A stretch of DNA of 64,000 nucleotides, taken from the NCBI GenBank assembly GCA_026018925.1, contig JAKSZU010000016.1:27866877-27930876 (forward strand), in the 5' to 3' direction. How positions within the stretch are numbered: position 1 is the stretch's first letter; the number at the start of each line of letters is the position of its first letter. The position numbers and the translations under genes were made by a program. The stretch comes from Tupaia tana (Eukaryota; Chordata; Mammalia; Scandentia; Tupaiidae). This document shows, in pieces, positions 1-64,000 of the stretch. The notes beneath the pieces were generated by a model that was not told where the DNA came from, made no database searches, and saw only the letters and a program-made list of their open reading frames with translations.

Positions 1-15
1 AAAAATAGTTAATTT

Positions 16-291
16 GGGGGTCAGCAAGTGTTGTATGGTTAAAGCACTGGCTTCCCACGTGGTCAGCAGTGGTTTGAGTCCTAGTCTTGATGGTTTGAAA
101 ATCATGCTGGGCACGTGCATATGTATGCCTGAAGTTCTAGGAGAAGAATGGAGGAGAAAAGGGGCGCGGCGTGGCCATCCCCCCTAGTAGGGTGACTTCA
201 CACTTTCCATCTCACTGTCTCTCTTAGTCTCTCTGTCTCTCTCCAGTGAATACATACAGCCTATGGCGAAAACTTTAAAAAGAAAAAAATC
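16..291 (+). mobile_element. CYN-type SINE, long form, diverged
   Basis: Starts GGGGGTCAGCAAG and ends near GGCGAAAACTTT. Many substitutions are present; it lies in intron 7. Confidence 0.7.
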
Positions 292-299
292 AACTCCAT

Positions 300-599
300 A
301 TGTGATTTTCACCTCAGTAAGCTAATAAAATAAATATATACAATTATAATTAATTAATTAAGAGCACTCATGAGTAACAACCTCTTCAATGCAAGCAAGA
401 GAAAGCAAATTTATCTTTATAAGCTTTTGACTACAGCCAGGTAGAAATCATTAATACAAGTTTATATAAATTTATAAATTTTGGACAGTTATTTACAACA
501 TTGACCCATATTGCCTGCCCACTGACCACCCGCTTTATTCCAACAAGTATAGAATTCAAAGTTGCTGATGATATGTTTCGGGTTTTTTTGGTTGGTTGG
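300..599. other. AT-rich intron 7 sequence
   Basis: No gene, splice site pair or repeat recognised. Confidence 0.6.
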
Positions 600-806
600 T
601 TGGTTAGTTGATTCTTTTTATGCCAGAAGGGACTATACATGCATGGGGTGGGGGGGAACCTGGTCACGCAATATCCTTTTTCCTTAGGATTTTCCATTGT
701 GTCAGGATCCTGGGTGTATCTTCACTTAACACAAACCCAAAAGAGCCTGGACTCAAACCCCAGTTGGCCATGTTGGATCCAGCTTCCTCTGCTAGCCCCT
801 AGTTAG
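600..806 (-). mobile_element. old CYN-like SINE remnant
   Basis: GGATCCTGGGTGTATCTTCAC and CTGGACTCAAACCCCAGTTGG are a decayed reverse long form. Confidence 0.45.
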
Positions 807-867
807 AGACTAGGGTCTCTGCACTTCTGGGCCTGCAGATTGCTTTAATTTTATATTTTTCTTTTTT

Positions 868-1201
868 TAGGTTATTGTTGTAGGGAGAGTGTGCTCACCA
901 GACAGAGACAGAGCGAAGGAAAGTGAGAAATCACCCTCCAGGAGGGATGGCCACACCTTGCCATAGGGCACAAGCACTTGCTGGAGAGAAAGACAGACAG
1001 AGAATGAGAGAGGAAAAACAAGAAACCATCCCCTGGGGAGATGACCACATTGCAATCCCTTCTCCTCCTTGCTCCTCCTGGGATTTGGACATGCATGCAC
1101 ACACACCCAGCTTGAGTTTCAAGCCACTGGGTCCAGGACTCTAACCACAGTCAGCCATGTGGAAGGCCAGCGCCTTGACCACTATGCCACTTGCTGGCCC
1201 C
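868..1201 (-). mobile_element. long-form SINE with duplicated tail region
   Basis: The terminal segment (GTGCTCACCAGACAGAGAC...) occurs twice (about 890-960 and 961-1035), so this copy is 80 bp longer than usual. Confidence 0.65.
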
Positions 1202-1619
1202 AGCAGTGAGGATTTTTAAAGTAGGTTCATGAGGCACATCAAGTCATTCTGCTTCTACTGAGGTCCATAACTAAACGGAGAGCTCAAACTTGATCTTAGT
1301 AGAGCAGTGCTCATTCTGCTACCAATGACCAGAAAGGCCTATGTTACTAAGTTTATTCTTCTGCTTAAATTTATATTTATGAGAAATAAAGTGTGGAGGA
1401 GGGTCTATTTGCTTTCTAATTTCTAGAAAAGGAAATTCATAAATCACTTATGCCCTGTCAAATTAACCTGAATCAGCACTTTTCAAAAGAATTAATCTAA
1501 ATCACATGTGTAATTTAAATTTCCAAATAGGTTCACATTAGAAAAGAAAACAAAACAGTAGAATTAATTTAACTATATATTACTTAAATCAACATATCCA
1601 AGTATTATCAATGTCTTAT
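1202..1619. other. intron 7, nothing recognised
   Basis: AT-rich, non-repetitive by eye. Confidence 0.6.
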
Positions 1620-1639
1620 CAATATAAAAGTATTTTTTT

Positions 1640-1892
1640 GGGGAGAGGTTTTTCACTATAGGGCGCGTGCGCTCGCCAGACAGAGAGAAAGAGACATAGA
1701 GACAGAAAGCGAGAAATCACCCCCCAGGGGGGATGGTCACGCCGCAATCCCTTCTCCTCCATTCTCCTCTCGGGATCTTGGGCACGCATGCACACGCGCC
1801 CGGCATGAGTTTTAAGCCACCGGGTCCGGGACGTGAACCGCGGTCGACTACATGGGAATCCAGCGACATAGCCATTACACTAACTGCTGGTT
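1640..1892 (-). mobile_element. CYN-type SINE, long form
   Basis: It is flanked by a perfect 20-bp duplication CAATATAAAAGTATTTTTTT (1620-1639, 1895-1914). Young copy. Confidence 0.85.
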
Positions 1893-1933
1893 TCCAATAT
1901 AAAAGTATTTTTTTAATAAAAAAAAATTGTATT

Positions 1934-2097
1934 GGGGCCGGCAGGTAGCATGGTGGTTAAGGCATTGGACTCCCACATGGCCAACCATGGTTTGAGTTTT
2001 GGACCTAGTGGCTTGCTCTCTCACTTTCTCTTTCTCTTTCTGTCTCTTTCTGGTCAAATTTAAAAGTAATAATAAATAAAATTAAATAATTCAAAAA
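1934..2097 (+). mobile_element. CYN-type SINE, short form
   Basis: It abuts the 3' end of the HMGB1 pseudogene; the GGTTTGAG B box is decayed. Confidence 0.75.
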
Positions 2098-2488
2098 GTT
2101 GTATTTACTTAGAGACATTCAGAATATCAACAAAACAGCTGCAACATTTATTTTTGGAATTACAGAGTGATATTTAGTTAACAGAACAGTAATTATTTTG
2201 TATAAGCTGCATCAGAGGCAACTGAAGATGATAAAACTATCATCCCCAAATATAACTAATTCATGCTGTGCACCAACAAGAACCTGCTTTAAATTTCCAT
2301 ACCAACTTTCAAACTCCATACTGTACCAGGAAAGGTTAGCGGCTATTGAAAATACTACTAGGACAGAGCTATCTAAAGACACATTCAGTGGTGTGTAAAC
2401 TACACAAAAAAAGATACTGTACAGTCTAAAAACAAATCTTACATGGCCTTACATTTCAATTTTTTTCCTTAAAAGGAGTGAGTTGTTA

Positions 2489-2857
2489 TGGGGACCAGCA
2501 GGTGGCATGGTGGTTAAGGAGCTGGACACTCCCACCTGGCTGACCATGGTTTGAGTCCTGGACCTGGTGGCTTGCTTTCTCACTTTCTCTCTCTCTCTCT
2601 GTCTCTCTCTAGTCAAATTAAAAAATAAGTGCGTGTCACACCGGGCGTGTGTGCGTGCATGCCCAAGATCCCGAGAGGAGAATGGAGGAGAAGAGATTGC
2701 GGCGTGACCATCCCCCCTGGGGGGTGATTTCTCGCTTTCTGTCTCTATGTCTCTCTCTGTCTGTCTGGCGAGCGCACGTGCCCTATAGCGAAAAAACGTC
2801 TGGGAAAAAAAAAAAGTGAGTGAGTAAATAAAATTAAATAAATAATTCTTTAAAAAC
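2489..2857 (+). mobile_element. short-form SINE with a 5'-truncated long form in its tail
   Basis: AAAAGGAGTGAGTTGT flanks the whole (2471-2486, 2858-2873). From 2628 to about 2813 the tail is interrupted by a long-form body starting at CACACCGGGCG, lacking the tRNA head. It lies inside HMGB1 3' UTR. Confidence 0.75.
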
Positions 2858-2927
2858 AAAAGGAGTGAGTTGTGTACAGAGGGGTTAAATGGTTTACAGA
2901 CAAGGGAAAAAAAAAAAAAACTGCACT

Positions 2928-3149
2928 GGAGACCAGCAGATGATATAATGGCTACATCACTGGACTCCCATGTAGTTGACCGTGGTCCGAGTCCCAGATC
3001 CAGTGGCTTAAACTCACACCGAGTGTGTGTGCATGCGTGCCCAAGATCCTGAGAGGAGAATGGAGGAGAATCACTTTTTGTCTCTCTCTGTCTTTCTGGC
3101 AAGAACACGAGCCCTATAGCAAAAATCTCTCCAAAAAAAAAAAAAAAAA
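2928..3149 (+). mobile_element. CYN-type SINE, long form
   Basis: Lacks part of the hairpin region (jumps from GGAGGAGAA to TCACTTTTTG). Inserted in the A-rich start of HMGB1 3' UTR. Confidence 0.7.
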
Positions 3150-3605
3150 CCTGTGCTAGAACCAACTTCTCCTCCTCCTCCTTCTTCTTCGTCTTCCCTG
3201 TCTTTCTCCTCCTCCTCCTTTGTCTTGCTCTTTTCAGCCTCGACAACCCGTTTTTTCACAGCATCAGGCTGTCCTTTAGCTCGATATGTAGCCATATCCT
3301 TCTTGTAGTTTTCCTTCAGCTTAGCAGCCTTCTTTTCCTAAGGCTGTTTATCATCTTCAGCACTGTCATTTCACATCTCTCCCAGTTTCTTTGCAACATC
3401 ACCAACGGATAGGCCAGGATGTTCTCGTTTGATTTTTGGATGATATTCAGAACAGAACAAGAAAAAGGCCAAAAGAGCCCTCTTGGGTGCACTAGGATCC
3501 TTGAATTTCTTTTTTATTTCTCTTTTAGGAGGGATATAGTTTTCATTTCTCTTTCATAATGGGCCCTGTCTGCCTTTGCCAGATCTTTAAACTTTCCTTT
3601 CTCTT

Positions 3606-3886
3606 GGGACCAGCAGTTAGCATAATGGCTATGTCGCTGGACTCCCATGTAGTTGACCGTGGTTCGCGTCCCGGACCTGATGGCTTAAAACTCATGCCGG
3701 TCACGTGTGCGTGCGTGCCCAAGATTCTCAGGGGAGAATGGAGGAGAAGGGACTGCGGCATGGCCATCCCCCCTGGGGGGTGATTCCTCGCTTTCTGTCT
3801 CTCTGTCTCTGTCTGTCTGTCTGGCAAGCGCTCGTGCCCTATAGCAAAAACCTCTCAAAAAACAAAACAAAACAAAACAAAAAAAC
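3606..3886 (+). mobile_element. CYN-type SINE, long form
   Basis: It splits the HMGB1 pseudogene; duplication AACTTTCCTTTCTCTT at 3590-3605 and 3887-3902. Confidence 0.85.
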
Positions 3887-4057
3887 AACTTTCCTTTCTC
3901 TTTAGAACACATGGTCTTCCACCGCTCTGAGCACTTCTTACAAAACTCTAAGAACCCGACAGAAGCATCAGGGCACTTCTTGTGCTACTCTCGGCAAGTT
4001 TGTACAAAAAATGCATATGATGACATTTTGCCTCTTGGCTTCTTAGGATCTCCTTTT

Positions 4058-4267
4058 TTAAAAAAACAATTACTTCATTTAATTAATTAATTTATTTGCT
4101 GATTTGCTTATTTATTTATTTATTTGTAATTGACCAGAGAGGTACAGAGTGAGAGAGAGAGAGGGAAAGTGAGAAAGAGAAAGCAAGCCGCCTGGTCTGG
4201 GATTGGAACCATGGTCGGCCATGTGGCAGTCCAGCACACTTAACCACCATGCCACTTACCAGCCCCT
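4058..4267 (-). mobile_element. CYN-type SINE, short form
   Basis: It separates codon 1 of the HMGB1 pseudogene from the rest; CTTAGGATCTCCTTT repeats with one mismatch (4042-4056, 4268-4282). Confidence 0.8.
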
Positions 4268-4458
4268 CTTAGGGTCTCCTTTACCCAGTTTTAGTTATCT
4301 TTCCTCCCTGAGGCACAGGGATGCCCACTGCCTGGCTGGCTCTCACTTGCCCCAGTACTGTCCCTGTAGAGCTCAATGTACTACAGTGGCTGTGCAAGCA
4401 GGAGCCAGATACAGCCTTCTCACTCTCTCTGCTCTTGAGATGTATATACATATTTTTT

Positions 4459-4530
4459 TAGAGAGATTTTTGCTATAGGGCATGTGTACTCACCAGAGAG
4501 ACCGAAAATTTGCCAGAGAGACAGAGAGTC
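4459..4530 (-). mobile_element. truncated long-form SINE
   Basis: Only the terminal part (GATTTTTGCTATAGGGCATG and CACCAGAGAGAC) is present. Confidence 0.5.
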
Positions 4531-4667
4531 TCCTCAACACCAGAGATTTTAATGACTGTTTAAAATTAAACCATCCAGTATGGAAGCCACTAGCCATATG
4601 TGGATATTGAGCTTTTGACATGGAGCTTTCCTGACTATGATATTTCAGGATAATAAACACACCAGAG

Positions 4668-4772
4668 GGCTTGTTGAAGCACATATACTAAAATTGGAAT
4701 GATACAGAGAATATTATCGTGGCCCCTGCACAAGGATGACATGTAAATTCATGAAGCATTCCATATTTTTGC
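4668..4772 (+). pseudogene. RNU6: U6 snRNA pseudogene
   Basis: CACATATACTAAAATTGGAA, then GATACAGAGAA, GGCCCCTGCACAAGGATGAC and CATTCCATATTTTTG follow human U6 snRNA almost from end to end. Several changes occur in the conserved core (ACAGAGAATATTATC in place of ACAGAGAAGATTAGC). The 5' stem is degenerate. It is a retroposed copy, not a functional gene. Confidence 0.88.
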
Positions 4773-4949
4773 AGTAAGAGTGAAGGAGAGGAAACTCCTT
4801 CATAAGATATAAGAACAAGAGTCCAAGTAGTAAGAAATAAATTATATCAATATACTTATATAATTATAATTACATCAAACATTTTATTAAATAAATATTT
4901 AACACATTAAAAAAATACCAGATTTCAAAAACTTAATATGTAAAATATA

Positions 4950-5127
4950 GGGGCCCCCCAGGTGGCATGGTAGTTAAGAGCACTGGACTCCCACAAGGCT
5001 GACTGTGGTTCAAATCCTGAACATGGCAGCTTGCTTTGTCACTTGCCCTCTCTCTTTCTCTGTCCCTTTCTGGTCAAATTAAAAATAAAATAAATAAATA
5101 AAGTTAAATAAAGTAATTCTTTAAAAT
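4950..5127 (+). mobile_element. CYN-type SINE, short form
   Basis: Duplication AATATGTAAAATATA at about 4934 and 5128. Confidence 0.8.
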
Positions 5128-5164
5128 AAATATGTAAAATATAAACATCAATTATCTCAATTTT

Positions 5165-5440
5165 GAGACCAGCAGATGGTGTAACAGTTACGTCACTTGG
5201 ACTTCCATATAGTTGACCATGGTTCAAGTCCCAGACCTGGTGGCTTAAAATTCATGCTAGGCATGTGTGCATGTGTGCCCAAGATCCCCAAAGGAAAAAG
5301 GAGAAGGGATTATGGCAATGGCCATCCACTGCCACCCCCCCGGGGGGTGATTTCTCGTTTTCTGTCTCTCTCTCTCTTTCTCTGGTGAGCACACAGCCCC
5401 TGTAGCAAAGAAAATCTCTAAAAAAAATAAATAAAATAAA
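5165..5440 (+). mobile_element. CYN-type SINE, long form
   Basis: Hairpin region CCCCCCCGGGGGG; ends CCTGTAGCAAAGAAAATCTC. Confidence 0.75.
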
Positions 5441-5835
5441 AAACTAAAAAACTTCTACAATAATATAAATAAATCAGTAAAATCCCTGGTGTTATCTCTT
5501 GTCAAGGTACCAAGCAGGTCCACACCTATGGTTTGTAGAAGTGAATCATGGAGGTTCTATTCCTGATCCTGCCAACATCATACTAAGTAGCTCTGGGCCA
5601 GCTTTTCCCTGAGTCCTTCTACTTCATCCTTCCCATCTGCTAAGTATGCTGTTCAGTAGCCCATTCTCTACTTAATGACAAAACATGTAGAGTTTAAGGA
5701 ATACAAAGAGATCTCCTTAGATTCATAACATGATCATCCCAGTTTTCCCAGGACTATCCCAGTTTTAGCATTGAAACTTTCATGTCCTAGCCAAACTGGG
5801 GGATTGGTCACCCTCCTGGACAGTGTCTACTAATA

Positions 5836-6055
5836 ACTAGCCCAGCCAAGTTGGTATAGTCCATAGTATACCAGACTGCAGTGTTAGAAGCCACATGGCC
5901 AACCACAGTTTTGGATCTCTGGGTTGGCCTGAATATATATGCCAGGACATATGAGAGGTACATATGCCAAAGCAGGGGCACCAGTGCCTAAGATCCTGAG
6001 GAGCTAGAGAACTGAGCAAGGAGGATTACAGAATGACAAAACCCTGTTGAGGCAG
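5836..6055 (+). mobile_element. old tRNA-like SINE (type with CAGTGTTAGAAGCCACATGG)
   Basis: Shares GGTATAGTCCATAGTATACC and AGACTGCAGTGTTAGAAGCC with the elements at 12045 and 36640, an older family than CYN. Confidence 0.5.
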
Positions 6056-6235
6056 GCTGACAGGTAGCATGGTGGTTAAGGGCACTGGACTCCCACATCG
6101 GCGACCACAGTTCGAGTCCCAGACCTGGCAGCTTGTTTTCTCACTTTCCTTCTCTTTCACTCTGTCCCTCTCTGGTCAAATTAAAATAAATAAATAAAAA
6201 TAAAGATACATAAAATAATTCTTTTAAAAAAATTA
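6056..6235 (+). mobile_element. CYN-type SINE, short form
   Basis: Lies 50 bases downstream of exon 7's donor (minus strand), opposite in orientation to DHTKD1. Confidence 0.8.
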
Positions 6236-6288
6236 TTTCTCCCATGAGGGAGAGTGTGGAAGGTCTTAAACAAAAGTTATAACCATAC

Positions 6289-6487
6289 CTGATGATTTTG
6301 TACATGACTGGGTTGGTGAAGAAAGGCTCATCTAGCTCATTGTGGCCCCATTGCCTATAGCATAACAAATCAACGATCACATCCTTGCGGAATTGGCGCT
6401 GGTATTCGAAAGCCAGTCGTGTGGCATGGACCACTTCTTCTGGCCTGTCTCCATTGACGTGAATGACGGCACAGCCCACAAGCTTCC
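6289..6487 (-). CDS. DHTKD1: DHTKD1 exon 7
   Basis: The 199-nt exon encodes [20 protein letters not shown], then [19 protein letters not shown] and [20 protein letters not shown], ending YKIIR. CYRxxGHNExDEP is a hallmark of E1 2-oxoacid dehydrogenases. The acceptor is CTACTTCAG (6489-6488) and the donor ATCATCAG|GTATGG (6288-6287). It is the last DHTKD1 exon in the window. Confidence 0.95.
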
Positions 6488-6584
6488 CTGAAGTAGAGAA
6501 CGCAATGAAGCAGGCCAGTTAATTCAGTCCTCCGCTAGGTTCTATAGCCTACATGGGAAGACAGTACACATTCTCAGAGGTAAT

Positions 6585-7075
6585 TTGGCCTGGATGTTAA
6601 AAACTCAAGCTTTGGGTTCAGCTGTCAAGTCCCAGCACTGTGACTTATTGTGTGACTCTGGTAAAGTTATGAATCTTAGTAAAGTTAGAATTTCATAGGT
6701 AAAACTAGAATAACAGCTCCTACTGCTCATGATGATGTAGCAGAGATTAAGTTAGCTAATGCAGGGGACAGCAGGTAGCATGATGGTTGGGGTGTTGACT
6801 CTCACTGAGCAGACAGCAGTTTGAGTCCTGAACCCAGTGGCTTCAAACTCACACCACGTACATGTGCATGCATGCCCAAAATTCCAGGAAGAGGATGGAG
6901 GAAAACGGATTCTGGCATGGTCATCCTCCTGGGAGGTGACTTCTCATTTTCCCTCTTACTATCTCTCTCCTACTCTCTGGCAAGTGTACTCACCCTATGG
7001 CAAAAACCTTTAAAAAAGGAAAAAAAAAAAAAAAAAAAAAAGAGCTAATGCATAGAAAATGTTCATGCTTTGAGG
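6585..7075 (+). mobile_element. MIR interrupted by a long-form SINE
   Basis: Matches to MIR include TCAAGTCCCAGCACTGTGAC and TTGTGTGACTCTGG. The MIR is interrupted at AGCTAATGCA, which is duplicated around the SINE (about 6753 and 7042), and resumes to about 7075. Confidence 0.65.
6763..7041 (+). mobile_element. CYN-type SINE, long form
   Basis: Inserted in a MIR; duplication AGCTAATGCA. Confidence 0.75.
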
Positions 7076-7300
7076 CCAGCAGGTGGCGTGGTGGTAAGAG
7101 CACTGGGCTTCCATATGGCTGACAGCAGTTAGAGTCCTGGACCTGGTAGCTTGCTCTCTCACTTTCCCTCTCTCTTGCTCTGTCCCTCTCTGGTCAAATT
7201 TAAATAAATAAAGAGAGAGAGAGAAAAAAAGAAAGAGAAAGAGAAAAAGAGAAAGAAAGTTAAGTAAAATAATTATAAAAAAAAAAAGAAAGAAAGAAAA
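7073..7300 (+). mobile_element. CYN-type SINE, short form
   Basis: Tail expanded by (GAAA)n and GA repeats, about 7210-7260. Confidence 0.75.
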
Positions 7301-7311
7301 TGTTAATTTTG

Positions 7312-7475
7312 GGGCTGGCAGGTGGTTAAGGTGCTGGACTCCCACATGGCTGAGAACAGTTTGAGTCCCAGACTTGGCGGCTTACCTTCTCACTTTCCCT
7401 TTCTCTCTCTCTGGTCAAATTAATGTTAATAATAGTAACAAATAAAATAAAATAAATAATTATTTTTTTAAATGC
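7312..7475 (+). mobile_element. CYN-type SINE, short form
   Basis: A-box region shortened (GGTGGTTAAGGTGCTGG directly after GGCTGGCA). Confidence 0.75.
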
Positions 7476-7672
7476 TGCTGCTTGACAGAAGCCAATATAT
7501 ATTTATTTCGTTATTTTTATTATTACTATTAATCTTTCTTTCTGAGATAAAAAGGGTCATTAAAGGATGTATCCTAGAAAAAGATTGATTTTCTCAAAAG
7601 AGAAGTTCTAGAATGGATCTTCAGTATCTCTATCAGACTAATCACAAAGATTTCACGAAAACCCCGAAAGTG

Positions 7673-7920
7673 GGCCAGCTGGTGGCATGGGGTTTAAGTG
7701 GATGGATCCCACATGGTTGACTGTGCAGTTTGAGTTCAGGACCTGGCAGCTTAAAAAACATGCTGGGCACTTGTGCATGCATGCTCAAAATCCCAAGAGG
7801 AAAACGAAGAAAAAAGCTCCCTTGGGGATTGGGGAGGCTCTCTCAATTTCCCTTTTTTTCCTATCTTTCTCTCTTCAGTGAGTATAAGTACTCTATAGCA
7901 AATTTTAAAAGAAAAGAAAA
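7673..7920 (+). mobile_element. long-form SINE, older variant
   Basis: Has GCTTAAAAAACATGCTGGGC and a reduced hairpin; ends CTCTATAGCAAATTTTAAAAG. Confidence 0.6.
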
Positions 7921-8082
7921 CCCAGAAAGGAAACAAATTTGAGCTCTGGGTATAAAAACAGAATAGTTACTACCATCTAACAGTTTTTATAACTCTGCTC
8001 TGCAAAATAGGGAATGGGTAATAAAAATCTAAGACTTCTCCTAAGACTGTTAATTTCTACAATTTAAAGGAAGTTAACTTTG

Positions 8083-8285
8083 GGGCCAACAGATGGCATG
8101 GTGATTAAGGTGCTGGACTCTTACATGGTCGACCACGGTTCAAGTTCCGGACCTAGAAGCTTACTTTGTCATTCTCTCTCTCTCTCTCTGTCTGTCTCTC
8201 TCTGGTCACTATATGTGTCCTAGAACAAATTAAAAAAATAATAATAATAAATAAAATTAACTAAATAGTTCTTTATAAAAAAAAA
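8083..8285 (+). mobile_element. CYN-type SINE, short form
   Basis: Flanked by GAAGTTAACTTTG (8070) and GAAGTTGACTTTG (8286). Confidence 0.8.
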
Positions 8286-8479
8286 GAAGTTGACTTTGAT
8301 TCTTCATATCTTCTAATTGGACTTTTCACTAAGTTTAGTGATTGAATATATTCTTTTTGACTAAGATCTTGGGCACTCCAAGATCAACTATCCTAAAGAT
8401 AATTATGCTAGGGTTGAAGGGTTGAACTAATCATGTCGTCTATGACTTGCACCATATCATTCAACAGGTTACTTAAGCA

Positions 8480-8727
8480 CTTTTTTTTTTTTTTTAGAGG
8501 TTTTTGCTATAGGGCGCGTATGCTCGCCAGAAAGACAGAGACAGAGCGAGAAATCACCCCCTAGGGGGTATGGCCATGCCACAATCCCTTCTCCTCCATT
8601 CTCCTCTTGGGATCTTGGGCACGCACACACATGTGCCTGGCGTGAGTTTAAGCCACTGGGTCCAGGACTCGTACCACAGTCGACCTCATGGGAGTTCATA
8701 GCCATTACACTAACTGCTGGTCCCGGC
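8480..8727 (-). mobile_element. CYN-type SINE, long form
   Basis: B box lost to deletion near CCTCATGGGAGTTC; about 240 bases from exon 6. Confidence 0.75.
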
Positions 8728-8957
8728 ACTTTGAGATTATATGCTCCCAGCTCATTCTTGTCTTACTTCCTTGGACCTAAACATCACACTGAGACATTAA
8801 AAGGAACATTAATTTGGCAATGCTGTTAGTGATTACTGAACCATATCTGATCCAAAATTTAAAATGGGATAACCAGTGAGGCCCACTGTTCCAAGAGAAC
8901 TAGAAGGTTCTATAAGAATTCTGTCTGACACAGCAGAGTCAGCTCCTCCCTGAGTTA

Positions 8958-9176
<219 letters not shown>

Positions 9177-9229
9177 TTAAAAAATTTAGGTTTTTCAGAT
9201 TGGAATTACTTGCTTTACAATACTAATGG

Positions 9230-9413
9230 GGGGGAACTGGCAGGTGGCGTGGTGGTTAAGGCACTGGACTCCCACATAGCTGAATGCAGTTCACGTCCCA
9301 GACCTAGAGGCTTGCTTTCTCACTTTCCCTCTCTCGCTCTCTGTTTCTCTCTGGTCAAATTAAAAGTAATAATGATGATGATGAATAAAATTAAATAAAC
9401 CTAAAAAAAAAAA
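9230..9413 (+). mobile_element. CYN-type SINE, short form
   Basis: Starts about 95 bases upstream (gene sense) of exon 6's acceptor, in opposite orientation. Confidence 0.75.
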
Positions 9414-9421
9414 AGAATGGG

Positions 9422-9690
9422 GTGACCAGCAGATGGCATAGCAGTTATGTTGCTTAACCCCCTTGTGGCTGACCCGGTTTGAGTCCTGGATCCAGTGACT
9501 CGAAAAATCACACCGGTTGCATGTGCATGTGTGCACAAGATCCCGGAAGGAGAATGAAGGAGAAGGGATTAAGGTGAGGCCACCCCACCCTGGGGTGATT
9601 TCTCGCTTTCTCACCATATCTGTTTAATGCCCCCTCTACCATAGCAAGCACACACCCTAAGGCAAAAACTCTCAAAACAACAACAAAAAA
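9422..9690 (+). mobile_element. long-form SINE, diverged
   Basis: Immediately before the long-form copy at 9694, head to tail. Confidence 0.7.
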
Positions 9691-9693
9691 ATC

Positions 9694-9957
9694 TGGGACC
9701 AGCAGTTAGCATAATGGCTATGTCGCTGGACTCCCATGTAGCTGACCGCGGTTCAAGTCCCGGACCTGGTGGCTTAAACTCACACCGGGCACGTGTGCGT
9801 GTGTGCCCAAGATTCCAAGAGGAGAATGGAGGAGAAGGGATTGCGGCATGGCCATCACCCCTGGGGGGTGATTTCTCGCTTTCTGTCTCTCTGTCTCTCT
9901 GTCTCTCTGTCTGGCGAGCACATGCGCCCTATAGCGAAAACCTCTCCAAAAAAAATC
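9694..9957 (+). mobile_element. CYN-type SINE, long form (reference copy)
   Basis: This copy shows the whole long form. Its head is tRNA-derived, with an A box (TAGCATAATGG) and a B box (GGTTCAAGTCC). A middle CCCAAGATTC...GGAGAATGGAGGAGAAGGG follows, then a hairpin CCCCTGGGGGG, a CT-rich tract, and the end CCCTATAGCGAAAACCTCTCC plus A-rich tail. The tRNA-like pol III promoter and A tail fit mobilisation by L1. I cannot assign the published CYN subfamily. Confidence 0.85.
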
Positions 9958-10019
9958 TACGGGGAATAAAAACAAGTACCCTCTTCTTATTCCCAAGTCC
10001 TTCTAAGAATGTGTGGGTT

Positions 10020-10168
10020 GGGCTAGCAGGTAGCGTGGTGGTTAAGGTGCTGTACTCCACATGGCCGACCACGGTTTGAGCCGCAGACCTGGTGGCATGC
10101 TTTCTCTCTCTCTCTCTTTCTGGTGAGCACAAAAAATAATAAATAAATAAATAATAATTATAAAAAAA
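10020..10168 (+). mobile_element. CYN-type SINE, short form
   Basis: Duplication AAGAATGTGTGGGTT at about 10005 and 10169. Confidence 0.8.
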
Positions 10169-10182
10169 AGAATGTGTGGGTT

Positions 10183-10744
10183 ACAGGTTTTTCTAGAAGA
10201 GTTTGGCTGATCTCAAAGGCAGCCTTCAAAGATATTCAGTCAGTCCTTTTCCTCTTGTAGCACCACCAGGTGACCCATTCCTTCCACCCCATGTCATCAT
10301 CTACACTCATTGTGTAAGCAAACATTCTAGAGCAGACAGCACGACATAGGAGGGTCCTGCTGTAGGACTGTAGAGGTACCAAGAGAAAATTAGTTCTAGG
10401 AAATCTTGCAGAAAAACAGCCTGCAAGACATAGAGAATAAAGAGCAGGTCTGAACTCTTCCTCTCCCCAGTCATCTTGTCTCTTGAAAAGAGACAGCATG
10501 TAGCTCAAATTACCTACTCCTTGCCACCACTCTGAACATAAAGGAGAGTGAAGTGACAGCAAAGACAAGGAGGTGTGGGACCAAAGCATATCACACATGA
10601 ACAAAAACAGTTTGAGAAAAATTAAAACATTATTATGAGGGAATGTCTAAAACGTGCTATTCTTCCAGAACATTTGAAGTCTGCTAGATCACAAAATCAT
10701 CATAAAACCTGGTAAACAAGGTGGTATAAGAGGAGAAAAAATTT
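10183..10744. other. intron 5, unique sequence
   Basis: An open frame of 122 codons on the minus strand (10236-10604) has no family resemblance and no conserved-looking splice context; treated as chance. Confidence 0.6.
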
Positions 10745-10978
10745 TTTGAGAGAGGTTTTTGCTACAGGGCGCGTGCACTAGTCAGAAAGACAGAGGGAGA
10801 CAGAAAACAAGAAATCACCCCCCCCAGGGGGGATGGCCACGCTGCAATCCCTTCTCCTCCATTCTCCTCTCAGGATCCTGGGCATGCATGTGAGTTTAAG
10901 CCACCGGGTCTGGGACTCAAACCACAGTCAACTATACGGGAATCCAGCACATAGCCATTATGCTAACTACTGGTCCCA
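10745..10978 (-). mobile_element. CYN-type SINE, long form
   Basis: Deleted for the GTGTGCGTGC segment. Confidence 0.75.
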
Positions 10979-10989
10979 AGGAAAATTTA

Positions 10990-11160
10990 TTTTTAAAAAA
11001 TATTTAATTTGAATTATTATCATTAATATTATTTTTTAATTCACCATAGAGACAGAGAGAGGGAAAGTAAGAAAGCAAGTTATCAGGTCTGGGACTCAAA
11101 CTACACAGTTGGTCACGTGAGATCCAGCCACTTAAACCACCATGTCACCTAGCTGGCTCC
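10990..11160 (-). mobile_element. CYN-type SINE, short form
   Basis: Lies about 165 bases downstream (gene sense) of exon 5's donor, sense to DHTKD1. Confidence 0.7.
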
Positions 11161-11301
11161 TCTGCTGTTAGTTTTATAAATGACCTCCAAAGTTTCCTTT
11201 CCCAAAAGATCATCTCAGCTTCATCTAGAATATTTACAGTGTCCTTTCAGATATTCTACCCCAGACATTTTTTCTCCTTGCTTTTCTGATTTCTGGTGTT
11301 A

Positions 11302-11595
<294 letters not shown>

Positions 11596-11698
11596 CTATT
11601 TTGAATAAACATACAAGAAAAAATGTATTTCACCACATTAGAGACTAGAGAAGAAGAGGTGGAAGTTTAAATTATACAATTAAAACACTTTGACCTAT

Positions 11699-12017
11699 GG
11701 GGCTAGCAGGTGGTGTGGTAGTTGAGGTGCTCGACTGCCACATAGCCTACTATGGTTCGAGTCTCGGACCGGTGGCTTACTTTCTCACTTTCCCTTTCTC
11801 TCTTTCTGGTCAATTTTTTTAAAAAAATAATAATTACAAATACAATTAAATAAATAATTCGTTTTAAAAAGAATTAATTAATTGTTTGTTTGTTGAGACA
11901 GAGAGAGAGAGAGAGAGGGACAGTGGAAAAGTAAGTCACTAGGTCCAGGTCTCAAATAGTGGTCAGCCATGTGGGAGTCCAGCGCTGATAACCACCATGT
12001 CACCTGCTGGCCCCAAT
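11699..12017. mobile_element. inverted pair of short-form SINEs
   Basis: A plus copy (11699-11875) is joined tail to tail with a minus copy (11876-12017). The inverted repeat could fold as RNA, about 100 bases upstream (gene sense) of exon 5. Confidence 0.75.
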
Positions 12018-12044
12018 AAATAATTCTTAAAAAAAAAAAAAAAT

Positions 12045-12255
12045 TTGGCCAAGCCTGGTAGTGTAGTCAGTAGCAAACTGAACTGCAGTGCTGGAAGCCA
12101 CATGGCCAGCTACAGGCTCAGATCCCTGGTCAACTTGAAAACACAGGGGGTGTGTGTGCATGTGCATGGCCAGGGCCCCGACCAGTAGGGCCAGTTGCAA
12201 CATGATGAAACCTTGTCAAGGCTGCTTTGCTCTTTTGTACACACACATGTTCTCT
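12045..12255 (+). mobile_element. old tRNA-like SINE (same type as 5836)
   Basis: GCCAAGCCTGGTAGTGTAGT and CTGCAGTGCTGGAAGCCACA; ends in a CTTTGCTCTTTTGTACACAC stretch. Confidence 0.5.
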
Positions 12256-12474
12256 ATCATGAATAAAGTAAATGAAACTGAAAACATTTCATGCAAATGC
12301 TATTATAATAAGCATTGATTACTTAAAGATAGGCATAATTTCTAACTGGGAATTGCTTAGAACTATTTAGAGATTTTTCAAGTTAAATGATGTGCAACAC
12401 ATGAAGAGGTATCTAACATGAGGCAAATTATAAATTAACTCTGCCTTGTGATAAGCAAAGCAACTTTTGTTTTT

Positions 12475-12712
12475 GTTTTGCCATAGAGCTTGTATGCTTG
12501 TGAAAGAGACACAGAGAGAAAGTGAGAAAGCACCCCCAACAAGGGATGGCCATGCCACAATCCTTTCTCCTCCATCTCTCCCTCTTCTCAGGAGATTGGG
12601 CATGCACACACATGTGCTCAATGTACTTTTCAAGCTGTGAGGTCTGGGACTCAAACTACACAGTTGACCATGTCAGATCTAGCTGCCATAACCACCATGT
12701 ATCTGCCTTGAC
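12475..12712 (-). mobile_element. long-form SINE, older variant
   Basis: Reverse copy with CACCCCCAACAAGGGATGG hairpin remnant. Confidence 0.6.
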
Positions 12713-12740
12713 CTAAAGTAACTTTTTAAAAATACATTCG

Positions 12741-12893
12741 TGGTGCTGGCAGATGGCGTGGTGGCTAAGAGCACTGGACTCCCACATGGCCAACTGTGGT
12801 TCGAGTCCCAGACCCGGTGGCTTGCTTTCTCACCTTCCCTCTCTCTCTCTCTCTCTCTCTCTCTCATTCTATCCCTATCTGGTCAAATTAAAA

Positions 12894-12924
<31 letters not shown>

Positions 12925-12955
12925 AATATAGTTCAATAAAATAATTCATTAAAAA
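12741..12955 (+). mobile_element. CYN-type SINE, short form (reference copy)
   Basis: This copy shows the short form. Its head has an A box (TGGCGTGGTGGCTAAGAG) and a B box (GGTTCGAGTCC). GGCTTGCTTTCTCAC, CTCTCT runs, TGGTCAAATTAAAATAA and a long (AAAT)n tail follow. It is the first of three SINEs inserted at one target. Confidence 0.85.
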
Positions 12956-12966
12956 AAATACATTTG

Positions 12967-13150
12967 TGGGGCCGGCAGGTAGCGTGGTGGTTAAAGGTGC
13001 TAGACTCCCACATGGCTGACCTCAGTTCGAGTCCCAGACCTGGCAGCTTGCTTTCTCACTTTCTCTCTCACTCTATCCTTCTATGGTCAAATAAAAATAA
13101 ATAGATAAATGGATAAAGATAAATAAAATAATTAAAGAAAAATTTAAAAA
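12967..13150 (+). mobile_element. CYN-type SINE, short form
   Basis: Second of three at the AATACATTTGT target. Confidence 0.8.
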
Positions 13151-13165
13151 CAATACATTTGTTAG

Positions 13166-13256
13166 GGGCTCATAGGTGGTGTGGTGGTTAAGGTGCTGGA
13201 CTCCCACATGCTGACCACAGTTCAAATTCTGGACCTGGCGGCTTGCTTTTCCACTT

Positions 13257-13287
<31 letters not shown>

Positions 13288-13357
13288 TTCTCTGGTGAGT
13301 ACACGTATCCTGTGGCAAATTAAAAATTAATAAATAAATAATTCTTTCTTTTTTAAA
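13166..13357 (+). mobile_element. CYN-type SINE, short form
   Basis: Third of three; its end has GTGAGTACACGTATCCTG before the A-rich tail, linking short and long forms. Confidence 0.75.
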
Positions 13358-13485
13358 AAATACATCTGTTAGAGAGGCTAGCAGTTGCACAGTGATTAAC
13401 AACTTCTTATTGACCTATCGATAAACAGGAACATAGATGTGTATAGTGTACATACACAGGTGTTTCTCAAAAACATAATTTTTTT

Positions 13486-13738
13486 TTTGAGAGGTTTTTG
13501 CTATAGGGCGCGTGTGCTCGCCAGAGAGATAGAGAGAGACAGAGAGACAGAAAGCGAGAAATCACCCCCCAGGGGGCATGGCCACACCGCAATCCCTTCT
13601 CCTCCATTCTCCTCTCAGGATCTTGGGCATGCATGTACACGCGCCCGGGCGTGGGTTTTAAGCCACCAGGTCTGGGGTGCAAACCGCGGTCAGCTACATG
13701 GGAGTCCAGCGGCATAGCCATTACGCTAACTGCTGGCC
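13486..13738 (-). mobile_element. CYN-type SINE, long form
   Basis: Perfect 18-bp duplication CTCAAAAACATAATTTTT (13466, 13739). Confidence 0.85.
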
Positions 13739-13972
13739 CTCAAAAACATAATTTTTAATCATTTCTGCATCTTGGGGTTTTTGCCTGGGAGATTTTAGGA
13801 ACACAATTTTTGGTCTAGGAATTTCTGCATGTATTTAAGCACAAGCCTCTAGTTGTCAATCCTTTTATTCTATCACAGTCTACCTTTTCTAACGTTGTCT
13901 TTTGAAAGCTGAGTATCAGTCTCTTAAAAAAAAAAAACTGGTGGATGAGTAATAATGTTAAAACTTAGACTT

Positions 13973-14153
13973 GGGCCAGCAGGTGGCATGGTGGTTAAAG
14001 GCACTGCATTCCCATATGGCCAACTGCAGTTTGAATCCCAGACCTGTCAGCTTGCTTTCTCACTTTCCCTTTCTCTCGACTCTGCATCTCTTTCTGGTCA
14101 AATTAAAGAAATGATAATAACAAATGTAATTAAATTAAAAAAGAAACTTGGCC
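13973..14153 (+). mobile_element. CYN-type SINE, short form
   Basis: Ordinary copy in intron 4; tail AAATGATAATAACAAATG. Confidence 0.75.
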
Positions 14154-14246
14154 TTTAGACATGAAACAATATACACTTTCTTTCTTTTTTTACTCCTTTA
14201 GGAAAGAGAGGGAAGAAGACATGGATAACTTTTTTTTCCTTTTTTT

Positions 14247-14496
14247 GGAGAGGTTTTTTTGCTATAGGGCGCGTGCGCTCGCCAGACAGACAGAGACGGA
14301 GAGACAGAAAGCAAGAAATCACCCCCCAGGGGGGATGGCCACGCCGCAATCCCTTCTCCTCCATTCTCCTCTTGGGATCTTGGGCACGCATGCACATGTA
14401 CCTGGCATGAGTTTAAGCCACTGGGTCCGGGACGCGAACCGTGGTCGACTACGTGGGAGTCCAGCAACATAGCCATTACGCTAAGTGCTGGTCCCA
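14247..14496 (-). mobile_element. CYN-type SINE, long form
   Basis: Little diverged (GGCGCGTGCGCTCGCC and CCCCAGGGGGGATGGCC intact). Confidence 0.8.
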
Positions 14497-14509
14497 GACA
14501 TGGGTAAGT

Positions 14510-14700
14510 ATTTTTGATAGGGTCTCACTGTGCCACAATCCTCCTGCCACAGCCTCCCAACTAGCCAGGATTACAGATGCGTACAATTATGCCTGGCATA
14601 TTCAGGTTGGCTTGGGAACCAAACCTAGGCCCCTTAGGCAGCTTTCAACTTCCCAGCTGGTAGCACCATCTGTGCATCATTGCAGCTGTGCTACATTTTC
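14510..14700 (-). mobile_element. 7SL-related SINE (possibly tRNA/7SL hybrid)
   Basis: The reverse strand reads GGGAGGCTGTGGCAGGAGGA and GTGAGACCCTATC, the core of 7SL-derived SINEs of Euarchontoglires, next to a tRNA-like stretch. Confidence 0.5.
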
Positions 14701-15242
14701 TCATGATCTCAAAGCTAACATCTCCTTCCATGAGCTCTGTTCATGCCACCTAACTTCAATAGGCCCTTTCACATTTACAATTATGTTCCCTCTCCTGGCC
14801 TGGAATAGTAATAAAGTGTATCCATGAAAACTGGTCATACCTTGTAAAATATCAGATCTCTCAGACATTCTCTTTCATAAAAAGCTTCCTTCCTGATTCT
14901 CAAGTCTTTTGAGAGACTTACAAATCAGCTGAGGGGGACTGAACAGGAACACCAAGATATAATTACTTATAAAAGCACTTACTTGTGTGGTCTCTTGAGA
15001 TAATAATACATTATTCATTTTAGTGTGATCTATTAACTATAAACTCTGCAAATAAGTGGATCCATGACTTTTTGGAAGGTAAAATTGTATAAAATTGCAT
15101 AGATTTCTGTGTTTATATGAACAACTTGTATAAAATAAAAAAGATATGCTTCAAAGAACAAAATTTATGAATTCCCATCATCCGTGAGGAAACAAAGTTA
15201 CTGTTAGCTTCCCTGAGGCAAGAAGGAATTCATGTACGAATA
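14701..15242. other. intron 4, nothing recognised
   Basis: Unique, AT-rich. Confidence 0.6.
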
Positions 15243-15460
15243 TACAAGCCTAGACACGGTAGTTCAGGCAGTAGGAAACCACTGCACGATACTGCAGCCA
15301 CGTGGGAGGGCCCAGGTTAATATCCCAGGCTGACTGAAACCCAACAGGCAGAGCCTCATGTGCCAGTGACTCTGGCTGTTTGGGAGGGCAGGAGAGGATC
15401 ACAGCAAGGCAAGGCCCTCACGAGGGTGCCCGTCTCTCTCCCTTTTATAAAATAAATAAA
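15243..15460 (+). mobile_element. old tRNA/7SL-like SINE
   Basis: TAGACACGGTAGTTCAGGCAG, GGGAGGGCAGGAGAGGATCA and GGGTGCCCGTCTCTCTCCC; tail of T then AAATAAATAAATAG. Confidence 0.4.
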
Positions 15461-15498
15461 TAGAAATCTAAAAATATACTGAGGAAAAAATGACACAT

Positions 15499-15766
15499 TG
15501 GGACCAGCAGTTAGTGTAATGGTTATGTCACTGGATTCCCATGTAGCTGACCGCGGTTCACGCCCCGGACCCGGTGGCTTAAAACTCACGCCGGGCATGT
15601 GTGCGTGCGTGCCCAAGATCCCGAAAGGAGAATGGAGGAGAAGGGGTTGTGGCATGGCCATTCCCCCCGGGGGGTAATTTCTTGCTTTCTGTCTCTCTGT
15701 CTCTCTCTGTCTGTCTGGTGAGCGCACACACCCTATAGCAAAAACCTCTCCAAAAAAAAAAAAAGA
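15499..15766 (+). mobile_element. CYN-type SINE, long form
   Basis: Ends about 200 bases downstream (gene sense) of exon 4. Confidence 0.8.
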
Positions 15767-15914
15767 AAATAGAATACATAGATAATCAACCTACATACCA
15801 GTTCTATCTGTCAATTTTAAGTTCTATCAGTTACCAAACAACCAGGTTACCTCCTGTACCAACTGCTCACATGTTTAGTTGGCGTTCTAAAAGGAATTTT
15901 CCCCACCAGTTTTA

Positions 15915-16163
<249 letters not shown>

Positions 16164-16479
16164 CTATGGAACATTACATTATACAGTAGTTACAATGAAG
16201 ACAGCCAACTATTCAAGTGAAAGGCAGAGAAGTGTTTGTGTTGAAAAAAGACTTCACATTTTCAGACAGCCACAGCAGTGCTCCTTCATTACCCATCCCA
16301 AAAAGAGACATAAGTAACACAGAACGTGCCACAAAAGTTCTGCCAAAGACCCTGGACCTCTGTAGGGGCTGCAAAGAGAATTATCACAATGGTAGAATAA
16401 CTTATTCCAAGAGGAACCTCCCCCTAGAATGTGCATTCTTCTAGACTAAAGGGCCAGGCCTTAGATCTCTGTTGTATGA

Positions 16480-16725
16480 GTGTGCTGGTAGCGTGATGGT
16501 CAAAACAACTGGATTTCAAGTGAGCAACAGCATCGTTCATGTCCTGGACCTGGTGGCTAGAAAAACACAGTAAGTGCATGTGTCTAAAATCCCAAAGGGA
16601 GAAATGGAAGACAAGGGATTATAGCGTGATTATACCTCATAGGTGGTGTTTTCTCATTTTCTCTCATACACTCTGCCTCTCTCCAGTGAGTGTATGCACC
16701 CTTTGACAAATTAAAAGAAAAAAAA
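16480..16725 (+). mobile_element. long-form SINE, older variant
   Basis: Starts TGTGCTGGTAGCGTGATGG; diverged. Confidence 0.55.
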
Positions 16726-16756
16726 TTTTTTTTCTTTTTAAAGAATGATTTTATGA

Positions 16757-17012
16757 GGACCAGCAGTTGGCATAAGGGCTACGTCACTGGACTCCCACGT
16801 AGTCGACCACGGTTCCAGTCCCAGATCCGGCGGTTTAAACTCACACCGGGCATGTGTGCATGTGTGCCAGGGTCCTGAGACAAGAATGGAGGAGAAGGTA
16901 TTACGGCGTGACCAGCCCCCCGGGGGGTGATTTCTCACTTTCTGTTTCTCTGTCTCTCTAAGTCTTTCTGGCCAGCACACATGTCCTATAGCAAAAACCT
17001 CTCCAAAAAAAA
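16757..17012 (+). mobile_element. CYN-type SINE, long form
   Basis: Flanked by AAGAATGATTTTATG and GGAATGATTTTTATG. Confidence 0.8.
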
Positions 17013-17027
17013 GGAATGATTTTTATG

Positions 17028-17190
17028 TAACTTTATTTTTTATTTATTTTAATTTGACCAGAGAGGGACAGAGTCAGAGAGAGGAAGAGGGGGAAAGTGA
17101 GAGAGCAAGCTGTCAGGTCTGGGACTCAAAACATGGTCAGCCATATGGGAATCCAGCATCCTTAATCATCATGTCACCTGCTGTCCCCAA
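17028..17190 (-). mobile_element. CYN-type SINE, short form
   Basis: Reverse copy between two long forms. Confidence 0.75.
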
Positions 17191-17254
17191 AATAAAAAAG
17201 ATTTCTGCTGTCTCTCCCAGCACATTGTTTTGTATTGTTTTGTTTTGTTTTGTT

Positions 17255-17506
17255 TTTGAAGAGGTTTTTGCTATAGGGTGCGTGCGCTTGCCAGACAGAG
17301 AGAGACAGAGAGATAGAAAGCGAGAAATCACCCTCCCGGGGGGGATGGCCACACCGCAACCCCTTCTCCTCCATTCTCCTCTCGGGATCTTGGGCACGCA
17401 CGTACATGCGCCCGGCGTGAGTTTAAGCCACCGGGTCCGAGACTCGAACCGTGGTCGACTAATTGGGAGTCCAGCGACATAGCCATTACACTAACTGCTG
17501 GTCCCT
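17255..17506 (-). mobile_element. CYN-type SINE, long form
   Basis: Flanked by AGCACATTGTTTT and AGCACATTGGTTT. Confidence 0.8.
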
Positions 17507-17546
17507 AGCACATTGGTTTTTGCAGAGGGCTACAAAAGCCCTCATA

Positions 17547-17624
17547 CTTGGTCACTGGAAAAGTCATAATGTATTTTTCTATTTTTCTATGCAAACATGC
17601 ATCATGACTTTTCAGACGACTCAG
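17547..17624. mobile_element. ~78-bp mariner-like MITE
   Basis: This is a palindromic element: GGAAAAGTCATAATG at the left end mirrors CATGACTTTTCAGACGAC at the right. Two sister copies are at 38279 and 51461. It is the most diverged of the three. Confidence 0.6.
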
Positions 17625-18063
17625 TATTTATTCAAGACTGCGAACTATTCAACTATCCAAACTACTGAGAATAAAGTACTTATCACCTTGATATGCCTGA
17701 GCCCTGATTGTGGCCCTGATGAAGATTAGGTTTCATTAATGTGTCCTGAGATCCTCCTCCATGCATGGTATTTCAATCACTTCAAGTAATAAAAAGAGAA
17801 GATCTCAAGGATTTTGAAATCTTTCATAGAGTAGACAAATACACAAAAAGCATTTTGACTTTAAGGAGAAACAATAACTCAACTATTTGGCAATCTATTT
17901 TTCTATTCTACTGGTGATAATGTGTGTGTTCATTGTCTATCAGGCTGAGGTGATGTAAGTGAGAGAAGTTATGACAGTTAATGCCTTCATTCTCTCTCCT
18001 TAATAAGTATCAATCCTTGTCGGAAATAAGTTGATCCATCCCATTGATATTAGCTGCTAGTTT

Positions 18064-18269
18064 TATATCTGAGATTCTTTTTTTCCTTTAAAGAATTATT
18101 TTATTTAACTTTATTTATTTATTTTAATTTGAATAGAGAGGGACAGAGAGAGAGAGGGAAAGTGAGAAAGCAAGCCACCAGGTCTGGGACTTGAACCACA
18201 GTTGGCCACATTGGAGTCCAACGCCCTTAACCACCACACCACCTGCTGGCCGCTATACCTGAGATTCTA
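18064..18269 (-). promoter_or_regulatory. exon 3 splice-donor region duplicated by a SINE
   Basis: TATACCTGAGATTCT (18255-18269) contains the last exon 3 bases and the donor GTATA (minus strand). TATATCTGAGATTCT (18064-18078) is its direct repeat at the far side of a short-form SINE. The exon-adjacent copy keeps GT. The distal copy reads CAG|AT and cannot act as a GT donor. Confidence 0.8.
18079..18253 (-). mobile_element. short-form SINE at exon 3 splice donor
   Basis: Sense to DHTKD1; begins five bases after the GT of exon 3's donor and duplicates the donor (see 18064-18269). Confidence 0.85.
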
Positions 18270-18470
18270 GCATGAGTTTTGATAGATGTTTTCGCTCTTC
18301 TGTAGTAAATGTCTCTTTTTTCAGTTCCTCAAATCGCCTGGCGAACCAATCTTTCTCTTCCTGGTTCTGAAGCTGTAAGGTTTCAATAGAAATATGCCCA
18401 CAGTAGATTTGGTTGAGATAGGCTATTACTTCTTCAAGAGATGCCTCTTCCTTCCCCATGTTCAATAATC
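18259..18470 (-). CDS. DHTKD1: DHTKD1 exon 3
   Basis: The 212-nt exon encodes [20 protein letters not shown], then [13 protein letters not shown], and ends [11 protein letters not shown]. Human has the same order with few changes. The acceptor is TTTCATAG (AG at 18472-18471). The donor is CTCAG|GTATAG at 18258-18257. A SINE begins only about five bases into the following intron, and its target-site duplication includes the last bases of this exon together with the donor (see 18064-18269). Confidence 0.95.
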
Positions 18471-18935
18471 CTATGAAATATAATCAAAGGGATTATTTTA
18501 AAAAATAATCAACCATCTAACAATTTATTTATGGAATCTGTCAAAACAGTTACTTCAATTAAGAACACATTGTTTCTGAAATAGTTTAACCTATTATCAA
18601 TGTTTATTTAGATTTCTCTAAAGGCAAAACTAAACATATAGTCAAAGATCATGAAGTTGTAAAAGTAAGAGAGGGGGAAAAAACCTTTCTTCCCAAGGAC
18701 AATGCCCCACTGCCTTATGACAAGTTCTGATTCTACAGTAAACACAAACTAAAATTTGAAATGTACATTTTGTTTGCTTTATTATAAATATTCATCCTAT
18801 GTTTATCTGAAAATATCTACTAAAACGTTTGACTTATTAGTATCTCAAAGTAAGTATTATTTGTCTTAATATGAATTTAGACCTGGATGAATATAAATAG
18901 CAATGTAACATTTTAAAGTAAAAGGAACTCCCCCG

Positions 18936-19207
18936 GGGCCAATAGATGACTTAAGGGTTATGTCACTGGATTCCCACATAGTCAACCATGGTTCAAGTCC
19001 TGGACCTGGCAGCTTAAAACTCATGCTGGACACATGTGTACCTACCCAAGATCCCAAGAGGAGACTGGAGAAGAAGGGATTGCAGTGTGGCCATCCCACT
19101 TGGGGGGGTGATCTCTCACTTTCTGTCTCTCTGCCTGTCTCTATCTTTCTGGCAATAGCACGTATCCCATAGCAAAAATCCCTAAAAAACAACAACAACA
19201 AAAAAAA
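18936..19207 (+). mobile_element. CYN-type SINE, long form
   Basis: Ends AACAACAACAACAAAAAAAA. Confidence 0.75.
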
Positions 19208-19920
19208 GGAAACTGGAAGGGAAGAAGTAGGGACAATTAGCACAGGCTATTCAAGAAGCTTGACTGGAAAAGGATTTCAACTACCGAAGATCCTCTGTCC
19301 AGACTTCACCCTCCTGCTCCAAAGTCTAGCCATGAGTCAGGTTAAAGCACCCTACTTATTCTCTCTCTCTATCTCTCTGTCTCTATTTAATTTTTCTTTA
19401 AATTTTTAAACTTAGCTCTTTGCTGTTCTTCTGTCTTTCTAATTCTTACCTTTCCCCTTGGCCTCATAGGATAAGCCAATCAGCAGCCATCTATATTTGA
19501 GTTCCGAGCAGCCCCATTTGCACTGCGCAGTTTTCGTTTTTTTGACAAAAAATATGTTTTCTTCTCTGTTTCTTATTGTTTTTGTCTTATTTGTTTTTCT
19601 TCTTTTTCATTTTTTTTTTATATTCCTTTTCTTTTTATCTTTTTCACTTTTCTGCTCAGCCTTCCTACACTGATTTTCTAGACAGGTCTAGGTGCTTAGT
19701 AGCCAAGTATCTGAATACTTGTAGGGTCAGATTAATCCTCAATTTTCATTGAATCAGTTGTGTGAAGGGAGAAAAGTGGTACTGTCTACAGACTGCAGGT
19801 CACCTTCTTCTGCATTCTTGATTGCTCAGATTTAACTCAAAAAAATAGGAAAAAAAAGTATAATCCATCAGATGATCAGAAACCACTGCAGAGGCACAAG
19901 ATGTAAGAGAAACAAAGAAA

Positions 19921-20784
19921 ATGTTTCTCCTCAAATGGAAAAGAATAACTTCTCTTCCTCCACAAAATAATACAAGGGAATTCATGGAAATGTCAGATAA
20001 AGAATTTAAAATATTCATAGTGACAAAGCTAACAGAGATACAAGAGAACAGAGACAACAAACTCCAGAGGATGCAGGAGAAAAGAGACACCGAGGTCAGG
20101 AAGTTCTTGCACGATTTGAAAGAGGAGATATACATCATAAAAAAGAATCAAATGGAATCATTAAAGATGAAGGCTGTAATACAGGAAATCAAAACTTCTG
20201 TTGAAAATATCAAAAGCAGCTTAGATCATGCAGAAGATCGAATCTTGGATATAGATAGAATCTCTGACCTAGAAAAATTTACCAAAAAGACTGAGGAAAT
20301 AACCCCAAAAAATGAGAATAATATATGAGTACTACTAGATACCACTAAACACCCCATCGTCTGGATCATCGGTAACCCAGAAGGTGAAGAAACTACTAAG
20401 GGTACTGATAATTTATTCCATGAAATCCTGGAAGAAAACTTTCTAAACCTAGAGAGGCACTCAAATAACCAGACCCAAGAAATACAAAGGACTCCACATA
20501 GAATCAATACAAGAAGATCTTCCCTGAGGCACATCATAGCCAGATTGACCAAGATCACAGACAGAGACAAGATACTGAAATTGGCAAGAGAGAATCGTCA
20601 AGTTACTTTCAAAGGATATCCCATAAGGCTAATGTTGGGCCTCTTATCCAAAACAATGCAAGCAAGGAAAGAATGGGAAAATATATTCAATGTGTCAAGT
20701 GAAAAACAATTTCAACCAAGAATACTATACCCAACAAGATTATCTTCCATACGGGGAAAAAAAGACAAAAACATTCTCAGATAA
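19921..20784 (+). pseudogene. HAL1 ORF1
   Basis: A single frame of 288 codons is interrupted only by TGA at 20326-20328. The first part is a coiled coil (REFMEMSDKEFKIFIVTKLT ... FLHDLKEEIYIIKKNQMES). After the stop come HPIVWIIGNPEGEE, DRDKILKLARENRQVTFKGY and QARKEWENIFNV, the RNA-binding and C-terminal domains of L1 ORF1p. It is the closest relative in the window of the ORF1 half in the composite elements. Those diverge from it at about 20352. Confidence 0.75.
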
Positions 20785-21214
20785 ACAAAATCTGAATTTA
20801 CCAACACCAGACCAGCTCTCCATGAAGGGCTGAAGGGAGTGCTATACCAGGAAAACTAAAGTCAGACTCACAGAAATAAGAATACAAGAAACAACCAAGA
20901 GAATGGCCAGCCTAATAGTAAGGATAAGTCCGGAGTTGAATGCTAACTTTCAGAGTTTAAATGGAAAGATCAGACCATAGTAATGCTGCAAATTCAATAG
21001 AAGAGAGATTAATTACGTGAGTCTGAACTAGTGAAACTGAATTTTTTGACTTTAGACTAAATACTGATTTTCTTTGCTGCTTTGATTTCCATATTTAAGG
21101 ATTTCTGTCTTCTCTTGAACTGTTGATAGGTTCATCTACCTACTATTTGAACTGAATTCAAACCTTTTTCCTGGTTTTTAAGTTTTAAGCAAATTTCTCT
21201 TAACATTTTAAAAT

Positions 21215-21411
21215 TTTTTTAAAGTATCATTTATTTAATTTTATTTATTCATTCATTTATTTTAATTTGACCAGAGAGAGACACAGAGAAAGAGAGAGAG
21301 AGAGAGAGAGGAAAAGGGAGAAAGGAAGCCGCCAGGTCCAGGACTCGAACCGTGGTCGGCCATGTGGAAGTGTCCAGCACCTTAACCACAACGCCACTTG
21401 CTGGTCCCCCA
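21215..21411 (-). mobile_element. short-form SINE nested in HAL1
   Basis: Intact B box complement (GGACTCGAACC); inserted in the HAL1 3' UTR. Confidence 0.8.
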
Positions 21412-21468
21412 CATTTTTTAATTTTGATCTATTAAAACTAAAACTTTTTTTAAATTAAAAAGTATATT

Positions 21469-21732
21469 GGGACCAGCAGTTAGCGTAATGGCTATGTCGC
21501 TGGACTCCCACGTAGTCGACTGCGGTTTGAGTCCCGGACCCGGCGGCTTAAACTCACGCCGGGCGCGTGTGCGTGTGTGCCCAAGATCCCAAGAGGAGAA
21601 TGGAGGAGAAGGGATTGTGGCGTGGCCATCCCCCCTGGGGGGTGATTTCTCGCTTTCTATCTCTCTGTCTCTGTCTGTCTGGCGAGCGCACACGCCCTAT
21701 AGCAAAAACCTCTCAAAAAAAAAAAAAAAAGT
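21469..21732 (+). mobile_element. long-form SINE nested in HAL1
   Basis: Flanked by AAAAGTATATT; among the least diverged copies. Confidence 0.85.
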
Positions 21733-22405
21733 ATATTAAAAAAATACCTACTAAAACCTATTTAATGACTGCAGTAAGCTATGTAGCCCCAGCAAGGTGC
21801 TACTTTATAGTATGTTCACTTTACTCACTAAAGTTTACACCTAAAGTCAGACATATGTTCATAAATATGTATATATCAGCTGTGCTTGCTATTGAAAGTT
21901 TTTAAATTAATTAAGATCTTTAGTGAATCAATAAAATGTGAAAAAAAAAGGTATGGAAAACAACTGTACATACCAGAGACAGTGTGGAAGAAGGGGGAGA
22001 GTTGACAGAGGATAAGGGGTAAGGAATCAAGGGAGGAAAAACAAAGCAAAATATATAAGAAACAAGAAATAGAAAATTATTTGTTGATGATAACATGTGT
22101 GGTAATATCCTTGATTGAGCCACTATACAATGTATACTGGATAGAAAATCTCATTTTGCATGCTGTATTGATGTACAGTGAATGGCTGTAAATAAATAAA
22201 TAAATAGATAATTTTTTTAAAAAAGAAATATGTAAAACATAAAAAAAAAAGAAGCTTGACTGGAAAAGTAAGGACAGATACAACATGATAGATAAAAAGG
22301 GAGAAAACTGGAGGAAGTATTTTAAAGATGAAAGACCTGTGAGCTTCTTTATATACTAAGAGGAAAGAGTCCATGAAGAATAATGGAAGATTAAAAAGAG
22401 AGATA

Positions 22406-22690
22406 CGGGGACCAGCAGTTGGTGTAATGGCTGTGACACTGGACTCCCATGTAGTTGACCGTGGTTTGAGTCCCAGACCCAGTGGTTTAAACTCATGCCA
22501 GGTGCATGTGCGTGCGTGCCCAAGATACTGAGAGGAGAATGGAGAAGAAGGGATTGCGACGTGGCCATCCCCCCGGGGGGTAATTTCTCAGTTTCTGTCT
22601 CTTTGTTTCTTTCTGTCTTTCTGGCAAGCGCATGCGCCCTATAGCAAAAACCTCTCCAAAATAAATAAATAAATAAAAAACAATAAATGA
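22406..22690 (+). mobile_element. CYN-type SINE, long form
   Basis: Flanked by AAGAGAGATACG and AAGAGAGGTACG. Confidence 0.8.
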
Positions 22691-22705
22691 ATAAAAGAGA
22701 GGTAC

Positions 22706-23521
22706 GCCCAGAGCAAGCAGAAAGGAATGAGGTTCATAGATTGGTTGAGGGATTAGCCAGGGCTGAGTGAAGAAATGCTTCTTCCTTCATATGAGTTATG
22801 TTTGGGTCTAGAGTTAGGCAAATTTGTAAGTGAGAGAATGAGAGGCATTCCTAGTTCACTTTCTCAGTGAGATAGAAAATTAAGCCATTTGTTGAGGGTA
22901 ACTGTGGATGGTTGGGGTTCATGTTAAGATGAGCCAAAGAACTGCTGGGTGGAAATAAGAGAAGAGAATAGGCTGAAACCATGAACTGGAATTGGAACAC
23001 TCAACTGGAACTGTTGTGCAATTAGGCCCTATTAAGTTCAGAAAGCCTGAAAAAATCACATTCTTGTACTGATTGGGAATTGTAGGACAAGTTCTACAGA
23101 TAATAAGAATGCCAGAAAGTTGGAAGTGGTAGAGAAATTGGTAGAAATGAGAAGGATGATGTTGGGAAGCAAGGGTGACAAAGCCAGAGAGGTTGATTAA
23201 CTAGAAAAAATGGAGAGGCTAAGGAATCAAGGGTCAGGTTGAACTCAAAGCTATGGTAGTGGGTGTGGTAAAGTGAAATAGCTACAAGGATGAGTGCTTA
23301 TGGTAAGAACACTGGCTACTAGAATTAAGATGTCAGAGTTACAACAGCTAAAGTGGAGGGTAGGTCATGGTCTGGGATTAGAGAAAGTCAAGACTGGGAG
23401 GCTGTGCTGCAAGAAGGAAGATATCTAATCTCCCAAGCCAGGGATTGTCAAGGAGAGGAAGACTGTGAGCCAGAAACCATATATGTCCATGGGGAATGAA
23501 ATGGAGTCAGCAGTTAACTTT
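22706..23521. other. intron 2, unique sequence before composite copy 1
   Basis: Purine-rich unique DNA; continues as 27839-28430 once the composite element is removed. Confidence 0.65.
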
Positions 23522-23538
23522 AAGAAGGTCATCTAGAG

Positions 23539-24479
23539 AACAGCCCTTCTTCAAGAGATAGCCTGCTCAATGGCGCCTGAGATCTAGACATGCTGGGAGA
23601 AATGAAGATGTCCCACTCCTAACTGGGCCTCCATCATACAAAACCCACGTGAACAGCCCTTCTTCAAGAGATAGCCTGCTCAATGGCGCCTGAGATCTAG
23701 ACATGCTGGGAGAAATGAAGATGTCCCACTCCTAACTGGGCCTCCATCATACAAAACCCACGTGGTAGGAAAACCCCTTTCATATCTCCTGTCTCTGAAT
23801 CAATCTTTGTCTCTCTCTACCTCTCACTCTCTCTCTCTGTCTGTCTGTCTGTCTGTCTGTCTTTTTTTTTAATTTTTGCTTTTTAGAATTTTTTAAGATG
23901 AGGCTTCTTACAGGGCCCTTTGGCCCCTCCCTCCTAGGCCTTTGTTTTGTTAATAATCCCCTCTGCATCTCCCAGAACAGCCCTTCTTCAAGAGATAGCC
24001 TGCTCAATGGCGCCTGAGATCTAGACATGCTGGGAGAAATGAAGATGTCCCACTCCTAACTGGGCCTCCATCATACAAAACCCACGTGGTAGGAAAACCC
24101 CTTTCATATCTCCTGTCTCTGAATCAATCTTTGTCTCTCTCTACCTCTCACTCTCTCTCTCTGTCTGTCTGTCTGTCTGTCTTTTTTTTTAAATTTTGCT
24201 TTTTAGAATTTTTTAAGATGAGGCTTCTTACAGGGCCCTTTGGCCCCTCCCTCCTAGGCCTTTGTTTTGTTAATAATCCCCTCTGCATCTCCCAGAACAG
24301 CCCTTCTTCAAGAGATAGCCTGCTCAATGGCGCCTGAGATCTAGACATGCTGGGAGAAATGAAGATGTCCCACTCCTAACTGGGCCTCCATCATACAAAA
24401 CCCACGTGGTAGGAAAACCCCTTTCATATCTCCTGTCTCTGAATCAATCTTTGTCTCTCTCTACCTCTCACTCTCTCTC

Positions 24480-24510
<31 letters not shown>

Positions 24511-24676
24511 TTTTTTTTAATTTTTGCTTTTTAGAATTTTTTAAGATGAGGCTTCTTACAGGGCCCTTTGGCCCCTCCCTCCTAGGCCTTTGTTTTGTTA
24601 ATAATCCCCTCTGCATCTCCCAGAACAGCCCTTCTTCAAGAGAAAGCCTGCTCAATGGCTCCTGAGATGTAGACAT
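23539..24676 (+). repeat. tandem ~320-bp 5' units of the composite element (copy 1)
   Basis: The landmark AACAGCCCTTCTTC recurs at 23539, 23652, 23976, 24296 and 24624. The first spacing is 113 and the next three are 324, 320 and 328, differing mainly in a CTGT microsatellite. Each full unit holds a 113-nt exon-like part ending CCCACGTG. It is followed by GTAGGAAAAC...CTGCATCTCCCAG, which has proper intron ends. The first 113-nt unit lacks that intron-like part and joins directly to the next AACAG, as a splice would. The arrangement resembles monomeric 5' UTR promoters of rodent L1. Confidence 0.85.
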
Positions 24677-24680
24677 TTCT

Positions 24681-24694
24681 CGCGGCGCGCCGCG
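24681..24694. repeat. 14-bp GC palindrome
   Basis: CGCGGCGCGCCGCG is a perfect inverted repeat at the boundary between the tandem 5' units and the HAL1-like leader. The identical motif is at 29967-29980 in the second copy. It marks the junction of two ancestral modules. Confidence 0.9.
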
Positions 24695-24910
24695 CGGTTT
24701 TCTAATTTTTGATTTTTATTGAAATTTTTTTAATATTAATTTTTCTTTTTTAGATTTATTCCAAAGCCTTTCTCTTTTTTTTCTCTGTTTCTTGTCTGGT
24801 TTTTTTTGTTGTTGTTGGTATTGTTTCCCTCTCTCTGCTTCCTTTTCTGCACACTTTCCAACCCTCATATTAAACTTCAAAAGTTTGGGAAGAAACCAAC
24901 CATCCACCAG

Positions 24911-25402
24911 ATGACTAGAAATCGCTGCAGGACCACAAGAAATATGGAGAAGCAGGAAAATGCCCCTCCTCCAATTGAAACGGATAGCTCCTCTTCGTCC
25001 ACACACAGTTCAAGGGAATTCATGGAAATGTCTGATAAACAATTCAGATCATTCATAATGGCAAAGCTAACAGAGATCGAAGAGAAGAGAGACAAGGAAC
25101 TGCTGAAGGGGAAGGAGAAAGGAGTTGAAGAGTTTTAGGAGGTGAGGAAATTCATGCAAGATCTAAAAGAGGAGTTTCACACTTTACAAAAGAATCAGAT
25201 GGAGCTGTTAGAGATGAAGGCTATAATACAAGAAGTCAAAATCTCCCTTGAAAGTATTAAAAGCAGACTAGATCATTCAGAAAATGGAATCTCTAATGTA
25301 GAAGAGAAAATGGCTGGCCTAGAAAGGTCCACCATAAAGACTGAGAAAATGGCCCAAAACTTTGAGAATAATATGCAAGAAGTACTAGATACAATTAAAC
25401 GT
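24911..25402 (+). pseudogene. HAL1-type ORF1 5' half inside composite copy 1
   Basis: Reading from ATG 24911 gives MTRNRC...MEKQENAPPP, then SREFMEMSDKQFRSFIMAKL, in-frame TAG at 25136-25138, then EVRKFMQDLKEEFHTLQKNQ and KMAGLERSTIKTEKMAQNF. This is the N-terminal and coiled-coil part of a half-LINE ORF1, alignable with the separate HAL1 at 19921-20352. It stops being HAL1-like just after DTIK, before the RNA-recognition domain, where the GC-rich module begins. The same TAG is found in copy 2, so it is inherited by the family and not a private lesion. The frame continues into the VNTR as far as 25699. Confidence 0.75.
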
Positions 25403-25555
25403 CCAGGGGCGGCAGGCGGGGGCTCCGCTCCGCGTGCCGGCGCGTGGGGGTGGGGAGGCGGGCGCGGGGGCTCCAATCCACGTGCTGGGGTGCGGGGTCA
25501 GGGTGCGGGGGCTCCGCTCCACGTGCCCTGTCTGGAGGTCTGGCCCGACAGGCTC

Positions 25556-27413
25556 TGCCCCACGTGCCTTGGCCTGGGTCTGTCCCATGTGCCGTGGCTG
25601 GGGCTCTGCTCCGCGGGCCGTGGCTGGGGTCTGCCCCGCGTGTCGTGGCTGGGGCCCTGTCCCGCGTGCCGTGGCCGGGGTCTGCCCCGCGTGCCGTGAC
25701 CGGGACTCTGCCCCGCGTGCCGTGGCCGGGGTCTGCCCCGCGAGCCTTGGCCGGGGTCTGCCCCGTGTGCCGTGGCCGGGGCTCTGCTCCGCATGCCCTA
25801 TCCGGAGGTCCGGCCCGACTGGGGCTCTGCCCCGCGTGCCGTGGCCGGGCTCTGCCCCGCGTGCCGTGGCCGGGGTATGCCCCCGCGTGCCGTGGCCGGG
25901 TTCTGCCCCACGTGCCGTGGCCGGGACTCTGCCCCGCGTGCCGTGGCCGGGGTCTGCCCCGCGTGCCGTGGCCGGGGTCTGACCCCGCGTGCCATGGCCA
26001 GGTTCTGCCCCGCATGCCGTGGCCGTGGTCCTGTCCCCGCGTGCCGTGGCCGGGGTCTGCCCCGCGTGCCGTGGCCATGGTCCTGTCCCCGCTGCCGTGG
26101 CCGGGGTCTGCCCCGCGTGCCGTGGCCGGGGTCTGCCCCCGCGTGCCGTGGCCGTGTCCCTGCCCCGCGTGCCGTGGCCGGGGTCTGCCCCCGTGTGCCG
26201 TGGCCGGGGTCTGCCCCCGCGTGCCGTGGCCGTGGTCCTGTCCCCGCGTGCCGTGGCCGGGGTCTGCCCCGTGTGCCGTGGCCGGGGTCTGCCCCGCGTG
26301 CCGTGGCCGGGGTCTGCCCCGCGTGCCGTGGCCGGGACTCTGCCCCGCGTGCCGTGGCCGGGGTCTGTCCCCGCGTGCCGTGGCCGGGGTCTGCCCCCGC
26401 GTGTCGTGGCCGTGGTCCTGTCCCCGCGTGCCGTGGCCGGGGTCAGCCCCCGCGTGCCGTGGCCGGGGTCTGCCCCCGCGTGCCGTGGCCGGGACTCTGC
26501 CCCGCGTGCCGTGGCCGGGGTCTGTCCCCGCGTGCCGTGGCCGGGGCCCTGCCCCGCGTGCCGTGGCCGGGGTCTGCCCCCGTGTGCCGTGGCCGGGGTC
26601 TGCCCCCGCGTGTCGTGGCCGTGGTCCTGTCCCCGCGTGCCGTGGCCGGGGTCAGCCCCCGCGTGCCGTGGCCGGGGTCTGCCCCGCGTGCCGTGGCCGG
26701 GGTCTGCCCCCACGTGCCGTGGCCATGGTCCTGTCCCCGCGTGCCGTGGCTGGGGTCAGCCCCCGCGTGCCGTGGCCGGGGTCTGCCCCGCGTGCCGTGG
26801 CCGGGACTCTGCCCCGCGTGCCGTGGCCGGGGTCTGTCCCCGCGTGCCGTGGCCGGGGCCCTGCCCCGCGTGCCGTGGCCGGGGTCTGCCCCCGTGTGCC
26901 GTGGCCGGGGTCTGCCCCCGCGTGCCGTGGCCGTGGTCCTGTCCCCGCGTGCCGTGGCCGGGGTCAGCCCCCGCGTGCCGTGGCCGGGGTCTGCCCCGCG
27001 TGCCGTGGCCGGGACTCTGCCCCGCGTGCCGTGGCCGGAGGTCTGCCCCGCGTGCCGTGGCCGGAGGTCTGCCCCGCGTGCCGTGGCCGGGGTCTGCCCC
27101 CGCGTGCCGTGGCCGGGGTCTGCCCCCGCGTGCCGTGGCCGGGGTCTGCCCCGCGTGCCGTGGCCGGGGTCTGCCCCGCGTGCCGTGGCCGGACTCTGCC
27201 CCGCGTGCCGTGGCCGGGGTCTGCCCCCGCGTGCCGTGGCCGGGGTCTGCCCCGCGTGCCGTGGCCGGGGTCTGCCCCGCGTGCCGTGGCCAGGACTCTG
27301 CCCCGCGTGCCGTGGCCGGGGTCTGCCCCCGCGTGCCGTGGCCGGGGTCTGCCCCGCGGGCCGTGGCCGGGGCTCTGCCCCCGCGGGCCGTGGCCGGGAT
27401 CTGCCCCGCGTGC
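25556..27413 (+). repeat. GC-rich VNTR of composite copy 1
   Basis: There are about 70 units of 25 or 26 bases, consensus CGTGCCGTGGCC followed by a variable G4-5TCTGCCCC(C)G half. Recurrent variants are GGGACTCTG, GTGGTCCTG, GGGGTCAGC and GGGGCCCTG. The variants recur in blocks: GGGACTCTG anchors at 26334, 26491, 26803 and 27011 start similar multi-unit blocks, so larger segments were duplicated. A divergent GC-rich lead-in occupies 25403-25555. Because units are rarely a multiple of three and lack A/T, almost every frame on both strands is open for hundreds of codons. Confidence 0.92.
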
Positions 27414-27784
27414 CGCAATCGCTGATGGCCGTCTCTGCTTTCCTGAGCCGCGTTCCTGAAACTGTGTTCCATGGAGATTCACCTACATTTGCGGGGCTGC
27501 ACGAGACCCACCCTTGGTCCAGCCCTGAGTGCAGTCTACGTTTCCTATTGTTGGGAACTTTATGATCTGATAATTGGAAAAAAAAAAATCATGTTTATCA
27601 TAAAAAATAATTAGAAAAATAATAATAATGATTGGGGGAAACATAGGAAAGATATTGAATGTTGAAGCGGGGAGATTAATGTCTCTGTACTGACTGACAT
27701 GCATGGCATTCCCTTTTGAAAAAGCAATGTAATACACTGTAAAGTTGTATGTAATTCAATGTAATAAAAAAATAGATAATAAAA

Positions 27785-27823
<39 letters not shown>
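27414..27823 (+). mobile_element. 3' end and poly(A) of composite copy 1
   Basis: A unique segment of about 355 bases follows the VNTR (GATGGCCGTCTCTGC ... TGTAATAAAAAAATAG), then an A-rich tail of about 40 bases leading to the TSD. It is almost identical to 32078-32430. It does not resemble the 3' end of the HAL1 at 22000-22240, so it comes from another, unrecognised source, possibly the 3' UTR of the LINE that supplies the enzymes. Confidence 0.75.
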
Positions 27824-27827
<4 letters not shown>

Positions 27828-28431
27828 AGGTCATCTAGTATGAGTTAGAAGCAAAAGGAATTTCTGCCAGAAGATAAAAGAGAGTAGCTATACAGGCTTT
27901 CCAAATACCTTCTCCTCCTCCAGGGCTTGAAGTACATTAGTGAAGGGAAATGGGCAGCCTCTACTTGAAAGCTATAGGGGAATAGGGAACTTCAGGAAGA
28001 AGTCAGGTTGAAGTCAAGAACATTGATGGAGTATTATTATGAATGGGTTGAGGACTGGAATGGGGAGAAGTTTGTAATTTAATAGGGGTTCCATAAGACA
28101 AACTGAGGAATTGGGAGAGAAAACAGTGCGAAAAGAAAAAGAAGAATCACAGGAGATGATCACAGATGTCAGATGACCACAGATGTAGTATTTTGGGCAT
28201 CAACTAAGACAACAATACACATACGCACGCACACACATACACACTTTGGTTGTCTTCTTGAAAACTTTTCATACAACTATTTCTGTCCTTAATACGTATG
28301 TAACATTCTGCAGATCACTAAATGCCTTTACAGACATTCACATGTTGGCATATCACATGTTTCTTCCCCCCTCAAGTTGAAAATTACAAAAATAGCCTCA
28401 ACTGTATTTGGCATCCTGAATATTCTTCCAG

Positions 28432-28900
28432 AACCCTGAAACTCCCTGCGCTGACTGGGAGGCAAGTGTGCCAGAAATGACATTATGTGACTCCTAAGGT
28501 TACATCATGAAAAGTGACACACAATTTCTCTCTGGTGCTCTCTTTGGAGACACACATCTTTAGAATCCTGAGCCACCACCTACGAATTCTGGTTGCCCTG
28601 AAGGCACCAAGCTGGAGAAACCGTGGGTAGAGGCCACACAGAGACAGAAATGCTCGAGAAGCCATGTTTAGGCCCTCAGCAATTTAAGTCTTCTAAGCCC
28701 AGACTCCAGACCTGTGAGTGAGTGAGTCAGATGACAGCCTGGCCATTGTCTGGCTGCAAACACATGGAACACTCCAAGTGGGGACTGTTAGGCTGATCCC
28801 AGACAACACCCAGAACCATGAGAGATAATAAAATGATTGTTGGGGTTTTATTAAGGTTTCTATTCTCCTAGGTTTAGATTGTTGAGTGTTTGTTTGTTTT
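28432..28900 (+). mobile_element. old MaLR LTR fossil (MLT1 type)
   Basis: GGCAAGTGTGCCAGAAATGA, GACTCCTAAGGTTACATCATG and GAGATAATAAAATGATTGTTG follow MLT1-class LTR sequence. The element is broken and very old (placental-mammal age). Its 3' end probably resumes at 29305-29335 after two SINEs. Confidence 0.55.
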
Positions 28901-28925
28901 AAAGAATTATATTATTTAACTTCAT

Positions 28926-28968
<43 letters not shown>

Positions 28969-29300
28969 TTTTAATTTTACCAAAGAGGGGCAGTGAGACA
29001 GAGAGCAAGAAGAGAGGGAAAGTGAGGAAGCAAGCTGCAAGATCTGGGACTCAAACCACAGTTGGCCATGTGGGAATCCAGCACCCTTCACTACCACGCC
29101 ACCTACAGGCCCCTGTTTGTTTTTAACATTTATTTATTTATCTATCTGTCTGTCTGTCTATCTATCTATTTGTTTTGATTCTGTCTTTCTCTCTGTCTAC
29201 TTATTTGTTGTGATTTTCAAGCTGCCAGGTCTGAGATTCGAACTAGGACTTGAACATGGGAATTCAGCACCTTAACCACCATGCCACCTGCTGGCCCTCC
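28901..29300 (-). mobile_element. two short-form SINEs in an MLT1 fossil
   Basis: 28901-29114 and 29118-29300, both reverse; the first has a (TTTA)14-type tail, the second a (TCTG/TCTA)n run. Confidence 0.7.
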
Positions 29301-29370
29301 AACTGTTGGAGTTTTAAAAGCCACTATGTTTCTTTAGCAGCTCATTTCACTTAAGTAAATAACTGGATGA

Positions 29371-29476
29371 AGTCGTCGGGAGAGCGCCATGGCAGCCCTA
29401 CGCGCCTTGCTGCCTTTAGTCCGCATACAGCTGCGCCCCGCCGCCCGCTGCTATGTCCTGCGTTCCTTCGCCTCGG
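29371..29476 (+). pseudogene. ECHS1: ECHS1 first exon captured at 5' end of composite copy 2
   Basis: ATG at 29389 opens MAALRALLPLVR, then LRPAARC and RSFASE. Human ECHS1 (mitochondrial short-chain enoyl-CoA hydratase) starts MAALRVLLSCVRGPLRP, then RPFASG, and mouse starts MAALRALLP. Human coding exon 1 ends at about this FAS(G) position, which fits TCGG at 29473-29476 being the exon end. The next ten bases (29477-29486, AATTATGGAG) are unassigned. From 29487 the sequence is the composite element's 5' exon. No ECHS1 intron or exon 2 follows. The fused frame runs 44 codons to TGA at 29521. The CpG-rich sequence contrasts with the AT-rich flank. Confidence 0.8.
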
Positions 29477-29486
29477 AATTATGGAG

Positions 29487-29962
29487 CCCTTCTTCAAGAG
29501 AAAGCCTGCTCAATGGCTCCTGAGATGTAGACATGCTGGGAGAAATGAAGATGTCCCACTCCTAACTGGGCCTCCAGCATACAAAACCCACGTGAACAGC
29601 CCTTCTTCAAGAGAAAGCCTGCTCAATGGCTCCTGAGATGTAGACATGCTGGGAGAAATGAAGATGTCCCACTCCTAACTGGGCCTCCAGCATACAAAAC
29701 CCACGTGGTAGGAAAACCCCTTTCATATCTCCTGTCTCTGAATCAATCTTTGTCTCTCTCTACCTCTCACTCTCTCTCTCTCTGTCTGTCTGTCTTTTTT
29801 TTTTAATTTTTGCTTTTTAGAATTTTTTAAGGTGAGGCTTCTTACAGGGCCCTTTGGCCCCTCCCTCCTAGGCCTTTGTTTTGTTAATAATCCCCTCTGC
29901 TCCTCCCAGAACAGCCCTTCTTCAAGAGAAAGCCTGCTCAATGGCTCCTGAGATGTAGACAT
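29487..29962 (+). repeat. 5' units of composite copy 2
   Basis: CCCTTCTTCAAG recurs at 29487, 29600 and 29915. The first spacing of 113 is the intron-less, spliced form (CCCACGTG joined directly to AACAG at 29594/29595). The second is a full 315-bp unit with its GTAGG...CCCAG part. Only one full unit is present, against three in copy 1. Confidence 0.85.
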
Positions 29963-30197
29963 TTCTCGCGGCGCGCCGCGCGGTTTTCTAATTTTTGATT
30001 TTTATTGAAATTTTTTTAATATTAATTTTTCTTTTTTAGATTTATTCCAAAGCTTTTCTATTTTTTTTCTCTGTTTCTTGTCTGTCTTTTTTTTGTTGTT
30101 GTTGGTATTGTTTCCCTCTCTCTGCTTCCTTTTCTGCACACTTCCCAACCGTCATATTAAACTTCAAAAGTTTGGGAAGAAACCAACCATCCACCAG

Positions 30198-30689
30198 ATG
30201 ACTAGAAATCGCTGCAGGACCACAAGAAATATGGAGAAGCAGGAAAATGCCCCTCCTCCAGTTGAAACGGATAGCTCCTCTTCATCCACACTCAGTTCAA
30301 GGGAATTCATGGAAATGTCTGATAAACAATTCAGATCATTCATAATGGCAAAGCTAACAGAGATCGAAGAGAAGAGAGACAAGGAACTGCTGAAGGCGAA
30401 GGAGAAAGGAGTTGAAGAGTTCTAGGAGGTGAGGAAATTCATGCAAGATCTAAAAGAGGAGTTTCACACTTTACAAAAGAATCAGATGGAGCTGTTAGAG
30501 ATGAAGGCTATAATACAAGAAGTCAAAATCTCCCTTGAAAGTATTAAAAGCAGACTAGATCATTCAGAAAATGGAATCTCTAATGTAGAAGAGAAAATGG
30601 CTGGCCTAGAAAGGTCCACCATAAAGACTGAGAAAATGGCCCAAAACTTTAAGAATAATATGCAAGAAGTACTAGATACAATTAAACGT
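30198..30689 (+). pseudogene. HAL1-type ORF1 5' half inside composite copy 2
   Basis: This has the same reading as in copy 1, with the family TAG at 30423-30425 and very few substitutions. After that stop the frame is open from 30429 through the whole VNTR to 32081. This gives a nominal 550-residue fusion of a coiled coil to an Ala/Pro/Arg/Gly/Cys-rich repeat. I regard the repeat part as fortuitous because several other frames are equally open. Confidence 0.72.
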
Positions 30690-30845
30690 CCAGGGGCGGC
30701 AGGCGGGGGCTCCGCTCCGCGTGCCGGCGCGTGGGGGTGGGGAGGCGGGCGTGGGGGCTCCAATCCACGTGCTGGGGTGCGGGGTCAGGGCGCGGGGGCT
30801 CCGCTCCACGTGCCCTGTCTGGAGGTCTGGCCCGACGGGCTCTGC

Positions 30846-32077
30846 CCCACGTGCCGTGGCCGGGGCTCTGTCCTGTGTGCCATGGCCGGGGTCTGCCCCG
30901 CGTGCCGTGGCCGGGGTTTGCCCCGCGTGCCTTGGTCGGGGTCTGTCCCGCGTGCCGTGGCCGGGCTCTGCCTCGCGTGCCGTGGCCGGGGTATGCCCCC
31001 GCGTGCCGTGGCCGGGTTCTGCCCCCGCGTGCCGTGGCCGGGTTCTGCCCCGCGTGCCGTGGCCGTGGTCCTGTCCCCACGTGCCGTGGCCGGGGTCTGC
31101 CCCGTGTGCTGTGGCCGGGGTCTGTCCCGCGTGCCGTGGCCGGGTTCTGTCCCCGCGTGCCGTGGCCGGGGTCTGCCCCCGCGTGCCGTGGCCGGGGCCC
31201 TGTCCTGCGTGCCGTGGCCGGGGCCTGTCCCCGCGTGCCGTGGCCGGGGTCTGTCCCGCGTGCCGTGGCCGGGTTCTGTCCCCGCGTGCCGTGGCCGGGG
31301 TCTGCCCCCTCGTGCCGTGGCCGGGGCCCTGTCCCGCGTGCCGTGGCCGGGACTCTGCCCCGCGTGCCGTGGCCGGGACTCTGCCCCGCGTGCCGTGGCC
31401 GGGGTCTGTCCCCGCGTGCCGTGGCCGGGGTCTGCCCCCGCGTGCCGTGGCCGGGACTCTGCCCCGCGTGCCGTGGCCGGGGTCCTGCCCCGCGTGCCGT
31501 GGCCGGGGCCCTGCCCCGCGTGCCGTGGCCGGGGTCTGCCCCGCGTGCCGTGGCCGGGGCTCTGCCCCGCGTGCCGTGGCCGAGGCCTGCCCCCGCGTGC
31601 CGTGGCCGTGGTCCTGTCCCCGCGTGCCGTGGCCGGGGTTCTGCCCCGCGTGCCGTGGCCGGGTTCTGTCCCCCACGTGCCGTGGCCGGGGTCTGCCCCC
31701 TCGTGCCGTGGCCGGGGCCCTGTCCCGCGTGCCGTGGCCGGGGTTCTGCCTCGCGTGCCGTGGCCGGGGTCTGCCCCCGCGTGCCATGGCCGGGACTCTG
31801 CCCCGCGTGCCGTGGCCGGGACTCTGCCCCGCGTGCCGTGGCCGGGGTCTGCCCCTGCGTGCCGTGGCCGGGGTTTTGCCCCGCGTGCCGTGGCCGGGGT
31901 CGGCCCCGCGTGCCGTGGCCGGGGTTCTGCCCCCGCGTGCCGTGGCCGGGTTCTGTCCCCGCGTGCCGTGGCCGGGGCTCTGCCCCACGTGCCGTGGCCG
32001 GGGTCTGCCCCGCGTGCCGTGGCCGGGGCTCTGCCCCCGCGGGCCGTGGCCGGGATCTGCCCCGCGTGCCGCAACCG
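30846..32077 (+). repeat. GC-rich VNTR of composite copy 2
   Basis: About 49 units share the 25/26-bp consensus of copy 1 (CGTGCCGTGGCC core) but with a different order and number of variants. Forms such as GGGTTCTGTCC are frequent here and rare in copy 1. The lead-in 30690-30845 is nearly identical to 25403-25555. Length therefore differs by about 600 bp between two otherwise near-identical elements, as expected of a VNTR. Confidence 0.92.
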
Positions 32078-32460
32078 CTGATGGCCGTCTCTGCTTTCCT
32101 GAGCCGCGTTCCTGAAACTGTGTTCCATGGAGATTCACCTACATTTGCGGGGCTGCACGAGACCCACCCTTGGTCCAGCCCTGAGTGCAGTCTACGTTTC
32201 CTATTGTTGGGAACTTTATGATCTGATAATTGGAAAAAAAAATCATGTTTATCATAAAAAATAATTAGAATAATAATAATAATGATTGGGGGAAACATAG
32301 GAAAGATATTGAATGTTGAAGCGGGGAGATTAATGTCTCTGTACTGACTGACATGCATGGCATTCCCTTTTGAAAAAGCAATGTAATACACTGTAAAGTT
32401 GTATGTAATTCAATGTAATAAAAAAATAGATAATAAAAAAAAATAAATAAAAAAAAAATA
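32078..32460 (+). mobile_element. 3' end and A-rich tail of composite copy 2
   Basis: This matches 27414-27790 with only scattered differences (e.g. CAATCG versus CAACCG just after the VNTR, and lengths of A runs). The tail is interrupted (AAAATAAATAAA...). Confidence 0.8.
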
Positions 32461-32550
32461 AACTGGAAAATGACTAATTGATACAAATAACCAGAATTTG
32501 ACATTTCCAAGGTTAACTTTAAAAATGGTGGTAAAGGTGGCTGAATCTGA

Positions 32551-32868
32551 GGGGCCAGAAGGTGGTATGGTGGTATGGTAATTAAGGGGCTGGACTCCCA
32601 CATAGCTGTATCCAGTTTGAGTCCCAGGCCCAGTGGGTTAAAACTCACACTGGGTGCATACGCATGCATGCCCAAAATCCCAGGAGAAGAATGGAGGAGA
32701 AGGAATTGTGGTGTGGCATCTCTGCTGGGGATGCTAGGCATGTGTGTGTATGCAAGTGCAAAATTTCAAAAGCAGAGAGAAATGGAGGAGGAATTGCAGC
32801 ATAACCATTCCTGATGGAGGGGTACTCTCACTTTCTTTTTGGTGGATGCACACACCCTCTGGCAAAAT
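32551..32868 (+). mobile_element. long-form SINE, older variant with internal duplication
   Basis: The GCATGTGTG...AATGGAGGAG segment is partly repeated (about 32640-32705 and 32735-32805). Confidence 0.6.
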
Positions 32869-32880
32869 GTAAATACATAC

Positions 32881-33057
32881 AGGGAATAGCAGGTGGCATG
32901 GTGGTTAAGGCATTGGACATTCCCACATGGACAACCATGGATCCAATCCTGGACCGGGTGACTTATTTTCTCACTTGCTCTCTCTCTACATCTCTCTCTG
33001 GTCAAATTAAAATAAATGAATGAATAAATAAAATTAAATAAATAATTATTTTAAAAA
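32881..33057 (+). mobile_element. CYN-type SINE, short form
   Basis: Lies at the 5' edge of the S100A10 pseudogene. Confidence 0.75.
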
Positions 33058-33465
33058 ATGTTAATTCAGGGCTTGCCCAGCGTCCATGCCTGCCTTCCCA
33101 CCAAGGTTTCAACAGACATCACCAAACTGCCATCTCAAATAGAGCATGCCATGGAATCCACGATGTTTACATTTCACAAATTTGCTTGGGACAAAGGCTA
33201 TTTGACAAAGAAGGACCTAAGAGTACTCATGGAAAAGGAGTTCCCAGGATTTTTGGAAAATCAAAAAGATCTTCTGGCTGTGGACAAAATAATGACCTAG
33301 ACCAGTGCCAAGATGGCAAAGTGGGCTTCCAGAGCTTTTTTTCACTAATTGTAGGTCTGACCATTGTATGCAATGACTATTTTGTAGTACACATGAAGCA
33401 GAAGAGAAAGAAGTAGGCAGAACTGACTAATTACTCCTATCCTGCTTAGGAATTCTCCTACAGGG

Positions 33466-33738
33466 GGACCAGCAGTTAGAGTAATGGCTATGTTGCTACA
33501 CTCCCATGTAGTCAACCGCGGTGCGAGTCCTGGACCCGGCGACTTAAACACACGCTGAGTGTGTGTGTGTGTGTATGCCCAAGATCCCAAGAGGAGAATG
33601 GAGAAGGGATTGCAGCGTGGCCATCCCCCCCTGGGGGGTGATTTCTTGCTTTCTGTCTCTCTGTCTCTCTCTCTCTTTCTGGCAAGTGCATGCACCCTAT
33701 AGCGAAAACCTCTCCAAGAAAAAAAAAAAAAAAAAAGA
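33466..33738 (+). mobile_element. CYN-type SINE, long form
   Basis: In the S100A10 3' UTR; TTCTCCTACAGGG duplicated (33452, 33740). Confidence 0.85.
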
Positions 33739-33832
33739 GTTCTCCTACAGGGTCACTTAAAGAATCCACTTTGCAGCTCCCCCCGTATAAGGATTTCATG
33801 AGCGGATCAGGATCCCTAGAAAATGTACAAAG

Positions 33833-34430
33833 GTCACCTGTGTTTGCTATGAGGGTATTTGGATTGATTAGGGTCTTTGGTGATTCAATAAAATGTGGGG
33901 GGAAAACAGTATAGAAAGCAAACATAGATACCAGAGACGGTGTGGGAGGAGAATGGGAAATGGCAGAGGGTAAGAGATAGGGAATCAAGGATGGGGGGGG
34001 GGGGGGCAAAACATACAGAAAACAAGAAATGGAAGTTCATTTGCTGACAATAACATGTTTGTTGATGTGCTTGATTGAGACAATATACAGTGTACTCTGG
34101 ATGGAAAAAAAAAAGTAGTTAGATCAATTAAGATATTTTGTTAACCAATAAAATGTCAGAGGAAAAAAAAAAAGAAACGGAAAGCAACTACAGATATCAA
34201 AGATAGTGTAGTAGAAGGGTGGGAAATGGCAGAGGGTGAGAAATGGGATATATATAAATATATATATGAAACAAGAAATGGAAAATTATTTGTTGATGAT
34301 AACATGTATGACTAATCCACTATACAGTGTATTCTGGATGGGAAACTGTATTTTGTATGCTTTCATGATGTTCAGTGAATGAATGTAAAATAAATAAATA
34401 AAAGTAATAAATAAAAAAAAAAAAGAAAAG
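33833..34430 (+). mobile_element. 5'-truncated HAL1 3' end, inserted in S100A10 pseudogene
   Basis: The fragment is flanked by AAAATGTACAAAG (33820-33832 and 34431-34443). It matches the HAL1 3' UTR (GAAAATTATTTGTTGATG... and CCACTATACAGTGTATTCTGG). That 3' UTR stretch occurs twice in tandem, at about 33860-34110 and 34125-34390. Either the source had a duplicated tail or a second copy inserted at the A-run near 34110. Confidence 0.65.
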
Positions 34431-34679
34431 AAAATGTACAAAGAAAGTCCGACTCCCATTTGACAAGCAGAGAGAGAAAAGTGAATAAAATGCCAGATAA
34501 GCTTTTGATTTTTATATTGTTTGCATCCTCTTGCCCTCAATAAATAAAATCCTTTTTTAGTTCCAAAAAAAAAAATTGTAAATACATGCATACATGATGC
34601 AGAACCAACAGACTATGATTAATGATCCAGGCCAATTTTTTTTTTTTTTCCATATTCCAGGCTGGGGAAATAAATAGGA

Positions 34680-34865
34680 TAAGGGTGTGACTTTGGAATG
34701 GAAGTAGACCTCGGTTGCCATCCGACCACTGCCATAAGTGCCTAGGAGTTAAGTCATAAGAGAATTTCTCTCTGTGTACAATAAAGATGAAGATAGCTAC
34801 TTTTGGGAGTGGTTTTGAGAATGAGTGACATGATATATATAAAGTATCTGGCACTCAAGTGTGCA
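34680..34865 (+). mobile_element. MIR
   Basis: GTGTGACTTTGGAATGG, TTTCTCTCTGTGTACAATAA and GTATCTGGCACTCAAG match a nearly full-length but diverged MIR. Confidence 0.6.
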
Positions 34866-34869
34866 TTGC

Positions 34870-35430
34870 ACTTTGTTTATTTGTTTGTTTGTTTCTGTTT
34901 TCCTTTATGAGAGAGAGTCAGGTAGAAAAGGGAAGAGGGTGGAGAGACAGAGGTATTTCTTTTTTCTTTTTTTAGAGGTTTTTGCTATAGGGTGCATGAG
35001 CTCGCCAGACAGATAGAGACAGAAAGCGAGAAATCACCCCCCAGGGGGGATGGCCATGCCACAGTCCCTTCTCCTCCATTCTCCTCTCGAGATCTTGGGC
35101 ACGCACGCACACACACCTGGCGTGAGTTTTACGCCACCGGTCCGGGACGCGAACCGCGGTCGACTATGTGGGAGTCCAGCAACATAGCCACTACACTAAT
35201 TGCTGGTCCCAGAGACAGAGGTATTTCTGACAGGGTCTTGCTATGTCAAGATGGCCCTGCCCTAGCCTTCCAATCAGCCAGATTACAGGTATGTGTAACT
35301 GCACCTGGTGTGTTTGACTTGGCTGGGGAACCAAATCCAGGCTTCCCATGTGACTTCCCATGTAGCTTCCAGCTTCCCAAGTGGTAGTGCTTCCTGTGTG
35401 CCATCATAGCTGGGCCTCAATATGCTTCTG
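34870..35430 (-). mobile_element. tRNA/7SL-like SINE, interrupted
   Basis: The reverse strand gives a tRNA-like head (GGCCCAGCTATGATGGCACA) followed by a 7SL-like part (CCTGTAATCTGGCTGATTGG, GCAAGACCCTGTC). The long-form SINE at 34961 sits inside it. Confidence 0.5.
34961..35210 (-). mobile_element. CYN-type SINE, long form
   Basis: Perfect 18-bp duplication AGAGACAGAGGTATTTCT (34943, 35211); interrupts the 7SL-like SINE next to it. Confidence 0.87.
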
Positions 35431-35491
35431 AGTACAGGAAAAACAGGTTTCTTCAGAAGACCATTCTGGGATCTCAACACTGCTCCTCCTT

Positions 35492-35752
35492 GGGGACTAG
35501 CAGATACTGTGATGATTACGTCACTAGACTCCTATGTAGTCAACCATGGTTCAAGTCCTGGACCCGTTCACTTAAACTTACTCCGAGCATGTGTGCGTGC
35601 ATGCCTAAGATCCTGAGAGGAGAATGGAGGAGAAGGGATTGCAACATGGCCATCCCCCCTGGTGGGTGATTTCTCGCTTTTTATCTTTCTATCTCTGTCT
35701 TTCTGGTGAGCATGCTTATCCGATAGCAAAACCCTCTCCAAAAAAGAGAAAG
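35492..35752 (+). mobile_element. CYN-type SINE, long form
   Basis: Ends about 135 bases before exon 2's donor on the plus axis. Confidence 0.8.
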
Positions 35753-35887
35753 ACTGCTCCTCCTTAACAGCAATTAAACATGCCTCTCCTTGTCTCCTCA
35801 GTGGCCATGCTGGCTCTTTAATTATAGAGGGAGAACTCCCACCTCATGTACACAGGTCTCCACTCACACAGGGCTGCGGAGCCATAC

Positions 35888-36043
35888 CTGTGGTGTTGAA
35901 GGGTCCCTGCAGGGTCTGCACGAGAGCTTGAATCTCAGGCACGTTCTCCAGCACGGCTTGTTCAGTGAAGAGTGGGTTGATTTTGGCAGCTTTATGACCA
36001 TGCTCACAATACACTGCCACCAATCTGGCAAGGCCATGATCGA
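35888..36043 (-). CDS. DHTKD1: DHTKD1 exon 2
   Basis: This exon of 156 nt encodes (V)[24 protein letters not shown]..., ending [14 protein letters not shown]. That matches the human N-terminal domain [20 protein letters not shown]. The acceptor is CTAATTTAG (AG at 36045-36044) and the donor CACAG|GTATGG (35887-35886). The phase fits exon 1 (G|TC GAT) and exon 3 (G|GA TTA). The region belongs to the helical N-terminal part of 2-oxoacid E1 enzymes that precedes the ThDP fold. Confidence 0.95.
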
Positions 36044-36451
36044 CTAAATTAGGGGGAAATAAAACAATATAAGTAGTTTAGGAGATGCCCACAAATCATA
36101 AAAACAAGCTTTTCAAAGAAACTGTTGCAGCAGTAGACATTTTAAACTCCCTGTTCCTACCCGCCACATCTGCCAGGAGTTTTCAGGATTAAAGATGATT
36201 TGAATTCAGGTAAACACATTTCTTACCTTAAATTTATCTCATGATAGCTAAGTCAGAGGAGAAAAAAAGGAAACAGAACTATAAGTGTATATTTGTAAAA
36301 GTAAGTATTATACACATAGGTAGATACTATAAGAGAACCCCCAAATTGAAAACAATGGCTAAAATGCTGAGATTATGCATAATTGGAATCCTCTTTTCTC
36401 CCTAATTATCTGAGATATTTTTAGATTTTATATATTACATAAGAAATAGAT

Positions 36452-36635
36452 ATGGGGCCAGCCACAGTGGGGTAAGTGGTACAGTGCTACCATATGGTGA
36501 CTGAGGCCACATAGGAGGCCCAGGCCGGGTTCCCAGCCCAACTTAAAAAGGTAGGGCCTATGGTCCTATCCACCTGGGTCCAATTCTGCCTGGGGCAGAG
36601 TTGTGATATGGTGAGACAGTGTCAAGGATTCCTAT
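36452..36635 (+). mobile_element. old tRNA/7SL-like SINE
   Basis: GGGGCCAGCCACAGTGGGGT head, GGCCGGGTTCCCAGCCC; GTGAGACAGTGTCAAGG end. Confidence 0.45.
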
Positions 36636-36639
36636 CTTG

Positions 36640-36860
36640 GCCTAGCCTCTGTGACACAGTCAATAGTGTACTGAACTGCAGAACTGGAAGCCACAAAGGC
36701 AATGCAAATTGGGATGCCCAGTCTATTCAACCTGAAACATGTAAGACACACATGCACATACCCAAGATCCTGAAGAGCTAGAGGGCTTGGGGAAGGGGAT
36801 CATGACATGACCACATACCAGTTAAGGGCGCTTCTCTTGCATGTGTGTGCACATGCATGT
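36640..36860 (+). mobile_element. old tRNA-like SINE (same type as 5836)
   Basis: GGCCTAGCCTCTGTGACACAG and GAACTGGAAGCCAC. Confidence 0.5.
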
Positions 36861-36864
36861 GCAC

Positions 36865-37060
36865 TTTTTTTAAAAGAATTATTTATTTCATTTTAATTTT
36901 AATTATCATTACTGATTTATTTTATTTTATTTTGCTATAGGACACATACACTCAGAGAGAGAGAAAGTAAGAAAGTCGCCGGGACCAGGACTCAAAACAC
37001 TGAAAACCATGTGGTTGTCTAGTGCCTCAACCACCATGCCACCAACAGCCAGGCTTTCAA
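36865..37060 (-). mobile_element. short-form SINE, diverged
   Basis: Includes TTTGCTATAGGACACATACAC, so intermediate between the two forms. Confidence 0.6.
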
Positions 37061-37295
37061 TGGTACTCTAGTACAATGACATGAGAGTTGGAACAAAAAG
37101 ATCCTGCTTACCCCAAAGAACATGCGACATCTACTACCCAAGCAGAGTCAGGAGAGCGGATTCCCCTCCTAGCTCTGGACATTATCTCCATCTCCCCTCA
37201 AACCTGCACATAATTGTTTTCATCCCTTCCCTTTCTGCCTCCCAGCTCCTTGCACTGCTACCTCTGGAACTCTGTTTCATGAGTAACAAGCCTCC

Positions 37296-37478
37296 TGGGC
37301 CAGCAAGTGGCATGGTGGTTAAGGCACTGGACTCGCACATGGCCAATTTCAATTAAAGTTCTGGACCTTGTGACTTGCTTTCTCACTTTCTCTCTATCTA
37401 TTGCTCTGTCTTTCTCTGGTGAGCACATGTGTTCTATAGCAAACTTTTAAAAAATAATAATAAATAAAATAAATTTTT
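37296..37478 (+). mobile_element. CYN-type SINE, short form
   Basis: Has the GGTGAGCACATGTGTTCTATAG ending of intermediate copies. Confidence 0.75.
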
Positions 37479-37479
37479 T

Positions 37480-37743
37480 GGGGGGAGAGGTTTTTTTGCT
37501 ATAGGGCACATGTGCTCGCCAGAAAAAGAGAGAGACAGAGAGACAGAAAGTAAGAAATCACCCCCCCCCCCCCCCGGGGGGGATGGCCATGCCACAATCC
37601 CTTCTCCTCCATTCTCCTCTCAGAATCTCGGGCACCCACGCACACTTGCCCGACTTGAGGTTAAGCCACCAGGTCCAGGACTCAAACCACAGTCGACTAC
37701 ATGGGAGTCCAGTGACATAGCCATTACGCCAACTGCTGGTCCC
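37480..37743 (-). mobile_element. CYN-type SINE, long form
   Basis: Hairpin loop expanded to a run of about 17 C followed by GGGGGG. Confidence 0.8.
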
Positions 37744-37792
37744 AATAAATAACTGAAAAAAAAAAAAAAAAGAAGAAAAGAAATGCATTTGG

Positions 37793-37975
37793 GGCCAGCA
37801 GGTGGTGTGGTGGTTAAGGTGCTGGATTCCCACATGGTTGACCATGGTTTGAGTCCCAGACCTGGTGGCTTTCTCTCTTCTCTCTCTCTCTTCTCTCTCT
37901 CTCTCTCCTCTCTCTGCTGAGTGCAAGTGCCCTACAGCAAATTAAATAATAAAATAAATAAATTATTTAAAAACA
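37793..37975 (+). mobile_element. CYN-type SINE, short form
   Basis: CTCTTCTCTC tract expanded; ends GTGCCCTACAGC. Confidence 0.75.
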
Positions 37976-38278
37976 AAATAACCCTCCCAGCATTCTTACC
38001 CACACTCCTGAACATACCTTAACTGGAACTGGCTTTCTCCAGAGAACACAGGCAGAAGGTGAAGCTACTTAGTTGCCCACACTCACATCCTTCCAGTTCT
38101 AAAGACAGTTGATTTCTATTTCTTTTTCACAGACATTTCCCTACTGTTAGTATTCTCTTTATAAACCCCCCATCTTCTGGGGGTCATGCCAATGTTAATT
38201 AATCTCCATCTGCCAAAAGGCATTGCAAAATAATGTAGAATGGTCAAGATAATGACAAAAACTATATATATTAATATA

Positions 38279-38355
38279 TTGGGTTATCAGAAAAGTCATG
38301 ACTTTTTTTCTACATTTTTCTATGCAAAAATGAGTCGACTTTTCTGATGACTCAA
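38279..38355. mobile_element. ~78-bp mariner-like MITE
   Basis: The terminal inverted repeats TTGGGTTATCAGAAAAGTC and GACTTTTCTGATGACTCAA are nearly perfect. A central CTATGCAAAAATG is shared with the copies at 17547 and 51461. The flanks are AT-rich (ATATATTAATATAT on both sides). Confidence 0.7.
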
Positions 38356-38581
38356 TATATTAATATATAGCCTGCTTTTAGTTAGAATGTGTGTGTGCAC
38401 ATGTGTAGCATATAATATATATTTCATCATACGTACATGTAGCATATTACCATGTGTATATATTTACATTTATATATATATATTTGTGTATATAAACAGA
38501 TACAAGAAGACTTCAAAAAAGTTTTGGAAAAATGAAATTAAAGTATGAGTTTAATAAGGCACAAAATTTTTTTGAAATCCA

Positions 38582-39101
38582 GGGCTAGACAGGTGAAGAC
38601 AGCTAGATCCCACATGGTTGACTGCATGGTTTGGCCCCAGGAGCTTAGAAAACACACTGGGCACACATGCACATGCCCAAAATCTTAAGAGAAAATTGCA
38701 GGACAAAGGATTGTGGCATGACCATCACCCCAGGGGGTGCTTTTTAACTTTCCCTCCCTCTCTCTCTGTCTTTGTCTCCAGCAAGTGCACACACCCTCTA
38801 GCAAAAACTCGAAAAAAAAAAAAAAAAAACAACAACAATTAACTGACCAAGTTGTAGTTTCACGCAGATGGTGAAATAGTTACATAGCTGGACCCCCCCA
38901 TGTAGCCAACTGTGGTTCGAGTTCTGGACTTGGTGGCTTAAAACTCATGCCAGGCATATGTGAGTACTTGCCCAAAATCCCGAGAAGAGAATAGAGAAGG
39001 GATTATGTGTGGGGTGATCTCTCACTTTCTGTCTTTCTGTATCTTTCTGGTGAGGACATAGACCCTACAGCAAAAATCTCTTTTAAAAAAAAATGCTTCT
39101 G

Positions 39102-39160
<59 letters not shown>

Positions 39161-39345
39161 TTTTCTGCTGGAGCCAGTACCATTGTGCAAAGATTACATG
39201 CTGAGCACAGAAAGCCAGTCCACATGGCCTACACAGTTAGGATCCTGGCCCTGTGAGCTTGAAAAACATGCCAGGTGGGTGTGTATATGCTCACAATACT
39301 GATGGGATAGGGAAAAGGAAGATTGCCACCTGCTGGCCCCAATTT
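38582..39345 (+). mobile_element. three diverged long-form SINEs in a row
   Basis: 38582-38838, 38855-39095 and a shorter remnant 39165-39345, with a 55-A run between the last two. Confidence 0.6.
39104..39158 (+). repeat. 55-base poly(A)
   Basis: Uninterrupted A run between SINE remnants; too pure to be as old as its neighbours. Confidence 0.9.
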
Positions 39346-39349
39346 TTTT

Positions 39350-39555
39350 TAATTCACTTAATTCTTTTTTCCATGAGACAGGGAGACAGAGACTAAGTCA
39401 GAGAGAAAGGGGCACCCCAAACAGCATTTTCAAGCCATAATCACAAGCAAACATGCATCCATCTGGCATAAACAGGGAGCCCTCAGGATGCAAACCCTGG
39501 ACCTTCCCATGCTCTGAGTATCACAGAGAACTGTGTTGCCATTGGGTTACTGGGG
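39350..39555 (-). mobile_element. old SINE remnant
   Basis: CATGAGACAGGGAGACAGAG and CATGCTCTGAGTATCACAG; same old type as 40525 and 45410. Confidence 0.4.
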
Positions 39556-39674
39556 TTGGTCAATCCCAAATTTGAGACTTGGATTCAGAGGGTAAAAAAT
39601 GAGCCAGAAACTGCTACCCTTAGAAAAGCCTGCCTGCAAGGCTGGCATCTGAGAACTTAGATTTCAAGTTGGAA

Positions 39675-39857
39675 TTGTTTTTTTAAATAATTGCTTATTT
39701 AATTTTTATTTATTCATTTATTTATTTAAATTTGACCAGAGAGAAGAAGAGAGAGAGAGAGAAAGTGAGAAAGCAAGCCACCAGGTCCAGGACTTGAACC
39801 GTGGTCAGCCATGCGAGAATGTCCAGCGCCTTAACCACCACACCACCTGCTGGTCCC
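39675..39857 (-). mobile_element. CYN-type SINE, short form
   Basis: Flanked by CAAGTTGGAATTGTTT and CAAGTTGGAATGTTT. Confidence 0.8.
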
Positions 39858-39871
39858 AAGTTGGAATGTTT

Positions 39872-40345
39872 GTATCTTTCCCTAACTGATTACAGTGGTT
39901 CTGTGCGTCTAGACTGTTTGTGCAGACAATATGGATTATACCAAAAACCTCCTTTCCTTCTGGGAGTCTGGAATTTTGGTACATGCTGAGGGCACTTACG
40001 TGAACAGCTCAGATAAAAACCTTGGGTACCAAGTCTCTAATGGGCTTTCCCAGGCAGAAACACTGCATGTGTGCTGCTGTGTTTTTGTTTCTTTAAGGAA
40101 ATTGTATTCTCTGTCACCCCTCATGGAGAAAGAGCACACAGGAAACCTGCAGAAGGGTTCCTCCAGGTTCTTCCTGTACCAATTCCATTATGGTTCAGCC
40201 ACGGGTCCTCAACCTATCACTGTAATGAATCTTAGTTATGAGTATAAAGACAACCATATGCTCAGGGCCATGAGTGCTCCTGGCAAATCTCCAAATGTTA
40301 GGGACCCCCCAACAGATGCCATGGTGGTGCTGGAGCTAAGTCAGA
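39872..40345 (+). mobile_element. old LTR fossil (ERVL-type, tentative)
   Basis: GCAGACAATATGG, TTCCCAGGCAGAAACACTGC and ACTGTAATGAATCTTAG resemble the 3' half of old mammalian ERVL-class LTRs, and GACCCCCCAACA is a plausible CA end. The family was not resolved. It is broken and old. Confidence 0.4.
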
Positions 40346-40524
40346 TTAATAGCCATGGCCTATTGATCCATGCACAGCTCCTACCAATATTCACAGAGGT
40401 AGCTCTGTTTCACTCCCTTCCTGTGTCTTGGTTGCCCCACACATCCTTCAGTTCTAAAAAATACTCCTTTGTCTTTCAAATGAAGTCCCCTCTTCATTCA
40501 AGATAATGGAGTTGGTTCCTTTTT

Positions 40525-40725
40525 TAAGTTTGTTTATTTCTTCAGAGAGGGAGGGGCAACCCCAACAGGGTCCTCATGCCACAATCTGTCCCGAGTCTCA
40601 GCCAACCCTGACTACAAGCACACGTATACACTTAACATATACAAGCCCCAAGGATACCCAGGATCCTCCCATGTGGGTCCAGACTGCAGAACGTCATCAC
40701 TGTACCACCATCTGGCCTGCCAGAG
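40525..40725 (-). mobile_element. old SINE remnant
   Basis: CAGAGAGGGAGGGGCAACCC ... CACTGTACCACCATCTGGCC. Confidence 0.4.
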
Positions 40726-40764
40726 TTGGTTTCTGTTGTTTGTGACAGAAAGAATCTTAGCTAA

Positions 40765-41033
40765 CACAATTTGTTTTTAATTTGCCAGAGGGCACATGCC
40801 AGAAAGAGGCAGAGAGCCAGAGAGAAAGGGAGAGGGAAAGTGGGAAAGCATGTTCCATGGGGAATGGTCATGCTGCAACCCCTTCTCCTCCATCTCTTTC
40901 TTCTTTTAGGATTTTGGGCACACATGTACATGTACCTGGAGTGTTTTTCAAGCTGCCAAGTCCAGGACTCAAATCGCAGGATCAGCCATATAGAATTCAG
41001 CCACACTAGCTACCATGCTACAGGCTGGCCTGC
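40765..41033 (-). mobile_element. long-form SINE, older variant
   Basis: TTGCCAGAGGGCACATGCC ... GCTACAGGCTGGCC. Confidence 0.6.
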
Positions 41034-41245
41034 TAATACATTTTTTTTATTAGTAGTATGGGGATAGCTACATAAATTAGCCTATTCAGTGCAAATACAG
41101 AGTAATGGGGGTGTGGGTAAGGAGGATTGAACAGTGTTTTAAGAAAGAAAAGTGTTATTAATCAGCATGATTCACTGACAGATAATTTGAACTAAATGTA
41201 GTACTTAAAATCAATGCAGGTTTTTTATTTCTTTATTTTTTTTTT

Positions 41246-41503
41246 TTTTTTTGAGAGGTTTTTGCTATAGGGCGTGTGCGCTCAGCAGACAGATGGAGAG
41301 AGACAGAGAGACAGAAAGCGAGAAATCATCCCCCAGGGGGGATGGACACACCGCAATACCTTCCCCTCCATTCTCCTCTCAGGATCTTGGGCACGCACGC
41401 ACACACGCCCGGTGTGAGTTTAAGCCACTGCGTCCGGGACTCGGACCACGGTCGACTACATGGGAGTCCAGCGACATAGCCATTACACTAACTGCTGGTC
41501 CCA
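41246..41503 (-). mobile_element. CYN-type SINE, long form
   Basis: Flanked by TCAATGCAG (41211) and CCAATGCAG (41501). Confidence 0.8.
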
Positions 41504-41891
41504 ATGCAGTTGTTTTTCATCATGTGGTCATAAGCAGCCTCCCTCTCCCACCTCCCGCCCCGCCAAAATAATCTAAACCATATCCATAGTTTTATTCTTA
41601 TTCAAGCAACATATACTTAAAGAATTGGATATCTATAAAAACATTAAAGACTTCCAAGAAAGGGATTTTTGTAATTGGAGCCCCTTAGAACTCTGCTGAA
41701 ATGAGATGGCTGCTTCCAATTTCACCTTAGGAACTTCATATCTAACCACATTAAAAGTCAAATAACTTTGCACCAGCATACTCTCTCCTGTTCCATAAAC
41801 TCAGACAGATCTTAGCCATGCAACCAAGTTCATTTTATATCATTCTCCATTCCTATTTCTATCTCAAACATGATAGCTTTACAAAGTAATT

Positions 41892-42318
41892 TGGGGCTAG
41901 CCCTGTAGCCTGGGGGTTAAGAGAGCTGCATCCTATATGGCCAACTGCACAATTCAAATCTTGTCCCTGGTAGCTTGAAAAATACCCTTGGTTCATGTGC
42001 ATATGTGCCCAAAATCCTGACAGGGTGAAGATATAAATCATTTTTTAAAATTTAGAAAAAAAATTTTAAATTGCCAGAGCGTACATGCACTTGCTACTAA
42101 AAGAAGAGATGGAGAGAGGGAAAATGATAAAGCATCCTTCATGGGGAATGGCCATGCTGCAATCCCTTCTTTGGCATTTCTCCTTATTTTGGGACTTTGG
42201 GCACACATGCACACACACCTGGCATGTTTTTTAAGCTTCCAGGTCTGCGACTCAAACTGTACAATCAGCCATTTGGGATCGAATCACCTTAATCACCAGG
42301 CCACGGGGAGGCCAAAAA
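41892..42318. mobile_element. two older long-form SINEs, opposed
   Basis: 41892-42060 (+), truncated after AATCCTGAC; 42068-42318 (-). Confidence 0.55.
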
Positions 42319-42319
42319 T

Positions 42320-43355
42320 ATACAAATTTAACAAAAAAATAAATACATATGAGTTGAAAAGGAGAGTCCAATAGCAAAAGAAATGAGAGAACAAAAAGTC
42401 ATCAAGATGCTTCCTTAAAAAAATGCAAGAGCTAATGTCTTCAGCCTCTTTTAGTCTGCATTTGTTTTCCAGAATTATCTGTATTTTCAAAAATTTCTAA
42501 TGTCTTCAGATTTTCCCCAAATTGTTTTCCTATCACTGCTAAAGGCTCCTGGTTTTTCACCACAACATCACTGCAACCTTACTTCAATTACCAAAGCTTG
42601 GTGACAATAGTAACCACTAAACATTGGAATGCTATGGCTCCCATCTCCTAATGGCTCTAAATTCTGTCATTTTTTTAAAAATAATAAACAGTTCAAATAC
42701 TCCATGATGAAATCTATACCCATGACTCACCACTCCTAAAGCCACCTTCATTTTAAATTGGAATTTTTGATAAATAATTTCAAGTTTACTTAGAGATTGA
42801 GGTTTGTAAAGGTTAAAGTACAGGCTGTTACTAATAGCTAGCTAGAAATCACTGGTCAAATTTTAACTAGCGAAACCATTGCCATCCAAAAGTTTACTAA
42901 AAGCAAACTTGGTATGTCTTGGAAGCTTTTACTCAAGGGAAGTTTTTGTGAATGATGTGGTCATTCCATGGAGGCCCTGATTTTGGCCAAAGTAAACATG
43001 TGAAGAAAGAAGGTCCATAAAGGGCAAAGGAGAAGGGAGGCTCCATAACCTTGACCATACCTCCTCCAATTTCACTGTCACTGATGTGAGAGGATGCCAG
43101 GTGTCCATTTTCAGTAGGGTTTGTTCTTTGATTTACTCTGCTAATATCAAGACTTATGTACAAGATCCATCACTCTAACTCATTCTTCTTATCCAAGATG
43201 GTACCTTTTAGGAAAGCAGGTCAATGTCATGAAAAAGACTAGAGCCATTCAAACCTTGTCCCAGACTTCATTAGCTTCCTGTTCTAATTAATGTAACTGA
43301 CCATAAGCACACACATATGATTTAAGGAGAAACCCAGAGTCTTAGTTATCATCAT
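42320..43355. other. intron 1, about 1 kb free of SINEs
   Basis: The longest SINE-free stretch inside the gene; no exon or structured element seen. Confidence 0.6.
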
Positions 43356-43369
43356 AATTAGCAGCAGCA

Positions 43370-43832
43370 TCAGGGACCAGCAGTTAGCGTAATGGCTATG
43401 TCACTGAACTCCCATGTAGTCGACTGCAGTTCGAGTCTCGGACCCGGTGGCTTAAACTCACCGGGCACATGTGCGTGCATACCCAAGATCCCGAGAGGAG
43501 AATGGAGGAGAAGGGATTGCGGTGTGGCCATCCCCCCTGGGGGGTGATTTCTCACTTTTCGTCTCTCTGTCTCTCTCTGTCTCTCTGGCGAGCACACGCT
43601 CCCTATAGCAAAAACCTCTCCGAAAAAAAAAAAGAATTAGCAGCAGCAGGGACCAGCAGGTGGTATGGTGGTTAAGGCTCTGGAGACTCCCACATGGCCA
43701 ACCACAGTTCGAGTCCCGGACCTGGTGGCTTCCTTTCTCACTTTCTCTCTCTCTCTTTCTGAGTGTCTCTCTCTGGTCAAATTAAAATAAATTAATAAAT
43801 AAATAAATTAAATTAAATAATTCTTAAAAAAG
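43370..43832 (+). mobile_element. long-form then short-form SINE at one target
   Basis: 43370-43634 and 43649-43832; AATTAGCAGCAGCA stands before, between and after (43356, 43635, 43833). Confidence 0.85.
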
Positions 43833-43964
43833 AATTAGCAGCAGCAAAAAAGAAATTACTTTTTCTAAAATAAAGTATATTGCCCTATATGTATAAAGGG
43901 TTTCCTTTCTTAATACTTGATGTATAAGCAAAATACAAATGCATTAAATATCACAATAAATTTT

Positions 43965-44385
43965 TTAAATATTTATTTAATTCCATTTGTTATTATTATT
44001 ATTATTATTATTTTTGCTATAGGGTGTGTGCACTCGCCAGACAGACAGAGATAGATATCGAGAAATCACCCCCCCCCAGGGGGTATGGCCACACTGCAAT
44101 CCCTCCTCCTCCATTCTCCTCTCGGGATCCTGGGCACACACGTACACGTGCCCAGCGTGAGTTTAAGCCACCGGGTCCAGGACTCGAATCACAGTCGACT
44201 ACGTGGGAGGCCAGAGACATAGCCATTATGCTAACTGCTGGTCCCAATTATTATTATTTTTTAAATTTGACCAGAGAGAGAGAGAAAGGGAAAGTGAGAA
44301 AGCAAGCTGCCAGGTTTAGGACTCGAACCATGATTGGCCATGTGAGAATCCAGCACCTTTAACCACCACGCCACCTGCTGGCCCC
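43965..44385 (-). mobile_element. long-form SINE nested in short-form SINE
   Basis: The long form (44013-44245) sits in the (ATT)n tail of the short form; ATTATTATTATT flanks it. Confidence 0.8.
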
Positions 44386-44466
44386 AGTATCACAATAAAT
44401 CGCATGTACAGAACTCTTTTTTCATTTCTTGTTGTAGGGATACATCATTTTAAAAATAGTTAAGTG

Positions 44467-44657
44467 TGGAGACTAGCAGTTAGCGTAATGGCTATGTCGC
44501 TGGACCCCCATGTACTCCACCCCAGTTCGAGGAGAATGGAGGAGAAGGGACTGGGCATGGCCATCCCCCCTGAGGGATGATTTCTCCCTTTCTATCTCTC
44601 TGTCTCTCTTTGCCTTTCTGGCGAGTGCACAGGCCCTAAAGCAAAAATCTCTCCAAA
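44467..44657 (+). mobile_element. long-form SINE with internal deletion
   Basis: Jumps from CAGTTCGAG to GAGAATGGAGG, losing about 70 bases after the B box. Confidence 0.75.
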
Positions 44658-44960
44658 AAAAAAAACAGATCCAGTTACCAGCCTTTTATGCAGCTAGTAT
44701 GGCCATGTGACTAAGTTCGGGCCTATGAGAATGTAGTAGAGTAATGATGCAACTTCTGGATCATACGCTTAAAGAGATAGGATGTTCTTTTCCTCCCAGC
44801 TCAACAGGATATGGATATAGTGGCAAGCTGGAAAAAAGGCACAACGTCCATAGGATGGTGAGGAAACAATATAGAAGAAACATGAAGCTTGCGACTTTGC
44901 AAAGCAAAATGGTAATACAATTTCAGACTTGTTCTTATATTTTTTAAGTTTATTTATTGG

Positions 44961-45335
44961 GGGGCCAGCAGGTGGCATGGTGGTTAATGGCGCTGGACTC
45001 CCACATGGCCTACTGCAGTTCAAGTCCCAGACCAGGTGGCTTGTTTTCTCACTTTCCTCTCTCTCTCTCTTGCTCTCACTGTCCCTTTCTGGTCAAATTA
45101 AAATAAATAAATAAAGTTAAATAAAATAATTCTTTTAAAAAATGATGGCAACAAATGGAATTAAATAAATAACTAAATTTTTATAATAGAAAAGTTTGTT
45201 TATTGTATCTAGCAGGTGGAATGGTCGTTAAGGTGTTGGATTCCCACATGGACAAAAACGATTCAAGTCCTGGACCTGGCAGCTTGAAAAATCACAACAA
45301 ATAAATAGATAAATAAATAATGTAAATTTAAATAT
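44961..45335 (+). mobile_element. two short-form SINEs
   Basis: 44961-45148 complete; 45207-45335 lacks the CT-rich body. Confidence 0.7.
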
Positions 45336-45336
45336 A

Positions 45337-45406
45337 TGTGTGTGTGTGTGTGTATATATGTGTGTGTGTGTGTGTATATATGTGTGTGTGTGTGTGTGTG
45401 TGTATA
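45337..45406. repeat. (TG)n/TATA microsatellite
   Basis: Interrupted TG repeat with TATATA spacers. Confidence 0.9.
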
Positions 45407-45409
45407 TAT

Positions 45410-45628
45410 TTCCTTCATGAGAGAAAGAGATAGAGATCAATAGGCAGCCCCAATGGAGTCTTCATACCTTGATCCCTCCCCAGCCTAAGCCAGTCTGAAT
45501 TATGTGCATACATACATCCATTTGGCATGTACAGGAAAGCCTTGAGATGCAAACGCTCAACTTTCCTATGTGGGTCCAGCATTCCAGAACACTGCTATTA
45601 TATTACCACTATGCCACTGTGTGGCCCG
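45410..45628 (-). mobile_element. old SINE remnant
   Basis: TTCATGAGAGAAAGAGATAG ... CACTATGCCACTGTGTGGCC; same type as 40525. Confidence 0.4.
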
Positions 45629-46325
45629 ACTTTAATTTATCTTATTTAAGCCATTGCAGTTCCAGATCTCTGTCACAGTACCTGACCTCACACTATCTAA
45701 TATAGAATTTGGTACTAGAGGCGGGTTGCTGTCATAACAGAACCTAAAACACATAGGAAACTGGTACCAAGGATACAGATATTTCAGACTAGAAAGCTGA
45801 CAGGCAGTGTTGCACTACAAAACATAACATTTGGTAAAACTGTCACCAGGGATATTCTGAAAGGCAGCAGACCTCATGTTGAAGGTGGCTATAGCTAAAT
45901 AGTGTAGGTTTATTGTTTCTTGTCACCTTCAGGAAAACACAGGACAAAGAAAAAGTCAAACTGGAACTAGCTAATTAGCAACCAGAGCTGGAGGAAAATT
46001 GATTGAGCTCTGCTAACAAGAGGCACTCCGTGTGGCTTCAGGGTCTAGAGCAGAGAAAAGCACCAGTCTGGAAAATATTAATATAGAAAAGAAGCAACTA
46101 GAAGATGTGGTTCTTCTGCAGGCACACTCAACCTTTCTTCAGGTAATTCTAGTAACATTCTCTGTTAGACGATAGAGGCCAGCTTAGCCTTAAAGCTCAG
46201 ATGAAAGTTTGCCTTCCCACTCAAACCATTTATTTCAGATAGCCAACAGCAAGTCAAATAGGTAGCACATAAAAATAAAAAACCAGAATTTCAGGCCTAA
46301 AAATGCTTGTCTAGATGAGATCTTT

Positions 46326-46502
46326 AAAAAAAAAAGAATTACTTTATTTAACTTTATTTATTTATTTTAATTTGACCACAGAGGGACAGAATGAAAGAGA
46401 GAAAGGGGGTAAAGTGAGAGAGCAAGCTGCCAGATCTGGGACTCGAATCACGGTCGGCCATATGGGAATCAGCACCCTTAACCACCATGTCACTTGCCAG
46501 CC
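46326..46502 (-). mobile_element. CYN-type SINE, short form
   Basis: Perfect duplication CTAGATGAGATCTTT (46311, 46503). Confidence 0.85.
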
Positions 46503-46550
46503 CTAGATGAGATCTTTGTGGAAATTTGCTCACAAAAATGATCAGAAATA

Positions 46551-46817
46551 AGGACCAACAGCGTAATGGCTATCTATGTTACTGGACTCCCATATAGTCG
46601 ACCGAGGTTCGCGTCCCGGACCCGGTGGCTTAGAACTCACGCTGGGTGCATGTGCGTGTGTGCCCAAGATCCCGAGAGGAGAATGGAGGAGAAGGGATTG
46701 CGGTGTGACCACCCCCCCGGGGGGTGACTTCTCACTTTCTGTCTCTCTATCTCTCTCTTTCTGTCAAGCACATGCCCCCTATAGCAAAAACCTCTCCAAA
46801 AAAAAAAAAAAAAAAAA
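46551..46817 (+). mobile_element. CYN-type SINE, long form
   Basis: GATCAGAAATAA on both sides (46539, 46819); ten bases of the A box missing. Confidence 0.8.
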
Positions 46818-46914
46818 AGATCAGAAATAAAAAGACTGCAAATCTATGAAGTTTATAAGAATACTGTACTAATAAATCCCAACTCTGGCCAGGAAGAAAA
46901 GAAGGAAGAAAGCA

Positions 46915-46950
46915 AATAAGTAAATAAGTAAGTAAGTAAGTAAGTAAGTA
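46915..46950. repeat. (TAAG)n microsatellite
   Basis: About nine TAAG/AAGT units. Confidence 0.85.
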
Positions 46951-47007
46951 ACTTATGACCTCTTAGTGTAACTCTTAAGCTTTTAACCTTATCTAAATAA
47001 AGTAGGT

Positions 47008-47403
47008 TAGAGCCAGTCTCATAGAGAAGCAGTTAAATGCTGTGTAAAAGAAGCCAGATCCCACATGGTCAACAATAATTGGAGTCCCACAGGCTTGAGA
47101 AATCTGCTGGTAACATGCATGCCAGGATCCTTTCAGGATACAGAATTGGAGTAAAAATGGGGGCTGACAGGTAGCATGGTGGTTAAGGGCACTGAACTCT
47201 CACATGGTTGATTGTGATTTGAGTCCCAGACCTGGCAGCTTGCTTTCTCGCTTTCTCTCTCTCTCTCTCTCTCTCTCGCTCTCGCTCTGTCTCTCTCTGG
47301 TCAAATTTAAGTAGTAAGTAAGTAAACAAATAAATAAAGTTAAAATACAATAATTCTTAACAAAAAAGAATTGGAGTAAAAATGATTGTGGCATGCTCAA
47401 GCA

Positions 47404-47442
<39 letters not shown>

Positions 47443-47465
47443 CCACTCTTGCATAAAAAGAAATC
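47008..47465 (+). mobile_element. older SINE split by a short-form SINE
   Basis: Short form 47160-47366 with AGAATTGGAGTAAAAATG duplicated (47142, 47367) inside an older long form whose tail holds a (GT)16-type run (47406-47438). Confidence 0.75.
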
Positions 47466-47819
47466 AAAATAACAATAAAGTAGGCTGTGGAAGGTATGCA
47501 GCCCCCAAAGAGGGTTATTTTTCCAGTGCCCACTTCAGACACTGCCATAGAGAGTAATGGATAAGGAAAAACCCAAAAGTCTAAGCCAGGGGAAGGGATA
47601 GAGTTTGAAGGGTTGAATAAACCAGTTCACTGTCTACTAGCCACATCAAGGATCTTTTCTCATTTCCCTCTACTAGAATTTGATAACTGATTACAACCAG
47701 TGACTGCTGTAGATTCCTCTCTCTTTCTTGTTACACACAAGTTTTCTTTGTATATTGAATGTAATTTTATTGAGTAGAAGCCAGTTCATAAAATTCCAAA
47801 CCTTAAAACAAAGCGAAAA

Positions 47820-48270
47820 AGGGGCCAGCAGGTGGTGTGATGGTTAAGGTGCTGGACTCCCACAGGGCCAATGGCAGTCTAGGTCTCAGACTTGGTGGTC
47901 AAGCGATTTCTCACTTTCCTTCTCTCTCTGGTCAAATTTAAAAAAAAAAAAATAATAATAATAATAAATATAATTAAATAAAAACAATTCTAATAAAAGG
48001 AGAAAATATAGGAGCTGGCCCAGTGGCCTAGTAGTAAAGGAAGCCAGATCTCATTTGTCCAATCATAGTTCAAATCCCAGACCTGGCAGCTTGAAAAACA
48101 TGCTGCTTGTATGAGCATGCATGCACAAAATCCCAACAGGATGGAAAAATAGAGACGGGACTGTGGTACAATCATGCCCCATGGCTAGGTGAGGGTACTT
48201 TCTCCCTCTGTCTCTTTTCTGGTGAGCACATACACTCTCTGGCAATAATAATAATAAATAAAATTCTTAG
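47820..48270 (+). mobile_element. short-form then older long-form SINE
   Basis: 47820-47997 and 48010-48270, same orientation. Confidence 0.7.
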
Positions 48271-48384
48271 ATGCGTAATTTGCAAAGTAAAATAGTTATA
48301 GTCTTACCTAACTCAAGAGATTTGACAATCTAATTGGCTAAAATACCTTCCCTAAAGAAACCCCAGTGCATTCAAGAGAGAGAA

Positions 48385-48665
48385 CTAAGGCCCAGCCATG
48401 GTGGGGCAATCTGCTAGAATACTATGCTCTTCAAGTTGGGACCACATGGGAAGCCTGGGTTCAGTTCCTGACTCAGACACAGTGACATGCACCTGGAATT
48501 CCAGCAAATGGGGAGCCTGAGGCAGGAAGATCACAAGCTCTGGACTGGGCATTATAAGACTCTTCTTTAAAAAAAAAAAGGGGGGGTGGGTGGGTGTGGT
48601 GGTGTGTGCCTGTGATTCCAGCTACTCAGGAGGATCTCCACATAGACTATGTCTTTTAAAAAGGC
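48385..48665 (+). mobile_element. tRNA/7SL-like SINE
   Basis: GGCCCAGCCATGGTGGGGCA head; CACCTGGAATTCCAGC, GGGAGCCTGAGGCAGGAAGA, then a second 7SL-like arm GGTGTGTGCCTGTGATTCCA. Confidence 0.5.
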
Positions 48666-48995
48666 GAGAGAGTGAAATTAGGTTTATTCTAAAGGCCTTG
48701 AAGTGAACAGCAAAAGACTGAAGTTCCAAAGTGTGATGTAAGATTCAAAGGTCAGGTACTTAGCTGACAAAGGTGATCTTCAATGTTAATATAACGATTG
48801 GATCAAAGATGTCAAATGATTTTCATCTAGTAATTAATCTGGATTCATCTTTCACCAGCGAGGACATATACTAACTTTAGACAATCAGCCAAATACGTAA
48901 AATTAAATTTCTTGCACATGAGAACGCAACAAAAGTCCCAAGAACTGATATTCATGTCTCTTGATTCGTTAAAACCACCGGCAACATAGTCTACG

Positions 48996-49077
48996 TTCAA
49001 TAAAGAGTTTGAAACTCTGCAATTAAAGTAAAAATATTCAATAAAGAGTTTGAAACTCTGCAATTAAAGTAAAAATA
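48996..49077. repeat. perfect 41-bp tandem duplication
   Basis: Two identical, directly adjacent 41-base copies (48996-49036 and 49037-49077) start TTCAATAAAGAG and end AAAGTAAAAATA. They sit in DHTKD1 intron 1, about 500 bases downstream of exon 1. The lack of any mismatch implies a recent duplication or an assembly artefact. Confidence 0.9.
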
Positions 49078-49607
49078 TAGCTAGATGGAAACATAGTAAG
49101 TACCACACTGTCATCAAAGACAAACTAATTGCACTCTTTTCAGAAGCATAGACTTGGACTTCACACAGCCTTCCTCCCACATGCGTTTTGGGGACGGCCC
49201 TGGAAATGCACCCTTGGGCTAACTGGAGGAACTGGGAGGTTGGAATTTTCCTTTCCCCACAGCCCCGCCTCCACAAAAAGCTAAGTTCCCGCACGTGTAC
49301 GAACGTTTACCCGCAGGGAAGAGAAAAGACTGGGGCTTCCAAGAGCAGTCCGAACTAGGAGGGTAGAGAGGCCAACCACCCAGCGTGGAACCAGCGCTGA
49401 GACTACAGGGGCTGGACGGAGGAGGGGGCGACCCCAACCCTGACAACACCCACACCTGCTTCCCTCTCTCTCCCTCACCTCCAGTTCTTCCCCACAGGCC
49501 GCGCACATCCCGAAAGCCCGACAACCTCCCTCCTCACGGCATCCTACAGCGAGTCGAGCAGGAAAGCCCTGCGACTTCAGTCCCGACTCCCAGGCCCCAA
49601 GCCCGAC

Positions 49608-49764
49608 CTGCGGGGCGCGCTAGGCCGCCCTGGGGCTCCCGGCTCTCAGGCTTCCTCGGCCGGTAGCCGTAGACACCCCGCTCAGTCTGGTAGCCGCGCC
49701 GGAGGAAGAACAGGGAGGCGCGGCCAAGGCCTCGTCTTGCTGCTACCACAGTGGCCGAAGCCAT
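49608..49764 (-). CDS. DHTKD1: DHTKD1 exon 1 (coding part): start codon and mitochondrial leader
   Basis: The ATG is the complement of 49762-49764. The exon encodes 52 residues plus one base: a start of [15 protein letters not shown], then [20 protein letters not shown], nearly identical to the human protein. The arginine-rich, acid-free first ~25 residues look like a mitochondrial matrix targeting peptide. The exon closes at CCCGCAG followed by the donor GTCGGG (49607-49606). The split codon G|TC joins exon 2 to give valine. The start was chosen by homology and by its place inside the CpG island. An open frame reading upstream of it is not supported by conservation. Confidence 0.96.
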
Positions 49765-49910
49765 GGCCAGCCTGAGCCCGCGGCCCGAAGACTGCGGCGG
49801 GAGGACTAGGGACAGCAGCCTCCAGGAAGAGAGGGTCGCGCCAGGGCTGGGGAAACCAGAACACGCCACTAGAGGTGGAGTCCCGCCCCGAGACAACGCC
49901 CCCGCACCTG

Positions 49911-49942
49911 ATTGGCGGAGGGGCCAGGCCCTTGAAGCCAAT
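49911..49942 (-). promoter_or_regulatory. paired CCAAT boxes
   Basis: ATTGG at 49911-49915 reads CCAAT on the DHTKD1 strand, in the context CCGCCAATCAGG, an excellent NF-Y site about 150 bases upstream of the ATG. A second CCAAT in the opposite orientation lies at 49938-49942. Spacing of about 27 bases between NF-Y sites is common in bidirectional CpG-island promoters. Confidence 0.6.
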
Positions 49943-50536
49943 CCCGGGCCGCGCTCGGACAGGGCTGACTCGCCGGGATTCCTGGCAGTGCCACGGCGTG
50001 AGCCGCTGCGCATCTGCGAGGGCTATGTGTTTGGCGGAGCGTCACCGCCGACTGGTAAATACGTGTGTCCGTACGTGCAGCCAGCAGTTTCCCGCCAAGA
50101 GATTCTCCATCGCTCTCGGCTAGAAGCCCCAGAACACCCACACAGACACAGTGTGTGAGTGACAGTGTGGGTAAAGTAGCCGGGACCAAGACTGAAGAAT
50201 GCAAAAAGAAAAGGTCATTTGAGGGAGCTAAAAAAAAAAAAAAATTCCCATTTTTTTCTCCCTTAAGAAACATTGAGGAAGGAGGTAGAGAGCCTGTAAG
50301 AAAGGATAAAGGAGATCTTTGGGGACACACGGGGAACTGGACTAGCAACCTTTCTGTTAAACGTGTCAAATATGCTAGAGAGTTGAAGAAAAACTATGGA
50401 AGGCACCACTAATGGTTCATTGATAAATACTACAGTGATTGTGGATCCGTTTCAGACACTTGCAACAGCAAACAAAGCAGTTAACCTCCACAAACTGAGA
50501 AAAATGAACACAAGAACTCTACAGAAATTATTTTCT

Positions 50537-50695
50537 GGCTGGCAGGTCATGTGGTGGTTAAGGCACTGGATACCCACATAGCAGAAAGTGGTTCCAGTCC
50601 CAGACCTGGCAGCTTGCATTCTCACTTTCTCTCTCTGGTCAATTTTAAAAATTAACTAATAATAATAATAAGTAAAATTAAATAAATAATTCTTT
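50537..50695 (+). mobile_element. CYN-type SINE, short form
   Basis: First SINE upstream of the DHTKD1 CpG island. Confidence 0.75.
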
Positions 50696-50696
50696 T

Positions 50697-51012
50697 TTGA
50701 GAGAGAGATTTTTGCTATAGGGTGTGTACACTCTCCAGAGAGACGGAAAATGAGACATCACCCCCAAGGGGGATGACCACACAGCTGCTGGACTCCCATG
50801 TAGTCGACTGAGGTTCAAGTCCGGGACCTGGTGGCTTAAACTCACGCCGGGTGCGTGTGCGTGCATGCCCAAGATCCTGGGAGGAGACTGGAAAAGGGAT
50901 CATGGCGTGGCCATCCCCCCGGGGGTGATTTCTCGCTTTCTGTCTCCCTGTCTCTCTCTGTCTTTCTGGTGAGCACATGCACCCTATAGCAAAATCCTCT
51001 CCAAAATAATAA
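50697..51012. mobile_element. head-to-head chimera of two long-form SINE pieces
   Basis: A reverse 3' part (50697-50790) passes without break into a forward copy lacking its first 40 bases (50785-51012). Confidence 0.7.
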
Positions 51013-51099
51013 TAATAATAATAATAACTGGCAACTAACCTCACCACTCCTCATACTTCTGCTCGCCTTCCTCTACTTTGCCTTTTTTTTTTTTTTTTT

Positions 51100-51341
51100 T
51101 TTAAGGGTTTTGTCACAGGGCGTGTGTGCTTGCCAGAGAGACATGGTGAGAAGGAAAGTAAGAAATCACTTCCTCAGATGATGGCCATGCTGCAAACCCT
51201 TCTTCATTCTCCTCCTGGGATTTCAGGCACACGCACACTCATGCCTGATGTGATTTTCAAGCTGCTGGGTCTGGGACTTGAACTGTGGTCAGCCATGTGG
51301 AAGTCCAGTGCCTTAACTACTGCACCACCTGCCGGCCCCAA
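51100..51341 (-). mobile_element. long-form SINE, older variant
   Basis: Ends CACCACCTGCCGGCCCC. Confidence 0.65.
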
Positions 51342-51434
51342 CTCTGCTTTACTTTTTATTTCTACCATCAAACTTATAATTTCCTACTATACAATATAAT
51401 CTGTTTATCATTTTTTTAAAGAATTATTTTATTT

Positions 51435-51645
51435 TTAGAGGAAAAATGAGATTATAATACTAGGTTGTTGGAAAAGTCATGACATATTTTCCTATGATTT
51501 TTATGCAAAAATGTGTCATGACTTTTCTGACAACCCAAAAGTACCTACCAAATAGGGCTGATGTAAGTACATGTGAAACAGTGCATGGCATATTGTAAGT
51601 ACTCAATGCATATTAGCTATTGTTATCATTATTATAACATTTTAC
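51435..51645 (+). mobile_element. MIR fragment
   Basis: GAAAAATGAGATTATAATAC...GTACCTACC...GCATGGCATATTGTAAGTAC follows the 3' half of the ancient MIR SINE. The MITE at 51461-51538 is nested in it. Confidence 0.65.
51461..51538. mobile_element. ~78-bp mariner-like MITE inside a MIR
   Basis: GGTTGTTGGAAAAGTCATGAC pairs with GTCATGACTTTTCTGACAACC. It interrupts a MIR between GATTATAATAC and GTACCTACC, with TA at the junction as expected of mariner. Confidence 0.7.
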
Positions 51646-51770
51646 ACATAGTATAATTTGCATGAGTCCTGGGATTTAACAATCTTGAATATGAATGAAC
51701 CTGCTGAGCAAGTCGGTGTATTAGGTTGTGAGGTGATTAGCAATGATTGAGTATAAAAATAGGAATATTC

Positions 51771-52060
51771 GGGACCAGCGGGTGGTGTAGTGGCTATGTC
51801 ACTGGACTCCTATGTAGTTGACCGCAGTTTGAATCCCGGATCCGATGGCTTAAACTCACGCTGTGCATGCCCAAGATCCCAGGAGGAGAATGGAGGAGAA
51901 GGGATTGCAGTGTGGCCATCCCCCTGGGGGATTATTTCTCACTTTCTGTCTCTCTGTCTCTCTGGGTCTTTCTGGCGAACACACACACCCTATAGCAAAA
52001 ACCTCTCAACAAAAAAAAAAAAAAAAAAGAAGAAAAAGAAAGAAAGAAAGAAAAGAAAAA
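51771..52060 (+). mobile_element. CYN-type SINE, long form
   Basis: Flanked by AAAAATAGGAATATTC (51755, 52061); A/GAAA tail about 60 long. Confidence 0.85.
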
Positions 52061-52269
52061 AAAATAGGAATATTCTAGGACTCAGTTTATTTTGTCCCTT
52101 AAATAGCATTCAAATATTTAAATGGTCAGTTCACCAAGTAAGATGCAGTTCAAATTTATTTTTGAAGGGTTTTTGCTTAGGTTCTTCTTCTTTTTTTTTT
52201 TTTTTTAAAGTGTTGAACATGCTAAAATGTATACCTCTGAAGGAGTCTAACTTCTTCCATCAGCAACTT

Positions 52270-52433
52270 CTTAAAAAAATTTTTTTTCATTTAACTTTAT
52301 TTATTATTATTATTTTAATTGGACCAGATAGAGAGAGAAAGTGAGAAAGCAAGCTACTGTGTCTGGGTCTTGAACTATGGTTAGCCATGTGGGAATCCAG
52401 TGCCCTTAACCACCATGCCACCTGCTGGCCCTG
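52270..52433 (-). mobile_element. CYN-type SINE, short form
   Basis: Reverse copy before the RPL23A pseudogene. Confidence 0.75.
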
Positions 52434-52645
52434 TAACTTTTTATTTAAGAGAAATTCTCAAAAGATCATAGTAATGGGGCATGTGGATTATTGAATTTTT
52501 ATATAACCCCAAATTTATCACAGACTAAAGTTAACTTATTTTCTTTTCATATCCCTGCTCACTTTTACTAGAGGGTACCTATTCAGACTCAGAAGGGTGA
52601 GAAGAAAAAAGTGAAATTTATTCAAATAAATCATTTAGGCTGTAA

Positions 52646-53270
<625 letters not shown>

Positions 53271-53389
53271 GATTACTTCCTCATTTATTTTATTCTTTTG
53301 CCTGGCTAATAGGAAGGATCTTTTTTGTTTTTACAATTCTACCTACTCCACTGTGAAATATATCATGCTTATAAAAATATATGGATATA

Positions 53390-53638
53390 GGGCCAGCCAG
53401 TGGCATGATGGTTAAGGTGGCTGGATCCCACATAGCTGGCTGTGTAGTTCAGGTCTTGGACCTGGTGGCTTGGAAAACATGCTAGGTGCATGTACATGTG
53501 TGCCCAAAATCCTGAGAGGAGAATGGAGGAGAAGGGATTGTGATGTGGTCATCCCTCTTGGGAGGTGATTTTCCCTCTCCCTCCCGCTTTCTAGTGGGCA
53601 TACATATGCCATAACAAAACTATCTGGAAAAAAAGTTT
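53390..53638 (+). mobile_element. long-form SINE, older variant
   Basis: GGGCCAGCCAGTGGCATGATGG head; weak hairpin. Confidence 0.6.
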
Positions 53639-53764
53639 TAAGTACATGTAATATTAAAATAATAATGATTATATGAGTTATGTATTGCTACGTAACAAAT
53701 TAGCTCACAATTTAGTGCTTTGAAACAACAAAATTGTATTATCTCACAGGTTTTTTTTGTTTTT

Positions 53765-54015
53765 GTTTTTGAGAGGTTTTCGCTATAGGGCGCGTGCACT
53801 CGCCAGACAGACAGAGAGACATAGAGACAGAAAGCGAGAAATCACCCCCCAGAGGGAATGGTCACGCCGCAATCCCTTCTCCTCCATTCTCCTCTTGGGA
53901 TCTTGGGCACGCACGCACATGCGCCCGGCGTGAGTTTTAAGCCACCGGGTCCGGGACGCGAACTGCGGTCAACTACATGGGAGTCCAGCGACATAACCAT
54001 TACGCTAAGTGCTGG
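53765..54015 (-). mobile_element. CYN-type SINE, long form
   Basis: Inserted in the MLT1 fossil; little diverged. Confidence 0.8.
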
Positions 54016-54081
54016 TTCCCTTTCTTTTTTCTTTATTATCATCATAATCTTGTTTATATGACATTAAATCACATATAACTT

Positions 54082-54318
54082 TTTTTTTTAAATCATCTTA
54101 TCAGTTCTTACCTTTGACATTGTTGCTACAAGACCAAATTTTTTTAAGAATTATTTTATTTAGCTTTATTTATTTATTTATTTATTTAACCAGAGAGGGA
54201 CAGAGTGAGAAAGAGAGAGAGAAAGTGAGAAAACAAGCCACCAGGTCCAGGACTTGAACCATGGTCAGCCATGTGGGAGTCCAGCGCCCTTAACTACCAC
54301 ACCACCTACTGGCTCCTG
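54082..54318 (-). mobile_element. insertion flanked by AATCACATATAACTTT, holding a short-form SINE
   Basis: Direct repeats at 54066-54081 and 54319-54334 bound a T-run, a ~50-base unknown piece and the SINE (54140-54316). Confidence 0.65.
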
Positions 54319-54794
54319 AATCACATATAACTTTACAGTATATTACATTTCTTTTTCCAGAAGGAATACCATGCATATCAGTCAATATAGAAACATTAAA
54401 ATCCCCATTTCATCACCCAATAGCTTATCTCACAGTTTCTGAAGGTCAGTAAATCAGACAGCTTAACTCAGAACCTCTGGCTCAAGGTCTCTCAGGAGAC
54501 TGGAGCCATTGTGTTGGTTGAAACTGCAATATCATGTGAAGGCTCAATTGGGGAAGATTTTGTTTCCATATTCACTCACATGGTTGTTTCCAAAACTGAG
54601 TTCTTCACTGGCTATTGGTCAGAGGCCTCCCTCAGTTCTTTCCCATGTGGGCCTCTCCAGAGGGCATCTTACAACATAGCAGATGACTTTCCTATGAGAG
54701 AGAGAAAATACAAGATGAAGTCACAGTTTGCATACTGATATTAACATCCCATGACATCTGCTACATCAAATTCATTAGAAGTTAGTCACTAAAT

Positions 54795-55052
54795 TGGTAC
54801 CAGCAATTAGTGTAATGGCTATGTCACTGGACTCCCATGTAGTCGACTGCGGTTTGTGTCCTGGACCCGGTGGCTTAAAACTCAGGCCGGGCGCTTGTGC
54901 ATGCGTGCCCAAGATCCTGAGAGGAGAACGGAGGAGAAGGGATTGTGGCGTGGCCATACCCCCTGGGGGGTGATTTCTCGCTTTCTGTCTCTCTATCTCT
55001 CTCTGTCTGTCTGGTGAGCGCCACGCCCTATAGCAAAAACCTCTCCAAAAAA
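54795..55052 (+). mobile_element. CYN-type SINE, long form
   Basis: Perfect 18-bp duplication AGAAGTTAGTCACTAAAT (54777, 55053). Confidence 0.87.
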
Positions 55053-55292
55053 AGAAGTTAGTCACTAAATCTAGCTTACTTTCAAGAAGAGTACATAAGG
55101 GTGTGAATGGCAGCAGGCAGGGATTGTGGGCAGCCATCTCAGAGGCCATCTACCACACCCACATACCATTTTTAGTAATATGTAACTGGAGGGTGCACAG
55201 GTCTCATCCTTTTGACCTGTCTTTCATGCACTTGCTCATGAAACTCTTATATTGCCTGCCATCACTCTGTGCCTTCTTCTTCTACTTTTTTT

Positions 55293-55468
55293 TTTTAATA
55301 ATTATTTATTTAATTCCATTTATTATTACTATTTTTTTTTAACTTGACCAGAGAGAGAAAGAAAGAGAGAAAGGGAAAGTGAGAAAGCAAACCACCAGTT
55401 CTGGAACTTGAAACATGGTCGGCTATGTGGGAATCCAGATCCTTTAACCACCATGCTACCTGCGGCCC
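55293..55468 (-). mobile_element. CYN-type SINE, short form
   Basis: Lies between CTCTGTGCCTTCTT and CTCTGCCTTCTT. Confidence 0.75.
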
Positions 55469-55568
55469 CTCTGCCTTCTTAATCGTCTATGTTTTTTATT
55501 CCTGCTCTGACTGCTTTATTGATCCTCTTCCAATTCCTGGTTTTACCGGCCCATGCTCACTTTTTTTT

Positions 55569-55623
55569 TTAAGAATTATTTTTTTTAACTTTCTTTACTT
55601 ATTTTAATTTGACCAGAGAGCGG

Positions 55624-55659
<36 letters not shown>

Positions 55660-55741
55660 AAGCTGCCAAGTCTGAGACTTAAACCGTGGTCAGCCATGTT
55701 GGAGTCCAGCACCTTTAACCACCATGTCACCTGCCTACCCT
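55569..55741 (-). mobile_element. CYN-type SINE, short form
   Basis: Flanked by CATGCTCACTTTTT and CATGCTTACTTTTT. Confidence 0.8.
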
Positions 55742-55775
55742 CCATGCTTACTTTTTCAGAAAGTACATCTGTCAT

Positions 55776-56056
55776 GGACCAGCAGTTAGCGTAATGGCTA
55801 TGTCGCTGGACTCCCACGTAGTTGACCGCGGTTCGCATCCCGGACCCGGTGGCTTAAAACTCACACCGGGCGCGTGTGCATGCGTGCCCAAGATCCCGAG
55901 AGGAGAATGGAGGAGAAGGGATTGCGGCATGGCCATCCCCCCGAGGGGGGTGATTTCTCGCTTTCTGTCTCTCTGTCTCTCTCTGTCTGTCTGGCGAGCG
56001 CACGCGCCCTATAGCAAAAACCTCTCAAAAAATAAATAAAAATAAATAAAATAAAA
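55776..56056 (+). mobile_element. CYN-type SINE, long form
   Basis: Perfect duplication AGAAAGTACATCTGTCAT (55758, 56057); close to consensus. Confidence 0.87.
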
Positions 56057-56189
56057 AGAAAGTACATCTGTCATTACTGAGAACCTCCATGCAGCTCTCT
56101 ATCTTGTGTTTTGTGAAACCACCAATTAATTCAGCCAAATTCATCTCTTTTCTAAATTTGTATTATACACAGAGGCAGTGTCAGTTTTT

Positions 56190-56537
56190 TTTTTCCCCCA
56201 ACTGCCAGAGGGGGCATGTGCATTGATGAGAGGGAGAAAAAACAAAGAGAGAGAAGAAGAGGAAGAGGGAGAGAAGGGGGAGGAGAGAGAAGGGGAGAAA
56301 ACAAAAGAAAGAAGGAGAGATAGAGGGAGAAGAGAGAGAGGGAGGAGAAAGCACCCTCGGTGGGCCATAGTCATGCCACAATGCCTCTCCCTCCATTTCT
56401 CCATCCTGCCAGGATTTGGGACACCCTCATGCATCTGCCTGGTGTGTTTTTCAAGCCACTGGAGCCAGAATTTGAACCATGATCAGCCATGTAGCATCTG
56501 GCACCCTTAACCAGTAGGCCACAGGGCTGGCCTAAGG
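56190..56537 (-). mobile_element. older long-form SINE with GA-rich expansion
   Basis: About 115 bases of GAGA/GGAGA repeats (56230-56345) enlarge the CT-rich body. Confidence 0.65.
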
Positions 56538-56567
56538 CAGTGCCTTTATTTATTTATTTATTTATAT

Positions 56568-56822
56568 TTTTTTGGAGAGGTTTTTGCTATAGGACGCGTG
56601 CGCTCACCAGAAAGATAGAGAGAGACATAGAGACAGGAAGCAAGAAATCACCCCCCAGGGGGGATGGCCATGCCACAATCCCTTCTCCTCTTCTCCTCTC
56701 AGGATCTTGGGCATGCACACACATGCGCCCGGTGTGAGTTTAAGCCACTGGGTCCAGGACTCGAACCGCGGTCAACTACGTGGGAATCCAGTGACATAGC
56801 CATTACGCTAACTGCTGGTCCC
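56568..56822 (-). mobile_element. CYN-type SINE, long form
   Basis: Reverse copy next to the expanded one. Confidence 0.8.
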
Positions 56823-57089
56823 GTGGTGCCCTTCTTTTAAACATTTTTTTCTCTACTTCTCTTGTCTTCCAAAATACATCTTTGAGAGTGTGATTCATGT
56901 TTTTAACCTGTCTGCATATATCTTGAGTGCTCTGTGAGTCCTTCCAACTCTTAACATTCCGTAATTCGGTGACTCACATCCCCAATCAAGTCTAGTAGTG
57001 CTGATAATGCAATAGAACCATAACATTTTTCTACTCTGTTGATACTCATTTCATTCTATCTCTATCTGATGGGCATTAGAAAGCTATAT

Positions 57090-57245
57090 ATATTCAGTGA
57101 CTATTGTGTACTTACTGTATGCCAGTACCATGATAACCAAAGCTAAGTGCTTTGGGATGCAGCAGGAAAGAAGCCACAAGGACCCTTGGCTTTAGGAGCA
57201 TAGTCTTAGGGAGTAGAGAGCAATAAAAATAAATCATATAATTAA
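57090..57245 (+). mobile_element. possible L2-like fragment
   Basis: TGTGTACTTACTGTATGCCAG...GCTAAGTGCTTTGGGATGCAG resembles the common L2/CR1-like 3' segment. The match is weak. Confidence 0.35.
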
Positions 57246-57467
57246 TAATTATGATGTAACAGTGCCATGAAAGACAAATGTAGGATGATACTAGGTAAGT
57301 GAGGGAATCTTAACTTGGTCTGGGAGATTATGCAGACTGAAACCTTAAAAATTAAGTAGGAGTTAGGCAAGCAAAAAGATATGTCAGAGATGAAAAGCTT
57401 AGAGGCAAAACTAAGTTCTAACAAAGTTCTTAACCTCTCCCATTGCCTAGCAAAGGAGGGAATTTAT

Positions 57468-57469
<2 letters not shown>

Positions 57470-57507
<38 letters not shown>

Positions 57508-57530
57508 ACGCGCGCACACACACACAAATT
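57470..57530. repeat. (TG)n-CGCG-(CA)n inverted microsatellite
   Basis: GT repeat turning through GTGCACGCGCGCAC into CA repeat, potentially cruciform or Z-DNA forming. Confidence 0.8.
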
Positions 57531-57599
57531 TATTTATTCTACAAGAAAGAGAGATACAGCACTCACAGGATCTTTTTTTTAATTAAAATGTTCATTTAT

Positions 57600-57900
57600 T
57601 GGGACCAGGAGGTGGTGTGGCGGTTAAGGGCCCTGGACTCCCACATGGCTGACAGTGGTTCAAGTCCTGGACCTGGTGGCTTGCTTTCTTACTTTCTCTC
57701 TCTCTCTCTGGTCAAATAAATAAACAAGAGGATAAATAAAGTCAAATAATTCTTTAAAAAATTTCATCTATTGGGGCCAACAGGTGGCATGGTGGTTCTC
57801 ACTCTCTCTCTCTCATTCTGTCCCTCTCTGGTCAAATTTAAAAAAAAAAAGTAAATAAATTAATAAAGTTAAGTAAAATAATTCTTTAAAAAAGTTCATC
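57600..57900 (+). mobile_element. two short-form SINEs in SUV39H2 pseudogene 3' UTR
   Basis: 57600-57765 and 57775-57900; the second lacks its tRNA-like B-box half. TTCATTTATT, TTCATCTATT and TTCATCTATT mark the shared target. Confidence 0.75.
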
Positions 57901-59397
57901 TATTTTTACACCTTAAATTTCCCTATCATTAAGATGTCAATGCTTCAATTAAAAAGTAGAAAATAGGTTATAAAATTCAGAATCACCCATTTGTCTTAAG
58001 TACAAATAGACATGACAATATTAAGTAGACATGACAATAAAGTAACAAAAATAGAACTTATATATTTGCCCATTAAATTAATTACTTTTCTGAATTCAGT
58101 GAGTATAAAATAGATATGAGAATAAAGTAATAAAAATAACAAAAATAGAACTTATATATTTGCCCATTGAATTAAATTTTTTTCTGAATGCAGGTATATG
58201 GTAAGTTGAATATTTGAATTTAGCATCTGTTGCATTATTGGTTTAACACTTTCAGATAATGAAATAGGCATTTCTCTATTCACAGATTTCATAAGTGTGA
58301 ATGTGCTGACTGGTAAATAGTTTGGTGTCTAACTAGTAAATAAATATATCTCAAATTAGGCTATGTGGCCCAATGTCCCTCTCATCAGAAATATCTGTAA
58401 TGCATTTGGCAAGTGTCTTGAAATGTAAATTTACATAGGTATAATCTTGATAATATGGAAAAAGTCCCAAATACTTATTCTTTGAAGATGTTAACATTAG
58501 GAAAAAAAAAGAACTATAGTTCTCATCAGTTCTGTTTTCTGAAAATTCAGTTGAAGTAACCTCTGCAAGTTACAGCTCCACATTTGCATACAGTTCTCAC
58601 CCTCTTTTTGGCTGGGCTATGGGCAATAGATATATCTGGAGATATATCTCCAGAACCTTTCATTTGATATTCAAAAGTCAGCTCTTCTCCAGCATTTATG
58701 ATTCTTGTGGAAAATAATACTATCCGGGGAAGATGAGTATCAAGGTTATCAATGAAAATATTGAACACCTGAGGATTTGGGTCACAATCGTAATTCACAA
58801 AATAAGACACATTTCCATATTGAGCTCCATCCACTGTGAATTCATCAGATTCATAGTCCAGATCAAAGAGATATGTGATTTCCTTATTGTCCTATTACTG
58901 CCCTCCTTCTTTCAGCTTCTTCACTTGTGATTACCTCTCCAACATATTCCATGACAAAACTCATTCTTTTAATCTTCACAAGGGTTTTTACACTCCAGCC
59001 ACAGCCATTCCTAGTTCAAAGGATGCAGAGTGAATACTGTGTGCCTTGTTGTACACTCCTATTGGGACAATCAGGTCCACATTGACACCTTGAGCTGCAT
59101 TCATAGATGGGGGTTCCAGGTGGAATTTTAATTTGTTGATTTTTACTATAAGCCGAAAGAACTCCAACTCTGACAGGACAACATTTCTCAAAGAAGCAAT
59201 CTGTGCAAGAACAACCAAAGGTAGTTTCATTTACTATGCTGATTCTGAGCTGGTTTGTATTCATTAATGTAGTAGAAGTCTGAAGGTGGGCCCTCTAAGT
59301 CAACAGTATTTTCAACAAATAGCATTGCTTCATGATCCCTCTTTATTTTGAATTTGTCTTGCCATCTCTGCAGAGTTATCCTTTGTTTAGCTTTTCT

Positions 59398-59557
59398 TTT
59401 AAAAAAATATTTATTTTTAAAATTTACTCATTTGTTTTAATTTGACAAGAGGGGCGGGGAAGTGAGAAAGCAAGCCACTAGATCCAGTACTTGAACCGTT
59501 GTTGGCTATGTGGGAGAATCCAGTGCTTTAACCACCATGCCACCTGTCGATCCCATT
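59398..59557 (-). mobile_element. short-form SINE in SUV39H2 pseudogene
   Basis: TTTAGCTTTTCTTTT and TTTAGCTTTTTTT flank it. Confidence 0.75.
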
Positions 59558-60455
59558 TAGCTTTTTTTTACAATATACTCAGCAATGGCATGTTTCAAAG
59601 CTTTGTTATTCTTTTACAGTTACTGCTTTGCCTTTCTTTACCTGAGATAAATAATTATGCTTGTCTTTAGAAAATTGCTGAAGCAATCTTGGGCACGTAA
59701 GATTTTGCAAAGGTTCCCCCAAGTACTTGTAGAATCTGGCCATCCTTTCCATTTTACAAGGTAATACTTCATATCCTGCCAACCTATTCACACAAACTGC
59801 AAACGAGGAAGTCAGTGTGGAGTTCTTTTTTTCTTCAACTTATCAAGTTTCCTTAGAGATGTACTTCTTCCTGTCCATCTCTACTACTATAGCTTTAGTT
59901 GCTTCTCACTCTTAATTTTTGTATGAATTATTACATTACCTTTTTTTTTTTAATTTTGCCATAGTGTATATGTGATTGCTTTACTACCTTGTAGTCACAC
60001 AAGTATTCCAGCTCATAATTGTTTGGATTTCTTTTGGTGATTCCAGTCAATTTACATATGAGCTTTTCTTTTCTGCATAGTTCCTGATGAGGATCAAGTG
60101 AAACTAGGCAAGGCACACACCAAGCTCCTCACGCCTTGCCCCAATGGTGGGCATCTTGTGACGCTTTCATTCGAACTGGTGAGGTCTGACCGACAGCTCA
60201 CCTGGCCCAAAGTCCTGCCCCTCCACTCACAGGATCTTGATGCTGCGATCCATCCATAGCTTCAGCCAGTCTGGATCATGAGTACATGTATCGTATCATG
60301 GACATGCAATGCCGGCATTACTCTGGGAGGTCTCTGAACATGAAGAGGCAACCGAATATCATTGCTCTGCCTTGCAGAACATTGTGTCTTACCTTTGGGC
60401 CACCTTCCTGCCCCAGGGAGTATATTTTTAAAGTACTACTTTTTTTTTTTTTTTT

Positions 60456-60999
60456 TGAGAGGTTTTCACTATAGGGCGCCTGCGCTCTCCAGGCAGAGAG
60501 AGAGAGACAGAGAGACAGAAAGCGAGAAATCACCCTCCAGGGGGGATGGCCACGCCGCAATCCCTTCTCCTCCGTTCTCCTCTTGGGATCTTGGGCACGC
60601 ACGCACACGTGCCCGGCATGAGTTTTAAGCCACCGGGTCCAGGACGTGAACCACGGTCGACTACGTGGGAGTCCAGTGACATAGCCATTATGCTAACTGC
60701 TGGTTCCTTCTTTTTTTTTTTTAAGAGTGCTTTTTTGCTATAGGGTGCATGCACTCACTGGAGAGAGAGAGACAGAAAGCAAGAAATCATCCCCCAAGGT
60801 GGGTGAAAGGGAAAGTGAGAAATCACCCTCCATGGGGGATGGCCACAATGAAATCCCTTCTCGTCCACTCTCCCCTCAGGATCTTGGGCAGACACACACA
60901 CGCACCTGGCATGATTTTCAAGGCTCTGGGTCCAGGATTCAAACCAATGTCTACCATGTGAGAGTCCAGCGACATAACCTCTATGCCATCTGCTGGCCC
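60456..60999 (-). mobile_element. two long-form SINEs
   Basis: 60456-60707 near consensus; 60725-60999 older with a partly duplicated hairpin segment. Confidence 0.75.
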
Positions 61000-61009
61000 C
61001 ATGAGTACC

Positions 61010-61400
61010 ACTTTAAAAAAGAAAAAAAAAATCTCGAAGACAAACCCCAAAAATACTCTTGTTCCATGGTCTTGCTTCCATTCTGCATCTTTTATATCAC
61101 AGCATAGTCCTAACAACTATCATGTTACCCTATTACCTTTCAAAATCATTGTGAATGTGGCTCCTCTGGAAATGTCCTCCAACTACTAGGCTGGTCTCCC
61201 TGTTTCCTTCCTTGCTTTGGTTCTAGAACAACTCAGTGGATAATGTTGATACTACTGACTGGGGTGGCAAACAGTGCAAGGGGAGCACACGTGGAAAACA
61301 AAGTTTACTTTTGCACATTTAAGCTATGTGTGTGATATTAAGTATATCTGTCAATTAGATAGTTGGATATCCCTGTTTGGAGTTTAGTAAAGAGGCAGGG
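61010..61400. other. intergenic, nothing recognised
   Basis: Unique sequence. Confidence 0.55.
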
Positions 61401-61401
61401 G

Positions 61402-61739
61402 CTAGGGTGCCAGCAGGTGGCATGGAGGTTGAGGCACTGGGTTCCACACGGCCAGCTTTGTGGTTCAAGTCCCAGACCCAGTGGCTTGAGAATCAAGTGT
61501 GCCTAAAATCCTGAGAGGAGAGTAGAGAAGGGATTGCAGCATGGCCAATCCCCTGCGGGAATAATTTCTCATTTTCCCTCTCTCTGTCTCTCTCTGGAAA
61601 GCCACACGCCCTATAGCAAAACCAAAACTAAAAAAGCATGAGGATAAGCAGATGATATAAAGTTTATACTGCTGGATGTAGGCCTACATGGCCTACTGCA
61701 GTTCAAATCCTGGACCTGGTGGCCTGAAATTCATGCCAG

Positions 61740-61782
<43 letters not shown>

Positions 61783-61934
61783 CCCAAAATCCCAAAAGGA
61801 GAATGGTAGAGAAGGGACTGTGGTGTGGCCATCCCCTTGAGGGCCAATTTCTCACTTTTTGTCTGTCTCTGTCTCTCCAGAAAGTGCACGCACCCTATAG
61901 CAAAAAATCTCACATAAAATAACTTTTTTAAAAA
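61402..61934 (+). mobile_element. two older long-form SINEs
   Basis: 61402-61638 and 61640-61934; AGGCAGGGGCT bounds the pair. The second carries a (TG)19-type run at 61741-61779. Confidence 0.65.
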
Positions 61935-62037
61935 AGGCAGGGGCTGGAAAAATTAATTTAAAAGTTTTAAATGTATAGATGTTAATGAGATCTTGCGAAT
62001 GAATGGGAGGGACCTGGCTCAAACAAACCACTTTTTT

Positions 62038-62214
62038 TTTTTTAAGAATTATTTTATTTTTTATTTTATTCATTTATTTTAATTTGACCAGAGAGGGAGA
62101 AAGTGAGAGAGAGAAAGGGAAAGTGAGAAAGCAAGCCGCCAGGCCCAGGACTCGAACCACGGTTGACCATATGAGAGTCCAGCACCCTTAACCAACATAC
62201 CACCTGCTGGCTCC
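62038..62214 (-). mobile_element. CYN-type SINE, short form
   Basis: AAACCACTTTT on both sides (62025, 62219). Confidence 0.8.
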
Positions 62215-62442
62215 CAATAAACCACTTTTATTTCACTTAAAAAAACTTTCTTTTTTCCATCTCATTTATATTTCATATATATGTATATGTGTATTTATAC
62301 ATATGAATGATAAGTACGCAGGGCAGGGGACCAGTATTAAGTTCAATTTGGAACGTTTTAGTTTGACTATTATACCAAATGTGTCCCACAGTAGAGACTT
62401 AGAAATATAGGTCAGAAAAATCAATAATAGAGACCAATTAGA

Positions 62443-63322
62443 AGCTGGCAGGTATGGTGGTTGGGGCGCTAGACTCCCATATGGCAGACCATGGTTTGAA
62501 TCCCAGACCTGCTGGCTTGCTTTCTCACTTTCCTTTTTTCTCTCTCTGGTCAAATAAAAAAATAATAATAGGGGCCAGCAGGTGGTGTGGTGGTTAAAGG
62601 TGTTGGATTCCTACATGGGCAACTATGGTTCAAGTCTCGGACCTGGTGACTTGCCTTCTTGCTTTCCCTTTCTCTGGTCAAATTAATAATAATAATAATA
62701 ATAATAATAAATGGAATTAAATAAATAATTCTTTAAAAATAATAAATAATTTTTGGGCCAGCAAGTGGTGTGGTGGCTAAAGGCACTAGACTTCCACGTG
62801 CCCAACAGTGGTTCAAGTCCCAGACTTGGTTCCTCCTCTCTCTTGCTCTTTCCCTCTCTGGCCAAATTTAAATAAATAAATAAAGTTTACAAAAATATTT
62901 TTTAAAATAATTCTTTAAAAAATAATTATTTAATTTTATTGTTATTATTTAAAATTCTTTTAAAGTTGGCCAGAATGAGACAGAGTGAGAGGAAAAGTGA
63001 GAAAGCAAGCTGCCAGATCAGAACTTGAATCATGGTCAGCCATGTGGGAGTTCAGCTGCCTTAACCACCATGCCAACTGGCAACCCCCTAAATAAATGAT
63101 TATTTTTTTAAAAATTTATTTAACTTTATTTATTTATTTAAATTTTGACCAAGGAGGGACACAGCGAGAGAGAGAGAAAGAGAAAGAGAGAGAGAGAGAG
63201 AAAGTAAGTGAGAAAGCAAGCTGCCAGGTCCAGGACTTGGACCCCAGCCAGCCATGTGGGAGTCCAGTGTCCTTAACCACCATGCCACCAGCCCATCCCA
63301 ATAAATGAGTCTTAAAAAAAAA
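62443..63322. mobile_element. cluster of five short-form SINEs
   Basis: Three forward (62443-62570, 62572-62745, 62756-62925) and two reverse (62926-63090, 63100-63305). AGACCAATTAGA stands only at the outer edges (62431, 63323). Confidence 0.75.
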
Positions 63323-63334
63323 AGACCAATTAGA

Positions 63335-63674
63335 TTTAGATGGCAGAAGGTTAGCTTTCTCACCACTTACCCAAAGAATATTGTGACCGATTATTCTAGG
63401 TGAAATGAAAGGAAGTCAGAAATTAGAAATGACAATTATGTTTATGAATCTGCCATTATATTTGCAATAGCTGAGAAAACTCTTCCTCCCCTCACCCTCT
63501 TTCTTCTTTTTTAAAACCTCCTTTTTTCTTAATCATCATGTTAAAGTTCATTGTATTGGTACAGATTCCTAACACTTGAAATACATTTCAGATGCATCGG
63601 TTTCTCACTATGCCAAGGCAAAGAAAGGGCTGTTGAAGTACTATTTATTCAAAAGTGCAAAGCCATTTTGATTG
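63335..63674. other. intergenic, nothing recognised
   Basis: Unique, AT-rich. Confidence 0.55.
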
Positions 63675-63930
63675 TGCTTGTTTCCAAAATGATTTTGTAA
63701 TAGCCAACACTTAGAGAGCATATGCTAGAGCTGCTGCCAAGTGCTTTTATTGCAATTACTTCATTTACTCCTCACAATACCCCATGTAAAAGTACTATTA
63801 TTAATCATGATTTTTAAGAATAAAAAGCTGTGATTTCAACTGGTTAAATAATGAACCCAAGTTCAAATAGCTAGCAAATATTGGAGCTAGAACTTGAACT
63901 CATGCTGTCTAACTGCAGAGCTGCGTGTTC
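63675..63930 (-). mobile_element. MIR, reverse orientation
   Basis: CAAGTGCTTTTATTGCAATT, CTCCTCACAATACCCCATG and AACTTGAACTCATGCTGTC are the reverse of a MIR/MIRb, including its tRNA-like region. Confidence 0.65.
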
Positions 63931-64000
63931 CTTGCTTTCCACTGCTGCTTCCCAACCAGCTCTCTTCCTACACTCCTTTCTGGTGTTCTCCTTTCTGTCT

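Follow-up and report, generated by a model that had tools for sequence, protein, structure and literature searches.

The window analysed here, a stretch of DNA of 64,000 nucleotides, carries two members of a young dispersed family of retrotransposons, designated family Y. Family Y is very probably a young, non-coding, L1-dependent VNTR composite that works in a manner similar to SVA. The original prediction had described a non-coding VNTR composite headed by HAL1, with L1-type insertion hallmarks and modules other than those of SVA and LAVA, and this core is borne out. A second and more diverged family of VNTR composites, designated family X, was found at 709 places genome-wide.

Window copies and census of family Y

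The two elements are separated by about 1.5 kb, share one orientation and follow one modular order, as predicted: tandem 113/320-bp units, GC palindrome, ORF1 5' half, VNTR, 3' module and poly(A). Within the predicted list of parts, this order and the VNTR hold, but the 5' units as a separate module and the unique 3' end do not. The features of both copies are as follows (TSD, target-site duplication; m3a, first 3' piece).

23522..23536, + strand: copy 1 5' TSD AAGAAGGTCATCTAG, exact 15-bp repeat of 27824-27838
23537..24676, + strand: copy 1 spliceable 5' units in tandem; exons of 113 bp, two of them spliced together at one junction, with three introns retained and an incomplete last exon
23765..23975, + strand: copy 1 first kept intron, GTAGGA...CCCAG
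24677..24910, + strand: copy 1 HAL1-type 5'UTR with GC palindrome; 84% to HAL1 L037 over 224 bp, palindrome also in L029
24911..25401, + strand: copy 1 ORF1 N-half (coiled-coil part); TAG after 75 codons, stops short of the RNA-binding domain, 93-94% to HAL1 L038/L039
25402..25553, + strand: copy 1 GC head; resembles the family X head from here into the VNTR, 81% over 69 bp
25554..27415, + strand: copy 1 VNTR; 25/26-bp GC-rich units, 1862 bp, 81% GC
27410..27588, + strand: copy 1 3' piece m3a; common to family X, 82% over 179 bp (L031 82%), ends in an internal A run
27598..27779, + strand: copy 1 m3b, taken from an autonomous L1 (end of its 3'UTR); 93.6% identical to L048 over 173 bp
27780..27823, + strand: copy 1 poly(A)
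27824..27838, + strand: copy 1 3' TSD, exact repeat of 23522..23536
29370..29476, + strand: copy 2 ECHS1 exon 1, 5' of the element; ends exactly at the splice donor, 99% to gene locus L030
29477-29484, + strand: copy 2 eight unexplained bases AATTATGG between ECHS1 exon 1 and the first unit
29485..29962, + strand: copy 2 spliceable 5' units, with a single exon-exon junction and a single retained intron
29963..30197, + strand: copy 2 HAL1-type 5'UTR with GC palindrome
30198..30688, + strand: copy 2 ORF1 N-half; same TAG stop as copy 1
30689..30840, + strand: copy 2 GC head
30841..32071, + strand: copy 2 VNTR, 1231 bp
32066..32242, + strand: copy 2 3' piece m3a; common to family X, 82.5% over 177 bp
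32252..32459, + strand: copy 2 L1 3'UTR end and A-rich tail; 97% to the matching stretch of copy 1, which matches L048

The perfect TSD predicted for copy 1 was found as an exact repeat at both ends. The predicted absence of ORF2 also holds, as the module maps of 10 full-length copies leave no room for it. By TRF, the 25/26-bp unit is repeated 72.6 times in copy 1 and 47.8 times in copy 2, and the VNTR of 10 Y copies varies in length from 664 to 2926 bp at 78-81% GC.

The proximity and common orientation of the window copies might suggest that one was duplicated from the other in tandem or that the assembly is at fault. However, their flanks do not match each other, their 5' ends and VNTR lengths differ, and they are far from being the only two copies. 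The 3' signature of the family occurs at 1443 places genome-wide and the ORF1/GC junction at 597 (reversed-pattern control 0 in both cases), in line with the predicted dispersal. The outcome that the original prediction had named as its refutation, just two copies with common flanks, is therefore not what was observed. The unlike flanks and these counts rule out a local origin, to which we assign a negligible probability; both window elements are members of family Y.

We examined 22 Y copies, a sample biased for age and intactness since 20 of them were fetched as the closest to copy 1. The whole architecture is present in 10/22, and 12/22 are 5'-truncated inside the VNTR. Exact TSDs of 9-15 bp flank 16/22 copies, 14 of these 16 duplications starting with AA. 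Together with the A-rich tails and the 5' truncation, they constitute the hallmarks of L1-type insertion. By the rule applied, no exact TSD was present in L010, L011, L014, L022, L023 and copy 2 of the window (W2); TSDs were sought in L010, L011, L022 and L023 and not found, with no explanation.

Donors of the modules

Judged by sequence comparison, the spliceable 5' units, the 5'UTR and the N-half of ORF1 in family Y come from ORF1-only HAL1. The HAL1 relatives L038 and L039 carry the 5' exon of Y at 85-87%, and the ORF1 N-half with the 5'UTR is 84-94% identical to HAL1 loci. In a tree of 17 rows, Y forms one group adjoining HAL1 (100/99). The 5' units and the palindrome, predicted to be a module of their own, both belong to the 5'UTR of HAL1 itself. 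No long frame follows ORF1 in the fetched HAL1 stretches. The ORF1 5' half of the window copies ends at 'DTIKRP'. A TAG stop follows 75 codons in 10/10 full-length Y copies read, and HAL1 relatives L029 and L039 have CAG at this position, so the fragment is non-coding beyond codon 75. L1 is a less favoured ORF1 donor than HAL1, because HAL1 and Y group to the exclusion of both L1 ORF1s that were read (fork support 94/92, slightly below the starred level); the lack of any match between the 5'UTR monomers of L047 and the Y units also disfavours it.

The GC head of Y resembles that of X, at 81% over 69 bp in copy 1 and at 85% over 69 bp in the match whose score none of 500 shuffles reached, and m3a is about 82% identical between the families. 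The sharing of head and first 3' piece with the more diverged X indicates that this genome holds a small superfamily with exchanged ends. The exchange may have run from X to Y.

The last ~180 bp of Y represent the 3'UTR end of an L1; the match is to L048, whose element has an open ORF2 (RT) frame of 1343 aa. Contrary to the prediction, the 3' module is therefore not unique: its first part is common to X and its last part is L1-derived. This type of tail was present in one of the two L1s read (L048, not L050). L050, an L1 with a 1290-aa frame, was rejected as the source since its sole match, 20 bp long and A-rich, lies downstream of the poly(A), and the HAL1 3'UTR was rejected since neither m3a nor m3b matched in L036-L039.

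Both ends of Y are thus of L1 type, the 5' half from HAL1 and the tail from an L1 3'UTR, which would fit a mere HAL1 or L1 variant with an internal VNTR expansion. This explanation is very unlikely, because the GC head, VNTR and m3a have no match in HAL1 loci L036-L039 or L1 parts L047-L050, the head and m3a are common to X, where no HAL1 part was found in any of 7 loci read, and the tail is that of L1 rather than of HAL1.

The sequence itself shows how the modules are ordered, where they come from and that copies are dispersed; it also shows the TSDs, the poly(A), the 5' truncation, the junctions between spliced exons and the captured ECHS1 exon. On this footing the following mechanism is proposed. 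The HAL1 5' end probably provides a putative pol II promoter and a spliceable leader. The GC head and VNTR would form the core, and the transcript would run through the family-X 3' piece and the autonomous L1 3'UTR end into its poly(A). This RNA would then be copied in trans by L1 proteins through target-primed reverse transcription. That Y is moved in trans by L1 is probable, and the sequence points to a helper, since the terminal part of Y is a 3'UTR end from an L1 lineage in which ORF2 frames remain open. An L1 of the L048 type, which combines such frames with this 3' end, is a candidate helper; L1s with 1343-aa open frames filled 14 rows of the search, and one of them was read.

Splicing and the captured ECHS1 exon

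In family Y there are 19 exon-exon abutments across 8/10 full-length copies, and 18 of them are exact. The last intron is retained in 10/10 full-length copies despite the spliced upstream exons, a pattern not accounted for if each transcript is simply spliced. A bolder addition is that the multi-unit 5' arrays would grow by splicing, stacked spliced exons returning via reverse transcription as new tandem units. If true, this would be one way in which promoter monomers of L1 type come to stand in tandem.

Exon 1 of ECHS1 (107 bp) adjoins the 5' end of copy 2 and is cut at the splice donor; at the gene locus L030, GTGAGT follows where copy 2 leaves off. Copy 2 seemed to have no TSD because this exon separates the duplication from the first unit, and a 7-bp candidate match, AACTGGA, was seen by eye only. 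The eight bases beside the exon were not found in L030, which spans the whole of intron 1. An ECHS1 sequence is also joined 5' to the family X member L031. Spliced exons 1-2 were rejected as its source because the ECHS1 part ends ~125 bp into exon 2, whose length is ~199 bp. Since the sequence stops inside this exon, template switching is likelier than splicing at L031.

Comparison with SVA and other retrotransposons

Composite families of hominoids include SVA (SINE-R-VNTR-Alu) of hominids and LAVA, PVA and FVA of gibbons. These are related families with a common core and exchanged ends; the 3' end is SINE-R in SVA, and L1/Alu, PTGR2 and FRAM pieces are found in LAVA, PVA and FVA. Family Y is similarly non-autonomous and non-coding, with a head, a GC-rich VNTR, a 3' module, poly(A) and L1-type TSDs, and Y and X likewise share a core and differ at their ends. 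The capture of the ECHS1 first exon by copy 2 resembles that of MAST2 by SVA_F1; first-exon capture is described for SVA_F1/MAST2 and pt_SVA_D6/STK40 (PMC6139936).

This common logic could reflect descent from the hominoid SVA/LAVA lineage or from a shared ancestral composite. We regard such descent as highly improbable, because no 7SL/Alu-type match was found and the Y modules trace to other donors, SVA being judged by description rather than sequence. An Rfam search of both strands for an Alu-like (7SL-derived) region at E up to 1 gave two unrelated matches in window positions 23400-32600 and one in L040, a locus with family X at 3148-4470, and all three matches to known RNA modules were sub-threshold. 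The CT-hexameric repeat is absent from the Y 5' end, and copies that reach this end begin in a HAL1-type exon unit. The head of Y is the HAL1 5' end and its tail the L1 3'UTR end, and its VNTR unit is 25/26 bp, in contrast to the 30-50 bp given for SVA-type units (PMC4432496). Lacking the Alu-like region of SVA, Y is an analogue and not a member of SVA. From the differing modules we infer an independent origin of Y and X.

On balance, we favour a joint reading in which a superfamily of SVA type has a second origin, outside hominoids, and repeated the same history from other parts. The core and the 3' piece are common to the diverged X and the younger Y, and Y would carry in addition a HAL1 promoter leader, the 3' tail of an autonomous L1, a VNTR unit of recent expansion and, in copy 2, a host first exon captured by splicing.

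Other L1-related elements resemble Y in part. Like HAL1, which encodes only ORF1p according to PMC5753468, Y has no ORF2, and its 5' units, 5'UTR and ORF1 N-half are L1/HAL1-derived. However, its ORF1 is stopped at codon 76, the RNA-binding half is lost, and the core and 3' end are not those of HAL1. Y also differs from autonomous L1 in lacking the set of ORF1 and ORF2 (endonuclease, reverse transcriptase). SpIREs (spliced integrated retrotransposed L1 elements) are insertions of 5'UTR-spliced L1-type RNA. HAL1 loci L038 and L039 look SpIRE-like, and Y also represents inserted spliced L1-type RNA; SpIREs are reported to be largely dead ends (PMC5860796), whereas Y, with its stacked spliced exons, has amplified. 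Copy 2 and L031 resemble LINE-1/mRNA chimeras in having host mRNA 5' of an L1-type insertion. The chimeras of the TiMEstamp catalogue are mostly single L1 events in human, according to PMC13174262, but Y and X are amplified composites.

It is possible, though doubtful, that Y is real but already catalogued in Dfam or Repbase as consensus pieces from a de novo host library, its parts perhaps entered separately as HAL1, satellite and unknown sequence. There are large curations of mammal repeats, but no such element outside hominoids was found in the literature searched, a scope outside which most subscription journals lie. Colugo is the host named in the original prediction; searches for papers on colugo/Galeopterus retrotransposons yielded nothing on such a composite, and colugo, Cynocephalus and Galeopterus are not mentioned in the main text of PMC13174262.

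PMC4432496 presents VNTR composites as a hominoid-specific group, and needed and accidental features are therefore hard to separate. As a second, unrelated pair of families, Y and X would allow a comparison of which features matter. In both cases the head is of L1 or SINE type, the core is a GC-rich VNTR, ends have been exchanged, insertion is L1-type with poly(A), and first exons are captured; the CT hexamer and Alu-like region do not recur. The recent Y insertions provide material for testing why a VNTR helps mobilisation.

Dispersal and insertion hallmarks of the HAL1-headed family

On sequence evidence, the two window elements, copy 1 and copy 2, belong to a real, young and dispersed family of HAL1-headed VNTR composite retrotransposons (Y), whose modules can be traced to relatives inside the same genome. 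Both elements share one modular order where the original prediction placed it, and match module by module. TRF recovered their 113- and 320-bp 5' units and 25/26-bp VNTRs, and the 15-bp target-site duplication (TSD) of copy 1 is exact. The predicted dispersal was assessed in the window's own genome (2.95 Gb, 1198 contigs). The best 40 of 1383 first-look candidates for the Y 3' module were scored, and 40/40 were 99-100% identical over 357 bp. A 25-bp pattern spanning the ORF1/GC junction (at most two mismatches allowed) occurred at 318+279 = 597 places, and a 28-bp pattern of the 3' signature, which by eye differs at 5/28 bases from L040 (a copy of a second VNTR composite family, X), at 753+690 = 1443 places; the reversed controls gave 0. 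Local duplication fails as the source of the pair, since the flanks of copies 1 and 2 do not match and many dispersed copies exist.

The 22 Y copies examined comprised 20 fetched from the 40 scored loci and the two window copies. The whole module order was present in 10 of them, and the other 12 were cut off at the 5' side within the VNTR. An exact TSD of 9-15 bp lay beside the A-rich tail in 16/22 copies; 14 of these TSDs begin with AA, as expected of the L1 endonuclease preference. No exact TSD was found in the remaining six (L010, L011, L014, L022, L023 and copy 2), of which, by eye, L014 has an 8-bp flanking match and copy 2 a 7-bp match beyond its captured exon. Mean pairwise divergence was 0.38% for the 3' module (22 copies, chosen as close to copy 1, so that the value is no measure of family age) and 1.07% for the 5'UTR/ORF1 (10 copies, same closeness-biased choice).

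Sources of the modules

Family Y resembles SVA in the way it works but does not belong to it, because the CT hexamer and the Alu-like region that define SVA were both looked for and are absent. The predicted likeness to SVA, with different modules, stands; the parts list is corrected to a HAL1 leader, a piece common to X and an L1 tail. HAL1 is a partial ancestor whose definition Y no longer fits. In PMC4432496, VNTR composites are described as specific to hominoid primates, and our literature search, thin in subscription journals, found none outside hominoids.

The 5' units and palindrome exist as predicted but are not a separate module; both are HAL1's own leader, since HAL1 loci carry similar units, the same palindrome core, a related 5'UTR and ORF1. 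In the ORF1-only element L029, itself one of the scored PF02994 matches, exon units of 125 bp stand in tandem; it also has an intron of the GT...AG type, the palindrome core of Y, a 5'UTR, a full ORF1 and an A run ~540 bp past it, with no further frame of at least 120 aa on that strand within the fetched 7.5 kb. A pattern for ORF1 reading on past the Y breakpoint (up to two mismatches) occurred at 677+687 = 1364 places in the genome (control 0). In all four HAL1 loci read among these (L036-L039), the ORF1 C-half (89-90% to L029) is followed by a HAL1-type 3'UTR, and no long frame after ORF1 was found (0/4). The Y ORF1 N-half is 94% identical to L039, 93% to L038, whose ORF1 scores as L1 ORF1p, 87% to L037 and 85% to L029; L036 begins inside this half. 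In a 17-row tree, Y forms a single group (100/99) among the HAL1 rows, and most remaining forks are weak. A TAG stop interrupts the N-half in 10/10 full-length Y copies, where L029 and L039 have CAG. HAL1 is abundant in this genome: among the best 150 of 43929 candidates scored with PF02994, many lie in open ORF1 frames of ~340 aa, though without ORF2. Such coding capacity, kept in a non-autonomous element, is worth attention. An older, broken HAL1-type copy (window 19360-21200, plus strand; ORF1 N-half 75% to Y) lies directly upstream of both Y elements, and the 5'UTR start of Y copies L012, L021 and L025 holds a longer near-palindrome (...GCGCGCTAGCGCGC...) than the window copies.

The predicted unique 3' end is not unique: its first half is 82% identical to the 3' part of L031, an X-related retrocopy reached through the ECHS1 search, and its last ~180 bp are an L1 3'UTR end. 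When the L031 3' part was searched, the best 40 of 3139 candidates scored were L031 itself and 39 others at 96-98%. Judged from seven of these loci that were read (L040-L046, with L040 as reference), X is a second VNTR composite. Its 712-bp 3' module is present in 7/7 loci (95.5-98% to L040; L045 begins 20 bp into it), a VNTR made up chiefly of 19- and 25-bp units in 6/7, a GC head in 4/7 and a HAL1 5' part in 0/7; by eye, a short TSD flanks L040. The X signature occurred at 354+355 = 709 places in the genome (control 0). Over 69 bp, the X head is 81-85% identical to the GC core of Y (score 88, reached by 0/500 dinucleotide shuffles, which scored at most 39); at the threshold applied, X's own VNTR showed no match to Y. 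Because X copies differ among themselves more than Y copies do, in samples drawn differently, it is probable that X or a common ancestor preceded Y.

Among the best 150 of 24721 candidates scored with PF00078, 14 rows had 1343-aa and at least 30 had 1290-aa open frames (by eye). One L1 of each kind was read in its 5' and 3' parts. In the 1343-aa kind, the 3'UTR end (L048) is 93.6% identical over 173 bp to the last ~180 bp of Y and is followed by poly(A); the 5'UTR monomers of this L1 (L047) do not match the Y units, and its ORF1 N-half is 67% identical to that of Y. The 3' end of the one 1290-aa-kind L1 read (L050) did not match the Y tail. Since L1 and Y agree at the 3' end and not in the 5' monomers or ORF1, Y combines the leader of a HAL1 parasite with the tail of its likely helper L1, and we infer that the 1343-aa kind moves Y. 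This L1's own monomers (L047:1700-2200; GATCGAGCCGGCCAGCAG...) are GC-rich, tandem and unrelated to the HAL1 units. Window 54317-54426 (minus strand) is 82% identical to the last 3' part of Y; it is an older relative of the tail and probably the 3'UTR end of an old L1.

Splicing and the working model

The 15 introns kept in 10 full-length Y copies start with GTAGGA and end with CCCAG. Exons abut directly 19 times, 18 of them exactly, in 8/10 copies, and L027 has seven in succession; an RNA intermediate is therefore shown. The last intron is kept in 10/10 copies, which may reflect exon stacks inherited in source copies. The acceptor before ORF1 is TCATATTAAAC in 10/10 Y copies and CTCAG|ATTGAAC in L037, the one unspliced HAL1 of its subfamily read, which makes the comparison thin; the spliced HAL1 copy L038 joins exactly at the L037-type acceptor.

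Transcription of Y would probably start near the head of a 5' exon unit, under a putative promoter there, because the BLAST start falls within exon positions 1-13 in 6/10 full-length copies (at 16, 17, 40 and 42 in the remaining four). The RNA would be partly spliced, run through the VNTR and finish in the tail taken from L1, followed by poly(A). Proteins of the presumed helper L1 would take it up and insert it, often with a truncated 5' end, through target-primed reverse transcription. The copies themselves directly show partial splicing, poly(A), TSDs and truncation.

The ECHS1 exon in copy 2

The 107 bp before the first unit of copy 2 have six matching places, and no Y copy other than copy 2 is among them. 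The best other is the ECHS1 gene locus L030 (99%), where GTGAGT follows. The 32-residue leader alone matched enoyl-CoA hydratase weakly (E 2.4). Because of the L030 match with its splice donor, exon 2 ~2.2 kb downstream there, and the processed pseudogene L032, whose sequence from residue 30 onward is that of mitochondrial enoyl-CoA hydratase, the stretch is identified as ECHS1 exon 1, cut at the donor. Eight bases (AATTATGG, window 29477-29484) separate it from the first Y unit; they were sought in ECHS1 intron 1 and are not there, and no Y modules beyond simple-repeat matches were found in that intron of this assembly. PMC6139936 describes a chimpanzee parallel in which STK40 exon 1 is fused to SVA and CATG is left over. 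In a separate chimeric retrocopy (L031 with L035, C242:11757300-11758950, minus strand), ECHS1 exon 1 and ~125 bp of exon 2 run into an X 3' end, flanked by a 19-bp TSD (by eye), probably through template switching by reverse transcriptase.
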